In this document: in pieces, positions 1-64,000 of the stretch
Numbering within the stretch: the first letter of the stretch is position 1
How the letters are laid out: the number at the start of each line of letters is the position of its first letter
Assembly: GCF_900107595.1 (NCBI RefSeq)
Contig: NZ_FNQF01000008.1
Coordinates: 1-64,000, forward strand
Length of the DNA stretch: 64,000 bases
Reading direction: 5' to 3'
Source of the DNA: Psychroflexus halocasei
Lineage (GTDB): Bacteria > Bacteroidota > Bacteroidia > Flavobacteriales > Flavobacteriaceae
Notes under the pieces: model-generated
Told to the model about the DNA's origin: nothing
What the model saw: the letters and a program-made list of their open reading frames with translations, nothing else
Databases searched by the model: none
Translations under genes and position numbers: made by a program

Positions 1-109
1 ATGGGCTATCATAGCCAACCTTTGAGTTCTGTTGTCTTGTGTTGTCATGCTACAAAACTAAATCAGCTTTTTAATTAACGCAATATGGGGTTCGTCGGGG
101 GGATACAAA
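1..109. other. Left-edge non-coding stretch
   Basis: I see no open frame, RNA gene or repeat in the first ~110 bases. The stretch lies downstream of the leftward thioesterase gene and may include the 3' flank of whatever precedes the window. Confidence 0.3.
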
Positions 110-146
110 AGACGAGCTAAAAAAATATTTCAACTCGTCTGATTTT
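110..146. terminator. Bidirectional hairpin terminator
   Basis: AGACGAG (110-116) pairs with CTCGTCT (134-140) across a 17-base AT-rich loop. T-rich tails lie on both sides (GATTTTT rightwards, CTTTTG leftwards). It sits just past the stop of the leftward thioesterase gene and probably ends the surE operon, possibly also a rightward gene outside the window. Confidence 0.5.
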
Positions 147-167
147 TAATTTAAAAAAATTAAAAGT

Positions 168-650
168 TTAAGCAGTTTCTAGATCAACAGGGCGCTGTTG
201 ATACTTTCTAGTATCTTCTTTAGTTAACCTCTTAAAATCATCTGTTTTTTCCATTCCCGAAATCATGTTCAACATGTTTTCTGGTAATGTTGTTATACTT
301 CTCGACTTCATGTTAATCCATGAACCAAGCATGATTGCACGAGCACAATTTTTACCGTTTTGGTTATAAAAGTTATGTTCAAACTGAAAAAAGCGACCAT
401 CATCAGATAAACCTTTTAAGGCAGTGCTCACTTTTAATGAATCATCTGGCATCACTTCTTTAAAGTAATAAATATGTTCATAAAACACAACAGGTCCAAG
501 GTTGTGCTTGATTAATGATTGGTGCGTAAATCCATTTCCTGTTAAGAAATCCATTCTTGCATGGCTCATCATATTCTGGTAAGCAGAGTTTGCCAAATGA
601 CGATTTGCATCAATATCACTCCATCTGACTTCAAAATCTTTTAAATACAT
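168..650 (-). CDS. Acyl-CoA thioesterase, hot-dog fold (YbgC/FadM-like)
   Basis: The 160-residue product has the size and N-terminal pattern of 4-hydroxybenzoyl-CoA thioesterase-like hot-dog enzymes: a beta strand followed by 'VRWSDIDANRHLANSAY' (about residues 8-24), in which the Asp of the first active-site motif and the conserved 'HLxNxxY' are visible. Such enzymes hydrolyse acyl-CoA or acyl-ACP thioesters in the cytoplasm; the substrate cannot be told from sequence. It is the last gene of a three-gene leftward group (surE, small membrane protein, thioesterase), starting immediately after the stop of the membrane-protein gene, so it is probably co-transcribed. Confidence 0.8.
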   Translation of the reverse strand: MYLKDFEVRWSDIDANRHLANSAYQNMMSHARMDFLTGNGFTHQSLIKHNLGPVVFYEHIYYFKEVMPDDSLKVSTALKGLSDDGRFFQFEHNFYNQNGKNCARAIMLGSWINMKSRSITTLPENMLNMISGMEKTDDFKRLTKEDTRKYQQRPVDLETA

Positions 651-932
651 TTAAATAAATTTTAATATTAATATAGTTATCGCACTTAAAATAGTGGCTA
701 ACAAAACACCACGTGCTTTAAAATCTTCTTTCTTTTTGATAAAAACAAAAAAGGGTAAAAAATTAAGTATAGCGCCTAAAGCGATAAGCTTACCTATAAA
801 TCCGTCTTCATAACTTACTTGTAAAGCAAATTCAATTTCATATTTTGTAAAAAAGAAAACATATAAATAGAGCCCTGCCATATTAGAAAGCAAACCAATT
901 AAAAAACCAATGAGCATGTGTTTCTTACGCAT
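651..932 (-). CDS. Small three-helix membrane protein, unknown function
   Basis: The 93-residue protein has three hydrophobic segments (about 7-28, 48-65 and 74-92) separated by short charged loops, including a 'KKKEDFK' stretch. I recognise no family. The start codon overlaps the 3' end of surE by 8 bases and the stop abuts the thioesterase gene, so translation is probably coupled. The location argues for a real gene, but nothing in the sequence shows its job. Confidence 0.7.
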   Translation of the reverse strand: MRKKHMLIGFLIGLLSNMAGLYLYVFFFTKYEIEFALQVSYEDGFIGKLIALGAILNFLPFFVFIKKKEDFKARGVLLATILSAITILILKFI

Positions 933-1707
933 CTAAATCCCATTTTTTAAGTTCTTCCAAAGCTGTGTGTGCTGTTAGATCAAATTGAATTGGCACAACA
1001 GAAACATAATTATTTTCTAAAGCCTCAACATCGGTGTTTTCCCCATCATCTTGATTAACAAATTCCCCTGAAAGCCAGTAATAATCGCGACCTTGTGGGT
1101 TGGAGCGTTTATCAAATTGTTCTTGCCATTTAGCCTGTGCTTGACGACAAATCTTGATACCTTTGATATCGCTACTTTTTTTTGCAATCGGAATATTAAC
1201 ATTTAAAACTGTTCGCGGAGGTAAACCTTTCTCTAGAACTTCCATTGCAATACGCTTTACATACTTGGTACTCGGTTTAAAATCGGCCTCCATACTGTAA
1301 TCCAATAAAGAAAAGCCAATTGCAGGTATGCCTTCTATCCCAGCTTCAACAGCAGCACTCATAGTTCCTGAATAAATCACATTTATAGAAGCATTTGAGC
1401 CATGGTTTATACCACTGACAAGCAGATCTGGTTGACGAACAAGGATTTGCTGCGTACCGATCTTCACACAATCAACAGGTGTTCCTGAGCAACTATACTC
1501 CTCGATATCAGAGTATTGATCGATAACAACAGGATCGCAATACAAATTTTCACTCAGGGTAATGGCATGTCCCATTCCACTTTGAGGTCGATCTGGCGCA
1601 ACAACAACTACATCACCAATTGTATTCATAATTTGAATCAAATGACGAATCCCAGGCGCTGTAATTCCGTCATCGTTTGTCACTAAAATTAAAGGTTTTC
1701 TACTCAT
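925..1707 (-). CDS. surE: 5'/3'-nucleotidase SurE
   Basis: SurE dephosphorylates nucleoside 5'- and 3'-monophosphates using a divalent metal. The N-terminus carries the family signature 'ILVTNDDGITAPGI' (about 7-20) with the two metal-binding Asp residues, then 'VVAPDRPQSGMGHAIT' with the conserved Ser, and 'LLVSGINHGSNAS' with the metal-binding Asn (about 95-107). At 260 residues it has normal length. It heads the leftward group surE, membrane protein, thioesterase. A TAAATTTG box on the minus strand 19 bases upstream of the ATG fits a promoter. Confidence 0.96.
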   Translation of the reverse strand: MSRKPLILVTNDDGITAPGIRHLIQIMNTIGDVVVVAPDRPQSGMGHAITLSENLYCDPVVIDQYSDIEEYSCSGTPVDCVKIGTQQILVRQPDLLVSGINHGSNASINVIYSGTMSAAVEAGIEGIPAIGFSLLDYSMEADFKPSTKYVKRIAMEVLEKGLPPRTVLNVNIPIAKKSSDIKGIKICRQAQAKWQEQFDKRSNPQGRDYYWLSGEFVNQDDGENTDVEALENNYVSVVPIQFDLTAHTALEELKKWDLDA

Positions 1708-1725
1708 AAAATTTTATTAGAAGCC

Positions 1726-1759
1726 CAAATTTAAACTTTCTCATTCACATAAGCGCAAA
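1726..1759 (-). promoter_or_regulatory. Predicted Bacteroidota promoter of surE
   Basis: On the minus strand a -7 box TAAATTTG (1733 down to 1726) matches TAnnTTTG. A TTTG lies 22 bases further upstream (1759-1756), slightly wider than usual spacing. Transcription would begin around 1719, just before the surE ATG at 1707. Confidence 0.4.
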
Positions 1760-1837
1760 TTTTAGTATCTTCAAAACAGGTTGTTAACATTATGAAAGCT
1801 AAATATTAAAATTGAAGCGTATTTTATTTTAAAAACA

Positions 1838-1845
1838 TACATTTG
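1838..1845 (+). promoter_or_regulatory. Predicted promoter -7 box for the processing protease gene
   Basis: TACATTTG matches the Bacteroidota -7 element TAnnTTTG exactly and lies 34 bases before the ATG at 1880. The upstream -33 element is weak (ATTG near 1811). It shares the divergent intergenic space with the surE promoter. Confidence 0.45.
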
Positions 1846-1879
1846 TTTTTATTACCAGAGTCAATTTCAAAAAATTATT

Positions 1880-4015
1880 ATGAAAAAAAATTTAATCGTA
1901 CTTTTTGTTATCACTATACTATCGGTCACATCATGCAGTTTTACGACTAAGAAATTCGATGCTGATTCTGACAAAGACAAAGTTCTCATTGAACTCATTT
2001 CATTCGTAGTTTCCCAAGGACACTATGATATGAAAAATATCGATGATGAATTTTCAGCGGCTGTTTATAAAGATTTTATTAAATCTATAGACCCGATGAA
2101 AAGGTATTTCACAAAAGGACAAATCTCTGAATTACAAGAATATGAAACAGAGATCGATGATGCTATCAGTGACAAAAATATAGATTTCTTCAATCATGCA
2201 CATCAATCTCTTACAAAGCAAATGCAAACTGCTGAAACCTTTTATGAAGACATCTTGAGTCAACCCTTTGATTTTACTAAAACAGAGACGATTTCAACAG
2301 ATTATGATAATATAGATTATACATCTTCAGATGAAGAATTGAAAGAACGCTGGAGAGATCAGCTAAAGTTTTCAACACTTGCCACTTATGCAGACTTAAT
2401 TAAAGATGAAGAAAACAAAGTTGAAAACGAGGAAGGCTATACAATGAAGAGCAAAGATTCACTTGAGATTGAAGCGCGTGATATCACGCGTAAATCTATG
2501 GAAAATTACTTTTCAACAATGTCTGAGCTTGAACGTAAAGATTGGTTTTCAATTTATGTCAACTCAATTGTTAGTCAGTTTGATCCTCACACAAATTACC
2601 TTGCACCACAAGATAAAGAACGTTTCGACATCTCGATGTCTGGTAAATTAGAAGGTATTGGAGCACGTTTGCAAAAGCAACGTGATGAAGTGAAAATTTT
2701 AGAAGTGATTTCTGGTGGTCCTGCATGGAAAAACGGACAACTTGAGGTCGGTGATATTATCCAAAAAGTTAAGCAAGAAGATGAAGATCAAGCGGTGACG
2801 ATTACAGGAATGCGACTTGAAGATGCTGTTGATTTAATCAAAGGCCCAAAGGAAACTGTGGTCACTTTAACGGTTAAAAAGGTTGATGGAAGTTTACAAA
2901 ACATCCAAATCATCAGAGATGTTGTTGAAATTGAAGAAACTTACGCAAAGTCGGCAACGACTAATAAAGATGGACGTAAATACGGTATTATCAATTTACC
3001 GAAATTCTATTTTGATGTTAATGATTATAAAGAAAGAAACGCTGCTTCTGATATTAAAAAACAAATCGAGTTTTTACAAAAAGAAAATGCTGAAGGCCTC
3101 ATCATTGATTTAAGAAATAATGGAGGTGGTTCGCTTTCTACAGTTGTCGATATCGCAGGGTTTTTTATAGAAAATGGTCCTGTCGTTCAAGTGCGCGACA
3201 AACAAAACGATGTTGATGTTTTGAAAGATAAAGACAAAAAAATTATTTGGGAGAAACCTTTAGTCATCCTTGTTAATGAACTTTCGGCTTCAGCCTCAGA
3301 AATTCTAGCAGCAGCGATGCAAGATTATGAAAGAGCTGTGATTATCGGAAGTAAGCAAACTTATGGAAAAGGAACTGTACAAAACGTTGTTGACCTCAAC
3401 AGATGGATGCGTAACAGTTCTTTGGGCGATATGGGCGCACTCAAAATTACAACTCAAAAATTCTATAGAATCAATGGTGGCTCAACACAATTGAAAGGTG
3501 TTGCGAGTGATGTTGCCGTTCCTGATCGTTATTCTTATATCGATTTAGGCGAAAGAGATTATGAAAACCCAATGCCTTGGGATAAAATAGAACCAGCCGA
3601 TTATAAAAAATGGAATGGTTATTCTAACTTACAAGAAGTGATTAAAGAATCTTCAAAACGTTTATTAGAGCAGGAAACAATCAAATTAATTGACGAAAAC
3701 GCGCAGTGGATCAGAACACAGCGTGATGAAAAGGCTTACAGCCTAAATTACATAAAGTATCAGGAAGATGAAAAAGCTTTAGAAGAAATGTCTAAAAAGT
3801 TTGAAGCGATTTCTGATTATCAAAACAACTTGACATTTAATGCAATTGCAAGTGAAGCTAAAACCTTCAAAACAGATACAACCTTAGCTGAAAAACGTGA
3901 ACGTTGGTTTGAAAATTTAACCCACGATGTTTACATCGAGGAAGCTGTCACAGTCTTAAGTCAATTAAAAACAAAAGATAAAGCAGGCTACAGTTTAAAA
4001 GCACGCAAAAACTAA
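1880..4015 (+). CDS. Carboxy-terminal processing protease, S41A (Prc/Tsp-like)
   Basis: This 711-residue periplasmic or envelope protease degrades or trims proteins from their C-termini. The N-terminus has a lipoprotein-type signal ending 'SVTSCS' (Cys about 19), suggesting lipid anchoring. A Prc-type helical N-domain follows, then a PDZ domain (about 245-330, 'GIGARLQ...GGPAWKNGQLEVGDII') and the S41 core. The catalytic dyad is visible as Ser471 in 'SASASE' and Lys497 in 'TYGKGTVQ', with 'DLRNNGGGS' upstream. The long C-terminal region resembles the Prc extension. A TAnnTTTG box lies upstream. The next gene begins 11 bases after the stop and may be co-transcribed. Confidence 0.95.
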   Translation: MKKNLIVLFVITILSVTSCSFTTKKFDADSDKDKVLIELISFVVSQGHYDMKNIDDEFSAAVYKDFIKSIDPMKRYFTKGQISELQEYETEIDDAISDKNIDFFNHAHQSLTKQMQTAETFYEDILSQPFDFTKTETISTDYDNIDYTSSDEELKERWRDQLKFSTLATYADLIKDEENKVENEEGYTMKSKDSLEIEARDITRKSMENYFSTMSELERKDWFSIYVNSIVSQFDPHTNYLAPQDKERFDISMSGKLEGIGARLQKQRDEVKILEVISGGPAWKNGQLEVGDIIQKVKQEDEDQAVTITGMRLEDAVDLIKGPKETVVTLTVKKVDGSLQNIQIIRDVVEIEETYAKSATTNKDGRKYGIINLPKFYFDVNDYKERNAASDIKKQIEFLQKENAEGLIIDLRNNGGGSLSTVVDIAGFFIENGPVVQVRDKQNDVDVLKDKDKKIIWEKPLVILVNELSASASEILAAAMQDYERAVIIGSKQTYGKGTVQNVVDLNRWMRNSSLGDMGALKITTQKFYRINGGSTQLKGVASDVAVPDRYSYIDLGERDYENPMPWDKIEPADYKKWNGYSNLQEVIKESSKRLLEQETIKLIDENAQWIRTQRDEKAYSLNYIKYQEDEKALEEMSKKFEAISDYQNNLTFNAIASEAKTFKTDTTLAEKRERWFENLTHDVYIEEAVTVLSQLKTKDKAGYSLKARKN

Positions 4016-4025
4016 AGCTTTAACC

Positions 4026-5102
4026 TTGTTTTCAAAAAACTCACAAACATATTTAGCGCTCCAGAAGTTTAAAAAAAACACCTGGGGCGTTTTCAGTTTC
4101 TTCTATGTGATCTTTTGCATTTTGGTGGCTCTATTCGCTTACGTGATCTCGCCAGATAATTCTAAAAATGCAAACCAAATGGCATTGAGTATTCACTCAA
4201 AACCACCAGGCTTTAAAGTTGATGGTTTTTATAAAAAATCCTTAACTGAAGAAAGCGCATTATGGTTTTTATCCGGAAAAACTAAAGTGCATCAATTCAC
4301 ACCAGTTCAGCATTCAGAAGTCAAAAATGATACATTGTATTATAATGATTATGGTGTTAAACAAGCAGAATTTGACAAGCAAATTGCTTTAAAAAATTTA
4401 GATATTAAGAACAAAAAATATATCAGTGCCAAAACATTTATTCTCGGTACTGATAAATATGGTCGAGATTTACTCAGTCGAATGATTATCGGAATTCGCA
4501 TTTCACTTTCCATTGGTTTTGTTGCTGTTTTTATTTCATTAGTTATCGGGATCGCTTTAGGCGCAATTGCTGGCTATTTTGGTGGGAAAATAGATCAAGC
4601 CATCATGTGGCTTATCAACGTGACTTGGTCCATTCCTACTCTACTTCTCGTTATCGCTATTACGTTGGTTTTAGGCAAAGGCTTTTGGCAAGTTTTTATC
4701 GCTGTAGGTTTAACCATGTGGATTGAAGTTGCACGAGTTGTGCGCGGTCAGTTTATCAGTATTAAAAACGAGCAATATGTCACCGCAGCCAAAACGCTTG
4801 GCATTCCTGATCGAAGTATTATGATGAAGCATATATTACCCAATGCTATTGCACCCGTTATTGTTATTTCAGCAGCAAATTTTGCAGCAGCTATCCTTAT
4901 AGAAAGTGGCTTGAGTTTCTTAGGAATTGGCGCTCAACCTCCTATCCCAAGTTGGGGAGCGATGATTAAGAACCATTACAGCTATATTATTGTCGGCAAA
5001 GCTTATCTTGCTATTATCCCTGGATTGGGCATTATGAGCCTCGTGATGGCTTTTATGCTGATCGGAAATGCTTTGCGTGATGCTTTTGACGTTAAAAGCT
5101 AA
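4026..5102 (+). CDS. ABC transporter permease, OppC/DppC-like, unpartnered
   Basis: The 358-residue inner-membrane protein has one N-terminal helix (about 20-43), a ~90-residue extracytoplasmic insert, then five or six helices of the binding-protein-dependent permease fold. 'FILGTDKYGRDLLSRMIIGIRISL' before helix 2 is the classic OppC/DppC signature ('GTDxxGRD'), and the EAA loop 'AAKTLGIPDRSIMMKHILPNA' contacts the ATPase. It should import peptides or similar solutes. No cognate permease, ATPase or binding protein lies nearby. The start appears to be TTG; there is no ATG near the N-terminus. It follows the protease gene by 10 bases. Confidence 0.88.
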   Translation: MFSKNSQTYLALQKFKKNTWGVFSFFYVIFCILVALFAYVISPDNSKNANQMALSIHSKPPGFKVDGFYKKSLTEESALWFLSGKTKVHQFTPVQHSEVKNDTLYYNDYGVKQAEFDKQIALKNLDIKNKKYISAKTFILGTDKYGRDLLSRMIIGIRISLSIGFVAVFISLVIGIALGAIAGYFGGKIDQAIMWLINVTWSIPTLLLVIAITLVLGKGFWQVFIAVGLTMWIEVARVVRGQFISIKNEQYVTAAKTLGIPDRSIMMKHILPNAIAPVIVISAANFAAAILIESGLSFLGIGAQPPIPSWGAMIKNHYSYIIVGKAYLAIIPGLGIMSLVMAFMLIGNALRDAFDVKS

Positions 5103-5163
5103 ACTTTCCTTTATTTATCGACACTTTGGAACGATTTTGGATGATTCAACAAAAACAACAATA

Positions 5164-6141
5164 ATGCCTCGATTTTTTATACTAAGTATCCTTTTTTTAG
5201 GATTGACGCTAAGTTCTTGCGGTGATGATAAACCAAGTAAACGCTATGTTTCAGACTCCTCAGGAAATATCAATCAGCTTTCAGTGATTATTGATAATGA
5301 CAATTGGAATGGCGAATTAGGTGAATTGATTCGTGATTACTTTGCTGCAGACTACAAAGGCTTGCCTCAACAAGAACCACATTTTACATTAAAACAAATT
5401 CCACCTAGTGTTTTTACAGGTTTTGCACGTAAAAACAGATTATTTATCAAAGTGGAGCAAACGCAAAAACCAATGATTACAAAAGTGGTTGATAGTTTTG
5501 CCAAGCCACAAATCGGTTATGTGATCAGTGCACAAAAGAAAAGTGACTTCAAAAAACTACTTGAAGAAAATAGCCCGAAAATTATTAAAGAATTCCAGCA
5601 AACTGAAATCAAAGAACGCCAAAGACGTATCAAGAAATCAAGTTTAGATGCCTCAGCCATCCAAGAAGAATTTGGCGTCACAATAGATTTACCAACTGCC
5701 TATCGTTATGCTAAAACAGAAGATAACTTTATTTGGCTAAGAAAAGATATCAAACATGGTGGCATGGAAGTTCTCGCTTATGAAGTTCCTAAAGAAACCA
5801 TCAAAGCAAATGATTCTATTCTTGAAAATATAATCAAAATGCGAGATTCAATCGGTCAAAAATATATTCCTGGTCCAACAGAATCTAGCCATATGTCAAC
5901 AGAAAAAGCTTACGCACCTTATTTATTTGAGACAAAAATCGATGGTCACTTTGCATACGAAATCAAGGGCACATGGGAAGTAAAAGGCTTTTTTATGGGC
6001 GGACCGTTTCTCACTTACGCTGTTGAACTTGAAGACAAATTCTTAATTTTAGAAGGTTTCGTTTTTAAACCTTCTGCTTCAAAACGTAATCAAATGATTG
6101 AAATTGAAGCCATCTTAAGATCTGCTAAATTCAAAAATTAA
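5164..6141 (+). CDS. DUF4837 family lipoprotein
   Basis: The open frame extends upstream into the permease gene, but the ATG at 5164 gives a clean lipoprotein signal, 'LFLGLTLSSCGDDK' with lipobox Cys about 19, so I choose it (325 residues). The rest is soluble and lacks a catalytic signature. The pattern 'IIDNDNWNGELGELIRDYF' near the N-terminus and 'GTWEVKGFFMGGPFLTYAVE' near the C-terminus fit DUF4837, a Bacteroidota family of unknown role. It probably faces the periplasm. It converges with mfd, with only 6 bases between stops. Confidence 0.8.
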   Translation: MPRFFILSILFLGLTLSSCGDDKPSKRYVSDSSGNINQLSVIIDNDNWNGELGELIRDYFAADYKGLPQQEPHFTLKQIPPSVFTGFARKNRLFIKVEQTQKPMITKVVDSFAKPQIGYVISAQKKSDFKKLLEENSPKIIKEFQQTEIKERQRRIKKSSLDASAIQEEFGVTIDLPTAYRYAKTEDNFIWLRKDIKHGGMEVLAYEVPKETIKANDSILENIIKMRDSIGQKYIPGPTESSHMSTEKAYAPYLFETKIDGHFAYEIKGTWEVKGFFMGGPFLTYAVELEDKFLILEGFVFKPSASKRNQMIEIEAILRSAKFKN

Positions 6142-6147
6142 TCAGAT

Positions 6148-9100
6148 TTATGAAGCCAAGGTCTCTTCTTTTGCTAAAGGCTTAAGAAGTTGGAATGCCC
6201 TTGTAACATCCTTAACGTTTTTGCTTTTAAGCAATAAACGCAAGCCTTGTCGTGTATCCTTTTCTTTTAGAGTAAAATGATTAGGCTTGGTTTGCACGTA
6301 TTGTAAAACTTCTCTGAATCTCTTTGTTTGATAAAAATCTGACTGCTGATCTGCGATAAAATAACCTATCATTTGCTCTTTCTTCAGAACCAATTTCTCT
6401 AAGCCCATACTTGCAGCAATCCATTTTAATCGCACAGAATCTAGTAAATCTTGGGTTTGCGTAGGCAATTCTCCAAACCTATCAATCAATTCATCTTCAA
6501 AAGATTTGAGCTCGTCTTCACTGCTTAATTCATTCAGTTTAGTATAAAGGCTCAATCGCTCTTTCACAGAGTTGATATAATCATCAGGGAAAAGAATTTC
6601 AAAGTCAGTATCAATCTGAGCATCTTTGACAAAAACACGATTTTCATCCTTAACCTCGTCTTCATAAAGGTCTTTAAACTCATTTTCTTTCAGCTCTTCA
6701 ATCGCTTCATTGAGGATTTTCTGGTAAGTATCAAAACCAATATCAGAGATAAAACCACTTTGCTCTCCTCCTAACAAATCACCGGCGCCACGTATTTCTA
6801 AATCTTTCATGGCGATATTAAATCCGCTTCCTAATTCAGAAAATTGTTCTAAGGCCGTGATTCGTTTTCGTGCGTCAGGCGTCATCACTGAAGGTGGCGG
6901 AGTAATTAAATAACAAAATGCTTTTTTATTACTACGTCCAACACGCCCGCGCATTTGGTGTAAATCAGAAAGTCCAAAATTATTAGCATCATTAATTAAG
7001 ATGGTGTTGGCGTTGGTGACATCCAATCCGCTTTCAATAATAGTTGTCGCCACCAAGACGTCAAACTCATTATTCATGAAAGATAACATGAGTTTTTCTA
7101 ACTTCTTACCTTCCATTTGACCGTGACCTATCCCAATCTTTGCATCAGGCACCAAACGCTGAATCAAGCCAGCTACTTCTTTGATGTTTTCAATACGGTT
7201 ATTGATAAAGAAAACTTGTCCTCCACGTTGTATTTCATAAGCAACCGCATCACGAATAGTTTCTTCAGTAAAGCGCACCACTTGTGTTTCAATTGGGTAA
7301 CGATTAGGTGGCGGCGTTTTAATGGTTGACAAATCACGTGCAGCCATCAAACTAAATTGTAAAGTCCTCGGAATCGGCGTCGCGGTTAAGGTTAGAGTAT
7401 CAACATTTTCCTTGATGGTTTTCAGTTTATCTTTGACAGAAACACCAAATTTCTGTTCTTCATCAATGATTAATAAACCAAGATCTTTAAACTGAACCGA
7501 TTTATTCACCAATTGATGTGTCCCAATAATGATATCGATTTGCCCATTAGCCAGTTCTTCTAAAACCCGAGTTCTTTCTTTGGCAGTTCTGAAACGGTTC
7601 AAATAATCAACACTAACAGGTAAATCTTGTAAACGCTCAGCAAATGTTTTATGGTGCTGAAAAGCTAAGATGGTTGTTGGTACCAAAACGGCCACTTGTT
7701 TTCCATTATCAACAGCCTTAAACGCGGCACGAATGGCCACTTCAGTTTTCCCAAAACCAACATCACCACAAACCAATCTATCCATCGGTTGTAAACCTTC
7801 CATATCTTTCTTAACATCAGCTGTTGCTGATTCTTGATCTGGCGTATCTTCATAAATAAAAGAAGCTTCAAGCTCATGCTGCAAATACGAGTCTGGCCCG
7901 TACTGAAAACCTTCTTGAACTTTTCGTTTTGCATAAAGCTGAATCAAATCGAAAGCAATTTTCTTGACTTTAGTTTTGGTTTTCTTCTTTAAATTTTTCC
8001 AAGCTTTACTTCCTAATTTATAGATTTTTGGCATTTTGCCATCCTTGCCATTGTATTTTGAAATTTTATGAAGCGAATGAATGCTTAAATATAAAATATC
8101 TCTATCGCCGTAAACCAGCTTGATCGCTTCTTGCTGTTTCCCTTCAACATCAATTTTTTGCAAACCACCAAACTGACCAATTCCGTGATCGATATGTGTG
8201 ACATAATCGCCAACTTCAAGGCTGGTGAGTTCTTTTAGAGTTAAAGCTTGCTTTTTAGCGTAGCCATTTTTTAAATGAAATTTATGGTATCGATCAAAAA
8301 CCTGATGATCAGTATAGCATAAAATTTTGCTTGTTTCATCGATAAAACCATCATGCAGCGGAATCACTTTGGTTTGATACTTTAAGTCAGCATCAATTTC
8401 TGATAAAATATCTTTAAACCTTTTGCTTTGCTGCTGTGTTGAGCAACAGATATAATTGGTAAAACCAGCTTTAGCATGCGCTTTTAAATCTTCAACTAAT
8501 AAATCAAATTTTTTATTAAATGAAGGCTGTGGTTTTGTATTAAAATGAAAGATTTCAGAGTTTTTAAAACTCGCTTGTCCTGCTAATTCAACAACAGCAT
8601 AATCTAATAATTGCTCTTGAAAAACTGAAGCATTACAAAATAATTCAGCTGGTTCAGCATGTTTAACTTCAGAAGTTAAAGCCGAAAAAGCTTTTTCTGA
8701 TTTCTTAAAAAGATCATCGAGTTTTGCGTAAAGCAAGTCTGTATTTTTGATGAAAACTTTAGAATGGTTCGAAATATAATTAAGGAAACTCTGTCTTTTT
8801 TCATCCAAACCTTTAATCTCAACATTTGGCATGATGGAGATCTTCTTATGTTGAGCCGTTGACAGCTGTGTTTCAACATCAAAACTACGGATGCTCTCTA
8901 CATCATCACCAAAAAACTCGATTCGGTAAGGTTCGTCATGACTGAAGGAAAAGACATCAATAATACCACCTCTCACAGAAAATTCGCCGGGTTCAGTGAC
9001 AAAGTCAACACGTTTAAATTTATATTCAAACAAAACTTCATTCACAAAATCAATCGAAAGTTCATCATCAATTTTTATTTTTAAAATGCTTTTATTGAGC

Positions 9101-9519
9101 TCTGATCTTGTGACTACTTTTTCAAAAAGTGCCTCTGGGTAGGTCACAACCATTGAAGGCTTTTGACGAGAATTAATACGGTTAAGCACCTCAGCCCTTA
9201 GCAGAATATTAGCATTATCGGTTTCTTCAATTTCATAAGGACGTCGATAGCTCCCTGGATAAAAAAGTACATCTTTCTCACCTAAAATTGCCTCTAAATC
9301 ATTAAGATGATAGGCTGCTTCTTCTTTATCATTAAATATCAATAAAAAAGGAGCATCGCTTTGTTGAAAAACAGAAGCGATTAAGAATGATACAGCTGAA
9401 CCGACTAATGACTCAACTTTAAATTTTGGAGCAGCAGATGACTTTTGAAGAAATGCATTTGAAAATGCTTGAGCATCTGCAGAATTTGAAAAACTCGAAA
9501 AAATAGGATTTTGACTCAT
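6148..9519 (-). CDS. mfd: Transcription-repair coupling factor Mfd
   Basis: Mfd removes RNA polymerase stalled at DNA lesions and recruits UvrA. At 1123 residues the length is normal. The N-terminal UvrB-like module ('LLIFNDKEEAAYHLNDLE', 'YPGSYRRPYEIEETDNANILLRAEVL') is followed by the RNA-polymerase-interacting CarD-like domain ('LEVGDYVTHIDHGIGQF', about 435-450). Next come the translocase lobes with Walker A 'GDVGFGKTE' (about 583-590), 'DEEQ' (about 686-689) and 'TATPIPRTL', and a C-terminal TRCF domain. It is transcribed alone, convergent with the DUF4837 gene. Confidence 0.98.
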   Translation of the reverse strand: MSQNPIFSSFSNSADAQAFSNAFLQKSSAAPKFKVESLVGSAVSFLIASVFQQSDAPFLLIFNDKEEAAYHLNDLEAILGEKDVLFYPGSYRRPYEIEETDNANILLRAEVLNRINSRQKPSMVVTYPEALFEKVVTRSELNKSILKIKIDDELSIDFVNEVLFEYKFKRVDFVTEPGEFSVRGGIIDVFSFSHDEPYRIEFFGDDVESIRSFDVETQLSTAQHKKISIMPNVEIKGLDEKRQSFLNYISNHSKVFIKNTDLLYAKLDDLFKKSEKAFSALTSEVKHAEPAELFCNASVFQEQLLDYAVVELAGQASFKNSEIFHFNTKPQPSFNKKFDLLVEDLKAHAKAGFTNYICCSTQQQSKRFKDILSEIDADLKYQTKVIPLHDGFIDETSKILCYTDHQVFDRYHKFHLKNGYAKKQALTLKELTSLEVGDYVTHIDHGIGQFGGLQKIDVEGKQQEAIKLVYGDRDILYLSIHSLHKISKYNGKDGKMPKIYKLGSKAWKNLKKKTKTKVKKIAFDLIQLYAKRKVQEGFQYGPDSYLQHELEASFIYEDTPDQESATADVKKDMEGLQPMDRLVCGDVGFGKTEVAIRAAFKAVDNGKQVAVLVPTTILAFQHHKTFAERLQDLPVSVDYLNRFRTAKERTRVLEELANGQIDIIIGTHQLVNKSVQFKDLGLLIIDEEQKFGVSVKDKLKTIKENVDTLTLTATPIPRTLQFSLMAARDLSTIKTPPPNRYPIETQVVRFTEETIRDAVAYEIQRGGQVFFINNRIENIKEVAGLIQRLVPDAKIGIGHGQMEGKKLEKLMLSFMNNEFDVLVATTIIESGLDVTNANTILINDANNFGLSDLHQMRGRVGRSNKKAFCYLITPPPSVMTPDARKRITALEQFSELGSGFNIAMKDLEIRGAGDLLGGEQSGFISDIGFDTYQKILNEAIEELKENEFKDLYEDEVKDENRVFVKDAQIDTDFEILFPDDYINSVKERLSLYTKLNELSSEDELKSFEDELIDRFGELPTQTQDLLDSVRLKWIAASMGLEKLVLKKEQMIGYFIADQQSDFYQTKRFREVLQYVQTKPNHFTLKEKDTRQGLRLLLKSKNVKDVTRAFQLLKPLAKEETLAS

Positions 9520-9608
9520 GAGCGCAAAGGTAAAAGAAATAAAAATTTCGCTAAAGCTGATAAAACGATAAAAATAAGCTAAAAACCCAATTTAAAACGC
9601 TAAAATCA

Positions 9609-10724
9609 CTAAAAAGGAAGTCGCAATTGAGAGGCTTTTATTTTCTTTTGAGGCGAATTAATATTAAAATTAGTAAGGCTAATACCAAGCAATCTCACAG
9701 AATCTTTCATGGGTTCTTGGTACAGCAATTGCTTTGCCTCTTCTAAAATTAGATCTTTTGAGGAGATGAAATAATGCAGTGTTTTGCTTCTGGTTTGCAC
9801 TTTAAAATCACTGTATTTAATTTTTAAAGTAATTGTTTTTCCTGCCAGTTGGTGGCGTTTTAATCGTTTTTGTATTTCATCTGCGATTTGTTCAAGGCGT
9901 TCAATCATGTAAATTTCTGACGAAATATTTTCATTAAAAGTACGTTCAGCTCCTAGAGATTTTCGCATGCGATCAGTCGTCACAGCGCTTAGATGCACCC
10001 CTCTAACAACACGGTAATAATGCAAGCCTGATTTTCCGAAAAGTGTTGTTAATTCCTCCAAACTTCTTTGATAAAGATCATCACCTGTAAAGATGCCTAC
10101 TTGGTACATTTTTTCTTGTGTTACCTTACCAACGCCATGAAACTTCTTGACATCTAATTTTTTAATAAAATCTAAAACCTCATCAGGTGGAATTGTTTTT
10201 TGGCCATTAGGTTTATTGATATCACTGGCAATTTTGGCTAAAAATTTATTAATTGAAATGCCTGCAGAAGCATTTAAACCTGTTTTTTCTTTAATCTTCT
10301 GTCTAATTCCTTTAGCTAAGATAGTTCCGCTATCCAATTCCTTTTTATTGGAAGTTACATCAAGGTATGCCTCATCAAGTGAAAGTGGCTCAACCAAATC
10401 GGTATATTCAAAGAAAATCTGACGTATTTGCTGAGATATTTCTCTATAGCGTTCAAAGCGCGGTTTAACAAAAATAAGATCAGGACAGAGCCTTGCAGCT
10501 AATCGGCCGCTCATGGCACTGCGCACGCCAAATTTTCTTGCCTCATAACTTGCGGCAGCCACAACACCTCGCTTTGAGCTTCCACCAACGGCAATCGGCA
10601 AATAACGCAATTCAGGATGATCTAAAGCTTCAACTGAAGCATAAAATGCATCCATATCAACGTGGATGATTTTACGTATGTGCTTCCGAAAATCAAGCCC
10701 TTCAGTTAAAGAAAATTTATCCAT
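9609..10724 (-). CDS. dinB: DNA polymerase IV (Y family)
   Basis: DinB is an error-prone translesion polymerase. The catalytic acidic residues are visible in 'IIHVDMDAFYASVEALD' (about 20-36) and 'SLDEAYLDVT', with helix-hairpin-helix 'KKFHGVGKVTQEKMYQVGI' and a little-finger domain at the C-terminus. The C-terminal 'QLRLPF' resembles the beta-clamp-binding peptide. The open frame continues 24 codons upstream, but I prefer the ATG at 10724, which starts 'MDKFSLTEGLDFRKHIRK' and gives the usual length (371 residues). No SOS box was recognised. Confidence 0.95.
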   Translation of the reverse strand: MDKFSLTEGLDFRKHIRKIIHVDMDAFYASVEALDHPELRYLPIAVGGSSKRGVVAAASYEARKFGVRSAMSGRLAARLCPDLIFVKPRFERYREISQQIRQIFFEYTDLVEPLSLDEAYLDVTSNKKELDSGTILAKGIRQKIKEKTGLNASAGISINKFLAKIASDINKPNGQKTIPPDEVLDFIKKLDVKKFHGVGKVTQEKMYQVGIFTGDDLYQRSLEELTTLFGKSGLHYYRVVRGVHLSAVTTDRMRKSLGAERTFNENISSEIYMIERLEQIADEIQKRLKRHQLAGKTITLKIKYSDFKVQTRSKTLHYFISSKDLILEEAKQLLYQEPMKDSVRLLGISLTNFNINSPQKKIKASQLRLPF

Positions 10725-10829
10725 AACACAAAGATATCGAGATTTTATAAAAGCATCAGTTGTTTTAAATTTCCTTTTATAAAATATGATTCCCAAGAGC
10801 TTTTATTCTCAAGAAAAAGAGATTATAAA

Positions 10830-11882
10830 CTATTTAACTGATTTAAGCTTAGCCCTTTCATTCATGGGCTTAACATAAAGTTCTTGCACAAGAATAATGA
10901 TGATTAAAACCAAAGGTGTAGCAAAAATAACACCCCAAATTCCTGTTAATGCCCCTATAAAAATCTGTGCTAAAATAATTAAGGCTGGTGGTATTTTTAT
11001 CAATCTATGTTGTGCTTTAGGAGTAATCACGCTGCTTTCAAAAAGCTGAATAACCATATACAAACCCGCAACAATGAGTGCCATGGTTGGGCTTTCAGAC
11101 AAAGCGATAAGAACAGCTGGAATCATGGCTGCTAAAGGCCCAAAGTTTGGTATAAAGTTGAGTAAGCCTGCGATAATCGCTAAAGTTAGCCACAATGGAA
11201 TGTCCAAAATAATTAAACCAATTGCTGTAAGGATGAAAACAGCCAACATAGCAATAAGTTTACCAGCCAACCATTTTTTGAGACCACTGCCTAAACGCAG
11301 AAGTAGGTCGTTGGTTTTTTCTCGATGCTTTGGTGGTACAAGCTGTTTGATACCGTCTGTATATAAGCTAGGCGCTACAGTAAAAAATGCACCTACCATA
11401 AAGATAATATAGATGTCACCTAAGCCTCCAAAAGTTGTTTTAAAAAACTTAGAAATGAAAGTCATCAGCTCATCAGAAGATCGCATGCGTTTCGTTTGCG
11501 CAATGAGCTCTTGGCCTACATCAGTCTCATTAAGCTCTTCTTTCACCATATTGATAACCTCAGGAATTTTTTCTTGCATTTTGTTGGTTTGAGAAACAAC
11601 CTTAGCTCCTATAAGAAAGATTAAGCCCGCCAAAATTAAAGTGGTGCCAATAACTGATAAGGCAAGAGATAAATTTGCTTTAAGCTTTGTTTTTCTTTGA
11701 ATAATATCACTTAACCCCCTAAAAAAAGAAGCGGCAAGCGCACCTGCTAAGACAAGTATAAAAATATTAAAAGTCGCTTCAATAAGCAGAAGAATGGTAG
11801 CGATGAGTGCAAAAATGAAACCGACAATCCAGACTTTTTGTGTGAATGTTTTTTCTTTTTGAGCTTGGTTATTTTCAGACAT
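10830..11882 (-). CDS. AI-2E family transporter (PerM/TqsA-like)
   Basis: The 350-residue inner-membrane protein has paired N-terminal helices (about 16-50), a helix at 65-85, a soluble domain with amphipathic helices (100-150), and a C-terminal cluster of about five helices including 'NFIPNFGPLAAMIPAVLIAL', the hallmark of the PerM/AI-2E exporter family. Members export signalling molecules or ions; the substrate is unknown. It lies downstream of a non-coding gap and precedes dinB on the same strand with 105 bases between. Confidence 0.88.
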   Translation of the reverse strand: MSENNQAQKEKTFTQKVWIVGFIFALIATILLLIEATFNIFILVLAGALAASFFRGLSDIIQRKTKLKANLSLALSVIGTTLILAGLIFLIGAKVVSQTNKMQEKIPEVINMVKEELNETDVGQELIAQTKRMRSSDELMTFISKFFKTTFGGLGDIYIIFMVGAFFTVAPSLYTDGIKQLVPPKHREKTNDLLLRLGSGLKKWLAGKLIAMLAVFILTAIGLIILDIPLWLTLAIIAGLLNFIPNFGPLAAMIPAVLIALSESPTMALIVAGLYMVIQLFESSVITPKAQHRLIKIPPALIILAQIFIGALTGIWGVIFATPLVLIIIILVQELYVKPMNERAKLKSVK

Positions 11883-12256
11883 ATTGATAAATAATAGATG
11901 AAAGACTGAAATTAATAAACATATTCAAAAATACTCTTAAGGAAAAGTTTAAGTTAGATAGCAGATTTTAGATGGTAACTGGTAGGTATTAAACTTTAGA
12001 TAATAGACTTATCTACGTCCATAATCGGGTTCAAGGATTACATATATCTTGGGTCTGTAGTCTTGGGTCTGTAGTCTTGGGTCTGTGGTTTTTGGTCTAC
12101 TTTCTTTTTGTTGGAGTGGTTTTTGGAGTTTAACTAAGCAAGCGCATTACCTTTGACACAAGGAGTAAAAAACTCAGTAGTTAACAAGCTACATGATTTA
12201 TTTGTTATAATTGTTTTAAAATTCTAATTTTTAGTATTCCCGTATAAAACAAATTC
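11883..12256. other. Non-coding gap before the cysteine operon
   Basis: No gene is visible. The stretch holds low-complexity TAGATTTTAGAT-like sequence and the 14-base tandem repeat listed separately. The right end carries the promoter of the cysteine attenuator; a weak TTTT/TTAG around 12228-12234 may be its -33 element. Confidence 0.5.
12047..12102. repeat. 14-bp tandem repeat, three copies plus a degenerate fourth
   Basis: The unit TCTTGGGTCTGTAG occurs at 12047-12060 and 12061-12074, with a one-base variant at 12075-12088 and a decayed copy after that (TTTTTGGTCTAC). It lies in a non-coding gap. No function is visible; slippage-prone copy number is likely. Confidence 0.85.
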
Positions 12257-12264
12257 TATATTTG
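12257..12264 (+). promoter_or_regulatory. Predicted promoter -7 box of the cysteine attenuator
   Basis: TATATTTG matches TAnnTTTG exactly. It places the transcription start near 12271, about 14 bases before the ATG of the leader peptide. The -33 element is not a clear match. Confidence 0.6.
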
Positions 12265-12284
12265 CATTGTAAAATCACTTCATA

Positions 12285-12347
12285 ATGAAAACATTATCGT
12301 TAAAACAGACTTGTTGCTTCCCTATTTATAGGGCAATACTGTTATGA
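12285..12347 (+). CDS. Cysteine leader peptide (20 codons, tandem Cys)
   Basis: A short frame ATG...TGA reads MKTLSLKQTCCFPIYRAILL. It contains two adjacent Cys codons (TGT TGC, 12312-12317) and lies between a canonical promoter box and an intrinsic terminator that precedes cysE-cysM. This is the layout of a ribosome-stalling leader peptide. When charged Cys-tRNA is scarce, a ribosome halted at 12312-12317 would leave 12334-12342 free to form the antiterminator. When it is plentiful, a ribosome at the stop codon covers that segment. The function is inferred from layout; I did not compare with other genomes. Confidence 0.75.
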   Translation: MKTLSLKQTCCFPIYRAILL

Positions 12348-12410
12348 TCATAATTCTAAAAATATCAAATCATTAAAGCCCTTCAATTATAGTATTGAAG
12401 GGCTTTTTTT
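12320..12410 (+). terminator. Cysteine operon attenuator: terminator plus competing antiterminator
   Basis: The terminator stem is AAAGCCCTTCAAT (12375-12387) with ATTGAAGGGCTTT (12394-12406), 13 bp, followed by a T run to 12410. The competing helix pairs 12334-12342 (CAATACTGT) with 12389-12397 (ATAGTATTG), 9 bp with one G-U, and destroys the loop-proximal terminator stem. A small hairpin CCCTA/TAGGG (12320-12333) directly after the Cys codons could pause polymerase or hold the 12334 segment. All pairings were read directly; the switching is inferred. Confidence 0.75.
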
Positions 12411-12421
12411 ATACTGAAAAA

Positions 12422-13234
12422 ATGAGTAAAACTATTTTCGAAAAAAATAAAAAGTGGTCGTGCTGCTTACCCGCAAAACAGAATACAGAAAAATGGATAG
12501 AAGAATTTTTCTATTGGTTTTATGGCATAGATGAAACCCATATCACATATACCAACTTTAAAAAGGAAGAAGAAGAGCTAAAAGAACAGCTGTTTGAAAT
12601 TTTAGCAAGTGTAACAGAAAAGGAACAAGCAAAACAAGAGGCGGATCGTTTTTTTGAGAAGCTTCCAAGCCTTCATGATATTTTGGAGGAAGATTTGGAG
12701 GTTATCTATAATTTTGACCCAGCAGCGCAAAGCCGTAGTGAAATACTACTCTCTTATCCTGGTTTTTTTGCCATTACATTTCATAGGATAGCGCATTGGC
12801 TCTGGAAACAAGAGATTCCTGTGATACCGCGGTTAATTTCAGAGTACGTACACTCAAAAACAGGCATTGACATTCACCCAGGAGCACAAATAGGAAAAAG
12901 GTTTTTTATAGACCATGGGACAGGTATTGTTGTAGGTGAGACCACTATTATCGGAGACGATGTAAGATTATATCAAGGGGTAACCTTGGGTGCTTTAAGT
13001 GTTGCCAAAAACCTAGCAAAACAAAAACGACATCCTAGCATAGGGAACCACGTCACTATTTATGCCAATGCAACCATTCTAGGCGGAGAAACCAAAATAG
13101 GAGATCATAGCATTATAGGCGGAAACGTATGGCTTACAAATTCGTTACCGAGTTATACTGTCGTCTATCATAAAAGCGAGGTCATTGTAAAAGATAATGA
13201 AGCATTTCCTCCACCTATCAATTTTATCATATAA
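12422..13234 (+). CDS. cysE: Serine O-acetyltransferase
   Basis: CysE acetylates L-serine with acetyl-CoA, the first step of cysteine synthesis. The 270-residue product has a helical N-domain and a C-terminal left-handed beta helix of hexapeptide repeats. 'GIDIHPGAQIGKRFFIDHGTGIVVGE' (about 146-171) holds the catalytic His, and 'GVTLGA' the CoA site. The open frame extends upstream through the terminator stem to a TTG, but the ATG at 12422, just past the T run, is the sensible start. It is followed 22 bases later by cysteine synthase, the next enzyme, and both lie behind the cysteine attenuator. Confidence 0.95.
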   Translation: MSKTIFEKNKKWSCCLPAKQNTEKWIEEFFYWFYGIDETHITYTNFKKEEEELKEQLFEILASVTEKEQAKQEADRFFEKLPSLHDILEEDLEVIYNFDPAAQSRSEILLSYPGFFAITFHRIAHWLWKQEIPVIPRLISEYVHSKTGIDIHPGAQIGKRFFIDHGTGIVVGETTIIGDDVRLYQGVTLGALSVAKNLAKQKRHPSIGNHVTIYANATILGGETKIGDHSIIGGNVWLTNSLPSYTVVYHKSEVIVKDNEAFPPPINFII

Positions 13235-13256
13235 ATACATTTAAATCTAAATAATT

Positions 13257-14168
13257 ATGAAAGCAAATAGCATTTTAGAACTTATTGGGAATACCCCAGT
13301 TGTTAACTTAAGAAGAATCTATAAAACCCACCCTAATGTGTGGATAAAAACAGAAAAAAACAATCCAGGCGGAAGTATTAAAGACCGTATCGCTTTGGCT
13401 ATGATTGAAGATGCAGAAAGAAGCGGAGCTTTACAAAAAGACGGCCTAATAATAGAACCAACCTCAGGAAACACAGGTATAGGCTTAGCAATGGTAGGTG
13501 CAGTAAAAGGCTATAAAGTCATTTTGGTAATGCCAGAATCTATGAGTGTCGAACGCCGTCAATTAATGGAAGTTTATGGCGCTGAATTTGTGCTCACTCC
13601 AAAAGAAAAAGGAATGAAAGGAGCTATAGAAAAAGCTATGGAGATGGTCGCTGAAAACCCTAAAGCATGGTCTCCGAGACAGTTTGATAACAGCATAAAT
13701 GTTAAAGCGCATATGCAAACAACTGCCATGGAGCTTATCGAAGATTTTCCAGAAGGAATAGACTATCTTGTTACAGGTGTAGGAACCGGTGGACATATTA
13801 CAGGTGTTGCAAAAGTTTTGAAAGAAAAATTTCCTGCGCTAAAAGTTTATGCTGTAGAGCCAGCACAATCTCCTGTTTTGTCTGGTGGAGAACCAGGACC
13901 ACATCCATTACAGGGAATAGGAGCAGGATTTGAACCAAGCATTTATGAATCTTCTTTGATAAACGGGGTAATAACCGTTGAGAAGGAAGAGGCTTTTAAT
14001 TATACTAAAAAAGCAGCATTAAAAGAAGGTTTGCTAGGCGGAGTTTCTACAGGAGCTTCACTAGCTGCGGTAGCAAAATTACTTCCAGAGATTCCCGAAA
14101 ACGCGAAGGTACTTAGCTTTAATTATGACACAGGTGAGCGTTACTTATCTGTTGAAGGATTGTTTTAA
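13257..14168 (+). CDS. cysM: Cysteine synthase (O-acetylserine sulfhydrylase)
   Basis: This PLP enzyme converts O-acetylserine and sulfide into cysteine. Lys42 in 'NPGGSIKDR' binds PLP; 'TSGNTG' (69-74) is the substrate loop; '[10 protein letters not shown]' (about 175-184) binds the PLP phosphate. At 303 residues it matches CysM/CysK. The choice between CysK and CysM is not certain; the short C-terminus and 'SPRQFDN' favour a CysM-type name. It is co-transcribed with cysE and ends before a strong terminator. Confidence 0.93.
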
Positions 14169-14232
14169 TAAAGAAAGCTTTAGAAAAGAACTTCCTGAAA
14201 AAGATATAATCTCTGTAAGAGTGTGAAGTTTA

Positions 14233-14265
14233 AAATATCGAGGCTTTTAAGTCTCGATATTTTTT
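14233..14265 (+). terminator. Intrinsic terminator of cysE-cysM
   Basis: AAATATCGAG (14233-14242) pairs with CTCGATATTT (14253-14262) over a 10-base loop, followed by T residues. It lies 65 bases after the cysM stop. Confidence 0.85.
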
Positions 14266-14671
14266 ACAACTTATCTTTTAGATTAAAGTTTCTTATAAAT
14301 TTTTTCACGCTATAAATTTCATAAAAAAACTGATAATCTGAAAATTAACTAAGCTTTCAGGAATTAAAAATGAGCTAATAAAGCTTCTGACAAGCCTAAA
14401 CCGATTAAAGAATTTTGATTCATAAAAGCTCTTATTGACAAGCTAGTGTTTCTGGTTCTATATTTTTTCATCAAAGTGCTCAATCATCCGTAATTATTTA
14501 TCTGTAATTTGCGTGGCTGCGACTTTTCTTTAGCAATATTTTTTTGATCTAAAGAGTATGAACTGCTATAAATAGAAAACTGAAACATTCCAAAAACATC
14601 ATTCAATAATTGTTTACTAAACTTTGTCGCTGCTTTTCTTTCAATCCTAGTTTTGTGTTTAAATTGAGTCT
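14266..14671. other. Decayed intergenic DNA
   Basis: No intact gene. A minus-strand frame of about 50 codons without a stop ('KAATKFSKQLLNDVFGMFQF', around 14640-14490) ends at a stop and may be a gene fragment; I do not recognise it. The right end carries the first copy of the TTTCAATCCTAGTTT repeat. Confidence 0.35.
14639..14653. repeat. CRISPR-like orphan repeat, degenerate copy 1
   Basis: TTTCAATCCTAGTTT is identical to 15370-15384. The flanks are also partly alike: GCT(a)GC..TTTTC on the left, TGTT..ATTG on the right. It is about 730 bases from copy 2, and the pair brackets the pseudogene. It is unrelated in sequence to the I-B array apart from the shared TTTCAAT start. Confidence 0.5.
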
Positions 14672-15005
14672 ATGAAAAATATCCCCTACATTTTACTTTT
14701 TTTGCCCTTGCTAACTGCAGCACAAATTTACCCTCAGCAAACTCGTGGTGAAGTTTATAAGGCTTATTCAAATAAACCTAGCCAGGATTTAAGAGAAACA
14801 ACAGTAGAGGTTAAAAGAACAATGTACGGACCTTAGGTTTAAAGATAGAGATACCCCCTGAGCTATATAAAAATGCTGTTACAATCTATTTTAAAAAGCG
14901 TTTTAGGGCTAAAGAAAACTTTGCGTTTATCATTTAAAAATAACTAATCGTGAAGGCTATATCTGGGTAGAAGGTTTAAAAATTTTGACTGCAAATCATC
15001 CTTAA
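14672..15005 (+). pseudogene. Frameshifted remnant of a small secreted protein
   Basis: The first frame (14672-14836) begins with a signal peptide, 'MKNIPYILLFLPLLTAAQ', and stops after 54 codons. Protein-like coding continues in a second frame from about 14830 ('TLGLKIEIPPELYKNAVTIY') and then in a third ('ITNREGYIWVEGLKILTANH', stop at 15003-15005). This reads as one gene of about 110 residues broken by two frameshifts. The family is not recognised. It lies in the decayed zone between the cysteine operon and the CRISPR array. Confidence 0.5.
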
Positions 15006-15368
15006 GCAAGTTTCTAGTAAGCTATAATTAAACTGACTTCATAGTAGAAAAAAAAAGAAACATATTTTTGTACATTTGATTTATAATTTACAAACAGCAT
15101 CAGCGTAAATTAGCTTTTGTGATGTTTGTGAATTGTTTTTAATCCTGAAATTTCGGGGAGTACTTTTAGTTCATGATTTACAGCAAAAATGTCAATTGAC
15201 ATTCTTAGCATGTTTAATCCTAGCTTCTAGTTATATTGGTTTTAAAGAAGTAAATAATTATGATTATCTTTATGTAAAGCAACCTGCATTTTACTCCAAT
15301 ACCACACGGTATCGAGACTTGCCTAAGGGTTGCTTTTTTATTGAATACAATTTGCTGCTAGCATTTTC
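15006..15368. other. Non-coding stretch at the distal end of the CRISPR array
   Basis: An 82-codon open frame (15133-15381) has no recognisable domain and I do not call it. A TACATTTG box (15071-15078) matches the promoter -7 consensus but has no clear -33 partner. The stretch lies beyond the last repeat of the leftward array, so it may hold the end of the pre-crRNA; no clear terminator was seen. Confidence 0.35.
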
Positions 15369-15405
15369 GTTTCAATCCTAGTTTCTTGTTGGATTGGTTT
15401 TGAAG
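15369..15405. repeat. CRISPR-like orphan repeat, copy 2 with internal inverted repeat
   Basis: The segment starts GTTTCAATCCTAGTTT and ends GTTTTGAAG. CAATCC (15373-15378) and GGATTG (15391-15396) form a perfect 6-bp stem with a 12-base loop. A 36-37 base unit with GTTTCAAT at one end and an internal stem looks like a repeat of a different CRISPR type. Only the degenerate copy at 14639 resembles it here. Confidence 0.45.
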
Positions 15406-15442
15406 AAAATATTGATAGGCCTAATTCTACACATTTTATTGC

Positions 15443-16863
15443 GTTTCAATTCCATTAAGGTGCGATTAAAAGTGAGAAAGACAACGATCAGAAATCAAAC
15501 CTTACAATATTTCAATTCCATTAAGGTGCGATTAAAAGTTTTGAATATGAAGATGGAATAACTACGCATGACTAATTTCAATTCCATAAAGGTGCGATTA
15601 AAAGAAGAGAGGAGCGTGCAAAGCGTGAGAAGTTAGAAGCATTTCAATTCCATTAAGGTGCGATTAAAAGGGATTAATAAAAAATCATTCAATTATTGTT
15701 ACAGGTATTTCAATTCCATTAAGGTGCGATTAAAAGTATAAAAGAATCACGCTTGTTAATAACGGAGATTTATTTCAATTCCATTAAGGTGCGATTAAAA
15801 GCTGAAGAGGAATGCGTAGTTATTAATTTAAAGGAATTATTTCAATTCCATTAAGGTGCGATTAAAAGGAACTTATACGGGGGGGTTGATCTACGACCCT
15901 GAGGGATTTCAATTCCATTAAGGTGCGATTAAAAGTCTATAGTTAAGTTAGAGTAAGCATTAAGCATTCCTATTTCAATTCCATTAAGGTGCGATTAAAA
16001 GTCGTTTGATAATATCAAACTCGTAGGAATTTAACCCAATTTCAATTCCATTAAGGTGCGATTAAAAGAAAAGCAAAAAGAAATAATCAAAAAAGACAAA
16101 GAAGAATTTCAATTCCATTAAGGTGCGATTAAAAGAACACATAATCTGCCGTAGCTACGCCTCTTATTCCTATTTCAATTCCATTAAGGTGCGATTAAAA
16201 GTCAAGTCCCATTTCGGCTATACGTTCAGCTTCTGCAAATTTCAATTCCATTAAGGTGCGATTAAAAGACCAACTACACGCATATTTGCTTTCAGTACTT
16301 GTGAATTTCAATTCCATTAAGGTGCGATTAAAAGCAGAGCTAATAGAATGCGAAGATGAGCATAATAACATATTTCAATTCCATTAAGGTGCGATTAAAA
16401 GGCTAACTTTTGCTTTAATTCAGCTCCAGTCATTAATATTTCAATTCCATTAAGGTGCGATTAAAAGTTGATTGTCTGCATGGTTTTAGTTTTTAGGATT
16501 AAATTTCAATTCCATTAAGGTGCGATTAAAAGGCTAAGAATGGTTGGAAAGAAGCAAATCATTGGATATTTCAATTCCATTAAGGTGCGATTAAAAGAAA
16601 TAATGAATACCGCCTGCGAGGGCGTTCAAGCTTAATTTCAATTCCATTAAGGTGCGATTAAAAGAAAGAAAAAAAGTAGTGCTTATGATAAGGCTAACAA
16701 ATTTCAATTCCATTAAGGTGCGATTAAAAGAAATATATTTTTCTTGCTTTCTTGATAACCCAAGCAAATTTCAATTCCATTAAGGTGCGATTAAAAGGTG
16801 TTTCAAGGCTTTTTTCCAACCTGCAATGTATTCATTTCAATTCCATTAAGGTGCGATTAAAAG
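15443..16863 (-). CRISPR. Type I-B CRISPR array, 22 repeats, 21 spacers
   Basis: The 30-base repeat reads ATTTCAATTCCATTAAGG...GATTAAAAG on the plus strand. Repeats begin at 15443, 15509, 15575, 15641, 15707, 15772, 15839, 15906, 15972, 16039, 16106, 16172, 16239, 16305, 16372, 16438, 16503, 16568, 16635, 16701, 16768 and 16834. Spacers are 35-37 bases and all differ. On the minus strand the repeat ends in ATTGAAAT, the usual 5'-handle of I-B crRNAs, so transcription is leftward, from the cas2 side. The two imperfect repeats, at 15443 (first base G) and 15575 (CCATAAAGG), are both at the far left, as expected for the oldest end. Confidence 0.99.
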
Positions 16864-17069
16864 CCGTCGCAATCGACGACAAAAAAAGCCTATTTCCAAG
16901 ACTTGGCAAATCTACTACTTTCTATTTTAGCCTGCAAAAAGCGTCGATCTGTAATAGCCGATTTTTACCTTAGGTTCGACAATGAGATAAATTATTTATT
17001 TTCAGGAGTTTAAGTTCAGAATGTCAAAGAACTTACCTTTTGTATAAATTTTTGATTGAGAGCGACGCC
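16864..17069 (-). promoter_or_regulatory. CRISPR leader
   Basis: This 206-base gap between cas2 and the newest repeat is where the leader should lie. Directly next to the repeat is an inverted repeat, CGTCG-CAAT-CGACG (16865-16878), which could mark the integration site or form a hairpin at the pre-crRNA 5' end. The array promoter lies inside. No open frame of note is present. Confidence 0.7.
16907..16938 (-). promoter_or_regulatory. Predicted promoter of the pre-crRNA
   Basis: On the minus strand TTTG (16938-16935), 20 bases, then TAGATTTG (16914-16907) match the Bacteroidota promoter TTTG-N(~20)-TAnnTTTG at every fixed position. The start would fall near 16900, about 37 bases before the first repeat. 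This supports independent leftward transcription of the array. Confidence 0.7.
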
Positions 17070-17333
17070 TTATAGAAAGGTGTCCAGTTCATTTTTTTCT
17101 TTGCCAACAACTTCTTTTTCTAACCATTTTTCACTACGGCTTTTAAAAAGAATCAAACTGTCTTGTTCCTCATCCATAATTAGCTTAGCTTCTGCTAGTA
17201 AACTTTTCAATTTTACAGGAGTAATTTCCCCTTCAAAAACCGAATTCTGAATCCAATTCAAATAACGTCGGCATAATTTTAGCATTTTACCAACACGCTT
17301 TTCTCCAATGTCGTAAACTAAGACAATATACAT
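17070..17333 (-). CDS. cas2: CRISPR-associated endoribonuclease Cas2
   Basis: Cas2 forms the adaptation complex with Cas1. The 87-residue ferredoxin-fold protein starts 'MYIVLVYDIGEKR' with the conserved Asp8 after beta 1, followed by 'CRRYLNWIQNSVFEGEIT', typical of I-B Cas2. It is the last gene of the cas operon, 31 bases after cas1, and is followed by the leader and array. Confidence 0.97.
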   Translation of the reverse strand: MYIVLVYDIGEKRVGKMLKLCRRYLNWIQNSVFEGEITPVKLKSLLAEAKLIMDEEQDSLILFKSRSEKWLEKEVVGKEKNELDTFL

Positions 17334-17364
17334 ATTATAGATTGATTAAGATTGAATGAGATTG

Positions 17365-18369
17365 TTACCACCAAATTTTAAAAGGTTTATAGTTGTTTAT
17401 GCCTAAAATATGCTTGCTTAGTTTGTAGCATTCCAATTTCACCAGGTGTTTATAGCTCACGTGCTTTTTGAGGGCTCGATGTTTTATCGTTTCGTTAAGG
17501 CGATCCTCAAAAGTTTTGATAAAGGCTTTTTTGCCCGATTCTTTCAACACAACACGATTTACTTTTACATCAAAATCTTTGGCTTGCAATTGTTTTTTAT
17601 TCAAAACCTTGAAAATAGTACGATCTACTAAAATAGGCTTAAAAATTTCAGCTAAATCCAAAGCCAGCGAATATCTGCGGTACCCGGGCTCATGCAAAAA
17701 ACTAATGGTTGGATTGAGCTGTGTATGGTAAATTTGGTCTAAACATAAGGTATAGCATATCATATTGCCAAAAGAAATCAATGCGTTAACTTCATTTTGG
17801 GGTGGTTGTTTGCTGCGTCCTTCCATTTTAAAATTCTTGATAATTTCATCAAAAGCCCCATAATAAGTGTGGCGGATATTTCCTTCAATACCCATCAAAG
17901 TTTCAATATCCTGTGTCTGTTCTATGAGTTTTTCATATTCCTGAATCCTATCTAAATAAGCTTGAACATCACGGTCGCGGTTTTGATAGTATTTTAAATT
18001 TTTCTGGATATTAAATGTAGCGCCTTTTACAAACTGTTTGGCGATGACCTGTCGCTTCTTCGCCGATTGGTAATGTTGGGTTTGTTCTATTTGCATCTTC
18101 CCGGCCAAAAGATATTCTTTGGGTTGGAAACTTCCGGTGTAATGTTCGTAATAATCAAAAAAATGAACACTTATCTGATTCTTTCCTAAAAAATTATACA
18201 TAGCGCTATTGGCATCTAATGACCCGAAACAGAAAAGGTTGGAAACTCCTTCTACGGGTAAGTACTTTGGCTTTTTTTCTTTTCCGTCTTCATCAACAGG
18301 GATGAATTTTAATGTATTGTCTTTTCGGCTTAAGCGACCCGGATTAAACAGGTAGTAAGATTTTTTCAT
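17365..18369 (-). CDS. cas1b: CRISPR-associated integrase Cas1 (type I-B)
   Basis: Cas1 integrates new spacers. The 334-residue protein has the N-terminal beta domain with 'YYLFNPGRLSRKDNTL' typical of Cas1b. The helical catalytic domain has metal ligands at Glu162 ('GIEGNIR'), His226 ('FLHEPGYRRYSLALDLAEIF') and Asp238/Glu241 in the same motif. 'NALISFGNMICY' is also conserved. It lies 3 bases after the cas4 stop. Confidence 0.98.
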   Translation of the reverse strand: MKKSYYLFNPGRLSRKDNTLKFIPVDEDGKEKKPKYLPVEGVSNLFCFGSLDANSAMYNFLGKNQISVHFFDYYEHYTGSFQPKEYLLAGKMQIEQTQHYQSAKKRQVIAKQFVKGATFNIQKNLKYYQNRDRDVQAYLDRIQEYEKLIEQTQDIETLMGIEGNIRHTYYGAFDEIIKNFKMEGRSKQPPQNEVNALISFGNMICYTLCLDQIYHTQLNPTISFLHEPGYRRYSLALDLAEIFKPILVDRTIFKVLNKKQLQAKDFDVKVNRVVLKESGKKAFIKTFEDRLNETIKHRALKKHVSYKHLVKLECYKLSKHILGINNYKPFKIWW

Positions 18370-18372
18370 ACG

Positions 18373-18897
18373 TTATGAATTGCTTGGTGTATCAGGTTGG
18401 TCTGAGTAACAAAAATCAAAATAGCTGCAACTTCGACAGATGCGAGCGTGTAAAAGCGGCGGGCATTCCTCTCGGGTAACGATATCTTCTACCATTTGTT
18501 TCCAAGCTTCAATTTTTTTGGTATCACCATCTTCCCACTCCACCACTTGGCGTTGTCGTAATTTGGGATATTCTATAATTGCCGACGGATCTTCAATACC
18601 GTTTTTTCGTAAGATGTATAGGTAATATTTAACTTGTGCGATATGTGCTTCCTCAACTTTATTTGATTTTTTTACTTCATGAACCACATTTTCTTTAGGA
18701 TCATAAAAGTCAATTTTGATACCGTCCATCGCCAATTCGGTGTATTTTTTCGCGCGCTCTGGATAGCTGGTTTCACCTATAAGTTTTCCCTCGGCTACGG
18801 TTTGGGAGGTGTGTTCCATTCTTACTCCGTGATAATGTAGCCATAATTCGCGATGGCAAACATGAAGTAAATTTATATGTGTGGCGTTGATTAGCAT
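18373..18897 (-). CDS. cas4: CRISPR-associated exonuclease Cas4
   Basis: Cas4 trims prespacers and helps select PAM-bearing ones. The 174-residue RecB-like nuclease shows Asp63, the Glu74-x-Lys76 pair ('HEVKKS') and Gln88-x3-Tyr92. Cys14 and Cys154/157/163 ('CRSCSYFDFC') should hold a 4Fe-4S cluster. Its start overlaps the cas3 stop in TAATG, so translation is probably coupled. Confidence 0.96.
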   Translation of the reverse strand: MLINATHINLLHVCHRELWLHYHGVRMEHTSQTVAEGKLIGETSYPERAKKYTELAMDGIKIDFYDPKENVVHEVKKSNKVEEAHIAQVKYYLYILRKNGIEDPSAIIEYPKLRQRQVVEWEDGDTKKIEAWKQMVEDIVTREECPPLLHARICRSCSYFDFCYSDQPDTPSNS

Positions 18898-21695
18898 TAT
18901 AAAAATTGTGTTTCTACAGCTCCAAAGTCTTCATCATTCATTCCCGCTTCAAAATCATAAAATTGATTCCAGTCTTGAATGTATTTGTAACCGTAATCGC
19001 TTCTTTCTTCATCTGAAAATTTGACTATTTCTGTTTTTATTTTTTCGGAGGCAAAAATGGAAAAGATGAAATTGGACAGGATGCCCTGAAGGATTTTGTG
19101 ATTGATCTTTTTATTGATAAAGCTTTCATTTTGTTCAATCAAATTGATGTATAACTTAAAAACAGCTTCGCCATTTATTTTATTCCCTTCAATTGGTTCG
19201 ATTCCGTTTTCCATCAAAAAATCCCATTCACTTTTGGTAAAAGTATAATCAATATCATTTCCAATTTTGGAAATAATCACGGGTATATTTAAAGGTATAA
19301 AACAAGAAATATTCTCTTGGTCAATAAGTTTAAAATTATCCTTTACCGATTTAAATTTTAAAGTTTCTACCAGATTTTTGTAATCATTGAATTTTTTTAA
19401 ATAGGGTGTTTCGTTTTGTTTATTTCTTAGGCCAATTACAGAATCATAATACAAAGCATCGAAATCTTTATTCTTTAAAATGCCTCGATACTCTTCGGGT
19501 TTCAATTTTCTTGAAATTTTTAATCGTTCATCTTTTCCGTAAATAAAACCGGCCTTATCATATTTAAACAAGAAAAGCTTACAGTCCTGTTTTTTGATAT
19601 TGCGGTTAATGCGTCCGGCCAGTTGCTCATCACTATCAATAAGGGAACGGTCTTTAAAACCGATGTCCATATCAATATCAACACCGGCTTCTACCACTTG
19701 GGTTGTAACGAGAAGTACACGTTTATTACGATTTGATTTGTCTTTAAGGTAATTGATAATATATCTTCGTCGTGGTTCGAGGATAGTCCCGGAAAGCAAG
19801 AAAACTTCATCAAAAAATTCACTTGATTTGAACAGCTGGAAAAATTCAGAAGCGGTTTTTTTAAAGATAAATTCAATAATCGTAAAAACACTATTACTAG
19901 GTTTAATCACACCAAATTCTTTTAGTGCGTATTTTTTTGATTCTTCAAGCAATTTTTCTTTTAACTGATCAAGTGAAAGATCTTTTTTCTCAAACAATTC
20001 AAAGTCGAAAACTATACGAGCACCAAAATTTGGATTTTGAAAGTAGTCTTTCTTAGAATTTGGAAGTAAATAAGTAAAATCTTGCTTTCTATCTTGTCCA
20101 ATTTTAAGTTTATCTATTTTCGGTAGCGTTGCAGACATCACAATAAATTTAATATTGAAACTCTGAGCATATTTTTTAATAAAATAAACAATCTTGTCCC
20201 AGTGTTTTGGCGGATAAGATTGCACTTCATCAATCACAACAACTGAATTGGCCAAACGGTGCAGCAGGTAGTTTGTCTCTTTTTCGTTGGTCTTTAAAAT
20301 ATCAAAAAACTTTATGTGCGTAAGAAGTGAAAATGGGAAATTTGCGAAAAGATGCTGGATGTAATTCATTTTTTTGTTTCCATAATCGTCATCTTCTTTT
20401 TCTGGAAATTTCTCTTGAAAACCGGCTTTTGAATGTAATTGAACAACATCCTCATCATTCAAACCGAAGGTATTCTTTACATTTTTAAAACTTTGCGTGA
20501 TCAGGGTTGTGAATGGAAACACATAAAACACCTTGTTTATTTTACCCTTGTTTGCTTCCAGAATTTCCAAAACCGTCAACAATGATAAATTGGTCTTTCC
20601 ACCACCAGTGGGAGCTTCGAGGTAATAGAGGTTTTCGTTAGGTTTTTTCCTAAAATTCTGAATCGTTTCCACGGCCATTGCTTGCCTAAGTTTGTTCAGG
20701 TTGTTAGCGCTGATTTCAGTTGGTTTTTCAGGAACATAATTTGGTTGTTGCATTTTTTTGTAAACATCCTTGTTGTAATTTTCTTCTGATTGGGCTTTAT
20801 CCAAAAAATCACTTGTCTTTACAAACTGAACTATTTCCTCAATTTTCTTTTTACTTAAAATCCCAAAATCATCAATTTTCGAGGTGTTCATATATTCGTG
20901 AGTCGCCAAATAATCTGAAGCTGTTAATAATGAGAAATTTAAGCGGCAAAGTGCATATAAGGAAAAGGAATGTTGATACTTTGTGAAACCGGGGTGGTTT
21001 AAAGCTTTAGAAGTGCCAATTAAATCATATAATTTGGGAATGATATCGAAATTATAGTGACGAACATAAGATTGCATAAAAGATTTAAGTTCGGCTATGT
21101 TAACTGTTTCCGTATCTTTCAAAAAACATAGGCTTTGCTCGATGTCGTCGTGCAGTTGAAAACCGTGGTGTTTAAAAATGGAGTAAGAAAAATACCAAGT
21201 CACCGAAAAGAGCATTGTTTTTTCAAGTTGACTGAATTTACTGGTTTGTATTTCTTGAAAATGTTGGGCTAAATAAATAAAGCCACCAAGTGAGGAGTGT
21301 CGTGAAGAAATTGGAGAAGACTTAATTTTATTAAATGAAGTGTTTTTCATTTTATCTACCTGAAAATTCTCGTTGATTTTTCCGTAATCGTGATAAATAA
21401 CAGTATCAAGGAAAAGTTTTTTAAGGTAATTACCGCAATCGTTTAATTCATAGAACTCATCTAGAAAATCCTTTATTAGAATATCAATTACAGGGTCAAG
21501 ATGATGAGCATCAATTATATTTTGGCAATAAGAATTAACCAGCTCAATATGTTCTTCTAACGTCTCGGGCTTTTTAGAGTCCTCAGAAGATGGGAGATGA
21601 GCCCAGTATTTTTCTGAACCGTCCAAGAGTTTATCAATCGATATGTTCTCTTTGAAAATTGAAGATGATTTTTTATACGAGTTGCACATAATCAT
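18897..21695 (-). CDS. cas3: CRISPR-associated helicase-nuclease Cas3 (HD plus DExH)
   Basis: Cas3 nicks and degrades target DNA after Cascade binding. The HD nuclease is N-terminal: His49, His102-Asp103 ('VIYHDYGKIN') and further His at 133 and 176-177. The SF2 helicase follows with Walker A 'APTGGGKT' (361-368), 'DEVQ' (489-492, in place of DEVH), 'SATLP' (521-525) and a late 'QLAGRINR' motif. The length (932) is normal for a fused Cas3. Two in-frame ATGs (21695 and 21689) both overlap the cas5 end; either could be used. Confidence 0.97.
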   Translation of the reverse strand: MIMCNSYKKSSSIFKENISIDKLLDGSEKYWAHLPSSEDSKKPETLEEHIELVNSYCQNIIDAHHLDPVIDILIKDFLDEFYELNDCGNYLKKLFLDTVIYHDYGKINENFQVDKMKNTSFNKIKSSPISSRHSSLGGFIYLAQHFQEIQTSKFSQLEKTMLFSVTWYFSYSIFKHHGFQLHDDIEQSLCFLKDTETVNIAELKSFMQSYVRHYNFDIIPKLYDLIGTSKALNHPGFTKYQHSFSLYALCRLNFSLLTASDYLATHEYMNTSKIDDFGILSKKKIEEIVQFVKTSDFLDKAQSEENYNKDVYKKMQQPNYVPEKPTEISANNLNKLRQAMAVETIQNFRKKPNENLYYLEAPTGGGKTNLSLLTVLEILEANKGKINKVFYVFPFTTLITQSFKNVKNTFGLNDEDVVQLHSKAGFQEKFPEKEDDDYGNKKMNYIQHLFANFPFSLLTHIKFFDILKTNEKETNYLLHRLANSVVVIDEVQSYPPKHWDKIVYFIKKYAQSFNIKFIVMSATLPKIDKLKIGQDRKQDFTYLLPNSKKDYFQNPNFGARIVFDFELFEKKDLSLDQLKEKLLEESKKYALKEFGVIKPSNSVFTIIEFIFKKTASEFFQLFKSSEFFDEVFLLSGTILEPRRRYIINYLKDKSNRNKRVLLVTTQVVEAGVDIDMDIGFKDRSLIDSDEQLAGRINRNIKKQDCKLFLFKYDKAGFIYGKDERLKISRKLKPEEYRGILKNKDFDALYYDSVIGLRNKQNETPYLKKFNDYKNLVETLKFKSVKDNFKLIDQENISCFIPLNIPVIISKIGNDIDYTFTKSEWDFLMENGIEPIEGNKINGEAVFKLYINLIEQNESFINKKINHKILQGILSNFIFSIFASEKIKTEIVKFSDEERSDYGYKYIQDWNQFYDFEAGMNDEDFGAVETQFL

Positions 21696-22443
21696 CGGTT
21701 TCTTTCAAATGATAAAGATTGTCAAGACTAAAGCTATTTTGAATAGCGTAATTCGTAAAGGCGAATTCCTCCAGTTGATATTGCATCAATTCCAAATCAA
21801 AATCTTTCGGCAGTCGCTCAAAATAAAGAAAAGGAACTTCTTGTTTTGAAAAATTAAGTGGATCTGGTAAAGGTTCTTCACTGTTGTCTTTTAAATTGCC
21901 TTTTTTATTAAACACAGTTAGAATATTGATTGATCCTGAACGGTCAGCTTTGGCCCCTTCAAAATCATAATTTTGAAAGCTATTTTTAGTCCAGTGCGCT
22001 GAAAATTCATTTTTACCGAAATACGGGATGTATTCAGTCTTTGCTTCTTGTAAATATTCCAAGAGTTTTTGGTGCAATTCATCCTTTTCGTCCAGCATTA
22101 TAAAAATACGGTAAGCCGGGTTAATAAGCGTGAGTTCTTCTGTCAAAAAATTGGAACCTTTATTAGCATAACCCACTGTATTGGTATATTTAATATTAAT
22201 TTTCTGAAAATTCCCTTTTTCGTGACCCAAAGGCCGGACCCCAATTTTGAGGTTTTTCAACAGCTCATAATATTGGGGCATCTCGCCTTTTTTCCGATAA
22301 CCGTTCAAACCCAAAACCGCACCCAGAATCCCTAAAATTGCGGGCTTATGGATGAGGTTGTAAGACAGGTTTATCGTGTTATTTGTATCTGGTTTCCGAA
22401 AAAATCCGAAATCAGCTTTTAAATCTATAGAAACGAGTTTCAT
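21673..22443 (-). CDS. cas5b: Cascade subunit Cas5 (type I-B)
   Basis: Cas5 caps the 5' handle of the crRNA. The 256-residue RAMP protein starts 'MKLVSIDLKADFGFFRKPDTNNT' and has 'HKPAILGILGAVLGLNGY' (about 32-49), the usual Cas5 pattern of a shielding N-terminal strand followed by a helix. It lies between cas7 and cas3 as in I-B operons, 17 bases after cas7, and its 3' end overlaps cas3. Confidence 0.93.
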   Translation of the reverse strand: MKLVSIDLKADFGFFRKPDTNNTINLSYNLIHKPAILGILGAVLGLNGYRKKGEMPQYYELLKNLKIGVRPLGHEKGNFQKINIKYTNTVGYANKGSNFLTEELTLINPAYRIFIMLDEKDELHQKLLEYLQEAKTEYIPYFGKNEFSAHWTKNSFQNYDFEGAKADRSGSINILTVFNKKGNLKDNSEEPLPDPLNFSKQEVPFLYFERLPKDFDLELMQYQLEEFAFTNYAIQNSFSLDNLYHLKETDDYVQLV

Positions 22444-22460
22444 AATGGATTTATTAAGAA

Positions 22461-23375
22461 TTAAAGCAGATGTTTTTCAGCAATTTCAGGTTCGTTAATC
22501 ACTTTTGTGTGCGCATCACTGTAATAAATCTCAACTTTTTCAATTTCATCTTTAATGTGATCTTGCGATAAAAGCTCATTTACTTTTTTGAAATCAATGG
22601 TTTTATCCTCATTTACATCTACTAATTCAACAAATGATGGTAGAACAATTCTCGAATCTTCTTTAAGCTGAACCCAAAATAAAAGTTCATTTTCAGTACC
22701 GGCTTTTGCCGATGAATCATAAAATGAAGCTCCACGTCGCAGGCCTTCTTTTAATTTTTTGATATCCTCATCGCTCAACGCTTGACCACTTATGCGATCC
22801 ACATCTTCCGCAATGTTTTTTGGATTTACCGAAAAATGGTGTACATAATGACCTTCTTCTAAACGGGATTGCGTTCCCAAGGTTGTCATTGTGCTATCTG
22901 CACTTTTTTCATTAGAATTTTTAAATGGCGACATTATTTGTTCAGAATAAATCACATTTTCCGGAAATTTATTTATTCCAGGAGTAATCTGGCAAGTTCC
23001 GTGAAGTGAAATATTTGTTTTTCCGGCATAGGTGCCACCAAATAACCTCACATCAAGACAAGTCAATAAATTTTCCAAAACTTCAAGACGCAGCTTTGAT
23101 TTATCTTTTTCATTTTTAAATTCTTCGAAATAATGAAGATATGTTTCGTCTAAAGTTCTTGGCGCCATTTTTTCATTCAAAGATTTAAAATAAAATATCC
23201 GTTCGCCCATTACCTCTTTAAGATAGTTTCTAATGGAATATTTCAAAGCTTTATCCGTGGCATAAACTTTACCGTTTGGTAATTTTCGCGGTTGGCCGGA
23301 AAAATCAGCGTTGTAGTTTGAATTAACGGATTTTATGATGGCGCATCCGTAAACGCGATTGTTAAATGAACTCAT
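22461..23375 (-). CDS. cas7b: Cascade backbone subunit Cas7 (type I-B, Csh2-like)
   Basis: Six or so copies of Cas7 bind the spacer part of the crRNA. The 304-residue product begins 'MSSFNNRVYGCAIIKSVNSNYNADFSGQPRKL' and contains 'LETCLDVRLFGGTYAG'-like sequence ('LLTCLDVRLFGGTYAGK', about 105-121), the hallmark of Csh2/DevR-family Cas7. The start overlaps the cas8b end by 4 bases (ATGA). Confidence 0.95.
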   Translation of the reverse strand: MSSFNNRVYGCAIIKSVNSNYNADFSGQPRKLPNGKVYATDKALKYSIRNYLKEVMGERIFYFKSLNEKMAPRTLDETYLHYFEEFKNEKDKSKLRLEVLENLLTCLDVRLFGGTYAGKTNISLHGTCQITPGINKFPENVIYSEQIMSPFKNSNEKSADSTMTTLGTQSRLEEGHYVHHFSVNPKNIAEDVDRISGQALSDEDIKKLKEGLRRGASFYDSSAKAGTENELLFWVQLKEDSRIVLPSFVELVDVNEDKTIDFKKVNELLSQDHIKDEIEKVEIYYSDAHTKVINEPEIAEKHLL

Positions 23376-25336
23376 TGGTCTTCGTTTTTAGAATTAGAGA
23401 AAAGTTTATTGTCGTTAAAGAAACCGGCCAGCATTTCCGGTAACAATTTCTTGAGATCTATTTCAGTTTCAAAACTGAGGATAAAAGATGCAGCTCGTTC
23501 AAAATTTCGTGAGAAATTCTCGTGTTTATATCGCTCAAAATCATTTGCAATACGCAATTTAAATTGATCGCATTTTGATTGTTGCGTGTAAGGTTCTAGC
23601 AATCCGAAACCGGAATCCGCCGATTTGCTTTTGCTGTGAATATATTTTATGACTTGGCCCGCCGTAAAAGCGAACTCTTCATTGGAAACCACTTCAGGGG
23701 CTTCTTCATCGGAAACTAAATTTTTAACAAATTCCCGATAACTCTTTAATTTACTGGGCATAGTGATTTTGGGATTTTTAGGATTAATAAAAAATTCGGC
23801 AAGGCTAAACCAGATATTCAAGATTTCCTTAATTCCGTATTCATTGTCTTGCTTGAGATTGTCTTTTAAACGTGCAAATACCATTTCTTGAAAGGTGTGA
23901 TAACTGATCGCCTGACGTTTGGATTTGTAAACATAATCGTAAACTGCTTTTCTGTATTTGGAATAACTACTGAAGCTAAGATCAAAACCGGTATAATCAT
24001 CTTTTTTTAATTCCCCGAAATAATCCAGTTTTAAATATTTATTCTGTAAAAGCTGTTTAAATATGAGGCTTTCAAAATCAAAAATATTATCAAGTTGATA
24101 GGTTTTCATTTGATTTTTATCATTTTTCTTTATGCCAAAAAGATTTAAGATCCTGCATTTCTGCGAATCAACTTTAAACTCAAATTTGGAAACAAAATCA
24201 AAATCTTTAAAAACTACCCCATTTTTAGTGTAGAGCCAATACAATAAATAATAGTTGGCTATTTCTTTGTCATTATGGTTTTTAAACAATTCCTTTAAAA
24301 TTTCGGTGTAGGAATATTTAAACCCACTTTCCTTAAAAAGACTAATAGCTTCGCTTTGAAGTTCTTCTTCGTAAATAAAAATAGGAAGTGGACTGGGTAA
24401 GGAACGGTTTGGTAAAATATTCAGGAATTCATAGAGTGATTTTGCCTCTTTGTTACTGATTCGGCCAGAAATATCGAAGCTGGCCGTTTGATGCATTAAA
24501 AACGGCATTTTACTATTAAAACCATTTAAAAAATCACTTGTTCCGTAAGTCAATTCTTTTTGATTGTCTTCAATGTTATAATCCGTTGTGTTGAATAATT
24601 TATCGGAAAGATAATTATCGTGCACTTCTTTATATTTTTTCAAGGGTACATCCAAATAGAATATCACATAATCCTGATCTGATAACTCTTTAAATTGTAG
24701 TGCATCGTGCTTTAAAACTTTAGCTTGTTCTTTTAATTTCTTCTTTGTTGATTTATCTGACGTGGCCTTAGCGTTCTCTTGAATTTCTTTGATTTTGGAA
24801 TTGATCTCTTCTTCTTTTGCCCTTTGGTTGTCATCAATTTCCCTTAAAATTTCACTGAAATCATCATTACTAAAGAATCGTTCAAATACAATATATTTCT
24901 CTTTCTCTTCTTCATTATTGAACAAAGAAAAAGCTTTTTCGAAATAGCTTTTAAAACGGTCATAAATCTGAGGCTTCTTCTCATTCCCTTCATATTGTTT
25001 GTATTTCTTTCCACCTTCTAAATGTTCTCTTTTAAAAGCCACGCAGAAGGGAGAACAGGAATGAATTGCTTTTGTCGGCAAATCAAAACATTTATTGGTA
25101 TTGACACACCAACTGTTTTTTTGTCGAAGCTTACAATCTTCAAGAAAATCGCTTTCCATATCCTGTTTCATTTTTTTGTCGTACTTCTCGTAATGAAAAT
25201 CTTGAAGGTCAATTTTTGAAGTTCCGTTTTGCTGGGTTTTATTCACAAGAATATGAAGACCTGGCTTGGGTTCATAACCAAGTATCTTGAAAGGTTCTTC
25301 TAATTTATCCGTAAAATTTACAAGCTCTTTAATCAT
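23372..25336 (-). CDS. cas8b: Cascade large subunit Cas8b (TM1802/Csh1-like)
   Basis: Cas8b recognises the PAM. The open frame runs upstream into cas6, but the ATG at 25336, overlapping the cas6 stop in AATGATTAA, is the natural coupled start and gives 654 residues. A Cys cluster C68-x8-C77-x5-C83-x10-C94-x3-C98 could bind zinc, and a charged coiled coil follows (about 170-220). Family assignment rests on size, position between cas6 and cas7 and general resemblance to Csh1 proteins; the sequence is divergent. Confidence 0.85.
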   Translation of the reverse strand: MIKELVNFTDKLEEPFKILGYEPKPGLHILVNKTQQNGTSKIDLQDFHYEKYDKKMKQDMESDFLEDCKLRQKNSWCVNTNKCFDLPTKAIHSCSPFCVAFKREHLEGGKKYKQYEGNEKKPQIYDRFKSYFEKAFSLFNNEEEKEKYIVFERFFSNDDFSEILREIDDNQRAKEEEINSKIKEIQENAKATSDKSTKKKLKEQAKVLKHDALQFKELSDQDYVIFYLDVPLKKYKEVHDNYLSDKLFNTTDYNIEDNQKELTYGTSDFLNGFNSKMPFLMHQTASFDISGRISNKEAKSLYEFLNILPNRSLPSPLPIFIYEEELQSEAISLFKESGFKYSYTEILKELFKNHNDKEIANYYLLYWLYTKNGVVFKDFDFVSKFEFKVDSQKCRILNLFGIKKNDKNQMKTYQLDNIFDFESLIFKQLLQNKYLKLDYFGELKKDDYTGFDLSFSSYSKYRKAVYDYVYKSKRQAISYHTFQEMVFARLKDNLKQDNEYGIKEILNIWFSLAEFFINPKNPKITMPSKLKSYREFVKNLVSDEEAPEVVSNEEFAFTAGQVIKYIHSKSKSADSGFGLLEPYTQQSKCDQFKLRIANDFERYKHENFSRNFERAASFILSFETEIDLKKLLPEMLAGFFNDNKLFSNSKNEDQ

Positions 25337-26129
25337 TTTGTTTTGTTTTGATGGATTGCACATATCCCATTCCCTGCGCATTGTAAAGTCCGGCGCCACA
25401 ATTTTGTAAAAGCTGTACAAATCTCTTTTCCGCCTGTACCCGTATTTTAAAATTGAGAAAGCCCTTTATTTTTGTTTCTGCAGGTGTTCCTGACTTAATT
25501 GTCACAAGTCGTGATCTTGGTTTTCCTTTATCATAAAATTCAACTTCTGCATTCAAAAGTGCGCTTTCGGCCGTCATTATATCATAATTCGCTTGAATTT
25601 TTTGTTGCCAATTGTAAAGTAGACTATCTAGAAACAAATCGTTTTCTGGATGTAGAAAGTCATAATTTCCCCGATCATTTTTTACTCCACAAACTATGGG
25701 AGAATAAGGTTTTAGAACTTCATCAATTATATACATATCCTTCTTATCGGGGAATTTTTCAGGTAGAGCCTCAATATTTTTAACTTCAAATGAGACGCCA
25801 GAAAGTTTATCGAAAACTTCAATTTTTCGCGATTGAAAAATGCCTTTTATGAAATTTTTAGATGCTTTGGGCAAATGAAAGTTTATATGAAACGACACTA
25901 TTGGAAACCGCAAATGCATTCGGTCATTCTTAATTTTAAACTTTCCTTTTAGATCGGAGAATGTGAAAAATTTATAACCTTTTCCGTATCCAGAAGAATG
26001 CAGGAATTTTGCATATTCTTGATCGGCTTGGTTCAGAATTTTATAGATAGCTGCACTCAAAGGGTATTGATAGTTTATAGGCAAAATCCCTTGTGCCCCT
26101 TGTTGTTCTAATGTTACCTTAAATTTCAA
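25329..26129 (-). CDS. cas6: CRISPR RNA endoribonuclease Cas6
   Basis: Cas6 cuts pre-crRNA in each repeat, leaving the 8-base ATTGAAAT handle predicted from this array. The 266-residue RAMP protein has the C-terminal Gly-rich loop 'CGAGLYNAQGMGYVQ' (about 245-259) and 'KIRVQAEKRFVQLLQNCG' before it, characteristic of Cas6. The catalytic His is not assigned. It is the first cas gene of the operon; the stop overlaps the cas8b start. Confidence 0.94.
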   Translation of the reverse strand: MKFKVTLEQQGAQGILPINYQYPLSAAIYKILNQADQEYAKFLHSSGYGKGYKFFTFSDLKGKFKIKNDRMHLRFPIVSFHINFHLPKASKNFIKGIFQSRKIEVFDKLSGVSFEVKNIEALPEKFPDKKDMYIIDEVLKPYSPIVCGVKNDRGNYDFLHPENDLFLDSLLYNWQQKIQANYDIMTAESALLNAEVEFYDKGKPRSRLVTIKSGTPAETKIKGFLNFKIRVQAEKRFVQLLQNCGAGLYNAQGMGYVQSIKTKQND

Positions 26130-26212
26130 TTCTCTTTTTTTATTAATGATTTGCTAATTTAATTAAATCTCTAAATAGAATAGTAATTGAGTACAAGTTC
26201 AAAATAAGTATT

Positions 26213-26359
26213 TTACCTACACCCATTCTTTTTACAATTAACCCTCTCATTCGTATTTATCCAATGTGATGCATTTACTCTTGTATCATAACTACAACCT
26301 GTTCTTCCGCCTTTATTTCCAATGTGAACAACTCCTGTTGGTATATGTTTTACTGCCAT
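26213..26359 (-). CDS. Small Cys/His-rich protein upstream of cas6, 48 residues
   Basis: A complete minus-strand frame (ATG at 26359, TAA at 26213-26215) encodes 48 residues starting MAVKHIPTGVVHIGNKGG. It contains Cys22, His32-Trp33, Cys42 and Cys47 (C-x9-H-x9-C-x4-C), a spacing that could bind one zinc ion, and a basic C-terminus 'CKKNGCR'. No family is recognised with certainty. It lies between the HIRAN gene (98 bases upstream) and cas6 (83 bases downstream), all on one strand, so it may belong to the cas transcript. It is easily missed by gene callers; codon use and composition look protein-like. Confidence 0.6.
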   Translation of the reverse strand: MAVKHIPTGVVHIGNKGGRTGCSYDTRVNASHWINTNERVNCKKNGCR

Positions 26360-26457
26360 AATAAATTATTTTACTATATGATTAAACCCTACTATTTGTT
26401 AATTTCTCCTAAAAATACAAAAAACATGTTAATAAGTATTAATGTATTAAAAAATAA

Positions 26458-26790
26458 TTATTTATTGCTAACTAAATGAACGACAACGCCAACCTGTTCT
26501 TCTGGGTGGGCTTGCGGGTCAACTTGTTGTATACGAATCTCAAGATTTGAAAAGCCAACTTTCATCAGTTTATAGATGATGCGGTTTTCGCTGCGAGGCA
26601 CAAAACCAAGTTTATGAGCCTTGTAATAAATGGCAATAGCTCTGGCATCAAACTTATTATCCTCTTCGTACTTCAAACTGAGTTCTGTGCCGACCTGAAG
26701 CTCTTTAAAGACAAGTGCGCCTTCATAATAGGTGAAGCCTGAGATCATAAAATGACTCAAATGTTCGCGGTGTTTCTTATGTTGTGTCAT
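26458..26790 (-). CDS. HIRAN domain protein
   Basis: The 110-residue protein is essentially one HIRAN domain (about 12-105): 'GFTYYEGALVFKELQVGTELSLKYEEDNKFDARAIAIYY' and 'KLGFVPRSENRIIYKLM', with the conserved 'N.D..A' pattern. HIRAN domains bind DNA ends, notably 3' single-stranded ends in HLTF, so a DNA-binding role is likely. Its start overlaps the end of the WYL regulator gene in ATGA. It lies upstream of the cas genes on the same strand, so a link with CRISPR is possible but not shown. Confidence 0.88.
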   Translation of the reverse strand: MTQHKKHREHLSHFMISGFTYYEGALVFKELQVGTELSLKYEEDNKFDARAIAIYYKAHKLGFVPRSENRIIYKLMKVGFSNLEIRIQQVDPQAHPEEQVGVVVHLVSNK

Positions 26791-27704
26791 GATTTATATT
26801 GTTTAAAACTGTTATGTAATTCTGTTTTTATTTCTTCTCTTAACCAATCTGGAGATAATACCTCTATTCGGCTTCCCATTTTTAATATGTGCATTTTAAA
26901 CTCAAAATTGGGTTTAAGATAAAATGAGACTTCAAGACGCTGATCATCAAGTTCTTTTTCCAGAGTCTGACTCTGATGCAAGGGCAAACTTCTCAGGTAT
27001 TTATACTGCTTTTCTGTAACAGCAACTCTGATGAATTCTTGCTTTTCTGAAGCATTATAATTTAACCCGACAACATTATTAAACTTATCAAGCTGTGTTT
27101 CAAATTCTGAGATTTTGATGGTCGAGTATTCGCTTAATTTTAAATCAGATATACGATCTAACCCAAAAGTGCGGATGTGTGTTTCACCTTCAGGAACACC
27201 AATTACATACCAACGGTTTAGGTATTCACGTATTTGCAAAGGCGTTATTTTGTAGTTGTGATGGGTTTCACGACTATAATTTTCATAGATAAAATTGACG
27301 CTTTGAGATTGTTTAACTGCTAAAAGCAATGGTTTTATCAAGTGAATACCTTTAAATTTTGAACTATCTTCTAGAGCGATTGTTTGCCTTAAAACATCAA
27401 AATCATTTAAACCTTGCTTAAATAATTCTCCTACATGTACAAGCTCTACATATCTTAGAAAGGACTGTATGCGCTGCTCATCTTCTTCTGAAAGCCTATA
27501 TCCGTTTCGAGTTGTGCAATATGTCAGTTCTATTCCGAAATCAAGCGACAAGGCTCTAAAATCTCTCTCTATCGTTCGTTTAGTCGTGACAATATTATAA
27601 TCATCAGCTAAACGATCAATTAGTTCAGATTTTGAGATGTATGGATATGCTTCAATTAAATGAAGAATTACATCTAAACGCTTTAAAAGTTTATATCCTG
27701 CCAT
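26787..27704 (-). CDS. WYL-domain transcriptional regulator
   Basis: The 305-residue protein has an N-terminal winged helix-turn-helix (about 5-60, 'ISKSELIDRLADDYNIVTTKRTIERDF'), a WYL domain (about 115-195, 'NFIYENYSRETHHNYKITPLQIREYLNRWYVIGV') and a C-terminal WCX extension. WYL domains sense ligands, often nucleotides or nucleic acids, and regulate defence genes; one represses a CRISPR system in Synechocystis. I use the ATG at 27704; a TTG three codons upstream is an alternative. It heads a possible operon with the HIRAN gene, the 48-residue protein and cas6. Hairpins upstream may be its operators. Confidence 0.9.
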   Translation of the reverse strand: MAGYKLLKRLDVILHLIEAYPYISKSELIDRLADDYNIVTTKRTIERDFRALSLDFGIELTYCTTRNGYRLSEEDEQRIQSFLRYVELVHVGELFKQGLNDFDVLRQTIALEDSSKFKGIHLIKPLLLAVKQSQSVNFIYENYSRETHHNYKITPLQIREYLNRWYVIGVPEGETHIRTFGLDRISDLKLSEYSTIKISEFETQLDKFNNVVGLNYNASEKQEFIRVAVTEKQYKYLRSLPLHQSQTLEKELDDQRLEVSFYLKPNFEFKMHILKMGSRIEVLSPDWLREEIKTELHNSFKQYKS

Positions 27705-28011
27705 AGTTTTCAAATTTAGATAAGGGGTTCGCCAAATAATGTCGGTGTAAGATATTTAAAAAATATCTTTTTTATGATTAAGCTATTACAGAAACTATGT
27801 TTTTCTATACTAACCCCATACTTCCTTCGTTATTCCTTCGATGTTTAGACGTTGTTTCCTCGGTATGACTGGCTTTACCGAAGAAAGATCGAACAAGCAT
27901 CGCGTGAGCATCGAACTAAGTATACTTGATGCATACACAAAGCATACCTATGCATAGACTGAAATCAGACTAAAACAGATGATGGGGAAGTGAAAAAACA
28001 AATATGAAGTC
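27705..28011. other. Gap with inverted repeats between WYL gene and cls
   Basis: No gene is visible. AAGATATTT/AAATATCTT (27749-27769) flanks a 3-base loop and is followed by T residues. A second hairpin pairs 27855-27865 with 27876-27886 (10 of 11 bp, TCGGTA...TACCGA). Further right are direct GCATCG/AGCATCGAAC repeats (27897-27920), AAGTATACTT and clustered TGCATA/GCATAC motifs (27928-27956). The first hairpin could be an operator of the WYL regulator or a terminator for rightward transcription; the rest has no obvious role. Confidence 0.45.
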
Positions 28012-29463
28012 CTATAAAAAAGGTGAGAGTAAACGGAAGATTTTTTCGAGAAGTTGCTGAGCTTTTGAGCGTTTGAGATAAAGCTCAGGGTCTATCATTT
28101 CGGAAGATTTGATATCTTTAAAAAATAAGGCCGACAACTCAGAATTCAATTTTTTGCTGTATACAATGGCATTGGCTTCAAAGTTTAAATCAAAACTACG
28201 ATAATCCATATTCGCAGAACCTACCATTGCTATATCATCATCAATACAAAGGGTTTTGGCATGCACAAAACCGCGCTCATATCTGTAAATTTCAACACCA
28301 TAATGTGATAATTCTGTGTAGTAAGATTGCGCTGCTAAATTCACCATCACGGAGTCAGATTTTCCTGGAACTAAAATTTTGATATCGATGTTTTTATTGG
28401 CTGCAATAATCAAAGCATCCATGAGGCTATTGCCAGGAATGAAATAAGGCGAGGTAATGTAGATGCTTTTTTTGGCCGAATTGATCGCTTCGATAAGTGT
28501 ATAGTAAATCACTGGCAAGTCGGAATCTGGCCCAGAGGAGACCACCTGCACAACATCACCTTTAAGCTGCGGAACAGCTTCTGGCCTTAATAAGTAATTT
28601 TGGTGTTCAGTTATGGGTGTTTTGCTGCAAAAATTCCAATCACTGATAAAGATGTATTGCAAGAAAAAGCTCGCCGAGCCATGAATTTTTAAATGCGTAT
28701 CTCGCCAAAAAATTTGATTTAAAGATAGATCATTTCTATATCTGTCGCTCACGTTAATGCCTCCTACAAACGAAGTCACCCCGTCAATAATGACAATTTT
28801 ACGGTGATTTCTATAATTTAATCTGTTGGCAAATGCGTACCAAATAATCTTATAAAAAGGGGCTGTTTCAACCCCGCCGGCTTCAAGTTTTCGAATAAAC
28901 TTTCTACCTAAGGCATGACTCCCAAAGTCATCATACATAAATCTGACCTCAACACCTTCCTGTGCTTTTCGCACTAAAACATCAGCGATTTGATTTCCGG
29001 TAATGTCATCTGCAAAAATGTAATATTGTAAATGAATGTGCTTTTGGGCGTTTTGAAGTGCTTCTAATAAAACTGGAAATTTATCTTCTCCATTTTCGAG
29101 CAAATCGATTTGATTATTGGCAGCAAGCGGATTTCGACCAGCTTGAGCCACAAAATTCACCAAGTTTGTATGTTGATTTGCAACCAATTTTTCATCAATA
29201 ACATCTTGGTGATATTTTTTTAAATTGGTTTCTATTTTCTCACGCAGCTTCACATCTTTGATGATCTTCTTGCTGTAAATTTTTCGTTTACGATAATTGA
29301 CACCAAAGGAAAAATAGAAGAAAATACCGAGTAAAGGCAGAAAGATTACTAACAAAATGTAGGCTAAAGCCTTTGTTGCGTCTCGTGTATCATAAAGAAT
29401 ACGCAAGATGACAAGGAAAATAAGTAAGCCGTATGCGATTTGTAAAAAAAGATGCAAACTCAA
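28012..29463 (-). CDS. cls: Cardiolipin synthase (phospholipase D family)
   Basis: The enzyme makes cardiolipin from phosphatidylglycerol at the inner membrane. Two N-terminal helices (about 4-24 and 31-52) are followed by two PLD domains, each with an HKD motif: 'HRKIVIIDG' (about 220-228) and 'HAKTLCIDD' (about 399-407). The 483-residue length is normal. It follows the DMT transporter gene on the same strand with 32 bases between. Confidence 0.95.
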   Translation of the reverse strand: MSLHLFLQIAYGLLIFLVILRILYDTRDATKALAYILLVIFLPLLGIFFYFSFGVNYRKRKIYSKKIIKDVKLREKIETNLKKYHQDVIDEKLVANQHTNLVNFVAQAGRNPLAANNQIDLLENGEDKFPVLLEALQNAQKHIHLQYYIFADDITGNQIADVLVRKAQEGVEVRFMYDDFGSHALGRKFIRKLEAGGVETAPFYKIIWYAFANRLNYRNHRKIVIIDGVTSFVGGINVSDRYRNDLSLNQIFWRDTHLKIHGSASFFLQYIFISDWNFCSKTPITEHQNYLLRPEAVPQLKGDVVQVVSSGPDSDLPVIYYTLIEAINSAKKSIYITSPYFIPGNSLMDALIIAANKNIDIKILVPGKSDSVMVNLAAQSYYTELSHYGVEIYRYERGFVHAKTLCIDDDIAMVGSANMDYRSFDLNFEANAIVYSKKLNSELSALFFKDIKSSEMIDPELYLKRSKAQQLLEKIFRLLSPFL

Positions 29464-29495
29464 TAATATTAGAACTCTAATTTAAGCTTAATATT

Positions 29496-30395
29496 TTAAC
29501 GCGGCGTCACTTGTGGTTTCTTTTTCTTTTCACGTATTAAATAAATTCCGATTAAAATTAAAACAGCTCCTAACAGATACCAAATATTAAATTCTTCACC
29601 ATCTAAAACGCCCCAAATCACAGCGACGACAGGTAAAAGATATGAAACTGTACTTGCAAAAACCGCTGATGTATCTTGAATCAATTTATAAAATAAAACA
29701 ATACCAATAGCTGTCCCGAAAATACTGAGCAAGCTCATAAAGCCAAGCGCCTCAATAGCAGCTGCATCAAAATCTTTTGTAAAAAATCCTGAAAAAATCA
29801 ATATAAACATCGAAGGAACCATCCAGATGGTAAAAACGCCACTAGAAACATGGATAGACTTGACTTCTTGTAATTTGAGTTTAATAATTAAAGCAGAAAT
29901 TGCATAACATGCAGAAGCCAAAACCATGAGAAGTGTGTAGGCGATTTGGCTATCTTCTGTTTTACTTTCTGAAAAATAAAGCAGAACGGCCGCACCTAAA
30001 AAACCGATAATTGCGCCAAACACTTGTGTTAAGCGGCTCTTGATCCCAAAGAGCATAAAAGCTAATACCAAAACAAAAATAGGCTCTAAACTATTGATGA
30101 TTCCCGCCAATGAACTTCCGACTTGCGTTTGTGCAATCGGGAATAAAAACATGGGTAAAAAGTTACCAAAAAAGCCTGCTGCACCAACCCATAAAGCATC
30201 GCGTCTGCTCATTTTTCGTAAAGCTGGTATTCCTAAATAAGAAAGAATCAAGCCTGCTAAGCCTACCCTAAAAGCGCCAATTTGAAATGGTGTAAAGGCT
30301 AAAAGTGATTTCTTAATCAAAATAAAGGAGCTTCCCCAAGTGATTGCCATGATGGTGAGTAAAAACCATTTATTTTTGAAGATTTTGATGTCCAT
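29496..30395 (-). CDS. DMT-superfamily transporter (EamA)
   Basis: The 299-residue inner-membrane protein has ten predicted helices in two EamA repeats. 'AITWGSSFILIKKSLLAFTPFQIGAFRVGLAGLIL' near the N-terminus and 'ASTVSYLLPVVAVIWGVLDGEE' in the second repeat are typical. Members export or exchange metabolites such as amino acids or purines; the substrate is not deducible. It ends with a basic tail and lies just upstream of cls, likely co-transcribed. Confidence 0.9.
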   Translation of the reverse strand: MDIKIFKNKWFLLTIMAITWGSSFILIKKSLLAFTPFQIGAFRVGLAGLILSYLGIPALRKMSRRDALWVGAAGFFGNFLPMFLFPIAQTQVGSSLAGIINSLEPIFVLVLAFMLFGIKSRLTQVFGAIIGFLGAAVLLYFSESKTEDSQIAYTLLMVLASACYAISALIIKLKLQEVKSIHVSSGVFTIWMVPSMFILIFSGFFTKDFDAAAIEALGFMSLLSIFGTAIGIVLFYKLIQDTSAVFASTVSYLLPVVAVIWGVLDGEEFNIWYLLGAVLILIGIYLIREKKKKPQVTPR

Positions 30396-30424
30396 GGGTG
30401 TATTTTTAAAAGTTTAAAAAAGAA

Positions 30425-30505
30425 AAACTGTTTTAAAACAAGCTTAGCTTTTGCTTTAAAACAGTTTAAAAATGTCATATGATCTTGCAAGACATGCAGT
30501 CTTGC
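30425..30505 (-). terminator. Tandem hairpins ending the META lipoprotein gene
   Basis: Reading leftward from the META stop there is first GCAAGAC/GTCTTGC with a 5-base loop (30487-30505). Then follows AAACTGTTTTAAA (30425-30437) pairing with TTTAAAACAGTTT (30455-30467), leading into a T-rich run on the minus strand. Confidence 0.7.
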
Positions 30506-30515
30506 GTTACGTATT

Positions 30516-31346
30516 TTATAGTGCTGTGAAACTGGCTAATTCTTTGCCATTATCATTATAAAGTTTTAATTGATCGTTTTCGATTGTATAAGACGTGCTG
30601 TGCTCAAATACTTTCAAGAAAATCGCTTCTTTAAATTCAACATCAGGACAAGCCTTTAGGGTTGAAATCATTTGAGAAAACTCAATGCCTTTATCTTTAT
30701 TTAAGCTGTAAGCTCCCGAAAATGTATTACAGCCAGAAAAGCCAGTAATTTTGTTGTCTTCTAAAAATTCGAAGTGTAATTTGTTATTTTCTTTAGATTC
30801 GAACTTAACAGGCTCGCCTTTTAGAGTTTTAAGTTCCCATTGACCTAAATCCATAACTTTTGCCTTGGAAGCTTTATAAGTTAAGACAGCGATAATTTCA
30901 TCTTGTGTATTAAGTAAACTCAATTTTTTGTCATCTAATTTAAAAGATGATGTTTGACTTAAAACCTCAAGGAATTCATTTTCTTTGTTATTTTGCTCTG
31001 GGCAGCTACGACGCGTTGTGGCGACATCTTTAAACTTTAAGCTTGAATTTTCGCCAAGTTCATAAGCCCCCATTATTTGATTACAACCTGTGTATCCGCT
31101 TACTTTATCATCTTCACTTAACATGAAGTGGACTTCTTGTTGCTCTTCAGCCGGTTTCTTAACTTCTTCACCCTTGATTTTAGATAAAGTCCAAACTGCA
31201 GCTGTTAGTTGTGATTTTATGGCTTGCTCTTGAGCCTCGTTATTTTCTTTTGTTGCTGGTTCAGTATTCTGATCCGAGTCTTTTTTATTTTGCTGACATG
31301 CCGTTGTTAAAACAAGGGCACATAAGATAAAACTTAGTTTTTTCAT
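30516..31346 (-). CDS. Lipoprotein with two META domains (HslJ-like)
   Basis: The 276-residue protein has a lipoprotein signal 'ILCALVLTTACQQNKK' (Cys17), a low-complexity linker rich in Glu and Gln, and two tandem META domains (about 50-150 and 163-272). Each carries the core 'GYTGCNQIMGAYEL' or 'GFSGCNTFSGAYSL' and a second Cys ('RRSCPEQ', 'LKACPDV') that could form a disulfide. META/HslJ proteins occur at the outer membrane and relate to stress or antibiotic tolerance; the precise role is unknown. It is monocistronic, ending at tandem hairpins. Confidence 0.9.
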   Translation of the reverse strand: MKKLSFILCALVLTTACQQNKKDSDQNTEPATKENNEAQEQAIKSQLTAAVWTLSKIKGEEVKKPAEEQQEVHFMLSEDDKVSGYTGCNQIMGAYELGENSSLKFKDVATTRRSCPEQNNKENEFLEVLSQTSSFKLDDKKLSLLNTQDEIIAVLTYKASKAKVMDLGQWELKTLKGEPVKFESKENNKLHFEFLEDNKITGFSGCNTFSGAYSLNKDKGIEFSQMISTLKACPDVEFKEAIFLKVFEHSTSYTIENDQLKLYNDNGKELASFTAL

Positions 31347-31454
31347 GATGATATTTTTGCAAAAATGATTAATAAAATCTAATAGACTGATTTAATTAAT
31401 AAGCTCTTAACAAAAAATAGATCATCAAAAATAGAATCCGCAACTCAAAATGGA

Positions 31455-31943
31455 TTACGCCTTGAGTTGCAAGCTTTTAATTCTTTCAAAAAGCTCTCCT
31501 TCAAAAGGACCTCTCACTTTTCCGAAGTTAATGATGTCACGTGATGGCACAAAGTTAATTGGCGACTCTGTTACTCCTTTTTGCTTAAGCCAGTCTGTTA
31601 ATTGTTCTGCAGAACTCAAAAAAACCAATTCTCCTATCTGCGCCCAAGCATGCGCGCCGGCGCACATCGGGCAATGCTCACCGCTTGTGTAAAGAGTTGC
31701 TTTTTGTCGTTCTTCAATATCTAGATTATCACAAGCCCATTGTGCTAAATCAATTTCAGGATGTGCTAAAACTGTTTTCTCGTTGATGCGATTTCTTGAA
31801 GTTGCTAAAATATTTTCGTTCTCTCCAACAAGTACAGATCCAAATGGTTTATCACCTGCTTTCAGTGCTTCTTCGGCAAGGTTTACGCACATTTCTAAAA
31901 AATACTTATCCTGTTTGCTCAATTGATCTTTTTCCTGTGACAT
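31455..31943 (-). CDS. Nucleoside/guanine deaminase, CDA fold
   Basis: The 162-residue protein has the zinc site of the cytidine/deoxycytidylate deaminase superfamily: 'LAHPEIDLAQ' (His and catalytic Glu, about 60-69) and 'SGEHCPMCAGAHAW' (the two Cys, about 89-102). 'GDKPFGSVLV' near residue 30 fits guanine deaminase or nucleoside deaminase rather than the tRNA enzyme TadA. The next gene is a hydroxyisourate hydrolase, so guanine-to-xanthine deamination in purine breakdown is plausible; the substrate is inferred. Confidence 0.85.
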   Translation of the reverse strand: MSQEKDQLSKQDKYFLEMCVNLAEEALKAGDKPFGSVLVGENENILATSRNRINEKTVLAHPEIDLAQWACDNLDIEERQKATLYTSGEHCPMCAGAHAWAQIGELVFLSSAEQLTDWLKQKGVTESPINFVPSRDIINFGKVRGPFEGELFERIKSLQLKA

Positions 31944-32006
31944 GTTTATAATATAAATTAATGTTGAGAATCTTAAAGATACTTAAATCAAATGAATCCG
32001 ACAAAA

Positions 32007-32414
32007 TCAGCTTCCTCTATAAGTTGAGTAACCGTAAGCTGACAAGGTAATTGGGACATGATAGTGCTTTTGGTTTTCGATTTCAAAAACAACTTCAATG
32101 TATGGATAAAAGCTATTGATATCATTGGATTTAAAATAAGCTTTTGTTTTAAATCTCAATTTATAAATACCTAAGTTATCTTGTTGTTGAGATAAGAAAT
32201 CATTAATTCGTCCTGAAGTCAAAGTTTTCTTTGTGGCAACCAAATGCCAAGTGTCATTTTGAGCATTATATTTTTCAAGCTGAACCTCAACATTTGGTGC
32301 AGGTTGACCTGTTGAAATGTCAAGAATATGAGTTGAAAGTTGGCCTTCTTTTTGCTGAGCAAAACTCGTTAAACTGATAAAGCTAAAAACGAGGCTAAAT
32401 AAGATTGTTTTCAT
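32007..32414 (-). CDS. Secreted 5-hydroxyisourate hydrolase (transthyretin-like)
   Basis: HIUase opens 5-hydroxyisourate in urate breakdown. The mature domain shows 'LSTHILDISTGQPAPNVEVQLE' with the active-site His and the closing 'YGYSTYRGS' motif of the family. I use the ATG at 32414 (135 residues), which starts 'MKTILFSLVFSFISLTSFAQQ', a clear signal peptide, so the enzyme should act in the periplasm; the upstream 17 codons look spurious. It is next to a purine-type deaminase on the same strand. Confidence 0.9.
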   Translation of the reverse strand: MKTILFSLVFSFISLTSFAQQKEGQLSTHILDISTGQPAPNVEVQLEKYNAQNDTWHLVATKKTLTSGRINDFLSQQQDNLGIYKLRFKTKAYFKSNDINSFYPYIEVVFEIENQKHYHVPITLSAYGYSTYRGS

Positions 32415-32492
32415 TTTATTTTTTATTTGCAAAACTAAGGGAATTGAATTCCCATCATTTATCACAAGTCATAAAAGTTTATGAAAAACAAA

Positions 32493-32535
32493 ACTGGCTC
32501 AAAATTTTCAAAAATAAATGAAAACCTGAGCCAGT
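32493..32535 (-). terminator. Terminator of the susCD-thioredoxin operon
   Basis: ACTGGCTCA (32493-32501) pairs with TGAGCCAGT (32527-32535). On the minus strand the stem is followed by TTTGTTTTTC. It lies 30 bases past the stop of the thioredoxin lipoprotein gene. The long loop makes it weaker than usual. Confidence 0.6.
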
Positions 32536-32564
32536 CTCTGATCATGAATCTTTTAACCGCTTGA

Positions 32565-33623
32565 TTACATATCTAAGCTATCAAATAATTCTTTAAGCTT
32601 ATCTTCTGATGGACGTGGTGCATCTGCACTCACAATTCTCCCTTCAGGATCAAGCAAAATAAAACGTGGAATTCCGTAAATAAAGTAATCTTTTACAAAC
32701 TGAGATTCCATTGCATTATCAGCTAAAAGTTGAGTGCCATGCAAGTTTCTCTTCTCGATTAAGTCACGCCATTTTTGCTCGTCTTCTTTTTTATCAAGAG
32801 AAACAGCAAGGAATTTAATATTATCATTCTTGTATTGTTCCTCAATTTTTTTCATAAAAGGAATTTCATACAAGCAAGGCACACACCAAGTCGCCCACAT
32901 ATCGATATAAACATAGCTTCCTCTAAAATCTTTTAAAGAAGAAGTACCGCCGTCATAGTTCATGTAATCCTCAAAAAGTGGTGATTCTTTACCCACACCA
33001 ACTTTTTCATTCATCTTAAGTTGGTCTTCACGTTGTGCTGCCAATGATGTTACAAGTTCATCAATCTTCTTCTTTTCTGATGTGATAAACTTTTCATCTA
33101 ACTGATCTTTATTTTCTTCTAAACGCTTGTTGAGTTTATCAGAAAAATCGGTCATTGCTTTGTTGTACTTTTCTTCTTCTAAAGAGAGGAAGTCGCGATA
33201 ATCTTCACCAAAAAGCGCATTTGTTTCTTTAGACCTCTTTCTTAGACTAGCATTTTCTTCAGCACCTTCACCTTTTATTTTTAAAGATTTAGAAGCGCTT
33301 TCTGAATCGAAATTCAGTGTCATATCAAAGCCATTTTGAACATAAAGTCCAAAAACATCTTTATAAGACGCATTAAAATAAACAGGGTTTTCAAGCTTTA
33401 AAGTATCATGAAATTTCCCGTTTTCATCAACTTCAATCATTTGTGTTTTTGAAGTTTTAGGATTGTAAAGCCTAAAATTAACGCCTTCTTTAGGGTTGGC
33501 AACTTCTCCTTTAATAATGGCATAATCAGGAGTTGGCTCTGGTGCTTTATCGCACGCAAAGAATAAACTCATAGCGCCTGCAAGGAATAATGTTGATTTA
33601 GTTCGCATATTTATCATTTTCAT
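32565..33623 (-). CDS. TlpA-like thioredoxin lipoprotein with DUF4369
   Basis: The 352-residue protein has a lipoprotein signal ending 'AGAMSLFFACDK' (Cys about 24). An N-terminal DUF4369-type beta domain (about 35-125), a charged helical linker (130-205) and a C-terminal TlpA/AhpC thioredoxin domain (210-350) follow. The redox site is 'WATWCVPC', with a cis-Pro in 'YGIPRFILLD'. It probably reduces or isomerises disulfides in the periplasm. It follows susD by 8 bases and is probably part of the same operon, which has no polysaccharide-degrading enzyme. Confidence 0.9.
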   Translation of the reverse strand: MKMINMRTKSTLFLAGAMSLFFACDKAPEPTPDYAIIKGEVANPKEGVNFRLYNPKTSKTQMIEVDENGKFHDTLKLENPVYFNASYKDVFGLYVQNGFDMTLNFDSESASKSLKIKGEGAEENASLRKRSKETNALFGEDYRDFLSLEEEKYNKAMTDFSDKLNKRLEENKDQLDEKFITSEKKKIDELVTSLAAQREDQLKMNEKVGVGKESPLFEDYMNYDGGTSSLKDFRGSYVYIDMWATWCVPCLYEIPFMKKIEEQYKNDNIKFLAVSLDKKEDEQKWRDLIEKRNLHGTQLLADNAMESQFVKDYFIYGIPRFILLDPEGRIVSADAPRPSEDKLKELFDSLDM

Positions 33624-33631
33624 ATTTAAAA

Positions 33632-35032
33632 TTAATAACCTGGATTTTGTTCAAGGTTTGTGTTTCCAATCACTGCTTGATCTGGCATTGGAAAAATGTA
33701 TTTATACTCTTGATCTAGCGACTGCTTAACATCAGCAGCATTGATATCGCCTAAGATACTAAATCTCACTAAATCGAAAAGTGGTTCGCCATTTTCAAAG
33801 AACAATTCTAATAATTTTTCTTGTCTTACTTCTTCTAATAATTCCGCATTATCGGTTGTTGTTGAAGGTGCAACACCTGCACGTGTACGGATTTCATTTA
33901 AAAGACTTAATGCTTCAGTATCATCTCCACTTGGGTCTCTTAATAAAGCTTCTGCTCTGATTAAATAAATCTCAGCTAATCTTAAATGATACATCGTGTT
34001 ATTTTCATTTTCAGCATTAGAAATAAATGGATATTTACCATTAGCATTATTTCCTTTTGTCATATCAGAATATGCATAGGCAAATCTCGGATCGTAATCA
34101 GCACCTGAAGAGACAACTCCAGCGCCTGGTACTTGCGCATCAGAAAGTGCACGTAAAGTTTCGCTGTATGTTGTTTGTTTCACTTGAGACATTTGCGTTC
34201 CTCCTTCAGATCCGGAGCCATGTACTGGCGCAAACAAAACTTCTGGGGAGTTGTAGGTGTTTGTGAAAATTGAAGCATAATCAGTTTCCAAAGCGTAACC
34301 TTCAGCGTTATTGATCACTTCATCAGCTAAGCTAGCTGCACCTTGGTAATCATTCATATATAAAAGAACTTTTGCTTTTAAGGCTTGCGCAGTCACTTTT
34401 CCGACTAAAAAATGAGGAATATTACTCGGACCATTTGCAATTGCATCATCTAAATCTTCAAGAATAAAATCATAAGATTCTTGGACTGTACTTCTTGGAA
34501 TAGAAACTATTTCAGTAGAAAAATTAGTTTTTAAAACAATACCGTAAGGTGAAGATAAATCATAATGCTCACCAAAGTAACGCAACAACTTAAATGAAAC
34601 CAAAGCGCGCATTGTCTTTGCTTCTGCAATCATAGACGCTTTTCTTTCGTCACTGATGCCAACAGCTGCTCCTTCTTCTAATTTTCCAATTAAAAAGTTT
34701 GCAGAGTTGATAATTTTATAGTGTCCGTTATAGAGATTAGACAAAAATGGATTCTGAACCTTAACAGTGTTGTTATTCATACCGTTCATCCCGCTTAAAA
34801 AACCAGAGATTCTTCCTTCATTTCCATAAGCCGCCAAATGCAACGGGAAGAAGCTGACATCAAACTCTCGGCTTAAATCGTAAACACCATTTAATATACG
34901 TTGTGCACTCGCTTCGTCTCTAATTGCATCTTCAGGGGTCAATTGATAATATGGTTCAACATCATCAACCGAGCAAGATGCAGATAATGCGATGAGTGAT
35001 AGAATTATTAATTTATTGATAAATTTTTTCAT
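33632..35032 (-). CDS. RagB/SusD nutrient-binding outer-membrane lipoprotein
   Basis: SusD-like proteins form the lid over SusC-type transporters. The signal 'LIILSLIALSASCSVDD' gives lipidation at Cys20. The TPR-bearing N-terminal SusD domain (about 22-240, 'ILNGVYDLSREFD', 'KTMRALVSFKLLRYFGEHY') and the C-terminal RagB domain ('YHLRLAEIYLIRAEALLR', 'FENGEPLFDLVRF') are both present. At 466 residues it is normal for the smaller RagB type. It follows susC by 11 bases. Confidence 0.96.
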   Translation of the reverse strand: MKKFINKLIILSLIALSASCSVDDVEPYYQLTPEDAIRDEASAQRILNGVYDLSREFDVSFFPLHLAAYGNEGRISGFLSGMNGMNNNTVKVQNPFLSNLYNGHYKIINSANFLIGKLEEGAAVGISDERKASMIAEAKTMRALVSFKLLRYFGEHYDLSSPYGIVLKTNFSTEIVSIPRSTVQESYDFILEDLDDAIANGPSNIPHFLVGKVTAQALKAKVLLYMNDYQGAASLADEVINNAEGYALETDYASIFTNTYNSPEVLFAPVHGSGSEGGTQMSQVKQTTYSETLRALSDAQVPGAGVVSSGADYDPRFAYAYSDMTKGNNANGKYPFISNAENENNTMYHLRLAEIYLIRAEALLRDPSGDDTEALSLLNEIRTRAGVAPSTTTDNAELLEEVRQEKLLELFFENGEPLFDLVRFSILGDINAADVKQSLDQEYKYIFPMPDQAVIGNTNLEQNPGY

Positions 35033-35043
35033 TTTTATATTTT

Positions 35044-38000
35044 TTAGAAATTAAGCTGAACACCAACCGAGAATGATTTCGATAATGGGTAAGCATCTTC
35101 ATTATTGGTTTGACTTGTAATGCTACTTCTTTCAGAAAAAGTTTCAGGGTCAACGCCTGGCCATTTTGTCCATGTCGCCAAGTTATTTCCTGATAATGTT
35201 AAAGTTGCCTGAGTAACGCCTAGATCTTTAAGAACATTCGGTGCAAAAGTATAACCTAATTGTAAACTTCTGAAACGCAAGAAAGATGTTTCGTACATAT
35301 AACGATCAGAAACTCTACTGTTTGATGAAGGATCAAAATAAACCGCTTGTGCAAAGCGTGCATCAGGGTTATCTGGTGTCCATGTATTATTTGCATACTC
35401 AGCATATTTGTTTTCTCCTAAAGTATTAAATACACCTTTTGGAATACCATCCCACAAAGCTTCTGCTCCAACTGAATATTGAAAAATTGCTGATAAATTC
35501 CAGTTTTTGTAATTAAGGTTTGTACTAAAACCACCGAAGAAGTCAGGCTCTACATCTCCAATAACAGTTCTATCGTCTGATGTAATTCGACCATCACCAT
35601 TTGTATCTTCAAAAAGGTAGTCACCAACACCTGTTGTTGGTTGATCATAAGTTCCTGTTGGTGAAGCTGCATTAAGATCATTTATTTCGTCTTGCGACTG
35701 AATGATGCGCTTAACTTTGTAACCTTTAATTGTTCCGACAGGTTCGCCTTCTACAAAATAATCTAATTGAAATTGGTTGACTGCAGCACCATTAAATTTA
35801 TCTAATTTGTTGCGGTTAACAGCCCAGTTTGCATTAACACTCCAATTAAAATCATCTGTTTGGATGATATCTCCACCTAAGCTCAGTTCAACACCTTTGT
35901 TAGAAACATCGATAAAGTTAGAGTAATATATACTTGGACCTAATTCCTGAGGAATTGGTGTTGTCACTAAAGCGCCTTCTGTTTTTCTGTTGTAAACATC
36001 AATTGTACCTCTTAAACGTGAGTTTAAGAAACCAAAGTCTAAACCAAGGTTAATCTCATCTGTTGTTTCCCAACCAATATCTTCATTCGGAAAAATGTCG
36101 CTTGGTACAACCGCAGTTTCTCCATTATAAATATCACTTGCGCTTGTATTTAAAAACTGAATGTAGGCAAAATTAGCCACGTTAGTTGAGCCAACTCGAC
36201 CTAAACTTGCTCTTAATTTCAAATCGTTAATATTATCATTACTTTCTAAAAAGTCTTCTCGTGCAATATTCCAACTTGTAGATACTGATGGGAAGTATGC
36301 ACGGCTATTTAGGCTTCCGAATTTAGATGACTTATCTGTTCTGAAGTTAAATGTTGCGTTATACTTGCTATCATAACTATATGTTACCCTTGAAAACAAT
36401 GAGTTTAAACCTGTTTCAGCCTTGTTACCAATATATGATAATAGATTTTCTGCTGATGTTGGGTTTGTTAAATAATCATCATCTGGGAAACCTGAATAAA
36501 ATTGACTTTTTGTATCTGTTTTAGTATAATCCCAAGCAGCACCAATCAATGTTGTAAAACGGTGCTTGTCAAATCTGAAACTATAATTAGCCGTCAAGTT
36601 TGTTGTTACGTTTGATACCAATGAATTTGCTTCTGATAAAAATGAAGTTGTCGGAACAAAAACCATATCTGCTTGAGCAGATTTCGGTACAAATGTCGAT
36701 TGGTCATTATAGAAAACAGCTGAATTAACTTCCGCTTTTAGCTTTAATCTATCGATAGGTTCATATTCAAGAAAGCCATTCCCTATAAAATTGTATGATT
36801 TATCTACATCATCATTACCTAAACGCATCAATGGGTTAGGTTCAAATGTTGGAAATCCGTTAGAAAAGTCTTCTTGAGGTAATAAGTTACCATTATCGTC
36901 TCTGATTGGTAAATCAGGTCGTGCACGTACAACCATTGTATTAATGTTGTATTGACCTAAGATTGTTTCTTCGCCAGATTTAGCTTTTGTGTGACCTAGA
37001 TTGACTGTTGCACCAAAGTTGAATTTATCAGACAAATCAGTGTTTAAAGACATTCCGATATTATATTGCTCAAAGCGATCGTTTACCGCAACACCTTCTT
37101 GATTAACGTGAGATAAATTTAAAGAGTAGTTCGTGTTTTCAGTCCCGCCATTGATCCCGAAGTTAACTTGATTTGAAATAGCTACACTTCTAAAAACCTC
37201 ATCATTCCAATCTGTATTTGCATCACCAAAATAGTTTTCGTTTAAACCGTTATAAGTTGCTGTTAATGTTGAAAAATCAAGATCAACATTACCTAAGTTT
37301 TGTAAATCAAAAGCAAAAAATGGATCTAATTTTCCTGAGTTAATTGCGCCAACACTATTGCTGAGCAATAAATCATAATAATCTTTATAACCTTGTGCAT
37401 CTAAAACATCAACCGTATTAATCGGTCTTGCAAATGTTGTGGTATAAGAAAGATTTGTTTGTGTTTTCTGGTTTCTTTTTCCTTTTTTAGTCTCAATAAT
37501 AATCACACCATTCGCACCTCTTGATCCATAAATAGAAGTTGCTGCTGCATCCTTTAAAACATCAAAACTTTTGATGTCATTTGGATTAATCGTCAAGAGA
37601 GGATTAGATCCTGAAATACCTTCAGTATTAAAAGGCACACCATCAATGACATAAAGTGGCTGATTTAATCCGCCTCCACCAAGTCCTGAAGATAAAGGAG
37701 AAGTGACCCCACGAATATTTAAACGAATTGGAGCTCCTGGACGTCCTGAGTTTTGTGAGACTTGAACACCTTTAACCAAGCCACCAAGTGCACGATCAAA
37801 ACCGACCTGACCTGCTGCTGCCTGTACAATATCATCAGTTTCAACACTAGAAACTGACCCTGTAACGTCCTCTCTTTTTTGTTGCCCATAACCGATCAAA
37901 ACAACTTGATCAAGTAACTGAACGTCTTCTTTTAAGGAGACGTCAATACGCGTTTGATCTCCGATTTTAACTGGTTTAGTTTTGAAACCAACGTATGAAA

Positions 38001-38557
38001 AAACCAAGACTTTACTATCTGCATCAACTTCAATTGAGTAATTACCATCAAAATCAGTCATCGCTCCTGAATCAGTGTTTTCAACAAGTACGTTCACACC
38101 TGGTAAAGGCGAGCCAGATTCTGTTGTGACAGTTCCTTCAATCACTCTTTTTTGAAAACTTGTTTTTGAAGAAGTTTGCATCACTTGCTTCGGAGACTTC
38201 TTTTTTAAAATAATTTGATTTTTAAGAATGCTATAGGTTAAGTTTTGAGGGCTTAAAACAGCATCTAAAACTTCAGATAATTTGACATTTTTATAAGTTG
38301 CATTGATTGGCTGATTTACATCAACCTCTTCAGCACTATAAAAAAAATCGGAGAGTCGTTTGACTTTCAATTTGTTCAAAAACTTGACTCAATGTAGAAT
38401 TCTCAGCATAAACACTCACTTCTTGTGATTGTAAAAGCTTTGAATTTTCTGCGTTCATCTGAAAAGAACACAGTATTAAAAAAACGAAAGCAAACCTCAT
38501 CGATATCTCTTTAGAGAAACCTTTAAAGGTTTGATTTTTAAAAAATTGATTGTTCAT
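35044..38557 (-). pseudogene. SusC/RagA TonB-dependent transporter with a 5' frameshift
   Basis: The 5' part (38557-38336) encodes a signal peptide ('MRFAFVFLILCSFQMNAE') and the first half of an STN domain ('NSTLSQVFEQIESQTTLRFF'), then hits a stop. The next frame resumes exactly where the domain should continue ('FYSAEEVDVNQPINATYKNVKL') and runs to 35044: carboxypeptidase-like domain ('GSPLPGVNVLVENTDSGAMTD'), plug ('GYGQQKREDVTGSVSSVE') and beta barrel. The break is in an 8-A run (38340-38347); removing one base restores about 1170 residues. It may be a pseudogene, a sequencing error or a phase-variable switch. The STN domain fits control by the upstream FecR/sigma pair. Confidence 0.9.
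38340..38347. repeat. 8-A homopolymer at the susC frameshift
   Basis: The run of eight A on the plus strand (eight T in the susC sense) lies inside the STN domain. Seven would keep the frame: CGA TTT TTT TAT AGT reads Arg-Phe-Phe-Tyr-Ser. Confidence 0.85.
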
Positions 38558-38610
38558 AAATTTAGTTGATTTTACTTGTTAGAGGTTCATTAATTTTAGA
38601 TTTATAAAAA

Positions 38611-39744
38611 TTATTCTGATTGTTTATTATTTTTTGGTTCTGTAATTTCAATTGTTTTTCCATTAATTATGTAATTAAAGTCTTTGTAAGTCTGAAAAGT
38701 CTTTAAAACTTCTTCAATCGTTTCTTCGCTGAATCTTGCAGTGATTTTGATATCGTTTAAAGCATTATAGCTGTTGTTAATTTCAACATCATATTGTCTC
38801 TCAATTTTATTTTTAATCACATGAAAAGAATCTTTGATAAAAACAAGTTCGCCATCAACCCATGCGATGTATTTACGTATGTCTGTTTTTTGCGTTAACA
38901 GATCAGAATTTTCGTAAAAAACCTTTTGACCTGGCTTGACAGTAATGCGTTGTTCTGATTTTGGGTTTTGAGCATTAATGCTGCCCTCGACCAAAACTGC
39001 ATAAGCTTTTTCATCTTCTTGATAAGAAGTCAGGTTGAATTTTGTTCCTAAAACCTCAATATTCATCCCTTCGGAATTCACAATAAACGGACGCTCTTTT
39101 TCAGAAGTGACATTAAAATAAGCTTCCCCATCTAAAAAGACTTGGCGCTGCAATGAATCTTTGCTAAATATTGTTGAGTAACGTAAAGAAGAACCAGAGT
39201 TAAGATTAACACGGGTTCCGTCTGACAAAACAATGCTGAATGTTTTACCGTAAGGTACACTTAAAGTGTTATAGAAAATCTGTTTTTGATCTTCAGCAAT
39301 TTCTTCGTCATAAACAAGTTGGGTATCTGAGCCTGATAAACTGTTTAACTCATCAACGAAATTGGTTTCGTCAGGTTTAATATATTTTATGCTACCGTCA
39401 TTAAGTTCGAGTTCAACCCAATTTTCCTCAGCAGCAATTTGATCTTTCGTATTGATTAAGAAAAAAGTAACTCCTGCAAGGCTTAACATTATAATTAATA
39501 CCGCAGCATAACGATAAAAAGTTCGGTAATTGTTTTTTTTCTCTTTTCTTTGTATTGTGGATTTCACTTTATCAAAAGCCGTTTGATTTGCGTTTGGTTC
39601 AAATGTGCATTCCAACTTGTGATGTAATTGGATATATTTCTTAAATTCAATCTGATTTTCAGGCGTTTTTAACCAGTCGGTTAATTGTGCTAATTCTGAC
39701 TCAGAGATTGAGTTGTTAAGATATTTTATGATAATATTTTCCAA
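38611..39744 (-). CDS. FecR-family anti-sigma factor
   Basis: FecR proteins hold an ECF sigma factor in the cytoplasm and receive a signal from the STN domain of a TonB-dependent receptor. The 377-residue protein has a cytoplasmic N-domain ('MENIIIKYLNNSISESELAQLTDWL'-like), one membrane helix (about 77-97), the FecR domain (about 160-260, 'VPYGKTFSIVLSDGTRVNLNSGSSLRY') and a C-terminal DUF4974 ('IKNKIERQYDVEI...FQTYKDFNYII'). It is between the sigma gene (divergent) and susC (same strand). Confidence 0.95.
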   Translation of the reverse strand: MENIIIKYLNNSISESELAQLTDWLKTPENQIEFKKYIQLHHKLECTFEPNANQTAFDKVKSTIQRKEKKNNYRTFYRYAAVLIIMLSLAGVTFFLINTKDQIAAEENWVELELNDGSIKYIKPDETNFVDELNSLSGSDTQLVYDEEIAEDQKQIFYNTLSVPYGKTFSIVLSDGTRVNLNSGSSLRYSTIFSKDSLQRQVFLDGEAYFNVTSEKERPFIVNSEGMNIEVLGTKFNLTSYQEDEKAYAVLVEGSINAQNPKSEQRITVKPGQKVFYENSDLLTQKTDIRKYIAWVDGELVFIKDSFHVIKNKIERQYDVEINNSYNALNDIKITARFSEETIEEVLKTFQTYKDFNYIINGKTIEITEPKNNKQSE

Positions 39745-39841
39745 AATAATAGATGGTATTTACTAATGTGATGCCAAAATTTAGATTTACCCTTAAAGAA
39801 ATTTTGATTTTTTTCACAATTAGGTAAAAACTAAGATTAAT

Positions 39842-40401
39842 TTGACTAATAAAGTGGACGATAAAGATTTACTAATGAGCATTAAAAAGGACGACAAGTC
39901 GGCCTTTAAGCGCTTTTTTGACAAGTATTATCAAAGCATTTATATCTATTTAAAATCTTTTAAAATCGATCACGATACTGCACAAGAAATTGCACAATCT
40001 GTGTTTGTGAAATTTTGGAATAAAAGAAAAGAAATTTTCATCACTGCTTCTTCTAAAGCCTACTTATACAGGATGGCTTACAATGAATATTTAATGCGTC
40101 TTCGTAAAAAAGATAAAGAAGCTTCACTTATTGACCACTTAACTTATGAAGCACTGCAAGATGTTACAGTTTAACACATGAAGAATTTGAGCAAAAGTGT
40201 AAAGAACTCAATAAAAGTATAGCAAAGCTGCCTCAGGCTTGTCAGCAAGTCTTAAAATTAAAAATGAGCGGCGCCACTTATAAAGAAATTGCCAGTGAAT
40301 TGGATATTTCAATTAAAACAGTAGAGTCACAAATGCGTATTGCTTATATCAGACTTCGTCAAGATTTAAAAGATATTTTTCTATTTCTTATGGCTTTATG
40401 A
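39842..40401 (+). pseudogene. ECF RNA polymerase sigma factor with an internal frameshift
   Basis: Sigma region 2 is intact ('FKRFFDKYYQSIYIYLKSF', 'AQEIAQSVFVKFW'), but the frame stops at 40172-40174. A second frame begins at 40171 and encodes region 4: 'LTHEEFEQKCKELNKSIAKL', 'LPQACQQVLKLKMSGATYKE', 'ISIKTVESQMRIAYIRLR', ending at TGA 40399-40401. One inserted base near 40166-40171 would restore about 186 residues, the normal size. It lies divergent to FecR. The start appears to be TTG. Whether the frameshift is real or a sequencing error cannot be told here. Confidence 0.85.
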
Positions 40402-40448
40402 CTCCGAGTTATAATTACGCCTGAAAAATCTTAGTTGTTTTATATAAA

Positions 40449-40481
40449 AAAACCATTTCATTAAATAAACGAAATGGTTTT
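40449..40481. terminator. Bidirectional terminator between sigma gene and monooxygenase
   Basis: AAAACCATTTC (40449-40459) pairs perfectly with GAAATGGTTTT (40471-40481), 11 bp. A and T runs on both sides serve the two convergent genes. Confidence 0.85.
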
Positions 40482-40503
40482 ATAAATTTTGAATTTTACT
40501 ATT

Positions 40504-42231
<1,728 letters not shown>

Positions 42232-43620
42232 ATGACTAAAACATTACAACTTTTATTACTTTTTTGTATAACAGCGACAACAGCTATTTATGCACAAAAC
42301 TATCCAACGACAGAATGGATAGATTTTGCTGATGTGACTTGGTACGATGCAAGCTCGGATAACTTTTCAATCACAACTGCAGAAGAATTAGCTGGCCTGG
42401 CTGAACTTGTTCAAGACGGAAATACCTTTTCAGGTAAAACGATTAATATTGATGCGGATATCGATTTAGACGGCAACCTCTGGACACCTATTGGTACAGA
42501 TGTTGATTTTCCATTTTCGGGAACTATGGAAGGTAACAACTTTACAATTTCAAATATATGGATTAATGACGTCAGTGGTTCATTCAAAGGTCTTTTTGGC
42601 CAGGCATTTGGCGCAAGTTTATCTGATATAAAAATTGATACTGCATATATTAATACTGCCGACACTGCGGGTTCTTTAGTCGGAAACTTATCTACAGAAA
42701 GTTCAGTTGATAATTCTCATGCTATTAATGTGAACATCACTTGTGAAGGTTATAATTGCGGAGGTCTCGTCGGTGGACTTCTAACAGACTCAAGTGTCAG
42801 CAATAGCTCTGCTGCTGGAGAAGTGACTGGAGAGAGTCAAATTGGCGGTTTAGTTGGATCAGCATGGGATAGAACGGACATTACGAACTCATATTCAGAA
42901 GGAAATATCACAGCTCAATATTTGGCTGGCGGTTTAGTCGGCTACTGCACAATGGCATTTGCACCTTACAGAACAAACGCAGTTGATAATTGTTATTCAA
43001 GAGCTGATGTTACAGTCATTTTAGGTAGAGCTGGTGGACTTTATGGCGGCGGAGATAGTGATTTATTAATTACAAACTCTTATTCAACAGGGGCTGTCTA
43101 TGCGCCTGAATTTGAGGGTGGCGTCATCGGTGCTTTTGGAGGCGGTAGTGTGGTTATTGAAAATACTTATTTTGATACTGAATCGTCAAACATGACTGAA
43201 GGTGTTGGTGGTTTTACTGGCCCTACACAAACTTATGATATTGAAGGCAAAACAACTGCTGAAATGAAATCACAAGCTGTTGTTGATTTACTAAACTCTG
43301 GATCAAGCGATAACCCTTGGACATTAGATGCAAATGAAAATGATGGTTACCCTATTTTAGATCAAACGCTTTCAACGACTCAGCCAGAGGAAATTAAGCT
43401 TGCGTTGAGCATTTATCCAACTGTTGTTGAAAATGATATCAATATTTCAACACAACTTGATTTAGAAGCTTTTAAAATCTTTAATTATTCTGGTCAGATT
43501 GTATTAGATGGAAAGATTGAAAACAAAACAATACAAGTCAACACACTTTCTGAAGGTGTTTATCTTTTAAACATCAAGACAGCGCAAGGAACTATGACTC
43601 AAAAGTTTATCAAGAAATAA
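42232..43620 (+). CDS. Secreted GLUG-repeat protein with T9SS sorting domain
   Basis: The 462-residue protein has a signal peptide ('LLLLFCITATTAIYAQ'), then a beta-helical region with repeated GLUG motifs ('CGGLVGGLL', 'IGGLVGSAW', 'AGGLVGYC', 'AGGLYGGG'; about 150-300). The C-terminal domain of about 75 residues ends '...GVYLLNIKTAQGTMTQKFIKK', a type A T9SS sorting signal with 'LSIYPTVVENDINIS' at its start. It should be exported and attached at the cell surface. GLUG regions occur in adhesins and IgA-protease-like proteins; no catalytic domain is seen. A strong terminator follows. Confidence 0.9.
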   Translation: MTKTLQLLLLFCITATTAIYAQNYPTTEWIDFADVTWYDASSDNFSITTAEELAGLAELVQDGNTFSGKTINIDADIDLDGNLWTPIGTDVDFPFSGTMEGNNFTISNIWINDVSGSFKGLFGQAFGASLSDIKIDTAYINTADTAGSLVGNLSTESSVDNSHAINVNITCEGYNCGGLVGGLLTDSSVSNSSAAGEVTGESQIGGLVGSAWDRTDITNSYSEGNITAQYLAGGLVGYCTMAFAPYRTNAVDNCYSRADVTVILGRAGGLYGGGDSDLLITNSYSTGAVYAPEFEGGVIGAFGGGSVVIENTYFDTESSNMTEGVGGFTGPTQTYDIEGKTTAEMKSQAVVDLLNSGSSDNPWTLDANENDGYPILDQTLSTTQPEEIKLALSIYPTVVENDINISTQLDLEAFKIFNYSGQIVLDGKIENKTIQVNTLSEGVYLLNIKTAQGTMTQKFIKK

Positions 43621-43651
43621 ATTTTTATAGTATTTTTATAATTATCTAAAG

Positions 43652-43680
43652 AAGCTGTTTCAGAAATGAAGCAGCTTTTT
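43652..43680 (+). terminator. Intrinsic terminator with GAAA tetraloop
   Basis: AAGCTGTTTCA (43652-43662) pairs with TGAAGCAGCTT (43667-43677), 11 bp with one G-U, closed by a GAAA tetraloop and followed by T residues. It ends the GLUG gene. Confidence 0.88.
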
Positions 43681-43821
43681 TATATCAAATTATTAGGTCT
43701 AAATATCATCTGTTAGAAATGTAAAAATTCAAAAATTTGCTATTCTTAAGACAATAACAAAAAAACATTCTCTATCTACTCGACTTAAATTAAACAATCA
43801 AAAGCTGGCTTATAACAGTCT

Positions 43822-45081
43822 TTATTTTTTACTCAAATTAAAAGAGTAGCCTAAAACAAAGGTTAAGCTTTCATATTTTGCAGAAACATTTTGATGTTTT
43901 ATCAAAAGCTCTCTTTCTGTTAGGTAACGAAATTCTAGACTAAATTTATTTTTAAATTTTATGCCAGCGCCTAAACCAATATTGGTACCTGACTCAATTG
44001 TAATAGATGATCTTTGCTCGGCAAAACTAAGCTCAGAATTTGAAATTGGTACATCTATAATGAAAGCTCCATTTAAAAATATTTTAAAATCTTGACCTAA
44101 GAAAAAATAATGTCTTATGCCTATAGGAGTTTCAATTGAACTATAATCTATTTGATTTTTAAAATGCCCTATTTCTTTAAAGCCTTCATAGCTTTGCACA
44201 AAAGTAGGCTCTACAAATACCGCCCATTTATTATTATGGAATGGTAAAATATATTCTAACTCTACGCCGAAAGCAAATTGATTTTGATCTGAAAATTTAG
44301 GTGATCTTGGCTCACCAATTGTAAAATTAGTAACATTTACGGATCCCTTTCTGTAACTTGGCCTTAAGCTGAGATTAAACTGTCCCTTATTTTTTTTCTC
44401 TTTTACGATGAATGTGCTTTTATCTTCCTTAACCTCATCAGCTTTTAAATCACCAAAACATGAATTGTATTTCACAAAATAATCGATGAGATCATCTTTA
44501 AAATATTTTAAATTTTCAATACTTTTTTGGCTTATTTTATCACAATTTACATTATTAAAGAGCTGTTGCCTGTATCGGCTATTCGTTGCGATTTTTCTAT
44601 TTTTATTATAATATCTTTTATAAATAAGAGGCTGCACATCATCCTCTCCAGTTTTATAAAAAAATCTTCTCAATTTTCCAGATTCATAATAATAAAGTGT
44701 AGCCTTCCCAGTTACTAAAACCTGAAGAAATAAGGTTTCTTCATTAAGTTCTGATAATCTAGATGAGGTCAAGAAGTTAACATCATCTAAAGATCTGTCT
44801 ATTTTAACAGTATGTCTTTCAAAACGTTTATCATCACCAATCCCAAATTCTTTAACATGAACCATCTCACCATCTTTTGCTGTTTCATTTAAATTGGTTT
44901 TATATCTAAATGAAGATGGTGTAGCTTTCCAATTGTTGTCTTTGATATAACAATTAATTTTTACACCTTCATTATTGACAATATAACCTTTTTCAAAACT
45001 GCTTTGCGCCCAAGTAAACGGTAAAGTAAAAATCAAAAACAATGCGGCCAATGTTTTTTTCATAACTTTTGAAGTTTTCAT
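43822..45081 (-). CDS. Outer-membrane beta-barrel protein, unknown function
   Basis: The 419-residue protein has a signal peptide ('MKKTLAALFLIFTLPFTWAQ', starting at the second Met, residue 7). A middle domain of about 190 residues has many aromatic and charged residues, and a C-terminal barrel-like region (about 225-419) alternates strands such as 'FAFGVELEYILPFHNNKWAVFVEPTFV' and ends 'YESLTFVLGYSFNLSKK', as in PorT/OmpW-type barrels. I recognise no specific family beyond the general Bacteroidota outer-membrane barrel. It is monocistronic. Confidence 0.8.
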   Translation of the reverse strand: MKTSKVMKKTLAALFLIFTLPFTWAQSSFEKGYIVNNEGVKINCYIKDNNWKATPSSFRYKTNLNETAKDGEMVHVKEFGIGDDKRFERHTVKIDRSLDDVNFLTSSRLSELNEETLFLQVLVTGKATLYYYESGKLRRFFYKTGEDDVQPLIYKRYYNKNRKIATNSRYRQQLFNNVNCDKISQKSIENLKYFKDDLIDYFVKYNSCFGDLKADEVKEDKSTFIVKEKKNKGQFNLSLRPSYRKGSVNVTNFTIGEPRSPKFSDQNQFAFGVELEYILPFHNNKWAVFVEPTFVQSYEGFKEIGHFKNQIDYSSIETPIGIRHYFFLGQDFKIFLNGAFIIDVPISNSELSFAEQRSSITIESGTNIGLGAGIKFKNKFSLEFRYLTERELLIKHQNVSAKYESLTFVLGYSFNLSKK

Positions 45082-45245
45082 AATAAAGTCTCAAAAATAG
45101 AAAACTTTGGGTAATAAATACTTTAGCCAATTGGTTTATTTCAATAAATAATTTTAATTATTAAGAATTTTAAAATAGCACCTCAATCTAGAAGTGCAAA
45201 ATGCAAATCAAAAACAATAATCTGTCTTTAAAACTATCAAAAAAC
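45082..45245. other. AT-rich spacer
   Basis: This is upstream of the leftward barrel-protein gene and should hold its promoter. Nothing else recognisable is present. Confidence 0.3.
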
Positions 45246-45507
45246 AAAAAAGCCAAACATTTTCATGCTAGACTTTAATTGCTCATCTTCAAACCCCGAA
45301 GTCTCGGAGGAACTTTGGTTAAAATAACTTTTAATTTTCTTTAGAAAATTTATAAAACAAAAAAGCCCGATAGTTTTCTATCAGGCCTTGTTTGCTCCTC
45401 TTCAAACCCCGAAGCGTCGGGGGAACTTTGGTTAAAATAACTTTTAATTTTCTTTAGAAAATTTATAAAACAAAAAAGCCCGATAGTTTCCTATCAGGCT
45501 TTATTTG
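45246..45507 (-). repeat. Tandem copies of tRNA-Asn 3' flank and terminator
   Basis: A 98-base unit at 45309-45406 recurs at 45422-45519 (period 113) with 4 mismatches. The right copy runs into the acceptor/T-arm end of the real tRNA-Asn. Each unit holds, on the minus strand, a tRNA 3'-end-like stretch (CAAAGTTC...TTTGAAGAGGAGC) in which the T loop is replaced by a CCCCGA-TCGGGG hairpin, then a GCCTGATAG/CTATCGGGC terminator. A third, more decayed unit lies at about 45246-45310. These look like duplicated tRNA relics or attachment-site remnants. Confidence 0.75.
45470..45501 (-). terminator. Terminator of tRNA-Asn, with decayed copies downstream
   Basis: GCCCGATAG (plus strand, from 45478) pairs with CTATCAGGC (to 45499), with A residues on the left giving a minus-strand T run. 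Copies of the same terminator are at about 45358-45389 (good) and 45246-45277 (degenerate). Confidence 0.8.
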
Positions 45508-45581
45508 CTCCTCCTCAAAGACTCGAACTTTGGACCCTCTGATTAACAGTCAGATGCTCTAACCAACTGAGCTAAGGAGGA
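45508..45581 (-). tRNA. tRNA-Asn (GTT)
   Basis: The 74-base cloverleaf reads on the minus strand from TCCTCCTTAGCTCAG to AGGAGGAG. The 7-bp acceptor stem TCCTCCT/AGGAGGA is perfect; the D-arm is AGCTCAGTTGGTTAGAGC; the anticodon stem-loop CTGACTGTTAATCAG gives anticodon GTT; the T-arm is CAAAGTTCGAGTCTTTG. CCA is not encoded. A terminator follows closely. Confidence 0.96.
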
Positions 45582-45668
45582 ATTTATTATACAAAACTTG
45601 CTCGTTTTGCGGTTGCAAATATAAGCTCATTTTTCATATCTGCAAAACTTTTTTTATATTTTTTTTAT

Positions 45669-46985
45669 TTATTCAAATAGCCAGCGATAAACGTCATTCC
45701 CATTGGCGTAAAGAACCAAAGCAATCAATAAGAAAAACCCGATCATCTGAGCATATTCCATCACTTTTTCATTTGGCTTACGGCCTGAAATCATTTCGTA
45801 TAACAAAAACATCACGTGACCACCATCTAATGCAGGAATAGGCAATATGTTCATAAATGCGAGAATAAGTGAAATAAAGGCTGTCGTTTCCCAAAAGCCA
45901 ATCCAGTTCCACGAGTCTGGGAATAATCCGCCAATAGCTCCAAATCCACCAACTTGCGTTGCTCCTTTTTTCGTAAATACATACTTGAATTGTGCTGCGT
46001 AATTAGAAAGCTGTTCCGCTGCCATATCAAAACCGCCAACAAAGCTTTCACCAAAAGTAAAATCTCTGTGTTTGATTTCAAAATCAGGTGATGAAATAAC
46101 ACCAATTTTAGCTTCCTCAGGAACTTCTAACTCTATTTCTTCTAAATTTTCATTCCTATAAAAAGAAATATTGATTTTTTTATTTTTATTAGTTTGAACT
46201 AATTCAGTGAACTCGTGCCAGTATTGAGCAGATTGATCATTGATTTTTACAATACTATCTCCCTTCTTTAATCCTGCAATTTGTGCAGTTTTTTCTGGGA
46301 GTACACTATCAATAACGCTATGATATATCGGCATCATTGGCTGCATATAGCCTTGTTCAAAAAGTTCGAGCCCAACATCTTCTGGCATTTTAATCAACTC
46401 TGTAGAACCATCTTGACGCTTGACAGTGATTTCTTGTGGTTCTTTCAGCATCATATATCTGTTAATATCAAGCTGACTTTCCAACTCTTCCCCATCAACG
46501 CTGACGATTAAATCTCCGTTTTGGAAACCGTAGTCTTGTAAAACTGAAACTGGTGCAAAGCCGTTTTCTAAGCTTTCAGGAGCCACATAATCTTTCCCCC
46601 AAACCAGTAAAATCATCATATAAATAAAAAAACCTAGCAACACGTTAACGGTTACACCACCCAACATAATGATTAATCTTTGCCAAGCTGGCTTGCTTCT
46701 AAACTCCCATGGTTGTGGTGGCTTTGCCATTTGTTCTTTATCCATGCTTTCATCGATCATTCCAGCAATCTTCACGTAACCACCTAAAGGAATCCAACCA
46801 ATACCATAAACTGTATCGCCTATTTTCTTTTTAAATAAAGAGAATTTCAAGTCAAAAAATAAATAAAATTTCTCAACACGTGTTTTAAATAATCTTGCTG
46901 GAATAAAGTGTCCCAACTCGTGCAGAACAATAAGTAAGGATAAACTCAGGAAAAACTGAATTGTCTTGATATAAAATGGATCCAT
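45669..46985 (-). CDS. rseP: Site-2 zinc metalloprotease, RseP/MmpA-like (M50)
   Basis: This intramembrane protease cleaves membrane-anchored anti-sigma factors and signal-peptide remnants. The zinc site 'HELGH' (His22, Glu23, His26) is in the first helix, and the third ligand is in 'NILPIPALDGGHVMF' near the C-terminus. Two PDZ-like regions lie between (about 130-190 and 210-280). The length (438) and four helices fit the family. A FecR/ECF pair elsewhere in the window is a conceivable substrate, but that is speculation. Confidence 0.94.
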   Translation of the reverse strand: MDPFYIKTIQFFLSLSLLIVLHELGHFIPARLFKTRVEKFYLFFDLKFSLFKKKIGDTVYGIGWIPLGGYVKIAGMIDESMDKEQMAKPPQPWEFRSKPAWQRLIIMLGGVTVNVLLGFFIYMMILLVWGKDYVAPESLENGFAPVSVLQDYGFQNGDLIVSVDGEELESQLDINRYMMLKEPQEITVKRQDGSTELIKMPEDVGLELFEQGYMQPMMPIYHSVIDSVLPEKTAQIAGLKKGDSIVKINDQSAQYWHEFTELVQTNKNKKINISFYRNENLEEIELEVPEEAKIGVISSPDFEIKHRDFTFGESFVGGFDMAAEQLSNYAAQFKYVFTKKGATQVGGFGAIGGLFPDSWNWIGFWETTAFISLILAFMNILPIPALDGGHVMFLLYEMISGRKPNEKVMEYAQMIGFFLLIALVLYANGNDVYRWLFE

Positions 46986-47115
46986 GAACTGATTTTAAAT
47001 TTCAATGCGCAAAAGTAAACTTTTAAAAATGCAAAGACAATATTTTAATTGAACTATCATTAAGAGTTAACAAATAATTGTCGCATATTTATCTGACAAT
47101 ACATCGTATAAAGTT

Positions 47116-47123
47116 TAATTTTG
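47116..47123 (+). promoter_or_regulatory. Predicted promoter -7 box of the SCO gene
   Basis: TAATTTTG matches TAnnTTTG and lies 15 bases before the preferred ATG at 47138. It falls inside the upstream extension of the open frame, which argues for the later start. No clear -33 element. Confidence 0.4.
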
Positions 47124-47137
47124 CAGAAAAAAGAATC

Positions 47138-47818
47138 ATGTTGAAGTTTTTTGCAAAATATAAGTTTTTAGCTATCGTCTTGTTTATTTTGTCTGTTTTC
47201 ATTGTGACGGCTATTTACAATCTCTATAAACCAACGCCTAAACTTCCGGTTTATCAACCAGATATGGTCACCGCTGACTTGGTTGACACCACTGTTCAAT
47301 ACGTAAGAAAATTTCATAAAATAGGCGAGTTCAACTTAGTCAATCAAAATGGTGATTCGATTTCTGAACAAGATTTTAAAGACAAAATTTATGTGGCAGA
47401 TTTCTTTTTTACAACCTGCCAAAGTATTTGCATCGATATGGCTTCAAGCATGCAACGTCTGCAAGAAGAGTACATTGATGACCCTGAAATTCGCTTACTA
47501 TCACATAGCGTGACACCCGAAATTGATGATGTTCCACAATTACAGAAATACGCTAAAGAAAAAGGCGTGATTGCAAGCAAATGGCAATTAGCAACTGGCG
47601 ATAAAAAACAGATTTATGATTTGGCAAGGAAGCAATATTTAGCTTCAAAATCAGAAGGTGATGCTGGTCCTTATGATTTAGTACACACTGAAAACTTTGT
47701 TTTAGTTGATAAAGAAAAAAGAATTCGTGGTTTTTATGATGGAACAAATCAAGAGGAAATCACGCAATTAATTGAGGACATCGGCATCTTAAAGCTTGAA
47801 TATCAACCTGAAGATTAA
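47138..47818 (+). CDS. SCO1/SenC family copper-binding protein
   Basis: SCO proteins deliver copper to cytochrome c oxidase or act as thiol reductases. The protein has one N-terminal membrane anchor ('FLAIVLFILSVFIVTAIYNLY') and a periplasmic thioredoxin fold with the copper site 'TTCQSIC' and the distal His in 'YDLVHTENF'. The ATG at 47138 gives 226 residues with the anchor at the start. An upstream in-frame start at 47078 adds 20 unlikely residues. The FeoAB genes follow but have their own promoter box. Confidence 0.92.
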   Translation: MLKFFAKYKFLAIVLFILSVFIVTAIYNLYKPTPKLPVYQPDMVTADLVDTTVQYVRKFHKIGEFNLVNQNGDSISEQDFKDKIYVADFFFTTCQSICIDMASSMQRLQEEYIDDPEIRLLSHSVTPEIDDVPQLQKYAKEKGVIASKWQLATGDKKQIYDLARKQYLASKSEGDAGPYDLVHTENFVLVDKEKRIRGFYDGTNQEEITQLIEDIGILKLEYQPED

Positions 47819-47925
47819 TTACTACGCATTTTTAAGTTGGCCCATTTTTATCCATAAAGCTTTAGCATCTTCTGTTAATTTAAAAAAAAATTTAATCGCT
47901 AAGACTCAAGACAACAATTCTTTAT

Positions 47926-47933
47926 TACTTTTG
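47926..47933 (+). promoter_or_regulatory. Predicted promoter -7 box of the feo operon
   Basis: TACTTTTG matches TAnnTTTG 23 bases before the feoA ATG. No recognisable Fur site was identified by eye. Confidence 0.45.
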
Positions 47934-47955
47934 TTTAAAATAAATCTAAATAAAA

Positions 47956-48183
47956 ATGCCGACGATTGCAGATCTTAAAAAAGGGCAAAAAGCAAAAGTT
48001 TTAGATATATCATCTGACTTTATCCCATTGAAGTTGCTTGAGATGGGGTGCCTTCCAGGTAATGATATCCAACTGGTACAAAACACCCCTTTTAGGGATC
48101 CACTGTATTTAAACATCAATGATTCATATGTGGCGATCAGAAAAGAAACTGCAATCCAAATCGAAGTCGAAATTATCTCATAA
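47956..48183 (+). CDS. feoA: Ferrous iron transport protein FeoA
   Basis: The 75-residue SH3-like protein ('IADLKKGQKAKVLDI', 'LKLLEMGCLPGNDIQLV', 'DSYVAIRKETA') has the FeoA core and regulates FeoB. It precedes feoB by 6 bases. Confidence 0.94.
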   Translation: MPTIADLKKGQKAKVLDISSDFIPLKLLEMGCLPGNDIQLVQNTPFRDPLYLNINDSYVAIRKETAIQIEVEIIS

Positions 48184-48189
48184 GTTTTT

Positions 48190-50298
48190 ATGGCAAAACA
48201 AATCAATGTCGCATTAGTCGGAAATCCTAATACTGGTAAAACATCCGTTTTTAACCAATTAACAGGATTAAAGCAAAAGGTAGGTAATTATCCAGGAATC
48301 ACTGTTGAAAAGAAAGAAGGTATTTCTAAAATTTCAAGGGTTCTTAAAGCACATATAATTGATTTACCAGGCACTTATAGTCTTAACGCTTCTTCGCTTG
48401 ATGAAAGCGTTGTGATTGAACTCCTCCTTAACAAAAACGATAAAGATTACCCAGATGTCATAGTTGTCATAAGCGATGCTGAAAATTTAAAACGCAACCT
48501 TTTGCTTTTTACTCAAATTAAGGATCTAGGCATTCCTACGATTTTAGCCATCAACATGGCTGACCGCATGGAAAGAAAAGGGATCAGCATTGATGTCAAA
48601 GGCATGGAGGAAAGATTAGGAACAAAAATCGCTTTGCTCAGTGCTCGAAAAAATACTGGTTTCGATAACCTTAAAAACCTTATTGAAAACTATAAAAATC
48701 TATCAACAGAGCCTTGCTTAAATGCTTCAGAAATCGACCCAGATTACTTTGAAATTCTCAAAAAGACTTACCCTAAAGAAGATTTATACAAACTTTGGCT
48801 TGTGATTTCTCAAGATGCCAATTTTGGTAATCTGAATAGAAATAGGGTTCAGGCTGAGTCAAATTTAGAAACAAAATCGAAGTCTGAAATAAAAAGACTT
48901 CAACATAAAGAAACCATCAAGCGCTATCAATTTATCAATGATACGCTCAACAAATTTTTGGTCAAAGATCTCAATCAGGCGACTGGTTTACGTGCAAAAC
49001 TTGACAGATTACTCATTCATAAAGTCTGGGGTTATGTCATCTTTGCAGCCATTTTATTTTTGATTTTTCAAGCCATTTATGATTGGTCAGAATATCCGAT
49101 GGATATGATCGATACATTATTTGCAAGTTTAAGCGAAATGGCAAACTCTAATCTTCCAGAAGGTGCCTTTACAAGTTTGATAGCTGAGGGCATCATACCA
49201 GGTATTGGCGGTGTTGTTATTTTTATACCACAAATTGCTTTCTTGTTTTTATTTATCAGTATTCTTGAAGAATCTGGCTACATGAGTCGTGTTGTCTTTT
49301 TAATGGACAGAATTATGCGACGTTTTGGTTTAAGTGGAAAAAGTGTGATTCCGTTAATCTCAGGGACAGCTTGCGCCATTCCTGCCGTGATGGCAGCCAG
49401 AAATATTGAAAGCTGGAAGGAGCGTTTGATCACCATCCTTGTTGTACCTTTTACCACATGCTCTGCACGCCTACCCGTTTACCTTATTATTATTGCTTTA
49501 GTAATTCCTGATGAACGCTTGTTTGGTATTTTTAACTACCAGGGCATTACTTTAATGTTGCTTTACGTCATTGGCTTTGCTGCCGCAATTGGCTCTGCTT
49601 GGATAGCTGATAAGTTTTTAAAAATGCAAAGTTCAAGCTATTTTGTTGTAGAAATGCCTGATTATAAAATGCCAATGTTTAAAAATGTGGCTTATAATGT
49701 TATTGAAAAAACAAAGGCTTTTGTTTTTGGTGCAGGTAAAATTATTCTGGCAATATCAGTGATTCTTTGGGTTTTAGCAAGTTATGGTCCTGGAGATGAT
49801 TTCAATAATGCAGAAGAAATCGTTAAAACGGAAGTTGTAGATTCTGGTGAAACAATATCACTTGACGAAATTGAGACAAAAATCGCATCTTATAAACTCA
49901 AGCATTCCTATATCGGTAAAATGGGACACGCGATTGAACCTGTTGTTGTGCCTTTAGGTTACGACTGGAAAATCGGGATTGCCATTATCAGTTCGTTTGT
50001 TGCACGTGAAGTTTTTGTTGGGACGCTTGCCACCATTTATAGTGTCGGTAGCGAGGAGGAAGAAACAATTAAAAACAGGATGGCACAAGAGGTCAATCCA
50101 ATATTAGGCGGAAAACTATTCACTTTTGCAAGCGGCATTAGTTTACTTTTATTTTACGCCTTTGCGATGCAATGCATGAGTACTTTGGCTATCGTTAAAA
50201 GAGAAACAGGCACATGGAAATGGCCGCTCATTCAGTTTTTCGGGATGTCAGCTTTTGCTTATATTGTTGCTTTAATCGCCTTTCAATTATTAAAATAA
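48190..50298 (+). CDS. feoB: Ferrous iron transporter FeoB
   Basis: FeoB imports Fe(II) across the inner membrane. The N-terminal G domain has G1 'GNPNTGKTSVFN' (about 10-21), G3 'DLPGTY' and G4-like 'NMAD'. A helical spacer follows, then the membrane domain with two Gate motifs ('PLISGTACAIPAVMAARNI', 'ISSFVAREVFVGTL') containing the conserved Cys and Glu. Length (702) is normal. It is the middle gene of feoA-feoB-FeoB-associated protein. Confidence 0.97.
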   Translation: MAKQINVALVGNPNTGKTSVFNQLTGLKQKVGNYPGITVEKKEGISKISRVLKAHIIDLPGTYSLNASSLDESVVIELLLNKNDKDYPDVIVVISDAENLKRNLLLFTQIKDLGIPTILAINMADRMERKGISIDVKGMEERLGTKIALLSARKNTGFDNLKNLIENYKNLSTEPCLNASEIDPDYFEILKKTYPKEDLYKLWLVISQDANFGNLNRNRVQAESNLETKSKSEIKRLQHKETIKRYQFINDTLNKFLVKDLNQATGLRAKLDRLLIHKVWGYVIFAAILFLIFQAIYDWSEYPMDMIDTLFASLSEMANSNLPEGAFTSLIAEGIIPGIGGVVIFIPQIAFLFLFISILEESGYMSRVVFLMDRIMRRFGLSGKSVIPLISGTACAIPAVMAARNIESWKERLITILVVPFTTCSARLPVYLIIIALVIPDERLFGIFNYQGITLMLLYVIGFAAAIGSAWIADKFLKMQSSSYFVVEMPDYKMPMFKNVAYNVIEKTKAFVFGAGKIILAISVILWVLASYGPGDDFNNAEEIVKTEVVDSGETISLDEIETKIASYKLKHSYIGKMGHAIEPVVVPLGYDWKIGIAIISSFVAREVFVGTLATIYSVGSEEEETIKNRMAQEVNPILGGKLFTFASGISLLLFYAFAMQCMSTLAIVKRETGTWKWPLIQFFGMSAFAYIVALIAFQLLK

Positions 50299-50304
50299 AG
50301 AATT

Positions 50305-50430
50305 ATGATACAAGAAATTTTAGTTTTTATCGCCTTTGCAATTGCAATCGGTTTTATCATCAAAAAGTTCTTTTGGAAAAGTAAGAAAACCGCTAAATCA
50401 TGTGGCATGTCTGATTGCGGTTGTGATTAA
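50305..50430 (+). CDS. FeoB-associated Cys-rich membrane protein, 41 residues
   Basis: The ATG at 50305 opens a 41-residue frame, 6 bases after feoB: one membrane helix ('ILVFIAFAIAIGFIIKKFFW') and a C-terminal 'CGMSDCGCD' with three Cys. This matches the FeoB_associated small proteins found after feoB, thought to help FeoB function or sense redox/iron state. The stop overlaps the 3' end of the convergent S41 gene by 4 bases. Confidence 0.88.
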   Translation: MIQEILVFIAFAIAIGFIIKKFFWKSKKTAKSCGMSDCGCD

Positions 50431-51920
50431 TTATCATTAATGATTTCAATCAAATCTTCGAGCTGCGTATCTTTTTGACCTAAAACTTGCGCTTCTCTTC
50501 TTTCAATTAACACATCAGGTTGAGTTCCATTTCCATCAAGGGTTTTTCCGTTTCTTTGAAAGGAAAGCATTGTTGACAACTTGACGCGGATGTTCGAGTT
50601 TTTTAAATAAAACCTCACCGATCTTCCGCTTGAGCCATTGGTTGTGACACCAGCAACTTTCACATTTGGCAAACCTTTAAAAGCTGATGTAAAAACTGAA
50701 GCTGCACTAAAGCTTTCTTCATTGACCAAAAGATAAACAGGCGTTTTAAACGGTTTTTCACCACTGTTCAAAACCATATAAAATGGACTGCTAAATTTTT
50801 TCTTATCAAAATTATATTTAGCCTCAAAATTTTTACTGAAAGCATCAATTGCTTCTCTGTCATCATCAGATAAAAACTCAGAATCATAATTAAAAAGGAA
50901 TCTGCCTCGCATAGAAGACATGTCTTCATTCAGACGTTGATCGCTTCGTACATGCGCTACATTTGCAACCCAAGGTGATTGTTCTGGTTGTACAAAATAA
51001 GCAGATAAAGTATTCAATATTTCTCTTGTTCCGCCACCATTACCTCGCAAATCGACAATTAAAGCTTTTGCATTTCTTGATTTTTCAATTGTATTTTTAA
51101 GATAAGCTTCAAGCTTTGTATTTCTGCGATAACTCTGCATCGCTGGGATAGCGAGATAGGCAATAGAATCTGTCAGCCATTGATCTAATTGAGATAAATC
51201 AAAATTTTTATCTCTAAAAAAAGTTTTCATCTCCTTATGATATCTCAAAGATCCTAGATGAAACCAATCATGTTTTTCTCGACTCAAAGGAAGTTTCATT
51301 TCAAAATCTTTTTGACCTTTTGTCAAAACCAAGTCGATTTTCTCAGGAATTTCTTCGTCTTGTTTTTGATAAAGCTTTCCTGTTCTTTTCAAGTCTAACA
51401 AAGCATCGGTTAGCTGCGCTTGCTTTGGTGATAATTTTCTTCTGTATGCATATTTTTCTAAAAAATCATCGATTAAAATTCCATTGATACTTTTAAGGTA
51501 TGGATATTTTTTCTTGACAAACTGATATTCATTTTTAGATTTTTTCTCTCTTAAAACAACGACTTTCCCGTTTAGAGAAGAAACTACAAAAGGGAAGTAC
51601 AAATCAGGTGTATTTGAAGACTTATTTTTAGACTTTTTAAATCTAATATTTGCATGTCTATCGATGGTTTCTGCAATGATTTTTTCAAACTCATAAGCTA
51701 AAAAATCAATTCTGACAGAATCTTTCTTTTGAATGTTATCTCTAATTTGAGTGTAACGCGCTTCAAAATCAAAATCGGAGAGCTGATAATAAGAAGACTC
51801 TGTTTCTAATAAAGCAATAAATTCGTCAATATCCTCTAAAGCTTGCTCTTTTGAAATAGATTGTGAAAAACTAAAGTTGGAAAATAAAATCAAACAGATT
51901 CCGAGAAGATACTTTGTCAT
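50427..51920 (-). CDS. S41 family peptidase, secreted
   Basis: The 497-residue protein has a signal peptide ('LLGICLILFSNFSFSQ'), a helical N-domain, and the S41 tail-specific protease core: 'ALIVDLRGNGGGTREIL' (about 288-304) and 'NEESFSAASVFTSAFKG' with the nucleophilic Ser. In the expected Lys position the sequence reads 'TTNGSSGRSVRF', so the Lys of the Ser-Lys dyad of CtpA-type enzymes is not evident. It should act in the periplasm or outside. Convergent overlap with the small feo gene; no operon partner. Confidence 0.85.
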   Translation of the reverse strand: MTKYLLGICLILFSNFSFSQSISKEQALEDIDEFIALLETESSYYQLSDFDFEARYTQIRDNIQKKDSVRIDFLAYEFEKIIAETIDRHANIRFKKSKNKSSNTPDLYFPFVVSSLNGKVVVLREKKSKNEYQFVKKKYPYLKSINGILIDDFLEKYAYRRKLSPKQAQLTDALLDLKRTGKLYQKQDEEIPEKIDLVLTKGQKDFEMKLPLSREKHDWFHLGSLRYHKEMKTFFRDKNFDLSQLDQWLTDSIAYLAIPAMQSYRRNTKLEAYLKNTIEKSRNAKALIVDLRGNGGGTREILNTLSAYFVQPEQSPWVANVAHVRSDQRLNEDMSSMRGRFLFNYDSEFLSDDDREAIDAFSKNFEAKYNFDKKKFSSPFYMVLNSGEKPFKTPVYLLVNEESFSAASVFTSAFKGLPNVKVAGVTTNGSSGRSVRFYLKNSNIRVKLSTMLSFQRNGKTLDGNGTQPDVLIERREAQVLGQKDTQLEDLIEIINDN

Positions 51921-51999
51921 TTTGATATATCTAAATCTGACTTTTCACAATCAGACGATGAATTAAGCAAGATATGTTTTTTCTTATGAGTAACCCTCT

Positions 52000-52410
52000 T
52001 TAATAATCTGGTTTCTTACGGAGGCTTTTCTTTTCGGATTGTTTCTTTTTGGATTGCAATCGCTTTAATTTTTGCATTTTACTTGGCTTTGTTTTCTTTC
52101 TTTTCTTTTTTGGCTGAAAAGCTTTTTCCAAGTGAGACATCAACAACTCAAAAACCAATTTTTTGTTTTTATGCTGACTTCGTGTTTCTGCTGATGACAT
52201 TTGCAAATAATCATCTTGCACAATAAAGCGTTGTAAATGTTGACGAACACGACCCTTATGAACTTCTGATAACACTTCAGAAGATTCAAAATTCCATTTT
52301 AAAATAACTTTGGTTTCAGTTTTATTGACATGCTGTCCTCCTGGACCACCGCTTAAGCTGGTTTGAAAATCAATTTCTCTTTCTAAAAGATTTTTATCAA
52401 ATTTCAACAT
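52000..52410 (-). CDS. arfB: Alternative ribosome-rescue factor ArfB (peptidyl-tRNA hydrolase)
   Basis: ArfB frees stalled ribosomes by hydrolysing peptidyl-tRNA. The 136-residue protein carries the GGQ loop in 'SLSGGPGGQHVNKTET' (about 19-34) and a basic C-terminal tail rich in Lys/Arg (about 99-134), which enters the mRNA channel. Both parts are typical. The start overlaps the DUF4301 gene end by 14 bases. Confidence 0.94.
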   Translation of the reverse strand: MLKFDKNLLEREIDFQTSLSGGPGGQHVNKTETKVILKWNFESSEVLSEVHKGRVRQHLQRFIVQDDYLQMSSAETRSQHKNKKLVFELLMSHLEKAFQPKKKRKKTKPSKMQKLKRLQSKKKQSEKKSLRKKPDY

Positions 52411-53908
52411 AAGTTTGGTGTCTTGGCTTCAACAAATCCACCACTGTTTTTACCGGATTAAAGGTTTCTACAGGAACCTCAACAAAAATGGTGTGCCAAT
52501 CTGCCATTCCGCCATTCCACAAACCTGGCAACTCTAAAGCTTTAATTGGCTTCCCATTCACAGATTTATCAGCGATGAAGCCTTGATTATAATCAACAAA
52601 CTTTTCTAAGTCGTAATTATTTCCATCGACATCTTTAATGCTGCAAACAATGTCAACAGGGTTAAAATGCGTAGAGCCTTCCATCAACTGAACTTGATTT
52701 CCATTTTGAAGATCGATTTGAGATTTTTCAACAATTTGAAGGCTCATTTCTCCATCTTTTGTTTTTACCCAAAAAGGTCCTCCACCTGGCTCACCTTCAT
52801 TTTTAACCATTCCACATACGCGGATTGGTTTTTCCAAAAATTCTAGCAAACATTGTACGTTTTCTTCAACTGAATTTTGGAAATGTGTTTGAACAAAACC
52901 TTGCGCTGCTTTGATTTGACTTACAGAAGCATGATTTTTCAAATTTCTGATATGAGATTTTAACTGATTTTCAAAATCTAAACACAATCCCGCTAAAGCT
53001 TTTTTATAAATAACATTGACATCCTCATCTTCCGTTCCTGGCTTATAATGTACATTGTCAATGTTTTTGATAAAAATCAAATCGCTATCGATACTTTTCA
53101 AATTACTGATTAAAGCACCATGGCCAGCTGGTCTGAATAAAAGTTTTCCATTTTGATCTCTATATAAAGATAAGTCTGGATTAACAGCAACAGTATCAGT
53201 TGACCGTGATTGGTATGAAAAACTTACCTCAAATTTAACACCTGTATATTCTGAAATAAAATCAGTTTTCTCTACTAAAAACTGATCAAATTTCTCACGA
53301 TGCAACTCTGAAATTGTAAAGTGTAATTTTGAAATTCCTTTTTGAGATGCGTATTCTGCAGCTTCAAAGAAATGTTCTTCAAAAGCTGAAAGTAAATGCT
53401 GACCATAATTATGAAAAGGAATTAAAGCTTTTGGCAAATCAGAATATGACAAGGCCGCTTTTATGAATTCAAATTTTTCTTCATCAGAAGTCAACTTAGT
53501 TTTCGTCGAACCCATTTTTTCAACAAGGGCTCCATAAAATGGCAGGTCTTGTATATGTTCAAAAAAATCTAATAAATGCTCAAGATCATGAGCAATCAAA
53601 TTATTTTTGAGTGGTTGTTGTTTATCGTAAGTATTTACAAAATGATGTAAATCTTTAAACATGCGTGAAGCTGCTCCACTTGAAGGAACAAATTTCGTCA
53701 CATCAATTTCAGCCTGATCGTAAGCTTGACAATATTTTTTAATGTCAGCTTGATTTAATTTCAAGATGCCATCATTCAAAGTGGCTGGCTTGATAATTTG
53801 TAATGTTTCAAAACCGTTTTTAAAGCAGTTAACATCTGCATTCACTTTTTCTGGCGTTAATTCATGCGAATGAATATGACTTAAATCTTCAGGATAAAAT
53901 TTAGACAT
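52397..53908 (-). CDS. DUF4301 family protein
   Basis: The protein (503 residues from ATG at 53908; an upstream in-frame start at 53938 would overlap the kinase gene) matches my recollection of DUF4301: 'KFVPSSGAASRMFKDLHHF' (about 72-90), 'LFRPAGHGALISNL' and 'RVCGMVKNEGEPGGGPFWV'. The Gly/Ser-rich segments resemble phosphate-binding loops of nucleotidyltransferase-like proteins, which is only a suggestion. No signal peptide, so cytosolic. Function unknown. Confidence 0.82.
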   Translation of the reverse strand: MSKFYPEDLSHIHSHELTPEKVNADVNCFKNGFETLQIIKPATLNDGILKLNQADIKKYCQAYDQAEIDVTKFVPSSGAASRMFKDLHHFVNTYDKQQPLKNNLIAHDLEHLLDFFEHIQDLPFYGALVEKMGSTKTKLTSDEEKFEFIKAALSYSDLPKALIPFHNYGQHLLSAFEEHFFEAAEYASQKGISKLHFTISELHREKFDQFLVEKTDFISEYTGVKFEVSFSYQSRSTDTVAVNPDLSLYRDQNGKLLFRPAGHGALISNLKSIDSDLIFIKNIDNVHYKPGTEDEDVNVIYKKALAGLCLDFENQLKSHIRNLKNHASVSQIKAAQGFVQTHFQNSVEENVQCLLEFLEKPIRVCGMVKNEGEPGGGPFWVKTKDGEMSLQIVEKSQIDLQNGNQVQLMEGSTHFNPVDIVCSIKDVDGNNYDLEKFVDYNQGFIADKSVNGKPIKALELPGLWNGGMADWHTIFVEVPVETFNPVKTVVDLLKPRHQTYVEI

Positions 53909-53921
53909 GATTAATTGTTTT

Positions 53922-54479
53922 TTAAAATAGTTGGTCAATAATTTGCGTCGCCTGCTTTAAACGCACAGCTTCATCGCCTTTTAGAATACTAAAAGGTTGA
54001 TTGTGTAGGATGAGTTTTTGATGAAATCTGTTAAACATAGCTTCGCGTTCATTTGGCTTATCTCTTAAATCGTCGTCTTCCCATGGCGTATCATAATAGG
54101 TTAAAAAATAATAGTCATAATTAAGATCACGAACAAGCTGATTGAGCCTTTCATTTTCGTAATTGTCATAGTAAGCTTCAGTATAAACTAAAGTTTGCAA
54201 TGCATTTGTATCACAAAATAACAAATTATTTACGTCTTTAGCGACTTTGTTCTCAATTTTTAACTGACCTTCAGCAATAGGTGTGATATCCTTAGTTTCA
54301 CAAATGAGTCCTGATTCGTCGTACTTATTTTGCAAATAATCGCGGGCAAACTCAGGCACCCATTTTGTTTTATAGTGTTTTGCTAAAGCTTTAGCAAGAC
54401 TTGTTTTTCCTGTCGATTCAGGCCCAAACAAGACTATTCTAACAATGTCTCTTTGGGTTTGTTCAGTTCTTTTTTCCAT
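53922..54479 (-). CDS. NadR-like nucleoside kinase (ATPase)
   Basis: The 185-residue P-loop protein has Walker A 'LFGPESTGKTSLAKALA' (about 17-33) and 'VPEFARDYLQ' as in the ribosylnicotinamide-kinase domain of NadR. It lacks the NadR repressor and adenylyltransferase parts. Its start lies inside the pnuC gene (46-base overlap), so the two are translationally coupled. With a PnuC importer this suggests phosphorylation of the imported vitamin, nicotinamide riboside or thiamine. Confidence 0.82.
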   Translation of the reverse strand: MEKRTEQTQRDIVRIVLFGPESTGKTSLAKALAKHYKTKWVPEFARDYLQNKYDESGLICETKDITPIAEGQLKIENKVAKDVNNLLFCDTNALQTLVYTEAYYDNYENERLNQLVRDLNYDYYFLTYYDTPWEDDDLRDKPNEREAMFNRFHQKLILHNQPFSILKGDEAVRLKQATQIIDQLF

Positions 54480-55072
54480 GCTCTATAACCGTAAATCGCA
54501 ACAATAGTAAATAAAATGTATTGCAAAGCTGTTATCCCTAAACCTTTATAAAAATAAAGTGGAATTGAAATTATATCAGCGATGATCCAGTAAATCCAAT
54601 TCTCCAATTTTTTCTTAGCCATTAGCCACATCCCTATAAAAAATAAAGCTGTGGTAAATGTATCAACATAAGCTGTCCAGTCGTTCCATTTTTCAAAATA
54701 AGTGTAAACTAAACCGACAAAAACGATGGCGCCAATAAAAAGAAAAACAGATTGCTTTTTCTCTTTAGCATTGATTCTTTTAATTGGGATAAAATGAGTG
54801 TCATCAACCTTTCTCGTCCACATATACCAACCATAAATACTCATACTGAAATAGTAAGCATTGATGAGCATATCCCCTAAAAGTCCGAAGATATTTAGGA
54901 TATAAACGAAGATTCCTGTACTGATAATTCCTGTCGGAAAGACAAGAAGATTATCTTGTTTTGAATACCAAACACTTAGAAATCCAAAGACAACAGCAAT
55001 ACTTTCTAAAACAATAAGGTAGGTTTCTGCACCGTCGTATTGTGACAGCAACCAATCAAAAATGTGGCTCAT
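54434..55072 (-). CDS. pnuC: PnuC-family vitamin transporter
   Basis: PnuC proteins facilitate uptake of nicotinamide riboside or, in the PnuT branch, thiamine. The 212-residue protein has seven likely helices, with 'WNDWTAYVDTFTTALFFIGMWLMAKKKLENW' and 'IADIISIPLYFYKGL' typical of the family. I use the ATG at 55072; an upstream GTG gives five more residues. It overlaps the thiamine-binding gene upstream and the kinase downstream, so the three are one unit. The thiamine-binding neighbour leaves the substrate open. Confidence 0.85.
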   Translation of the reverse strand: MSHIFDWLLSQYDGAETYLIVLESIAVVFGFLSVWYSKQDNLLVFPTGIISTGIFVYILNIFGLLGDMLINAYYFSMSIYGWYMWTRKVDDTHFIPIKRINAKEKKQSVFLFIGAIVFVGLVYTYFEKWNDWTAYVDTFTTALFFIGMWLMAKKKLENWIYWIIADIISIPLYFYKGLGITALQYILFTIVAIYGYRAWKKELNKPKETLLE

Positions 55073-55316
55073 AATTCTGGCGATCACTTTTTACAATCTT
55101 CATATAAATCAATCCGCGTTCCATGCCTTCCATGGCTGTTTTGATTTCTTCATTCAGGACTTCCATCACTTTATCATAATCACCGTAAACTTGCGTACTT
55201 AAAGGATTTTCAAGCACTCGTAAACCTGATTTTCTCAAGTTTTTGATCAACTGAATAATCGCAGGTTCATAATCGTCCTGAATTGGTGTCAGGGTTAACT
55301 CGACTGAAATTCTCAT
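55056..55316 (-). CDS. Thiamine-binding protein, YkoF/MTH1187-like
   Basis: The 86-residue ferredoxin-like protein ('ISVELTLTPIQDDYEPAIIQLIKNLRKSGL', 'NPLSTQVYGDYDKVMEVLNEE') matches the MTH1187/YkoF small family, which binds thiamine or its pyrimidine part. Its start overlaps the GGGP synthase stop, and its end overlaps pnuC. This hints that the transporter may carry thiamine. Confidence 0.8.
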   Translation of the reverse strand: MRISVELTLTPIQDDYEPAIIQLIKNLRKSGLRVLENPLSTQVYGDYDKVMEVLNEEIKTAMEGMERGLIYMKIVKSDRQNYEPHF

Positions 55317-56017
55317 AATTTATTCATTTTTTGTTCAAAAGCAGTTCCGATAACGATAACGTCGGCACCTGCTTCATATAATTCTTTTTGTTGTTTTTGA
55401 GTTCTGATACCACCGCCAACAATTATGATCATTGAGCTTATGGCTTTAACTGCTCTCACAATTTCTGTAGAAACTGGAAATTCAGCACCACTACCAGCTT
55501 CCAAATATACACATGATTTCCCCATAAATTCACCAGCCATCACTGTATCTAAAATGTACTTTAAATCATCTTGCGGAATCGCATTTGTTTGACTTATTCT
55601 TTCTACGGAAGTTATTTTACCACCATCGATTAAAATATAAGCCGTGGGTATAATTTCAAGTTTAGATGCCAAAATACAATCAATAGATTTGCGTTGCTGA
55701 TGTATCAAGTATTCTGAATTATCACCTGATAATAAGCTCATAAAAAACAAAGCATCTGCATGTTTAGTGATTTGGCGATATGACCCTGGGAATAAAACAA
55801 TTGGCAAATCAGTTGCCTTTTTTAAAGCTCTGACACAATTTTCGGCATCACCATCATCAACCGTGCTTCCGCCAACCAAAATAAAGCTGATTTCTTTAGG
55901 AAGCATTTCAACAAGTTGATTAACTGAAGAGCCTTCAAACTTATCAGGATCAATCAAAATAGCGAGTGACTTCTGATTTTTTATTTTTTTAAAAATGGAT
56001 TGATTGATACGACTCAT
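55313..56017 (-). CDS. Geranylgeranylglyceryl phosphate synthase (GGGPS/PcrB family)
   Basis: The TIM-barrel enzyme joins an isoprenyl chain to glycerol-1-phosphate, as in archaeal lipids. 'LAILIDPDKFEGSSVNQL' (about 19-36), 'LPIVLFPGSYRQITKHADALFF' and the phosphate-binding 'IVGGGIRTQKQQKELYEAGADVIVIGT' are typical. I use the ATG at 56017 (234 residues), which overlaps the PPTase stop in ATGA. The chain length and product are not known. Bacteroidota are known to carry this family; its role there is uncertain. Confidence 0.9.
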   Translation of the reverse strand: MSRINQSIFKKIKNQKSLAILIDPDKFEGSSVNQLVEMLPKEISFILVGGSTVDDGDAENCVRALKKATDLPIVLFPGSYRQITKHADALFFMSLLSGDNSEYLIHQQRKSIDCILASKLEIIPTAYILIDGGKITSVERISQTNAIPQDDLKYILDTVMAGEFMGKSCVYLEAGSGAEFPVSTEIVRAVKAISSMIIIVGGGIRTQKQQKELYEAGADVIVIGTAFEQKMNKL

Positions 56018-56643
56018 GATAAAGCGATTGCGTAAACACAAATAAACCCTTCAAAATCAAGAAAATTCAATGTGTAATGTGTTTCTAATCCATGATGATT
56101 CACTTCTGCATTTGTCGTTCCTGCAGTGAAATCAAAATCATGCACAAAAATATCTTCATAAAACCGCAGACCTTTTTTACCATAAAGCTTATAAAGCGAT
56201 TCTTTTGCTCCCCAAACAATGGTTAATTTTTTAATTAAATCTTTTGGCCCTAAAGCATTATATTCATCAACAGGCGTAAATCTCGGGGCGATGATTTTTA
56301 TTTTATCTCGTTGTTTTTCTATATCAATGCCAACAGGTTTATCAGAAACAATAACCGCCGTAAATTCAAAAGAATGTGTAATCGAGATTTCTTTATCGTC
56401 TTTTAAATGTGGTTTTCCTTTTTCATCATAAATCAAATCTGAATCTGTATATCTAAATTCAGCTAGTAAATGCCGAATACTCATAAAACCTTTTTTATGA
56501 ATTTCGGATTTCATTGCGTCATAACGAGAAGCGCAATAAGGTGATAATGTGATGTTTTCCTTTAGCTCTTCGAGTGATTCTTCAATCTTCCATATCAATA
56601 CAGTCGTTTGTTCATCAATCGATAGTCTCTTGTAAATCGGCAT
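56014..56643 (-). CDS. 4'-phosphopantetheinyl transferase (Sfp/AcpT superfamily)
   Basis: PPTases transfer the CoA arm to carrier proteins. The 209-residue protein has 'ISITHSFEFTAVIVSDKPVGIDIEKQRDKI' (about 86-115) with the metal-binding Asp/Glu, and 'VWGAKESLYKLYGKKGL' (about 143-159) with the Glu and Lys of the second motif. It is the first gene of a tightly overlapping leftward group with GGGPS, the thiamine-binding protein, pnuC, the kinase, DUF4301 and arfB. Confidence 0.92.
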   Translation of the reverse strand: MPIYKRLSIDEQTTVLIWKIEESLEELKENITLSPYCASRYDAMKSEIHKKGFMSIRHLLAEFRYTDSDLIYDEKGKPHLKDDKEISITHSFEFTAVIVSDKPVGIDIEKQRDKIKIIAPRFTPVDEYNALGPKDLIKKLTIVWGAKESLYKLYGKKGLRFYEDIFVHDFDFTAGTTNAEVNHHGLETHYTLNFLDFEGFICVYAIALS

Positions 56644-57089
56644 AAATATTTGCTTGAATTACTTAAATTTGATGTTCAAAAGTACTTAAATTATTACTTA
56701 TGCATACCAAAACATGAACATATACAACCTACAAAATCAGAGCTGTCTATCTTACTGGTTATCACGCCGAAAAAAACAAACACGATTCTGGTTTTTGAAT
56801 AAAGAGTTTTTCCCATACACAAAATCTTCTTAAACAAAGAAATCAATTTCATTTATGATAAATTTAATTTAGCAAAAAAGAAGAAAATCAACTTTTTTAA
56901 AACAAGACTACAAAAGCTTTGAAACGACTATTTCTAGGCATTTATAAAAGATAAAAAACAAATGAATATCAAGCTTTTAATTCTAAACTGAAATTAATTT
57001 TATACATATTTCAAATATCACTTTACATTCTCATATTGAGTTAAGTAAAAATCATTATTTTCGCGAATCATTTGAAATCAATAGTTAAA
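56644..57089. other. Divergent intergenic region before ileS
   Basis: No gene or repeat is visible. TATTTTCG near 57057-57064 is a one-mismatch -7 box before ileS. The leftward promoter was not identified. No T-box-like structure was seen upstream of ileS. Confidence 0.35.
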
Positions 57090-60000
57090 ATGAGCAAAAA
57101 ATTTCCGCAATACAAAGGTTTAAACTTGCCAAAAGTCGCAGAAGAAATTCTAGCGTTCTGGGAAGAAAACCAAATTTTTGATAAAAGCGTGACTTCAAGA
57201 GAAGGTCAAGAGCCTTTTGTTTTCTTTGAAGGACCACCATCTGCAAATGGCTTACCTGGCATTCACCACGTGATGGCGCGCTCAATCAAGGATATTTTTT
57301 GTCGTTATAAAACACAAAAAGGTTACCAAGTAAAGCGTAAAGCAGGTTGGGACACACATGGTCTTCCTGTTGAATTAGGTGTTGAAAAAGAACTTGGTAT
57401 TACCAAAGAAGATATCGGAACTAAAATTTCGGTCGAAGATTATAACAAAGCCTGTAAAAATGCTGTAATGCGTTATACAGATGTTTGGAATGATTTGACC
57501 AAAAAAATCGGGTATTGGGTTGATATGAACGACCCATACATCACCTATACGTCAAAATATATGGAAAGTGTATGGTGGTTGCTTTCTCAGATTTATGATA
57601 AAGACCTGATTTATAAAGGCTACACAATTCAGCCATATTCACCAAAAGCAGGAACCGGCCTGAGCTCGCATGAGCTTAATCAGCCAGGGACCTATCAAGA
57701 TGTTTCTGACACAACGGTGACAGCACAGTTTAAAGCCATAAAAGAAACTTTACCTCAGCATCTGCAAGATGTTGATGGTGATATTCATTTTCTTGCATGG
57801 ACAACAACGCCTTGGACGCTTCCGAGTAACACAGCTTTAACTGTAGGAAAAAAGATTGATTATGTGCTTGTCAAATCTTTCAATCAGTACACACACAAAC
57901 CCATCAATATCATTGCTGCCAAAGCTTTGGTTTCAAACTTATTTAAAAAGAAATTTAAGAAAGTTGAAGATGTTGCTGAGCTTGACAATTACAATGCTGG
58001 CGATAAAAAAATACCTTATTTCGTTTCTTCAGAATTTAAAGGAAATGAATTGGTTGACGCAAAATACGAGCAACTTTTAGATTATACGAAACCATACCAT
58101 ACACCAGAAAACGCTTTCCGCATCATCGCTGGAGACTTTGTGACAACTGAAGATGGAACAGGAATCGTACACACAGCGCCAACTTTTGGTGCTGATGATG
58201 CCTTAGTGGCAAAACAAGCCAACCCTGAAGTGCCAGGCATGTTGGTAAAAGATGAAAACGGAAATTTAGTGCCGCTTGTGAACCTCAAAGGAAAGTTCAG
58301 ACCAGAAATGGGCGAACTCGCAGGCAAGTATGTCAAAAACGAATATTACGCTGATGGTGAAGCTCCAGGGAAATCTGTTGATGTTGAAATTGCCATCAAA
58401 CTCAAAGAAGAAAACAAAGCTTTTATTGTTGAAAAATATGTTCACAGTTACCCAAATTGCTGGCGAACAGATAAACCTATTCTCTACTACCCTTTAGATT
58501 CTTGGTTCATTAAAGTGACCGAATTTAAGGACAGAATGCATGAGCTGAATAAAAACATCAACTGGAAGCCAAAATCAACTGGAGAAGGTCGTTTTGGAAA
58601 TTGGTTAGCCAATGCAAATGATTGGAATTTATCACGTTCACGTTACTGGGGAATCCCGCTTCCGATCTGGAGAACAGAAGATGGACAAGAGGTGAAAGTC
58701 ATGGATTCTGTCAAAACATTAAAAGAAGAAATCGATAAATCAATGGTTGCAGGCTACATGTCTGACAATCCTTATGCTGATTTTGATACAGAAGATTTAT
58801 CTGATGAAAACTATAATAAAGTTGACTTGCATAAAGATATTGTTGATGACATTATTTTAGTTTCAAAAACAGGAAAACCAATGAAGCGTGAAGCTGATTT
58901 GATTGATGTTTGGTTTGATTCAGGTTCAATGCCTTACGCACAATGGCATTATCCTTTTGAGAAAAAAGAAGAAGTTGAAAATACATGGCGACAAGCTGAT
59001 TTTATCGCTGAAGGTGTTGATCAAACGCGTGGTTGGTTTTACACATTGCATGCTATCGCTACAATGATTTTTGATGACGTTGCCTATAAAAATGTTGTTT
59101 CAAACGGACTTGTTTTAGATAAAAACGGACAAAAAATGTCGAAACGACTTGGCAATGCTGTTGATCCTTTTGAAACACTTAAGAAATATGGACCTGATGC
59201 CACACGTTGGTATATGATTTCGAATGCAAATCCTTGGGATAACCTTAAGTTCGATTTAGAAGGCATTGGCGAAGTGCAACGTAAATTATTCGGAACGCTT
59301 TACAACACATATTCGTTCTTCTCACTTTATGCAAATCTCGATGAGTTTGATTACTCAGAAAAAGACATTGCAAGAGAAGACAGACCAGAAATTGACAGAT
59401 GGATTCTTTCTGAGCTCAATAGTTTAATCAAAACCGTTGACACTTTTTACGCTGAATACGAACCGACGAAGGCGACAAGAGCAATCTCAGAATTTGTTCA
59501 GGAAAATCTAAGTAATTGGTATGTTCGTCTCAGCAGAAGACGTTTCTGGAAGGGCGATTATAAAACCGATAAAATTTCGGCTTACCAAACATTACATCAA
59601 TGCTTAAGAGTGATTGCAGAGCTTTCAGCGCCTGTAGCACCATTCTTTAGCGACAGACTTTATAAAGACTTGACAACACACATTAAAGGAGATTTCTCTG
59701 AAAGTGTGCATTTATCAGAATTCCCAAAAGCTGACGAAAGCATGATTGATGAAAAGCTTGAGCATAAAATGCAAATGGCACAAACAATTTCTTCATTAGC
59801 TTTATCGTTACGTAAAAAGGAAATGATTAAAGTGAGACAACCTCTCAAACGTATTATGATTCCTGTTTTAGATGAAAACATCAAAGATGAAATTTCAGAA
59901 GTTTCAGACTTGATTAAATCTGAAATTAACGTCAAATCTGTTGAGTTTTTAGATGATACATCAGGAATTTTAATCAAAGAAATCAAACCTAACTTTAAAG

Positions 60001-60497
60001 TTCTTGGTCCAAGATTTGGTAAAGAAATGAAGCATGCTGTTCAAGCTATTCAAAAACTTGAAGCGGCTGATATTTCTAAAATTGAGCAAGAAAAAAGTTT
60101 AGAAATTGATATCAATGGTGAAAAAACAAACATCTCAATAGATGAAGTTGAGATCATTTCTCAAGATATTGAAGGTTGGCTTGTCGCTTCATCAAATGGC
60201 GTGACAGTTGCACTTGATGTGAGTTTAACTGAAGAACTCATCAATGAAGGAATCGCAAGAGAGCTTGTCAACCGCATACAAAATATGCGAAAAGATTCAG
60301 GTTTTGAAGTGACTGATAAAATTACAATTGAGTTACAAAAAACAGAAAAAATAGAAAAAGCTGTTGAAGCTAATTTTGATTACATAAAATTAGAAACTTT
60401 GACAGAAAATTTATATATTAACGAGAGTGTTAAAAACGGAACTGAAATTGAATTTGATGACGTCAAAACCGTTTTAAGCATATCTAAAATCAATTAA
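57090..60497 (+). CDS. ileS: Isoleucyl-tRNA synthetase, eukaryote-like type (IleS2)
   Basis: The enzyme charges tRNA-Ile. At 1135 residues it is longer than E. coli-type IleS, fitting the IleS2 class with a C-terminal DUF5915-like extension. The first signature motif is Gly57-Ile58-His59-His60 ('GLPGIHHVMARS') where HIGH is expected: the first and third residues are swapped. KMSKR is at 682-686. The CP1 editing domain is present (about 200-480). I use the ATG at 57090; an in-frame TTG six codons upstream is less likely. The DksA-like gene follows after 2 bases. Confidence 0.96.
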   Translation: MSKKFPQYKGLNLPKVAEEILAFWEENQIFDKSVTSREGQEPFVFFEGPPSANGLPGIHHVMARSIKDIFCRYKTQKGYQVKRKAGWDTHGLPVELGVEKELGITKEDIGTKISVEDYNKACKNAVMRYTDVWNDLTKKIGYWVDMNDPYITYTSKYMESVWWLLSQIYDKDLIYKGYTIQPYSPKAGTGLSSHELNQPGTYQDVSDTTVTAQFKAIKETLPQHLQDVDGDIHFLAWTTTPWTLPSNTALTVGKKIDYVLVKSFNQYTHKPINIIAAKALVSNLFKKKFKKVEDVAELDNYNAGDKKIPYFVSSEFKGNELVDAKYEQLLDYTKPYHTPENAFRIIAGDFVTTEDGTGIVHTAPTFGADDALVAKQANPEVPGMLVKDENGNLVPLVNLKGKFRPEMGELAGKYVKNEYYADGEAPGKSVDVEIAIKLKEENKAFIVEKYVHSYPNCWRTDKPILYYPLDSWFIKVTEFKDRMHELNKNINWKPKSTGEGRFGNWLANANDWNLSRSRYWGIPLPIWRTEDGQEVKVMDSVKTLKEEIDKSMVAGYMSDNPYADFDTEDLSDENYNKVDLHKDIVDDIILVSKTGKPMKREADLIDVWFDSGSMPYAQWHYPFEKKEEVENTWRQADFIAEGVDQTRGWFYTLHAIATMIFDDVAYKNVVSNGLVLDKNGQKMSKRLGNAVDPFETLKKYGPDATRWYMISNANPWDNLKFDLEGIGEVQRKLFGTLYNTYSFFSLYANLDEFDYSEKDIAREDRPEIDRWILSELNSLIKTVDTFYAEYEPTKATRAISEFVQENLSNWYVRLSRRRFWKGDYKTDKISAYQTLHQCLRVIAELSAPVAPFFSDRLYKDLTTHIKGDFSESVHLSEFPKADESMIDEKLEHKMQMAQTISSLALSLRKKEMIKVRQPLKRIMIPVLDENIKDEISEVSDLIKSEINVKSVEFLDDTSGILIKEIKPNFKVLGPRFGKEMKHAVQAIQKLEAADISKIEQEKSLEIDINGEKTNISIDEVEIISQDIEGWLVASSNGVTVALDVSLTEELINEGIARELVNRIQNMRKDSGFEVTDKITIELQKTEKIEKAVEANFDYIKLETLTENLYINESVKNGTEIEFDDVKTVLSISKIN

Positions 60498-60499
60498 TT

Positions 60500-60886
60500 A
60501 TGAGCGAATCAACAACAAAAGAGAGATATTCTGATGAAGATTTAGCAGAATTCAAAAGCCTTATCCTTAATAAAATCGAAAATGCACAGCATCAGCTAGA
60601 GCTTTATGTCGATGCTTACAAAAATGGAAGTTCAAACGATACTGAAGACACTTCACCGACGTTTAAATCTTTTGATGAAGGCAGTAGCACTTTAAGCAAG
60701 GAAGCAAACTCTCAATTGGCTATTCGTCAGGAGAAGTTTATCAGAGATCTTAAAAACGCTTTGGTACGTATTGAAAACAAAACTTTTGGTATTTGCCGTG
60801 TGACAGGAAAATTAATCCAGAAAGAAAGATTAAAATTAGTTCCTCACGCGACATTGAGCATTGAAGCTAAGAATCAGCAGAAATAA
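60500..60886 (+). CDS. DksA/TraR-family protein with degenerate zinc finger
   Basis: The 128-residue protein has an N-terminal coiled coil (about 8-45 and 70-92) and the C-terminal 'FGICRVTGKLIQKERLKLVPHA' region of DksA/TraR proteins. Only one Cys remains of the usual four zinc ligands (the others read Thr, Val/Pro-His), so zinc binding is doubtful. It probably binds the RNA polymerase secondary channel. It follows ileS by 2 bases and ends before a long-stem terminator. Confidence 0.86.
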   Translation: MSESTTKERYSDEDLAEFKSLILNKIENAQHQLELYVDAYKNGSSNDTEDTSPTFKSFDEGSSTLSKEANSQLAIRQEKFIRDLKNALVRIENKTFGICRVTGKLIQKERLKLVPHATLSIEAKNQQK

Positions 60887-60904
60887 TATCTATTCAAAAT
60901 CATG

Positions 60905-60965
60905 AAATCGTCTTAAAGCTTGAGGTTAGACAATAAGCTTCAAATTTTAAGACGATTTTTTTATG
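60905..60965. terminator. Long-stem terminator after the DksA-like gene
   Basis: AAATCGTCTTAAA (60905-60917) pairs with TTTAAGACGATTT (60946-60958), 13 bp, followed by T residues at 60957-60963. It also lies past the stop of the convergent CYTH gene, whose end (60961) overlaps the tail. Confidence 0.8.
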
Positions 60966-61434
60966 ACCATTGACTAAAAGGAAAATTACTCAACGCAGCA
61001 TTATAATATTGCTTTTGTCCTGTCACCTCCTCACCTAGCCAATCAGGTTTTTCATAGGTTTCATCAACTGAAGAGAGTTCAATTTCAGCAAGAATTAAGC
61101 CTTTATTAGCACCTTCAAAAACATCAACTTCAACGGTGTGTTTCCCATTTTTAACGTCATATCTTTTTTTCTCAATTGAAAAATCTTCACATAATAACAT
61201 GAGTTGCTCCGCTTCATCTGTTGGAATTTCTTTTTCCCATTCAAAGCGTGACAAACCATCATCTGTTGATTTTCCTTTAATTGTTATAAAAGATTTAGAA
61301 TCAGTAATTCTTATTCGCACGCATCTTTCAGGGTTGGAGTTAAGGTATGCTTGTTTAAAACTTTCATGATGTGATGATAGCTCAATAAAAGATTTATTTT
61401 TCACTAAAAACTTACGTTCTATTTCTTGTGCCAT
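60961..61434 (-). CDS. CYTH domain protein (triphosphate tunnel enzyme)
   Basis: The 157-residue protein starts 'MAQEIERKFLV', the CYTH signature ExExK. Acidic and basic tunnel residues are spread along it ('RCVRIRI', 'FITIKGKS', 'RFEWEKEIP', 'VEVDVFEGANKGLILAEIEL'). Members act as inorganic triphosphatase or adenylate cyclase; the short single-domain form favours triphosphatase. Cytoplasmic. Confidence 0.92.
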   Translation of the reverse strand: MAQEIERKFLVKNKSFIELSSHHESFKQAYLNSNPERCVRIRITDSKSFITIKGKSTDDGLSRFEWEKEIPTDEAEQLMLLCEDFSIEKKRYDVKNGKHTVEVDVFEGANKGLILAEIELSSVDETYEKPDWLGEEVTGQKQYYNAALSNFPFSQWS

Positions 61435-61483
61435 AATTTAATTTTGAAAAACAAACCTAAACATTCTTCTTATTAAAAATAAA

Positions 61484-61511
61484 AAAAGGTCTGATTTTCA
61501 TCAGACCTTTT
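61484..61511 (-). terminator. Terminator of the Omp28-like gene
   Basis: AAAAGGTCTGA (61484-61494) pairs with TCAGACCTTTT (61501-61511), 11 bp with a 6-base loop. A residues on the left give a minus-strand T run. It lies past the stop of the Omp28-like gene. Confidence 0.88.
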
Positions 61512-61538
61512 CCATCAAATCATAAATTTAAAAACTAT

Positions 61539-62597
61539 TTACTCTAAGATTTCAAAAGTTTGAGATGCATTGATCTCTGACTTTCTTACATTAATAACTT
61601 CATCATTTTCATCAATAACGAAAGCTACAAATTCTATATTTTCAGCATTTTCAATTTCAGAAGGTAAATTAAAACTATAAGATTGCGTACTTATACTACC
61701 TGTTAAGCTTTCTTCATTTGATATCGGGTCGCCTAAAATATTTGTCATTGTCGCCCTTAATGTATGATCGTGCACATAGTTTTCAACAGGATTTACACCA
61801 CCATAATAAGCAGTATAATTGACCTGAGGGTGAACTAAAGCATTTTCTAATAAATAAACGACAATTCTTAAGTTCTGAAAATCTTGACTAAACTGAATAT
61901 CAACATCTAAATCAACCTGATTACCACTTATTTCAGATGAAATAGCTAGGCCCAATTTAGGATTTGCACCTTGAGTAAAACTCAACACTTGACCGACATT
62001 ATCAGGTTCAGGAAAATCCCATTGGGTCATTCTGTTGATAAAACCTTTAGGATAACCAGGAGTGTTAATGAGATTTTCTAAAGCATCAGCTTCCCCATAA
62101 ACATAAGGATCTTGTGTACCTGACGGTGAACGATGTATGGCAACAAATACAATATCGTCTGATTGTTCATCAACTAATTCAATTGCTTTTGCCACTCGTG
62201 GGCACCAGCCACACCATGTCCCTGTATAATCTTCAACAAGCGCGCGTTTTCTGAAATTAACTTCAGAGCCATCGCTAAATTCTACTTCTAAAACTTCAGA
62301 GCTTAAGTTCAAATATTCAGCACGAACGCTTACAATACCAACTTCATCAGTTGTAAAAGTATTGCCTTCGAGAAGTTCTCCATTGACAAAAATAGAAGAT
62401 TGATCAGTGACATTTTCTCCAGCATCAGTATTCACATTGAGCTCAAGTGTTTGCCCTACGATTCTTGAATTTTCATTTGCAACCAAGTAAATACCTGTGA
62501 TACTTTCTTGGATTTCATATTTCTCCTCACATGAATAAAGGAAACTCAAGCAAACAATTAGAAAACTTGTGAAAACGACAAAACTCTTTTTTTTCAT
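61539..62597 (-). CDS. Omp28-related outer-membrane lipoprotein, thioredoxin-like
   Basis: The 352-residue protein has a lipoprotein signal ending 'CLSFLYSCEEKY' (Cys about 23), an Ig-like domain (about 30-108) and a thioredoxin-fold Omp28 domain with 'EDYTGTWCGWCPRVAKAIELV' (about 120-140). Its CGWC site suggests redox activity. It follows the T9SS gene by 8 bases, so the pair or trio is probably one operon. Confidence 0.92.
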   Translation of the reverse strand: MKKKSFVVFTSFLIVCLSFLYSCEEKYEIQESITGIYLVANENSRIVGQTLELNVNTDAGENVTDQSSIFVNGELLEGNTFTTDEVGIVSVRAEYLNLSSEVLEVEFSDGSEVNFRKRALVEDYTGTWCGWCPRVAKAIELVDEQSDDIVFVAIHRSPSGTQDPYVYGEADALENLINTPGYPKGFINRMTQWDFPEPDNVGQVLSFTQGANPKLGLAISSEISGNQVDLDVDIQFSQDFQNLRIVVYLLENALVHPQVNYTAYYGGVNPVENYVHDHTLRATMTNILGDPISNEESLTGSISTQSYSFNLPSEIENAENIEFVAFVIDENDEVINVRKSEINASQTFEILE

Positions 62598-62605
62598 TAT
62601 AAAAA

Positions 62606-63358
62606 TTATTCTTTAATCAATTTGAGATTTGCAGTTTGTCCTGCTTCATTCTTAACATTCAACAAATAAATTCCAGTTGCGAAACCAGAAAAATCAATTC
62701 TATGTTGACCAGCTTTATAAGATGATGAATGCATTTGACGACCATTGACAGAGTAAATTGTAAAATCAACAGCATCTTCATTTGAAAAATCTAAAACGTC
62801 TTTCACCATTGTGTTAACGACTGTAACACCGATATCTGACATATCGAATTTTGCATTAGAAAATGTTTCAGGTGTATAATTATAAGTGACGTTAATGCTT
62901 TCACCAGTTTCAACACCTTGATCATCAACAGTAAAAAACTTTAACCCGTAAGTAATTGGGTAATTTTGACCATCACCACCATCAGTATTGAAAAAATAAT
63001 CACTTGGACCATTATTAGCTCCTGGCGCCAAAATAATTGGTGAATTAGGTATCGTTGTTCCTACACTTACAGCATAAAAACATAATGGCTGAACACATAA
63101 TTGAGAGCTAGAACCATCTGTGTTTGTAAGAGAAGTGACTTCTACAAGTACATTAATCGACTCAGTATCTGATGAATTCGCAATAACAAATTTAATTTTC
63201 CCTGAACTTGAAGATGGATCGGCTGTTCCTAATTGATCGAAATCAAATACATCACCATCCTGAATTGGATCTCCTTGTAGAGTTGATAAGTCAAGTTGAG
63301 CGTAAGAATGCACACCTATGAATAAAGCTAAGATTAAGTAAAGTGGTTTTTTTAACAT
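62606..63358 (-). CDS. Secreted protein with T9SS type A sorting domain
   Basis: The 250-residue protein has a signal peptide ('LYLILALFIGVHSYAQ'), an Ig-like beta domain (about 30-165), and a C-terminal sorting domain of about 75 residues ending 'GIYLLNVKNEAGQTANLKLIKE'. It should be exported by the T9SS and attached to the surface. It precedes the Omp28-like gene and follows another T9SS cargo gene by 4 bases. No enzymatic motif is seen. Confidence 0.9.
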   Translation of the reverse strand: MLKKPLYLILALFIGVHSYAQLDLSTLQGDPIQDGDVFDFDQLGTADPSSSSGKIKFVIANSSDTESINVLVEVTSLTNTDGSSSQLCVQPLCFYAVSVGTTIPNSPIILAPGANNGPSDYFFNTDGGDGQNYPITYGLKFFTVDDQGVETGESINVTYNYTPETFSNAKFDMSDIGVTVVNTMVKDVLDFSNEDAVDFTIYSVNGRQMHSSSYKAGQHRIDFSGFATGIYLLNVKNEAGQTANLKLIKE

Positions 63359-63362
63359 GTTG

Positions 63363-64000
63363 TTATTTTAAAATTAATTTTTCTGTTTTTGTGTGATTTC
63401 CAATAGTTACTTTGGTTAAATAAATTCCTTTAGCAAGTTGAGATAAATCGATTTGAGATTGCTTTTGCATTTCTAAACTCTCATAAACCAATTGACCATT
63501 TAAAGCATAAATTTTTAAAGAAAAATTGTCGTCTGATTTGAAATTCACCTGACCTTCAGACGGGTTAGGATACATTGCAAATTGCTCAAAAACCATCGAT
63601 TCATTTCCAAGAGATTGAACTCTTTTGACGATATTATCAATAGATAAACTACCCCCAAAATTACCGACAACAATATTGTAAATTTCTGCATTGTCAAAAA
63701 ATATAGAAGCACCTGCCTCATGATTACTTGGGGTATTTCCCCATCCGTCACCAAAAGAATCAGATAACTCTAGTCTATAACACTCATCAACCATTGGTAA
63801 TTGAACATTGTGTACAATTGTTGTATTCGCATCTGGACCACCACCTCCAAACTGATCTGCTGTTCCCGCCTGATAAGGGCCGCCTGCAGCAATCTCAACA
63901 TCATTACTGTCGTATAATTTCCATGAAGCCTCAGCTGGATAAAAATCTGTATGGATATGAATTTCAATGTTCTCAAGAGCTTGAACAGCAGAATTCACCT
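63363..64000 (-). CDS. T9SS cargo protein, 5' end beyond the window
   Basis: The open frame runs to the window edge with no ATG at its end, so the N-terminus is missing; only about 211 C-terminal residues are visible. A beta domain with 'ASWKLYDSNDVEIAAGGPYQ' and 'CYRLELSDSFGDGWGN' is of the kind seen in PKD-like or MAM-like surface modules of Bacteroidota proteins. The end 'GIYLTKVTIGNHTKTEKLILK' is a type A sorting signal. The parent protein could be a protease or adhesin; it is not determinable here. Confidence 0.85.
   Translation of the reverse strand, partial: VNSAVQALENIEIHIHTDFYPAEASWKLYDSNDVEIAAGGPYQAGTADQFGGGGPDANTTIVHNVQLPMVDECYRLELSDSFGDGWGNTPSNHEAGASIFFDNAEIYNIVVGNFGGSLSIDNIVKRVQSLGNESMVFEQFAMYPNPSEGQVNFKSDDNFSLKIYALNGQLVYESLEMQKQSQIDLSQLAKGIYLTKVTIGNHTKTEKLILK

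Follow-up and report, generated by a model that had tools for sequence, protein, structure and literature searches.

Classical attenuators, such as the His, Trp, Thr, and Ilv leaders, follow a 1:2, 2:3, and 3:4 layout with their control codons in region 1. To our knowledge, the control of cysteine synthesis in Bacteroidota has been little described. The leader open reading frames (ORFs) of mycobacterial cys operons are reportedly called cysteine responsive in the title of a 2020 study by Canestrari et al.

The closest described systems include Cys-rich leader ORFs upstream of mycobacterial cys operons (Seliverstov et al. 2005, PMC1262725), in a paper whose passages on leaders also give cysteine leaders for Propionibacterium acnes and for B. 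longum cbs. Canestrari 2020 is cited for the mycobacterial cys operon leaders in passages of PMC13236596 and PMC9094748. As these ORFs are presented in the passages of PMC1262725 devoted to them, the Cys run lies near the stop codon, the ORFs are called leaderless, and no conserved terminator hairpin was found. A second system is the uORFC-8-2 motif upstream of cysS in Rhodobacterales, for which ribosome-mediated attenuation was proposed (PMC8632094). Leader-peptide attenuation has been described upstream of amino-acid operons in Flavobacterium psychrophilum (PMC9723704), and small ORFs occur in the 5' regions of Bacteroides thetaiotaomicron (PMC7366714); both papers concern 5' leader ORFs in the phylum studied here, and their main-text passages on these ORFs name no cysteine leader.

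The element that we describe lies in a 64,000-nt stretch of Psychroflexus halocasei DNA, the whole of which is called the window below. It shares the layout of the His, Trp, Thr, and Ilv attenuators and differs from them in its control amino acid, cysteine. Like the mycobacterial leaders, it is a short ORF with a run of Cys codons before cysteine biosynthesis genes; unlike them, it has an intrinsic terminator and a matched antiterminator and belongs to another phylum. Its Cys codons are codons 10 and 11 of 20 and a terminator is present, which places it outside the leaderless poly-Cys group. With uORFC-8-2, as far as that motif is set out in PMC8632094, it has in common tandem Cys codons in an upstream ORF (uORF), two stems, and a terminal U-run. 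That motif serves a cysteinyl-tRNA synthetase in Alphaproteobacteria, whereas the window element precedes cysE-cysK (in relatives also cysHDN) in Bacteroidota and so is not a member. Among the papers listed in searches of an open-access library, none describes a cysteine attenuator from Bacteroidota, and the attenuator survey across bacteria by Lopatovskaya et al. (2010) might include some. An earlier note on this DNA had called leader-peptide control of cysteine synthesis uncommon and named no case in the phylum. The kind of mechanism is known, and the combination of amino acid and gene appears to be new in this phylum.

Parts of the leader and the genes downstream

The window element and the genes that follow it comprise these features, all on the forward (+) strand.

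12257 to 12264, +: TAnnTTTG box TATATTTG, 20 nt 5' of the leader ATG and probably the -7 element of a Bacteroidota promoter
12285 to 12347, +: leader ORF MKTLSLKQTCCFPIYRAILL, 20 codons plus stop (ATG at 12285, TGA at 12345 to 12347), supported by the enrichment of Cys uORFs
12312 to 12317, +: tandem Cys codons TGT TGC, read in the sequence; predicted stall site
12312 to 12338, +: 1:2 hairpin, in the minimum-energy fold and the centroid
12330 to 12334, +: region 2 (AGGGC), candidate antiterminator strand, starting 15 nt past the start of the last Cys codon
12378 to 12382, +: region 3 (GCCCT), within the 5' arm of the terminator, pairing with region 2 (pairing and cross-locus swap tests)
12375 to 12410, +: intrinsic terminator, with a 13-bp stem (12375 to 12387 with 12394 to 12406), a loop at 12388 to 12393 (TATAGT), and a T-run to 12410
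12422 to 13234, +: cysE, serine O-acetyltransferase of the CysE/EpsC type (profile models)
13257 to 14168, +: cysK-type cysteine synthase, 22 nt 3' of cysE (profile models)

The earlier note had placed the -7 box, the 20-codon ORF with its TGT TGC pair, a small hairpin after the Cys codons (12320 to 12333), and the 13-bp terminator (12375 to 12406) ahead of cysE. Each is there: the box is read directly, the ORF and its Cys codons lie where described, the hairpin sequence is CCCTATTTATAGGG, and a T-run follows the stem. Of 14 Cys-leader loci, 10 have TAnnTTTG, which we take to be the -7 consensus of Bacteroidota, within the 80 nt 5' of the leader ATG (shuffles, mean 1.23 and maximum 4). By eye, no -33 element is seen 5' of the window box, and the transcription start is a predicted one. 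Further upstream, 5' of the box, positions 12047 to 12098 hold a direct repeat of the unit TCTTGGGTCTGTAG with 14-nt spacing.

In the 1:2 hairpin, the Cys codons (12312 to 12317) pair with 12333 to 12338, and 12321 to 12324 pair with 12329 to 12332; folded alone, the leader that forms this hairpin has a z score of -1.95. The whole leader RNA folds at -36.5 kcal/mol, compared with -22.1 ± 3.4 for shuffles (z score of -4.24; none of 200 shuffles folds as well). Three terminator-like matches came out of the scan, with 2.4 expected in 3.5 kb, and this terminator is the strongest. No Rfam family matches the leader region at gathering score, the sole match in the window being a tRNA elsewhere; by this covariance-model test the element belongs to no Rfam riboswitch or T-box family.

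The first gene passes the SAT/EpsC model NF041874 (161.1, over 150) and falls below the cutoff of TIGR01172 (178.3 versus 210.65). The second had been called cysM in the earlier note. It scores 392.8 bits with TIGR01139 (cutoff, 350.95) and 257.7 with the cysM model TIGR01138, below the cutoff of 394.2, which rules out cysM and makes the gene cysK-type. cysE and cysK are adjacent in 113 of 157 long loci. Among the 12 Cys-leader loci with sequence beyond cysE, cysK follows within 190 nt in 9; in L046 it lies at 248 nt, and two Runella loci have no cysK. After cysK, positions 14235 to 14265 hold an inverted repeat (ATATCGAG/CTCGATAT) with T residues behind it; seen by eye and absent from the terminator-scan list, it is probably the terminator of the cysE-cysK operon. 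Farther 3' of cysK lie a CRISPR array (15412 to 16870), whose shared repeat ATTTCAATTCCATTAAGGTGCGATTAAAAG has a spacing of about 66 nt, and cas genes of a type I-B-like system called by PADLOC (Cas1, Cas4, Cas3, Cas5, and Cas7; 17365 to 23375).

Antiterminator pairing and the proposed switch

We tested pairing in 14 loci, the window included, that were chosen for a Cys leader and a terminator, blind to pairing. L115 and L208, near-copies of L113 and L077, were left out; L064 and L077, both Runella and related, were retained here and in the swap test below. The region after the Cys codons pairs with the 5' arm of the terminator beyond what shuffles give (Fisher P = 2.2e-10). Pairing of the same region with the loop plus 3' arm gives P = 0.44, and with the 3' arm alone, 0.68. 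Likewise, 35 control terminators, from the window and the flanks of L031 to L070, show no 5'-arm pairing (median P = 0.44), and in 2,000 random sets of 14 controls the Fisher statistic was at most 56.9, compared with 102.3 for the Cys-leader set.

Swapping leaders among 20 attenuators, closest copies omitted, provided a covariation test that needs no alignment. Each leader prefers its own arm, with a mean rank of 4.7 where 10.5 is expected; none of 100,000 permutations was as good, so the P value of 1e-5 is a floor. The earlier note had looked to relatives for conserved Cys codons before a terminator and for compensatory changes in the helices. Cys-rich leaders do persist in many relatives, at the same place ahead of a terminator, and the swap, which addresses compensatory change, shows pairing specific to the own 5' arm. 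Region 2 starts 6 to 20 nt past the last Cys codon in 12 of the 14 loci and in 15 of 18 cysH-type attenuators treated below, and its end falls between 21 nt upstream and 16 nt downstream of the first stop-codon base. One locus, L057, gives no sign of an antiterminator helix (P = 0.80 and 0.66).

In the window, the helix joins AGGGC (12330 to 12334) to GCCCT (12378 to 12382) over 5 bp, at -9.2 kcal/mol with flanks and -10.4 when extended. It stands at the weak end of the set, nonsignificant alone (P = 0.07 to 0.11) and ranked 7th of 20 in the swap. The antiterminator of the earlier note was a 9-bp pairing of 12334 to 12342 with 12389 to 12397. That complementarity exists (-7.5 kcal/mol), but relatives lend it no support as an antiterminator, the loop-plus-3'-arm and 3'-arm values above being those that bear on it; the partner is the 5' arm. 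The element thus has a leader ORF with control codons for the amino acid of the regulated pathway, an intrinsic terminator between that leader and the first gene, and, for the locus set more than for the window by itself, an exclusive antiterminator after the control codons.

The switch that we infer, with a stalling ribosome reporting cysteine as the cell's signal, would work as follows. With cysteine plentiful, the ribosome would translate past the Cys codons, reach the stop (12345), and cover region 2 (12330 to 12334); the terminator (12375 to 12406) would then form, and transcription would end before cysE. With charged tRNA-Cys short, the ribosome would stall at TGT TGC and break the 1:2 hairpin, and the freed region 2 would pair with the nascent 5' arm of the terminator, letting RNA polymerase enter cysE-cysK. 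Were there no translation, the 1:2 hairpin would mask region 2 and the terminator would win. If the footprint of a ribosome is assumed to cover either Cys codon, and RNA polymerase to stand at 12397, the folded RNA contains the 2:3 helix; with the footprint at the stop, the terminator has no competitor. The complete terminator (-18.9) beats the 2:3 helix at equilibrium in every folded state that contains it, so the switch must be kinetic, the choice being made while RNA polymerase moves. From the sequence evidence, we put the probability that the window element is a ribosome-mediated attenuator sensing charged tRNA-Cys and controlling cysE-cysK at roughly 0.9. Related bacteria with the same switch probably sense cysteine shortage through the ease with which Cys codons are read.

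A stalled ribosome might instead act on translation, by opening a structure that masks the cysE start. A second class of loci speaks for such control: in 11 loci (L125, L126, L130, L131, L133, L135, L136, L137, L162, L170, and L191), a Cys run lies at or near the end of the leader (e.g., ...NCCCCLCCCCGC and ...SNTCCCC), 52 to 77 nt before cysE, and no terminator was found between leader and cysE. Their CysE proteins group with a row from Melioribacteraceae (Ignavibacteriota) in a quick-method tree of 144 CysE proteins that left out 13 rows from 600-kb genomes. In it, nine labeled second-class rows form one group relative to the other labeled rows (support, 89), with four unlabeled rows inside; L162, L170, and L191 lie outside the tree sample. 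The leaders of this class resemble the mycobacterial cys leaders as presented in PMC1262725, and it is possibly a translational or Rho-dependent version of the system. In the window, however, the 13-bp stem with its T-run ends at 12406, ahead of cysE at 12422, and the partner of region 2 across the set is the terminator 5' arm, so that we consider translational control of the window locus very unlikely.

Cysteine codons upstream of cysE and their carriers

Successive searches yielded 260 cysE loci (30, 80 named, 50 new, and 100 stretches, all 100 placed by match coordinates), including Spirochaetota, Bacillota, and other phyla. They cover all but 14 of 127 match places of one search and all but about 48 of 114 of another. 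There are 250 nt of upstream sequence in 258 of the 260, and 248 are nonredundant. Within those 250 nt, tandem-Cys uORFs starting with ATG occur in 34 of the 248 loci, compared with 6.2 ± 2.7 in dinucleotide shuffles (z score of 10.5); the 34 thus include chance ORFs, with about 6 expected. When all 20 amino acids are scored alike, cysteine is followed by tryptophan (3.3) and glutamine (2.4), and the reverse strand gives a tandem-Cys count of 11. A terminator with a stem of at least 8 bp and a T-run, preceded at 10 to 70 nt by the end of a Cys-rich ATG uORF, is found at 11 of the 248 loci; the 40 shuffle sets have a mean of 0.02 and a maximum of 1, and the next amino acid, leucine, reaches 5. 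The element is thus absent from the majority of cysE loci: a qualifying terminator of any kind occurs at 18 of 248, among them the 11 with the uORF. A looser search finds a terminator-like hairpin in 26 of 248 loci, of which 10 have an ATG Cys-rich uORF, two have one with another start (L077, GTG; L259, TTG), and 14 have none.

These counts bear on the idea that a chance ORF sits between a promoter and a constitutive terminator and that its Cys codons mean nothing. Terminator-like sites and short ORFs are common, as the three matches in the window scan illustrate, and the window antiterminator is nonsignificant by itself. Yet no amino acid but cysteine shows strong enrichment in the uORFs that precede cysE, the joint pattern was seen 11 times for 0.02 expected, and the element occurs in all 10 rows of the CysE clade of the window, leaving this account highly improbable. 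The cysteine reading of the window leader is strongly supported, and with it the core claim of the earlier note, that a Cys-keyed leader-peptide attenuator precedes cysE, which the leaders of relatives and their own-arm pairing bear out.

Two accounts that leave the Cys codons no role as a stall site fare equally poorly. Alternative hairpins are also used by some known 5' elements, and the leader could be a riboswitch, a T-box, or a protein-bound RNA that senses cysteine or O-acetylserine, the ORF being incidental. Against it stand the empty Rfam search of the leader and the fact that distant loci share Cys codons, pairing, and spacing, with neither sequence nor stem length conserved; we give it hardly any credence. 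Equally faint is the case for an active leader peptide, such as a metal- or thiol-binding small protein: some Flavobacterium leaders keep extra residues, e.g., CNMCC before both cysH and cysE, but distant loci share by eye little besides the Cys run, and region 2 lies inside the ORF in most Flavobacterium leaders.

A Cys cluster is present in 32 of 32 attenuators collected, this being the criterion for collection. Examples are METIRTFACCCCFIR in a Runella metagenome-assembled genome (MAG; L064), MINKLFCCACCCTP in a Bacteroidetes MAG (L066), and MFLDQIYMACCKCCFRIREGLAMS in Flavobacterium suaedae (L032). Two candidate leaders before cysE, MGHQRMAIQCCQ in L031 and MHHYKLEKHTCCNIDSKMFV in L033, were rejected as chance ORFs within cysN; the true leaders of these operons sit before cysH.

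In the CysE tree, the window protein groups with Flavobacterium, in a set of 10 rows (SH-aLRT, 99) that all have the element, placed ahead of cysE itself or ahead of its whole operon. Seven have it directly before cysE (L001, L032, L034, L111, L113, L115, and L116). In the other three (L031, L033, and L112), cysN directly precedes cysE in cysH-D-N-E-K operons, and the attenuators lie before cysH (L261, L263, and L262, respectively); the L031 operon genes pass the models for cysH, cysD, cysN, and cysK. Other carriers, namely, two Runella, L046, L066, L005, and L057, are found elsewhere in the tree. The class I label needs 3 changes on the tree, compared with 8.7 with shuffled labels, when labeled rows only are counted. 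Eighteen genomes of the genus of the window have a CysE match, and the five read (L025 to L028 and L030) have no terminator within 350 nt upstream of cysE. Their CysE proteins, 47 to 50% identical to that of the window, fall in another clade (support, 100). Because the window CysE lies outside the clade of these sampled relatives, the cysE-cysK unit may have been transferred together with its attenuator.

Serial attenuators upstream of cysH in Flavobacterium

A search with L031 CysH found matches in 11 of 12 genomes, in 8 of 249 family genomes (at 1e-60), and in 80 of 150 genomes from the genus of genome G173; the best 30 of these 80 were read. In total, 45 cysH loci were scanned over 1,500 nt upstream for any Cys-rich ATG uORF with a terminator behind it. 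Two complete attenuators in series, within 370 nt upstream of cysH, are present in 8 of the 10 best genus matches (L262 and L283 to L289); L291 has one and L290 none. In their leader regions, L283 does not differ from L261, nor L289 from L263, so the tandem count stands at eight Flavobacterium genomes. Among the remaining 20 of the best 30 genus matches, 19 have no attenuator in the stretch read. None was found in 1,500 nt upstream of cysH in L264 to L269 and L276 to L282, nor at the weak CysH matches L270 and L271, the latter in the genome of the window itself. The one exception among those 20 genus matches is L299, where a Cys attenuator lies 689 to 557 nt upstream of cysH. The gene behind it encodes an Rrf2-family regulator and is the first of a cysH-cysD-cysN operon, so that control of sulfur assimilation may be layered here.

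The serial arrangement is our most surprising result. A TAnnTTTG box precedes the first leader in seven of the eight pairs and the second in none, so both attenuators would lie on one transcript if the box is the promoter. All 18 attenuators tested have 5'-arm pairing at P < 0.1 (0.003 to 0.096), and the combined Fisher P of 4e-17, compared with 0.03 for the loop plus 3' arm, is inflated because many are homologous. Several tandem leaders carry runs such as MMMCMCC and MMMMCCM. A noninitial Met codon lies within three codons of the Cys cluster in 24 of the 32 leaders, many of the 24 being homologous. Dual sensing of Met and Cys is an idea rather than a result, and the window leader has no such Met codon.

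Taken jointly, these observations tilt us, by a little over even odds, toward a widespread family of Cys attenuators that governs sulfur assimilation in Bacteroidota and was missed because neither sequence nor stem length is conserved. In Flavobacterium, cysHDN-cysEK would then stand behind one promoter and two serial attenuators, with several leaders joining Met and Cys runs. Transcription would enter the operon only when each checkpoint signals that sulfur amino acids are short, which would make the response steep or dependent on two amino acids. The branch that groups with Ignavibacteriota would be a second version, without a terminator and with its Cys codons at the leader end.

The predicted element offers a mechanism, acting in cis and open to testing, by which cysE-cysK and, in relatives, sulfate assimilation could be controlled. 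It would extend leader-peptide attenuation with terminators to cysteine biosynthesis in Bacteroidota, at a site that gives no match in the Rfam library. The Met codons of the Flavobacterium leaders raise the question of a two-amino-acid sensor, and the serial double attenuator that of what a second checkpoint with identical logic may add to the first.
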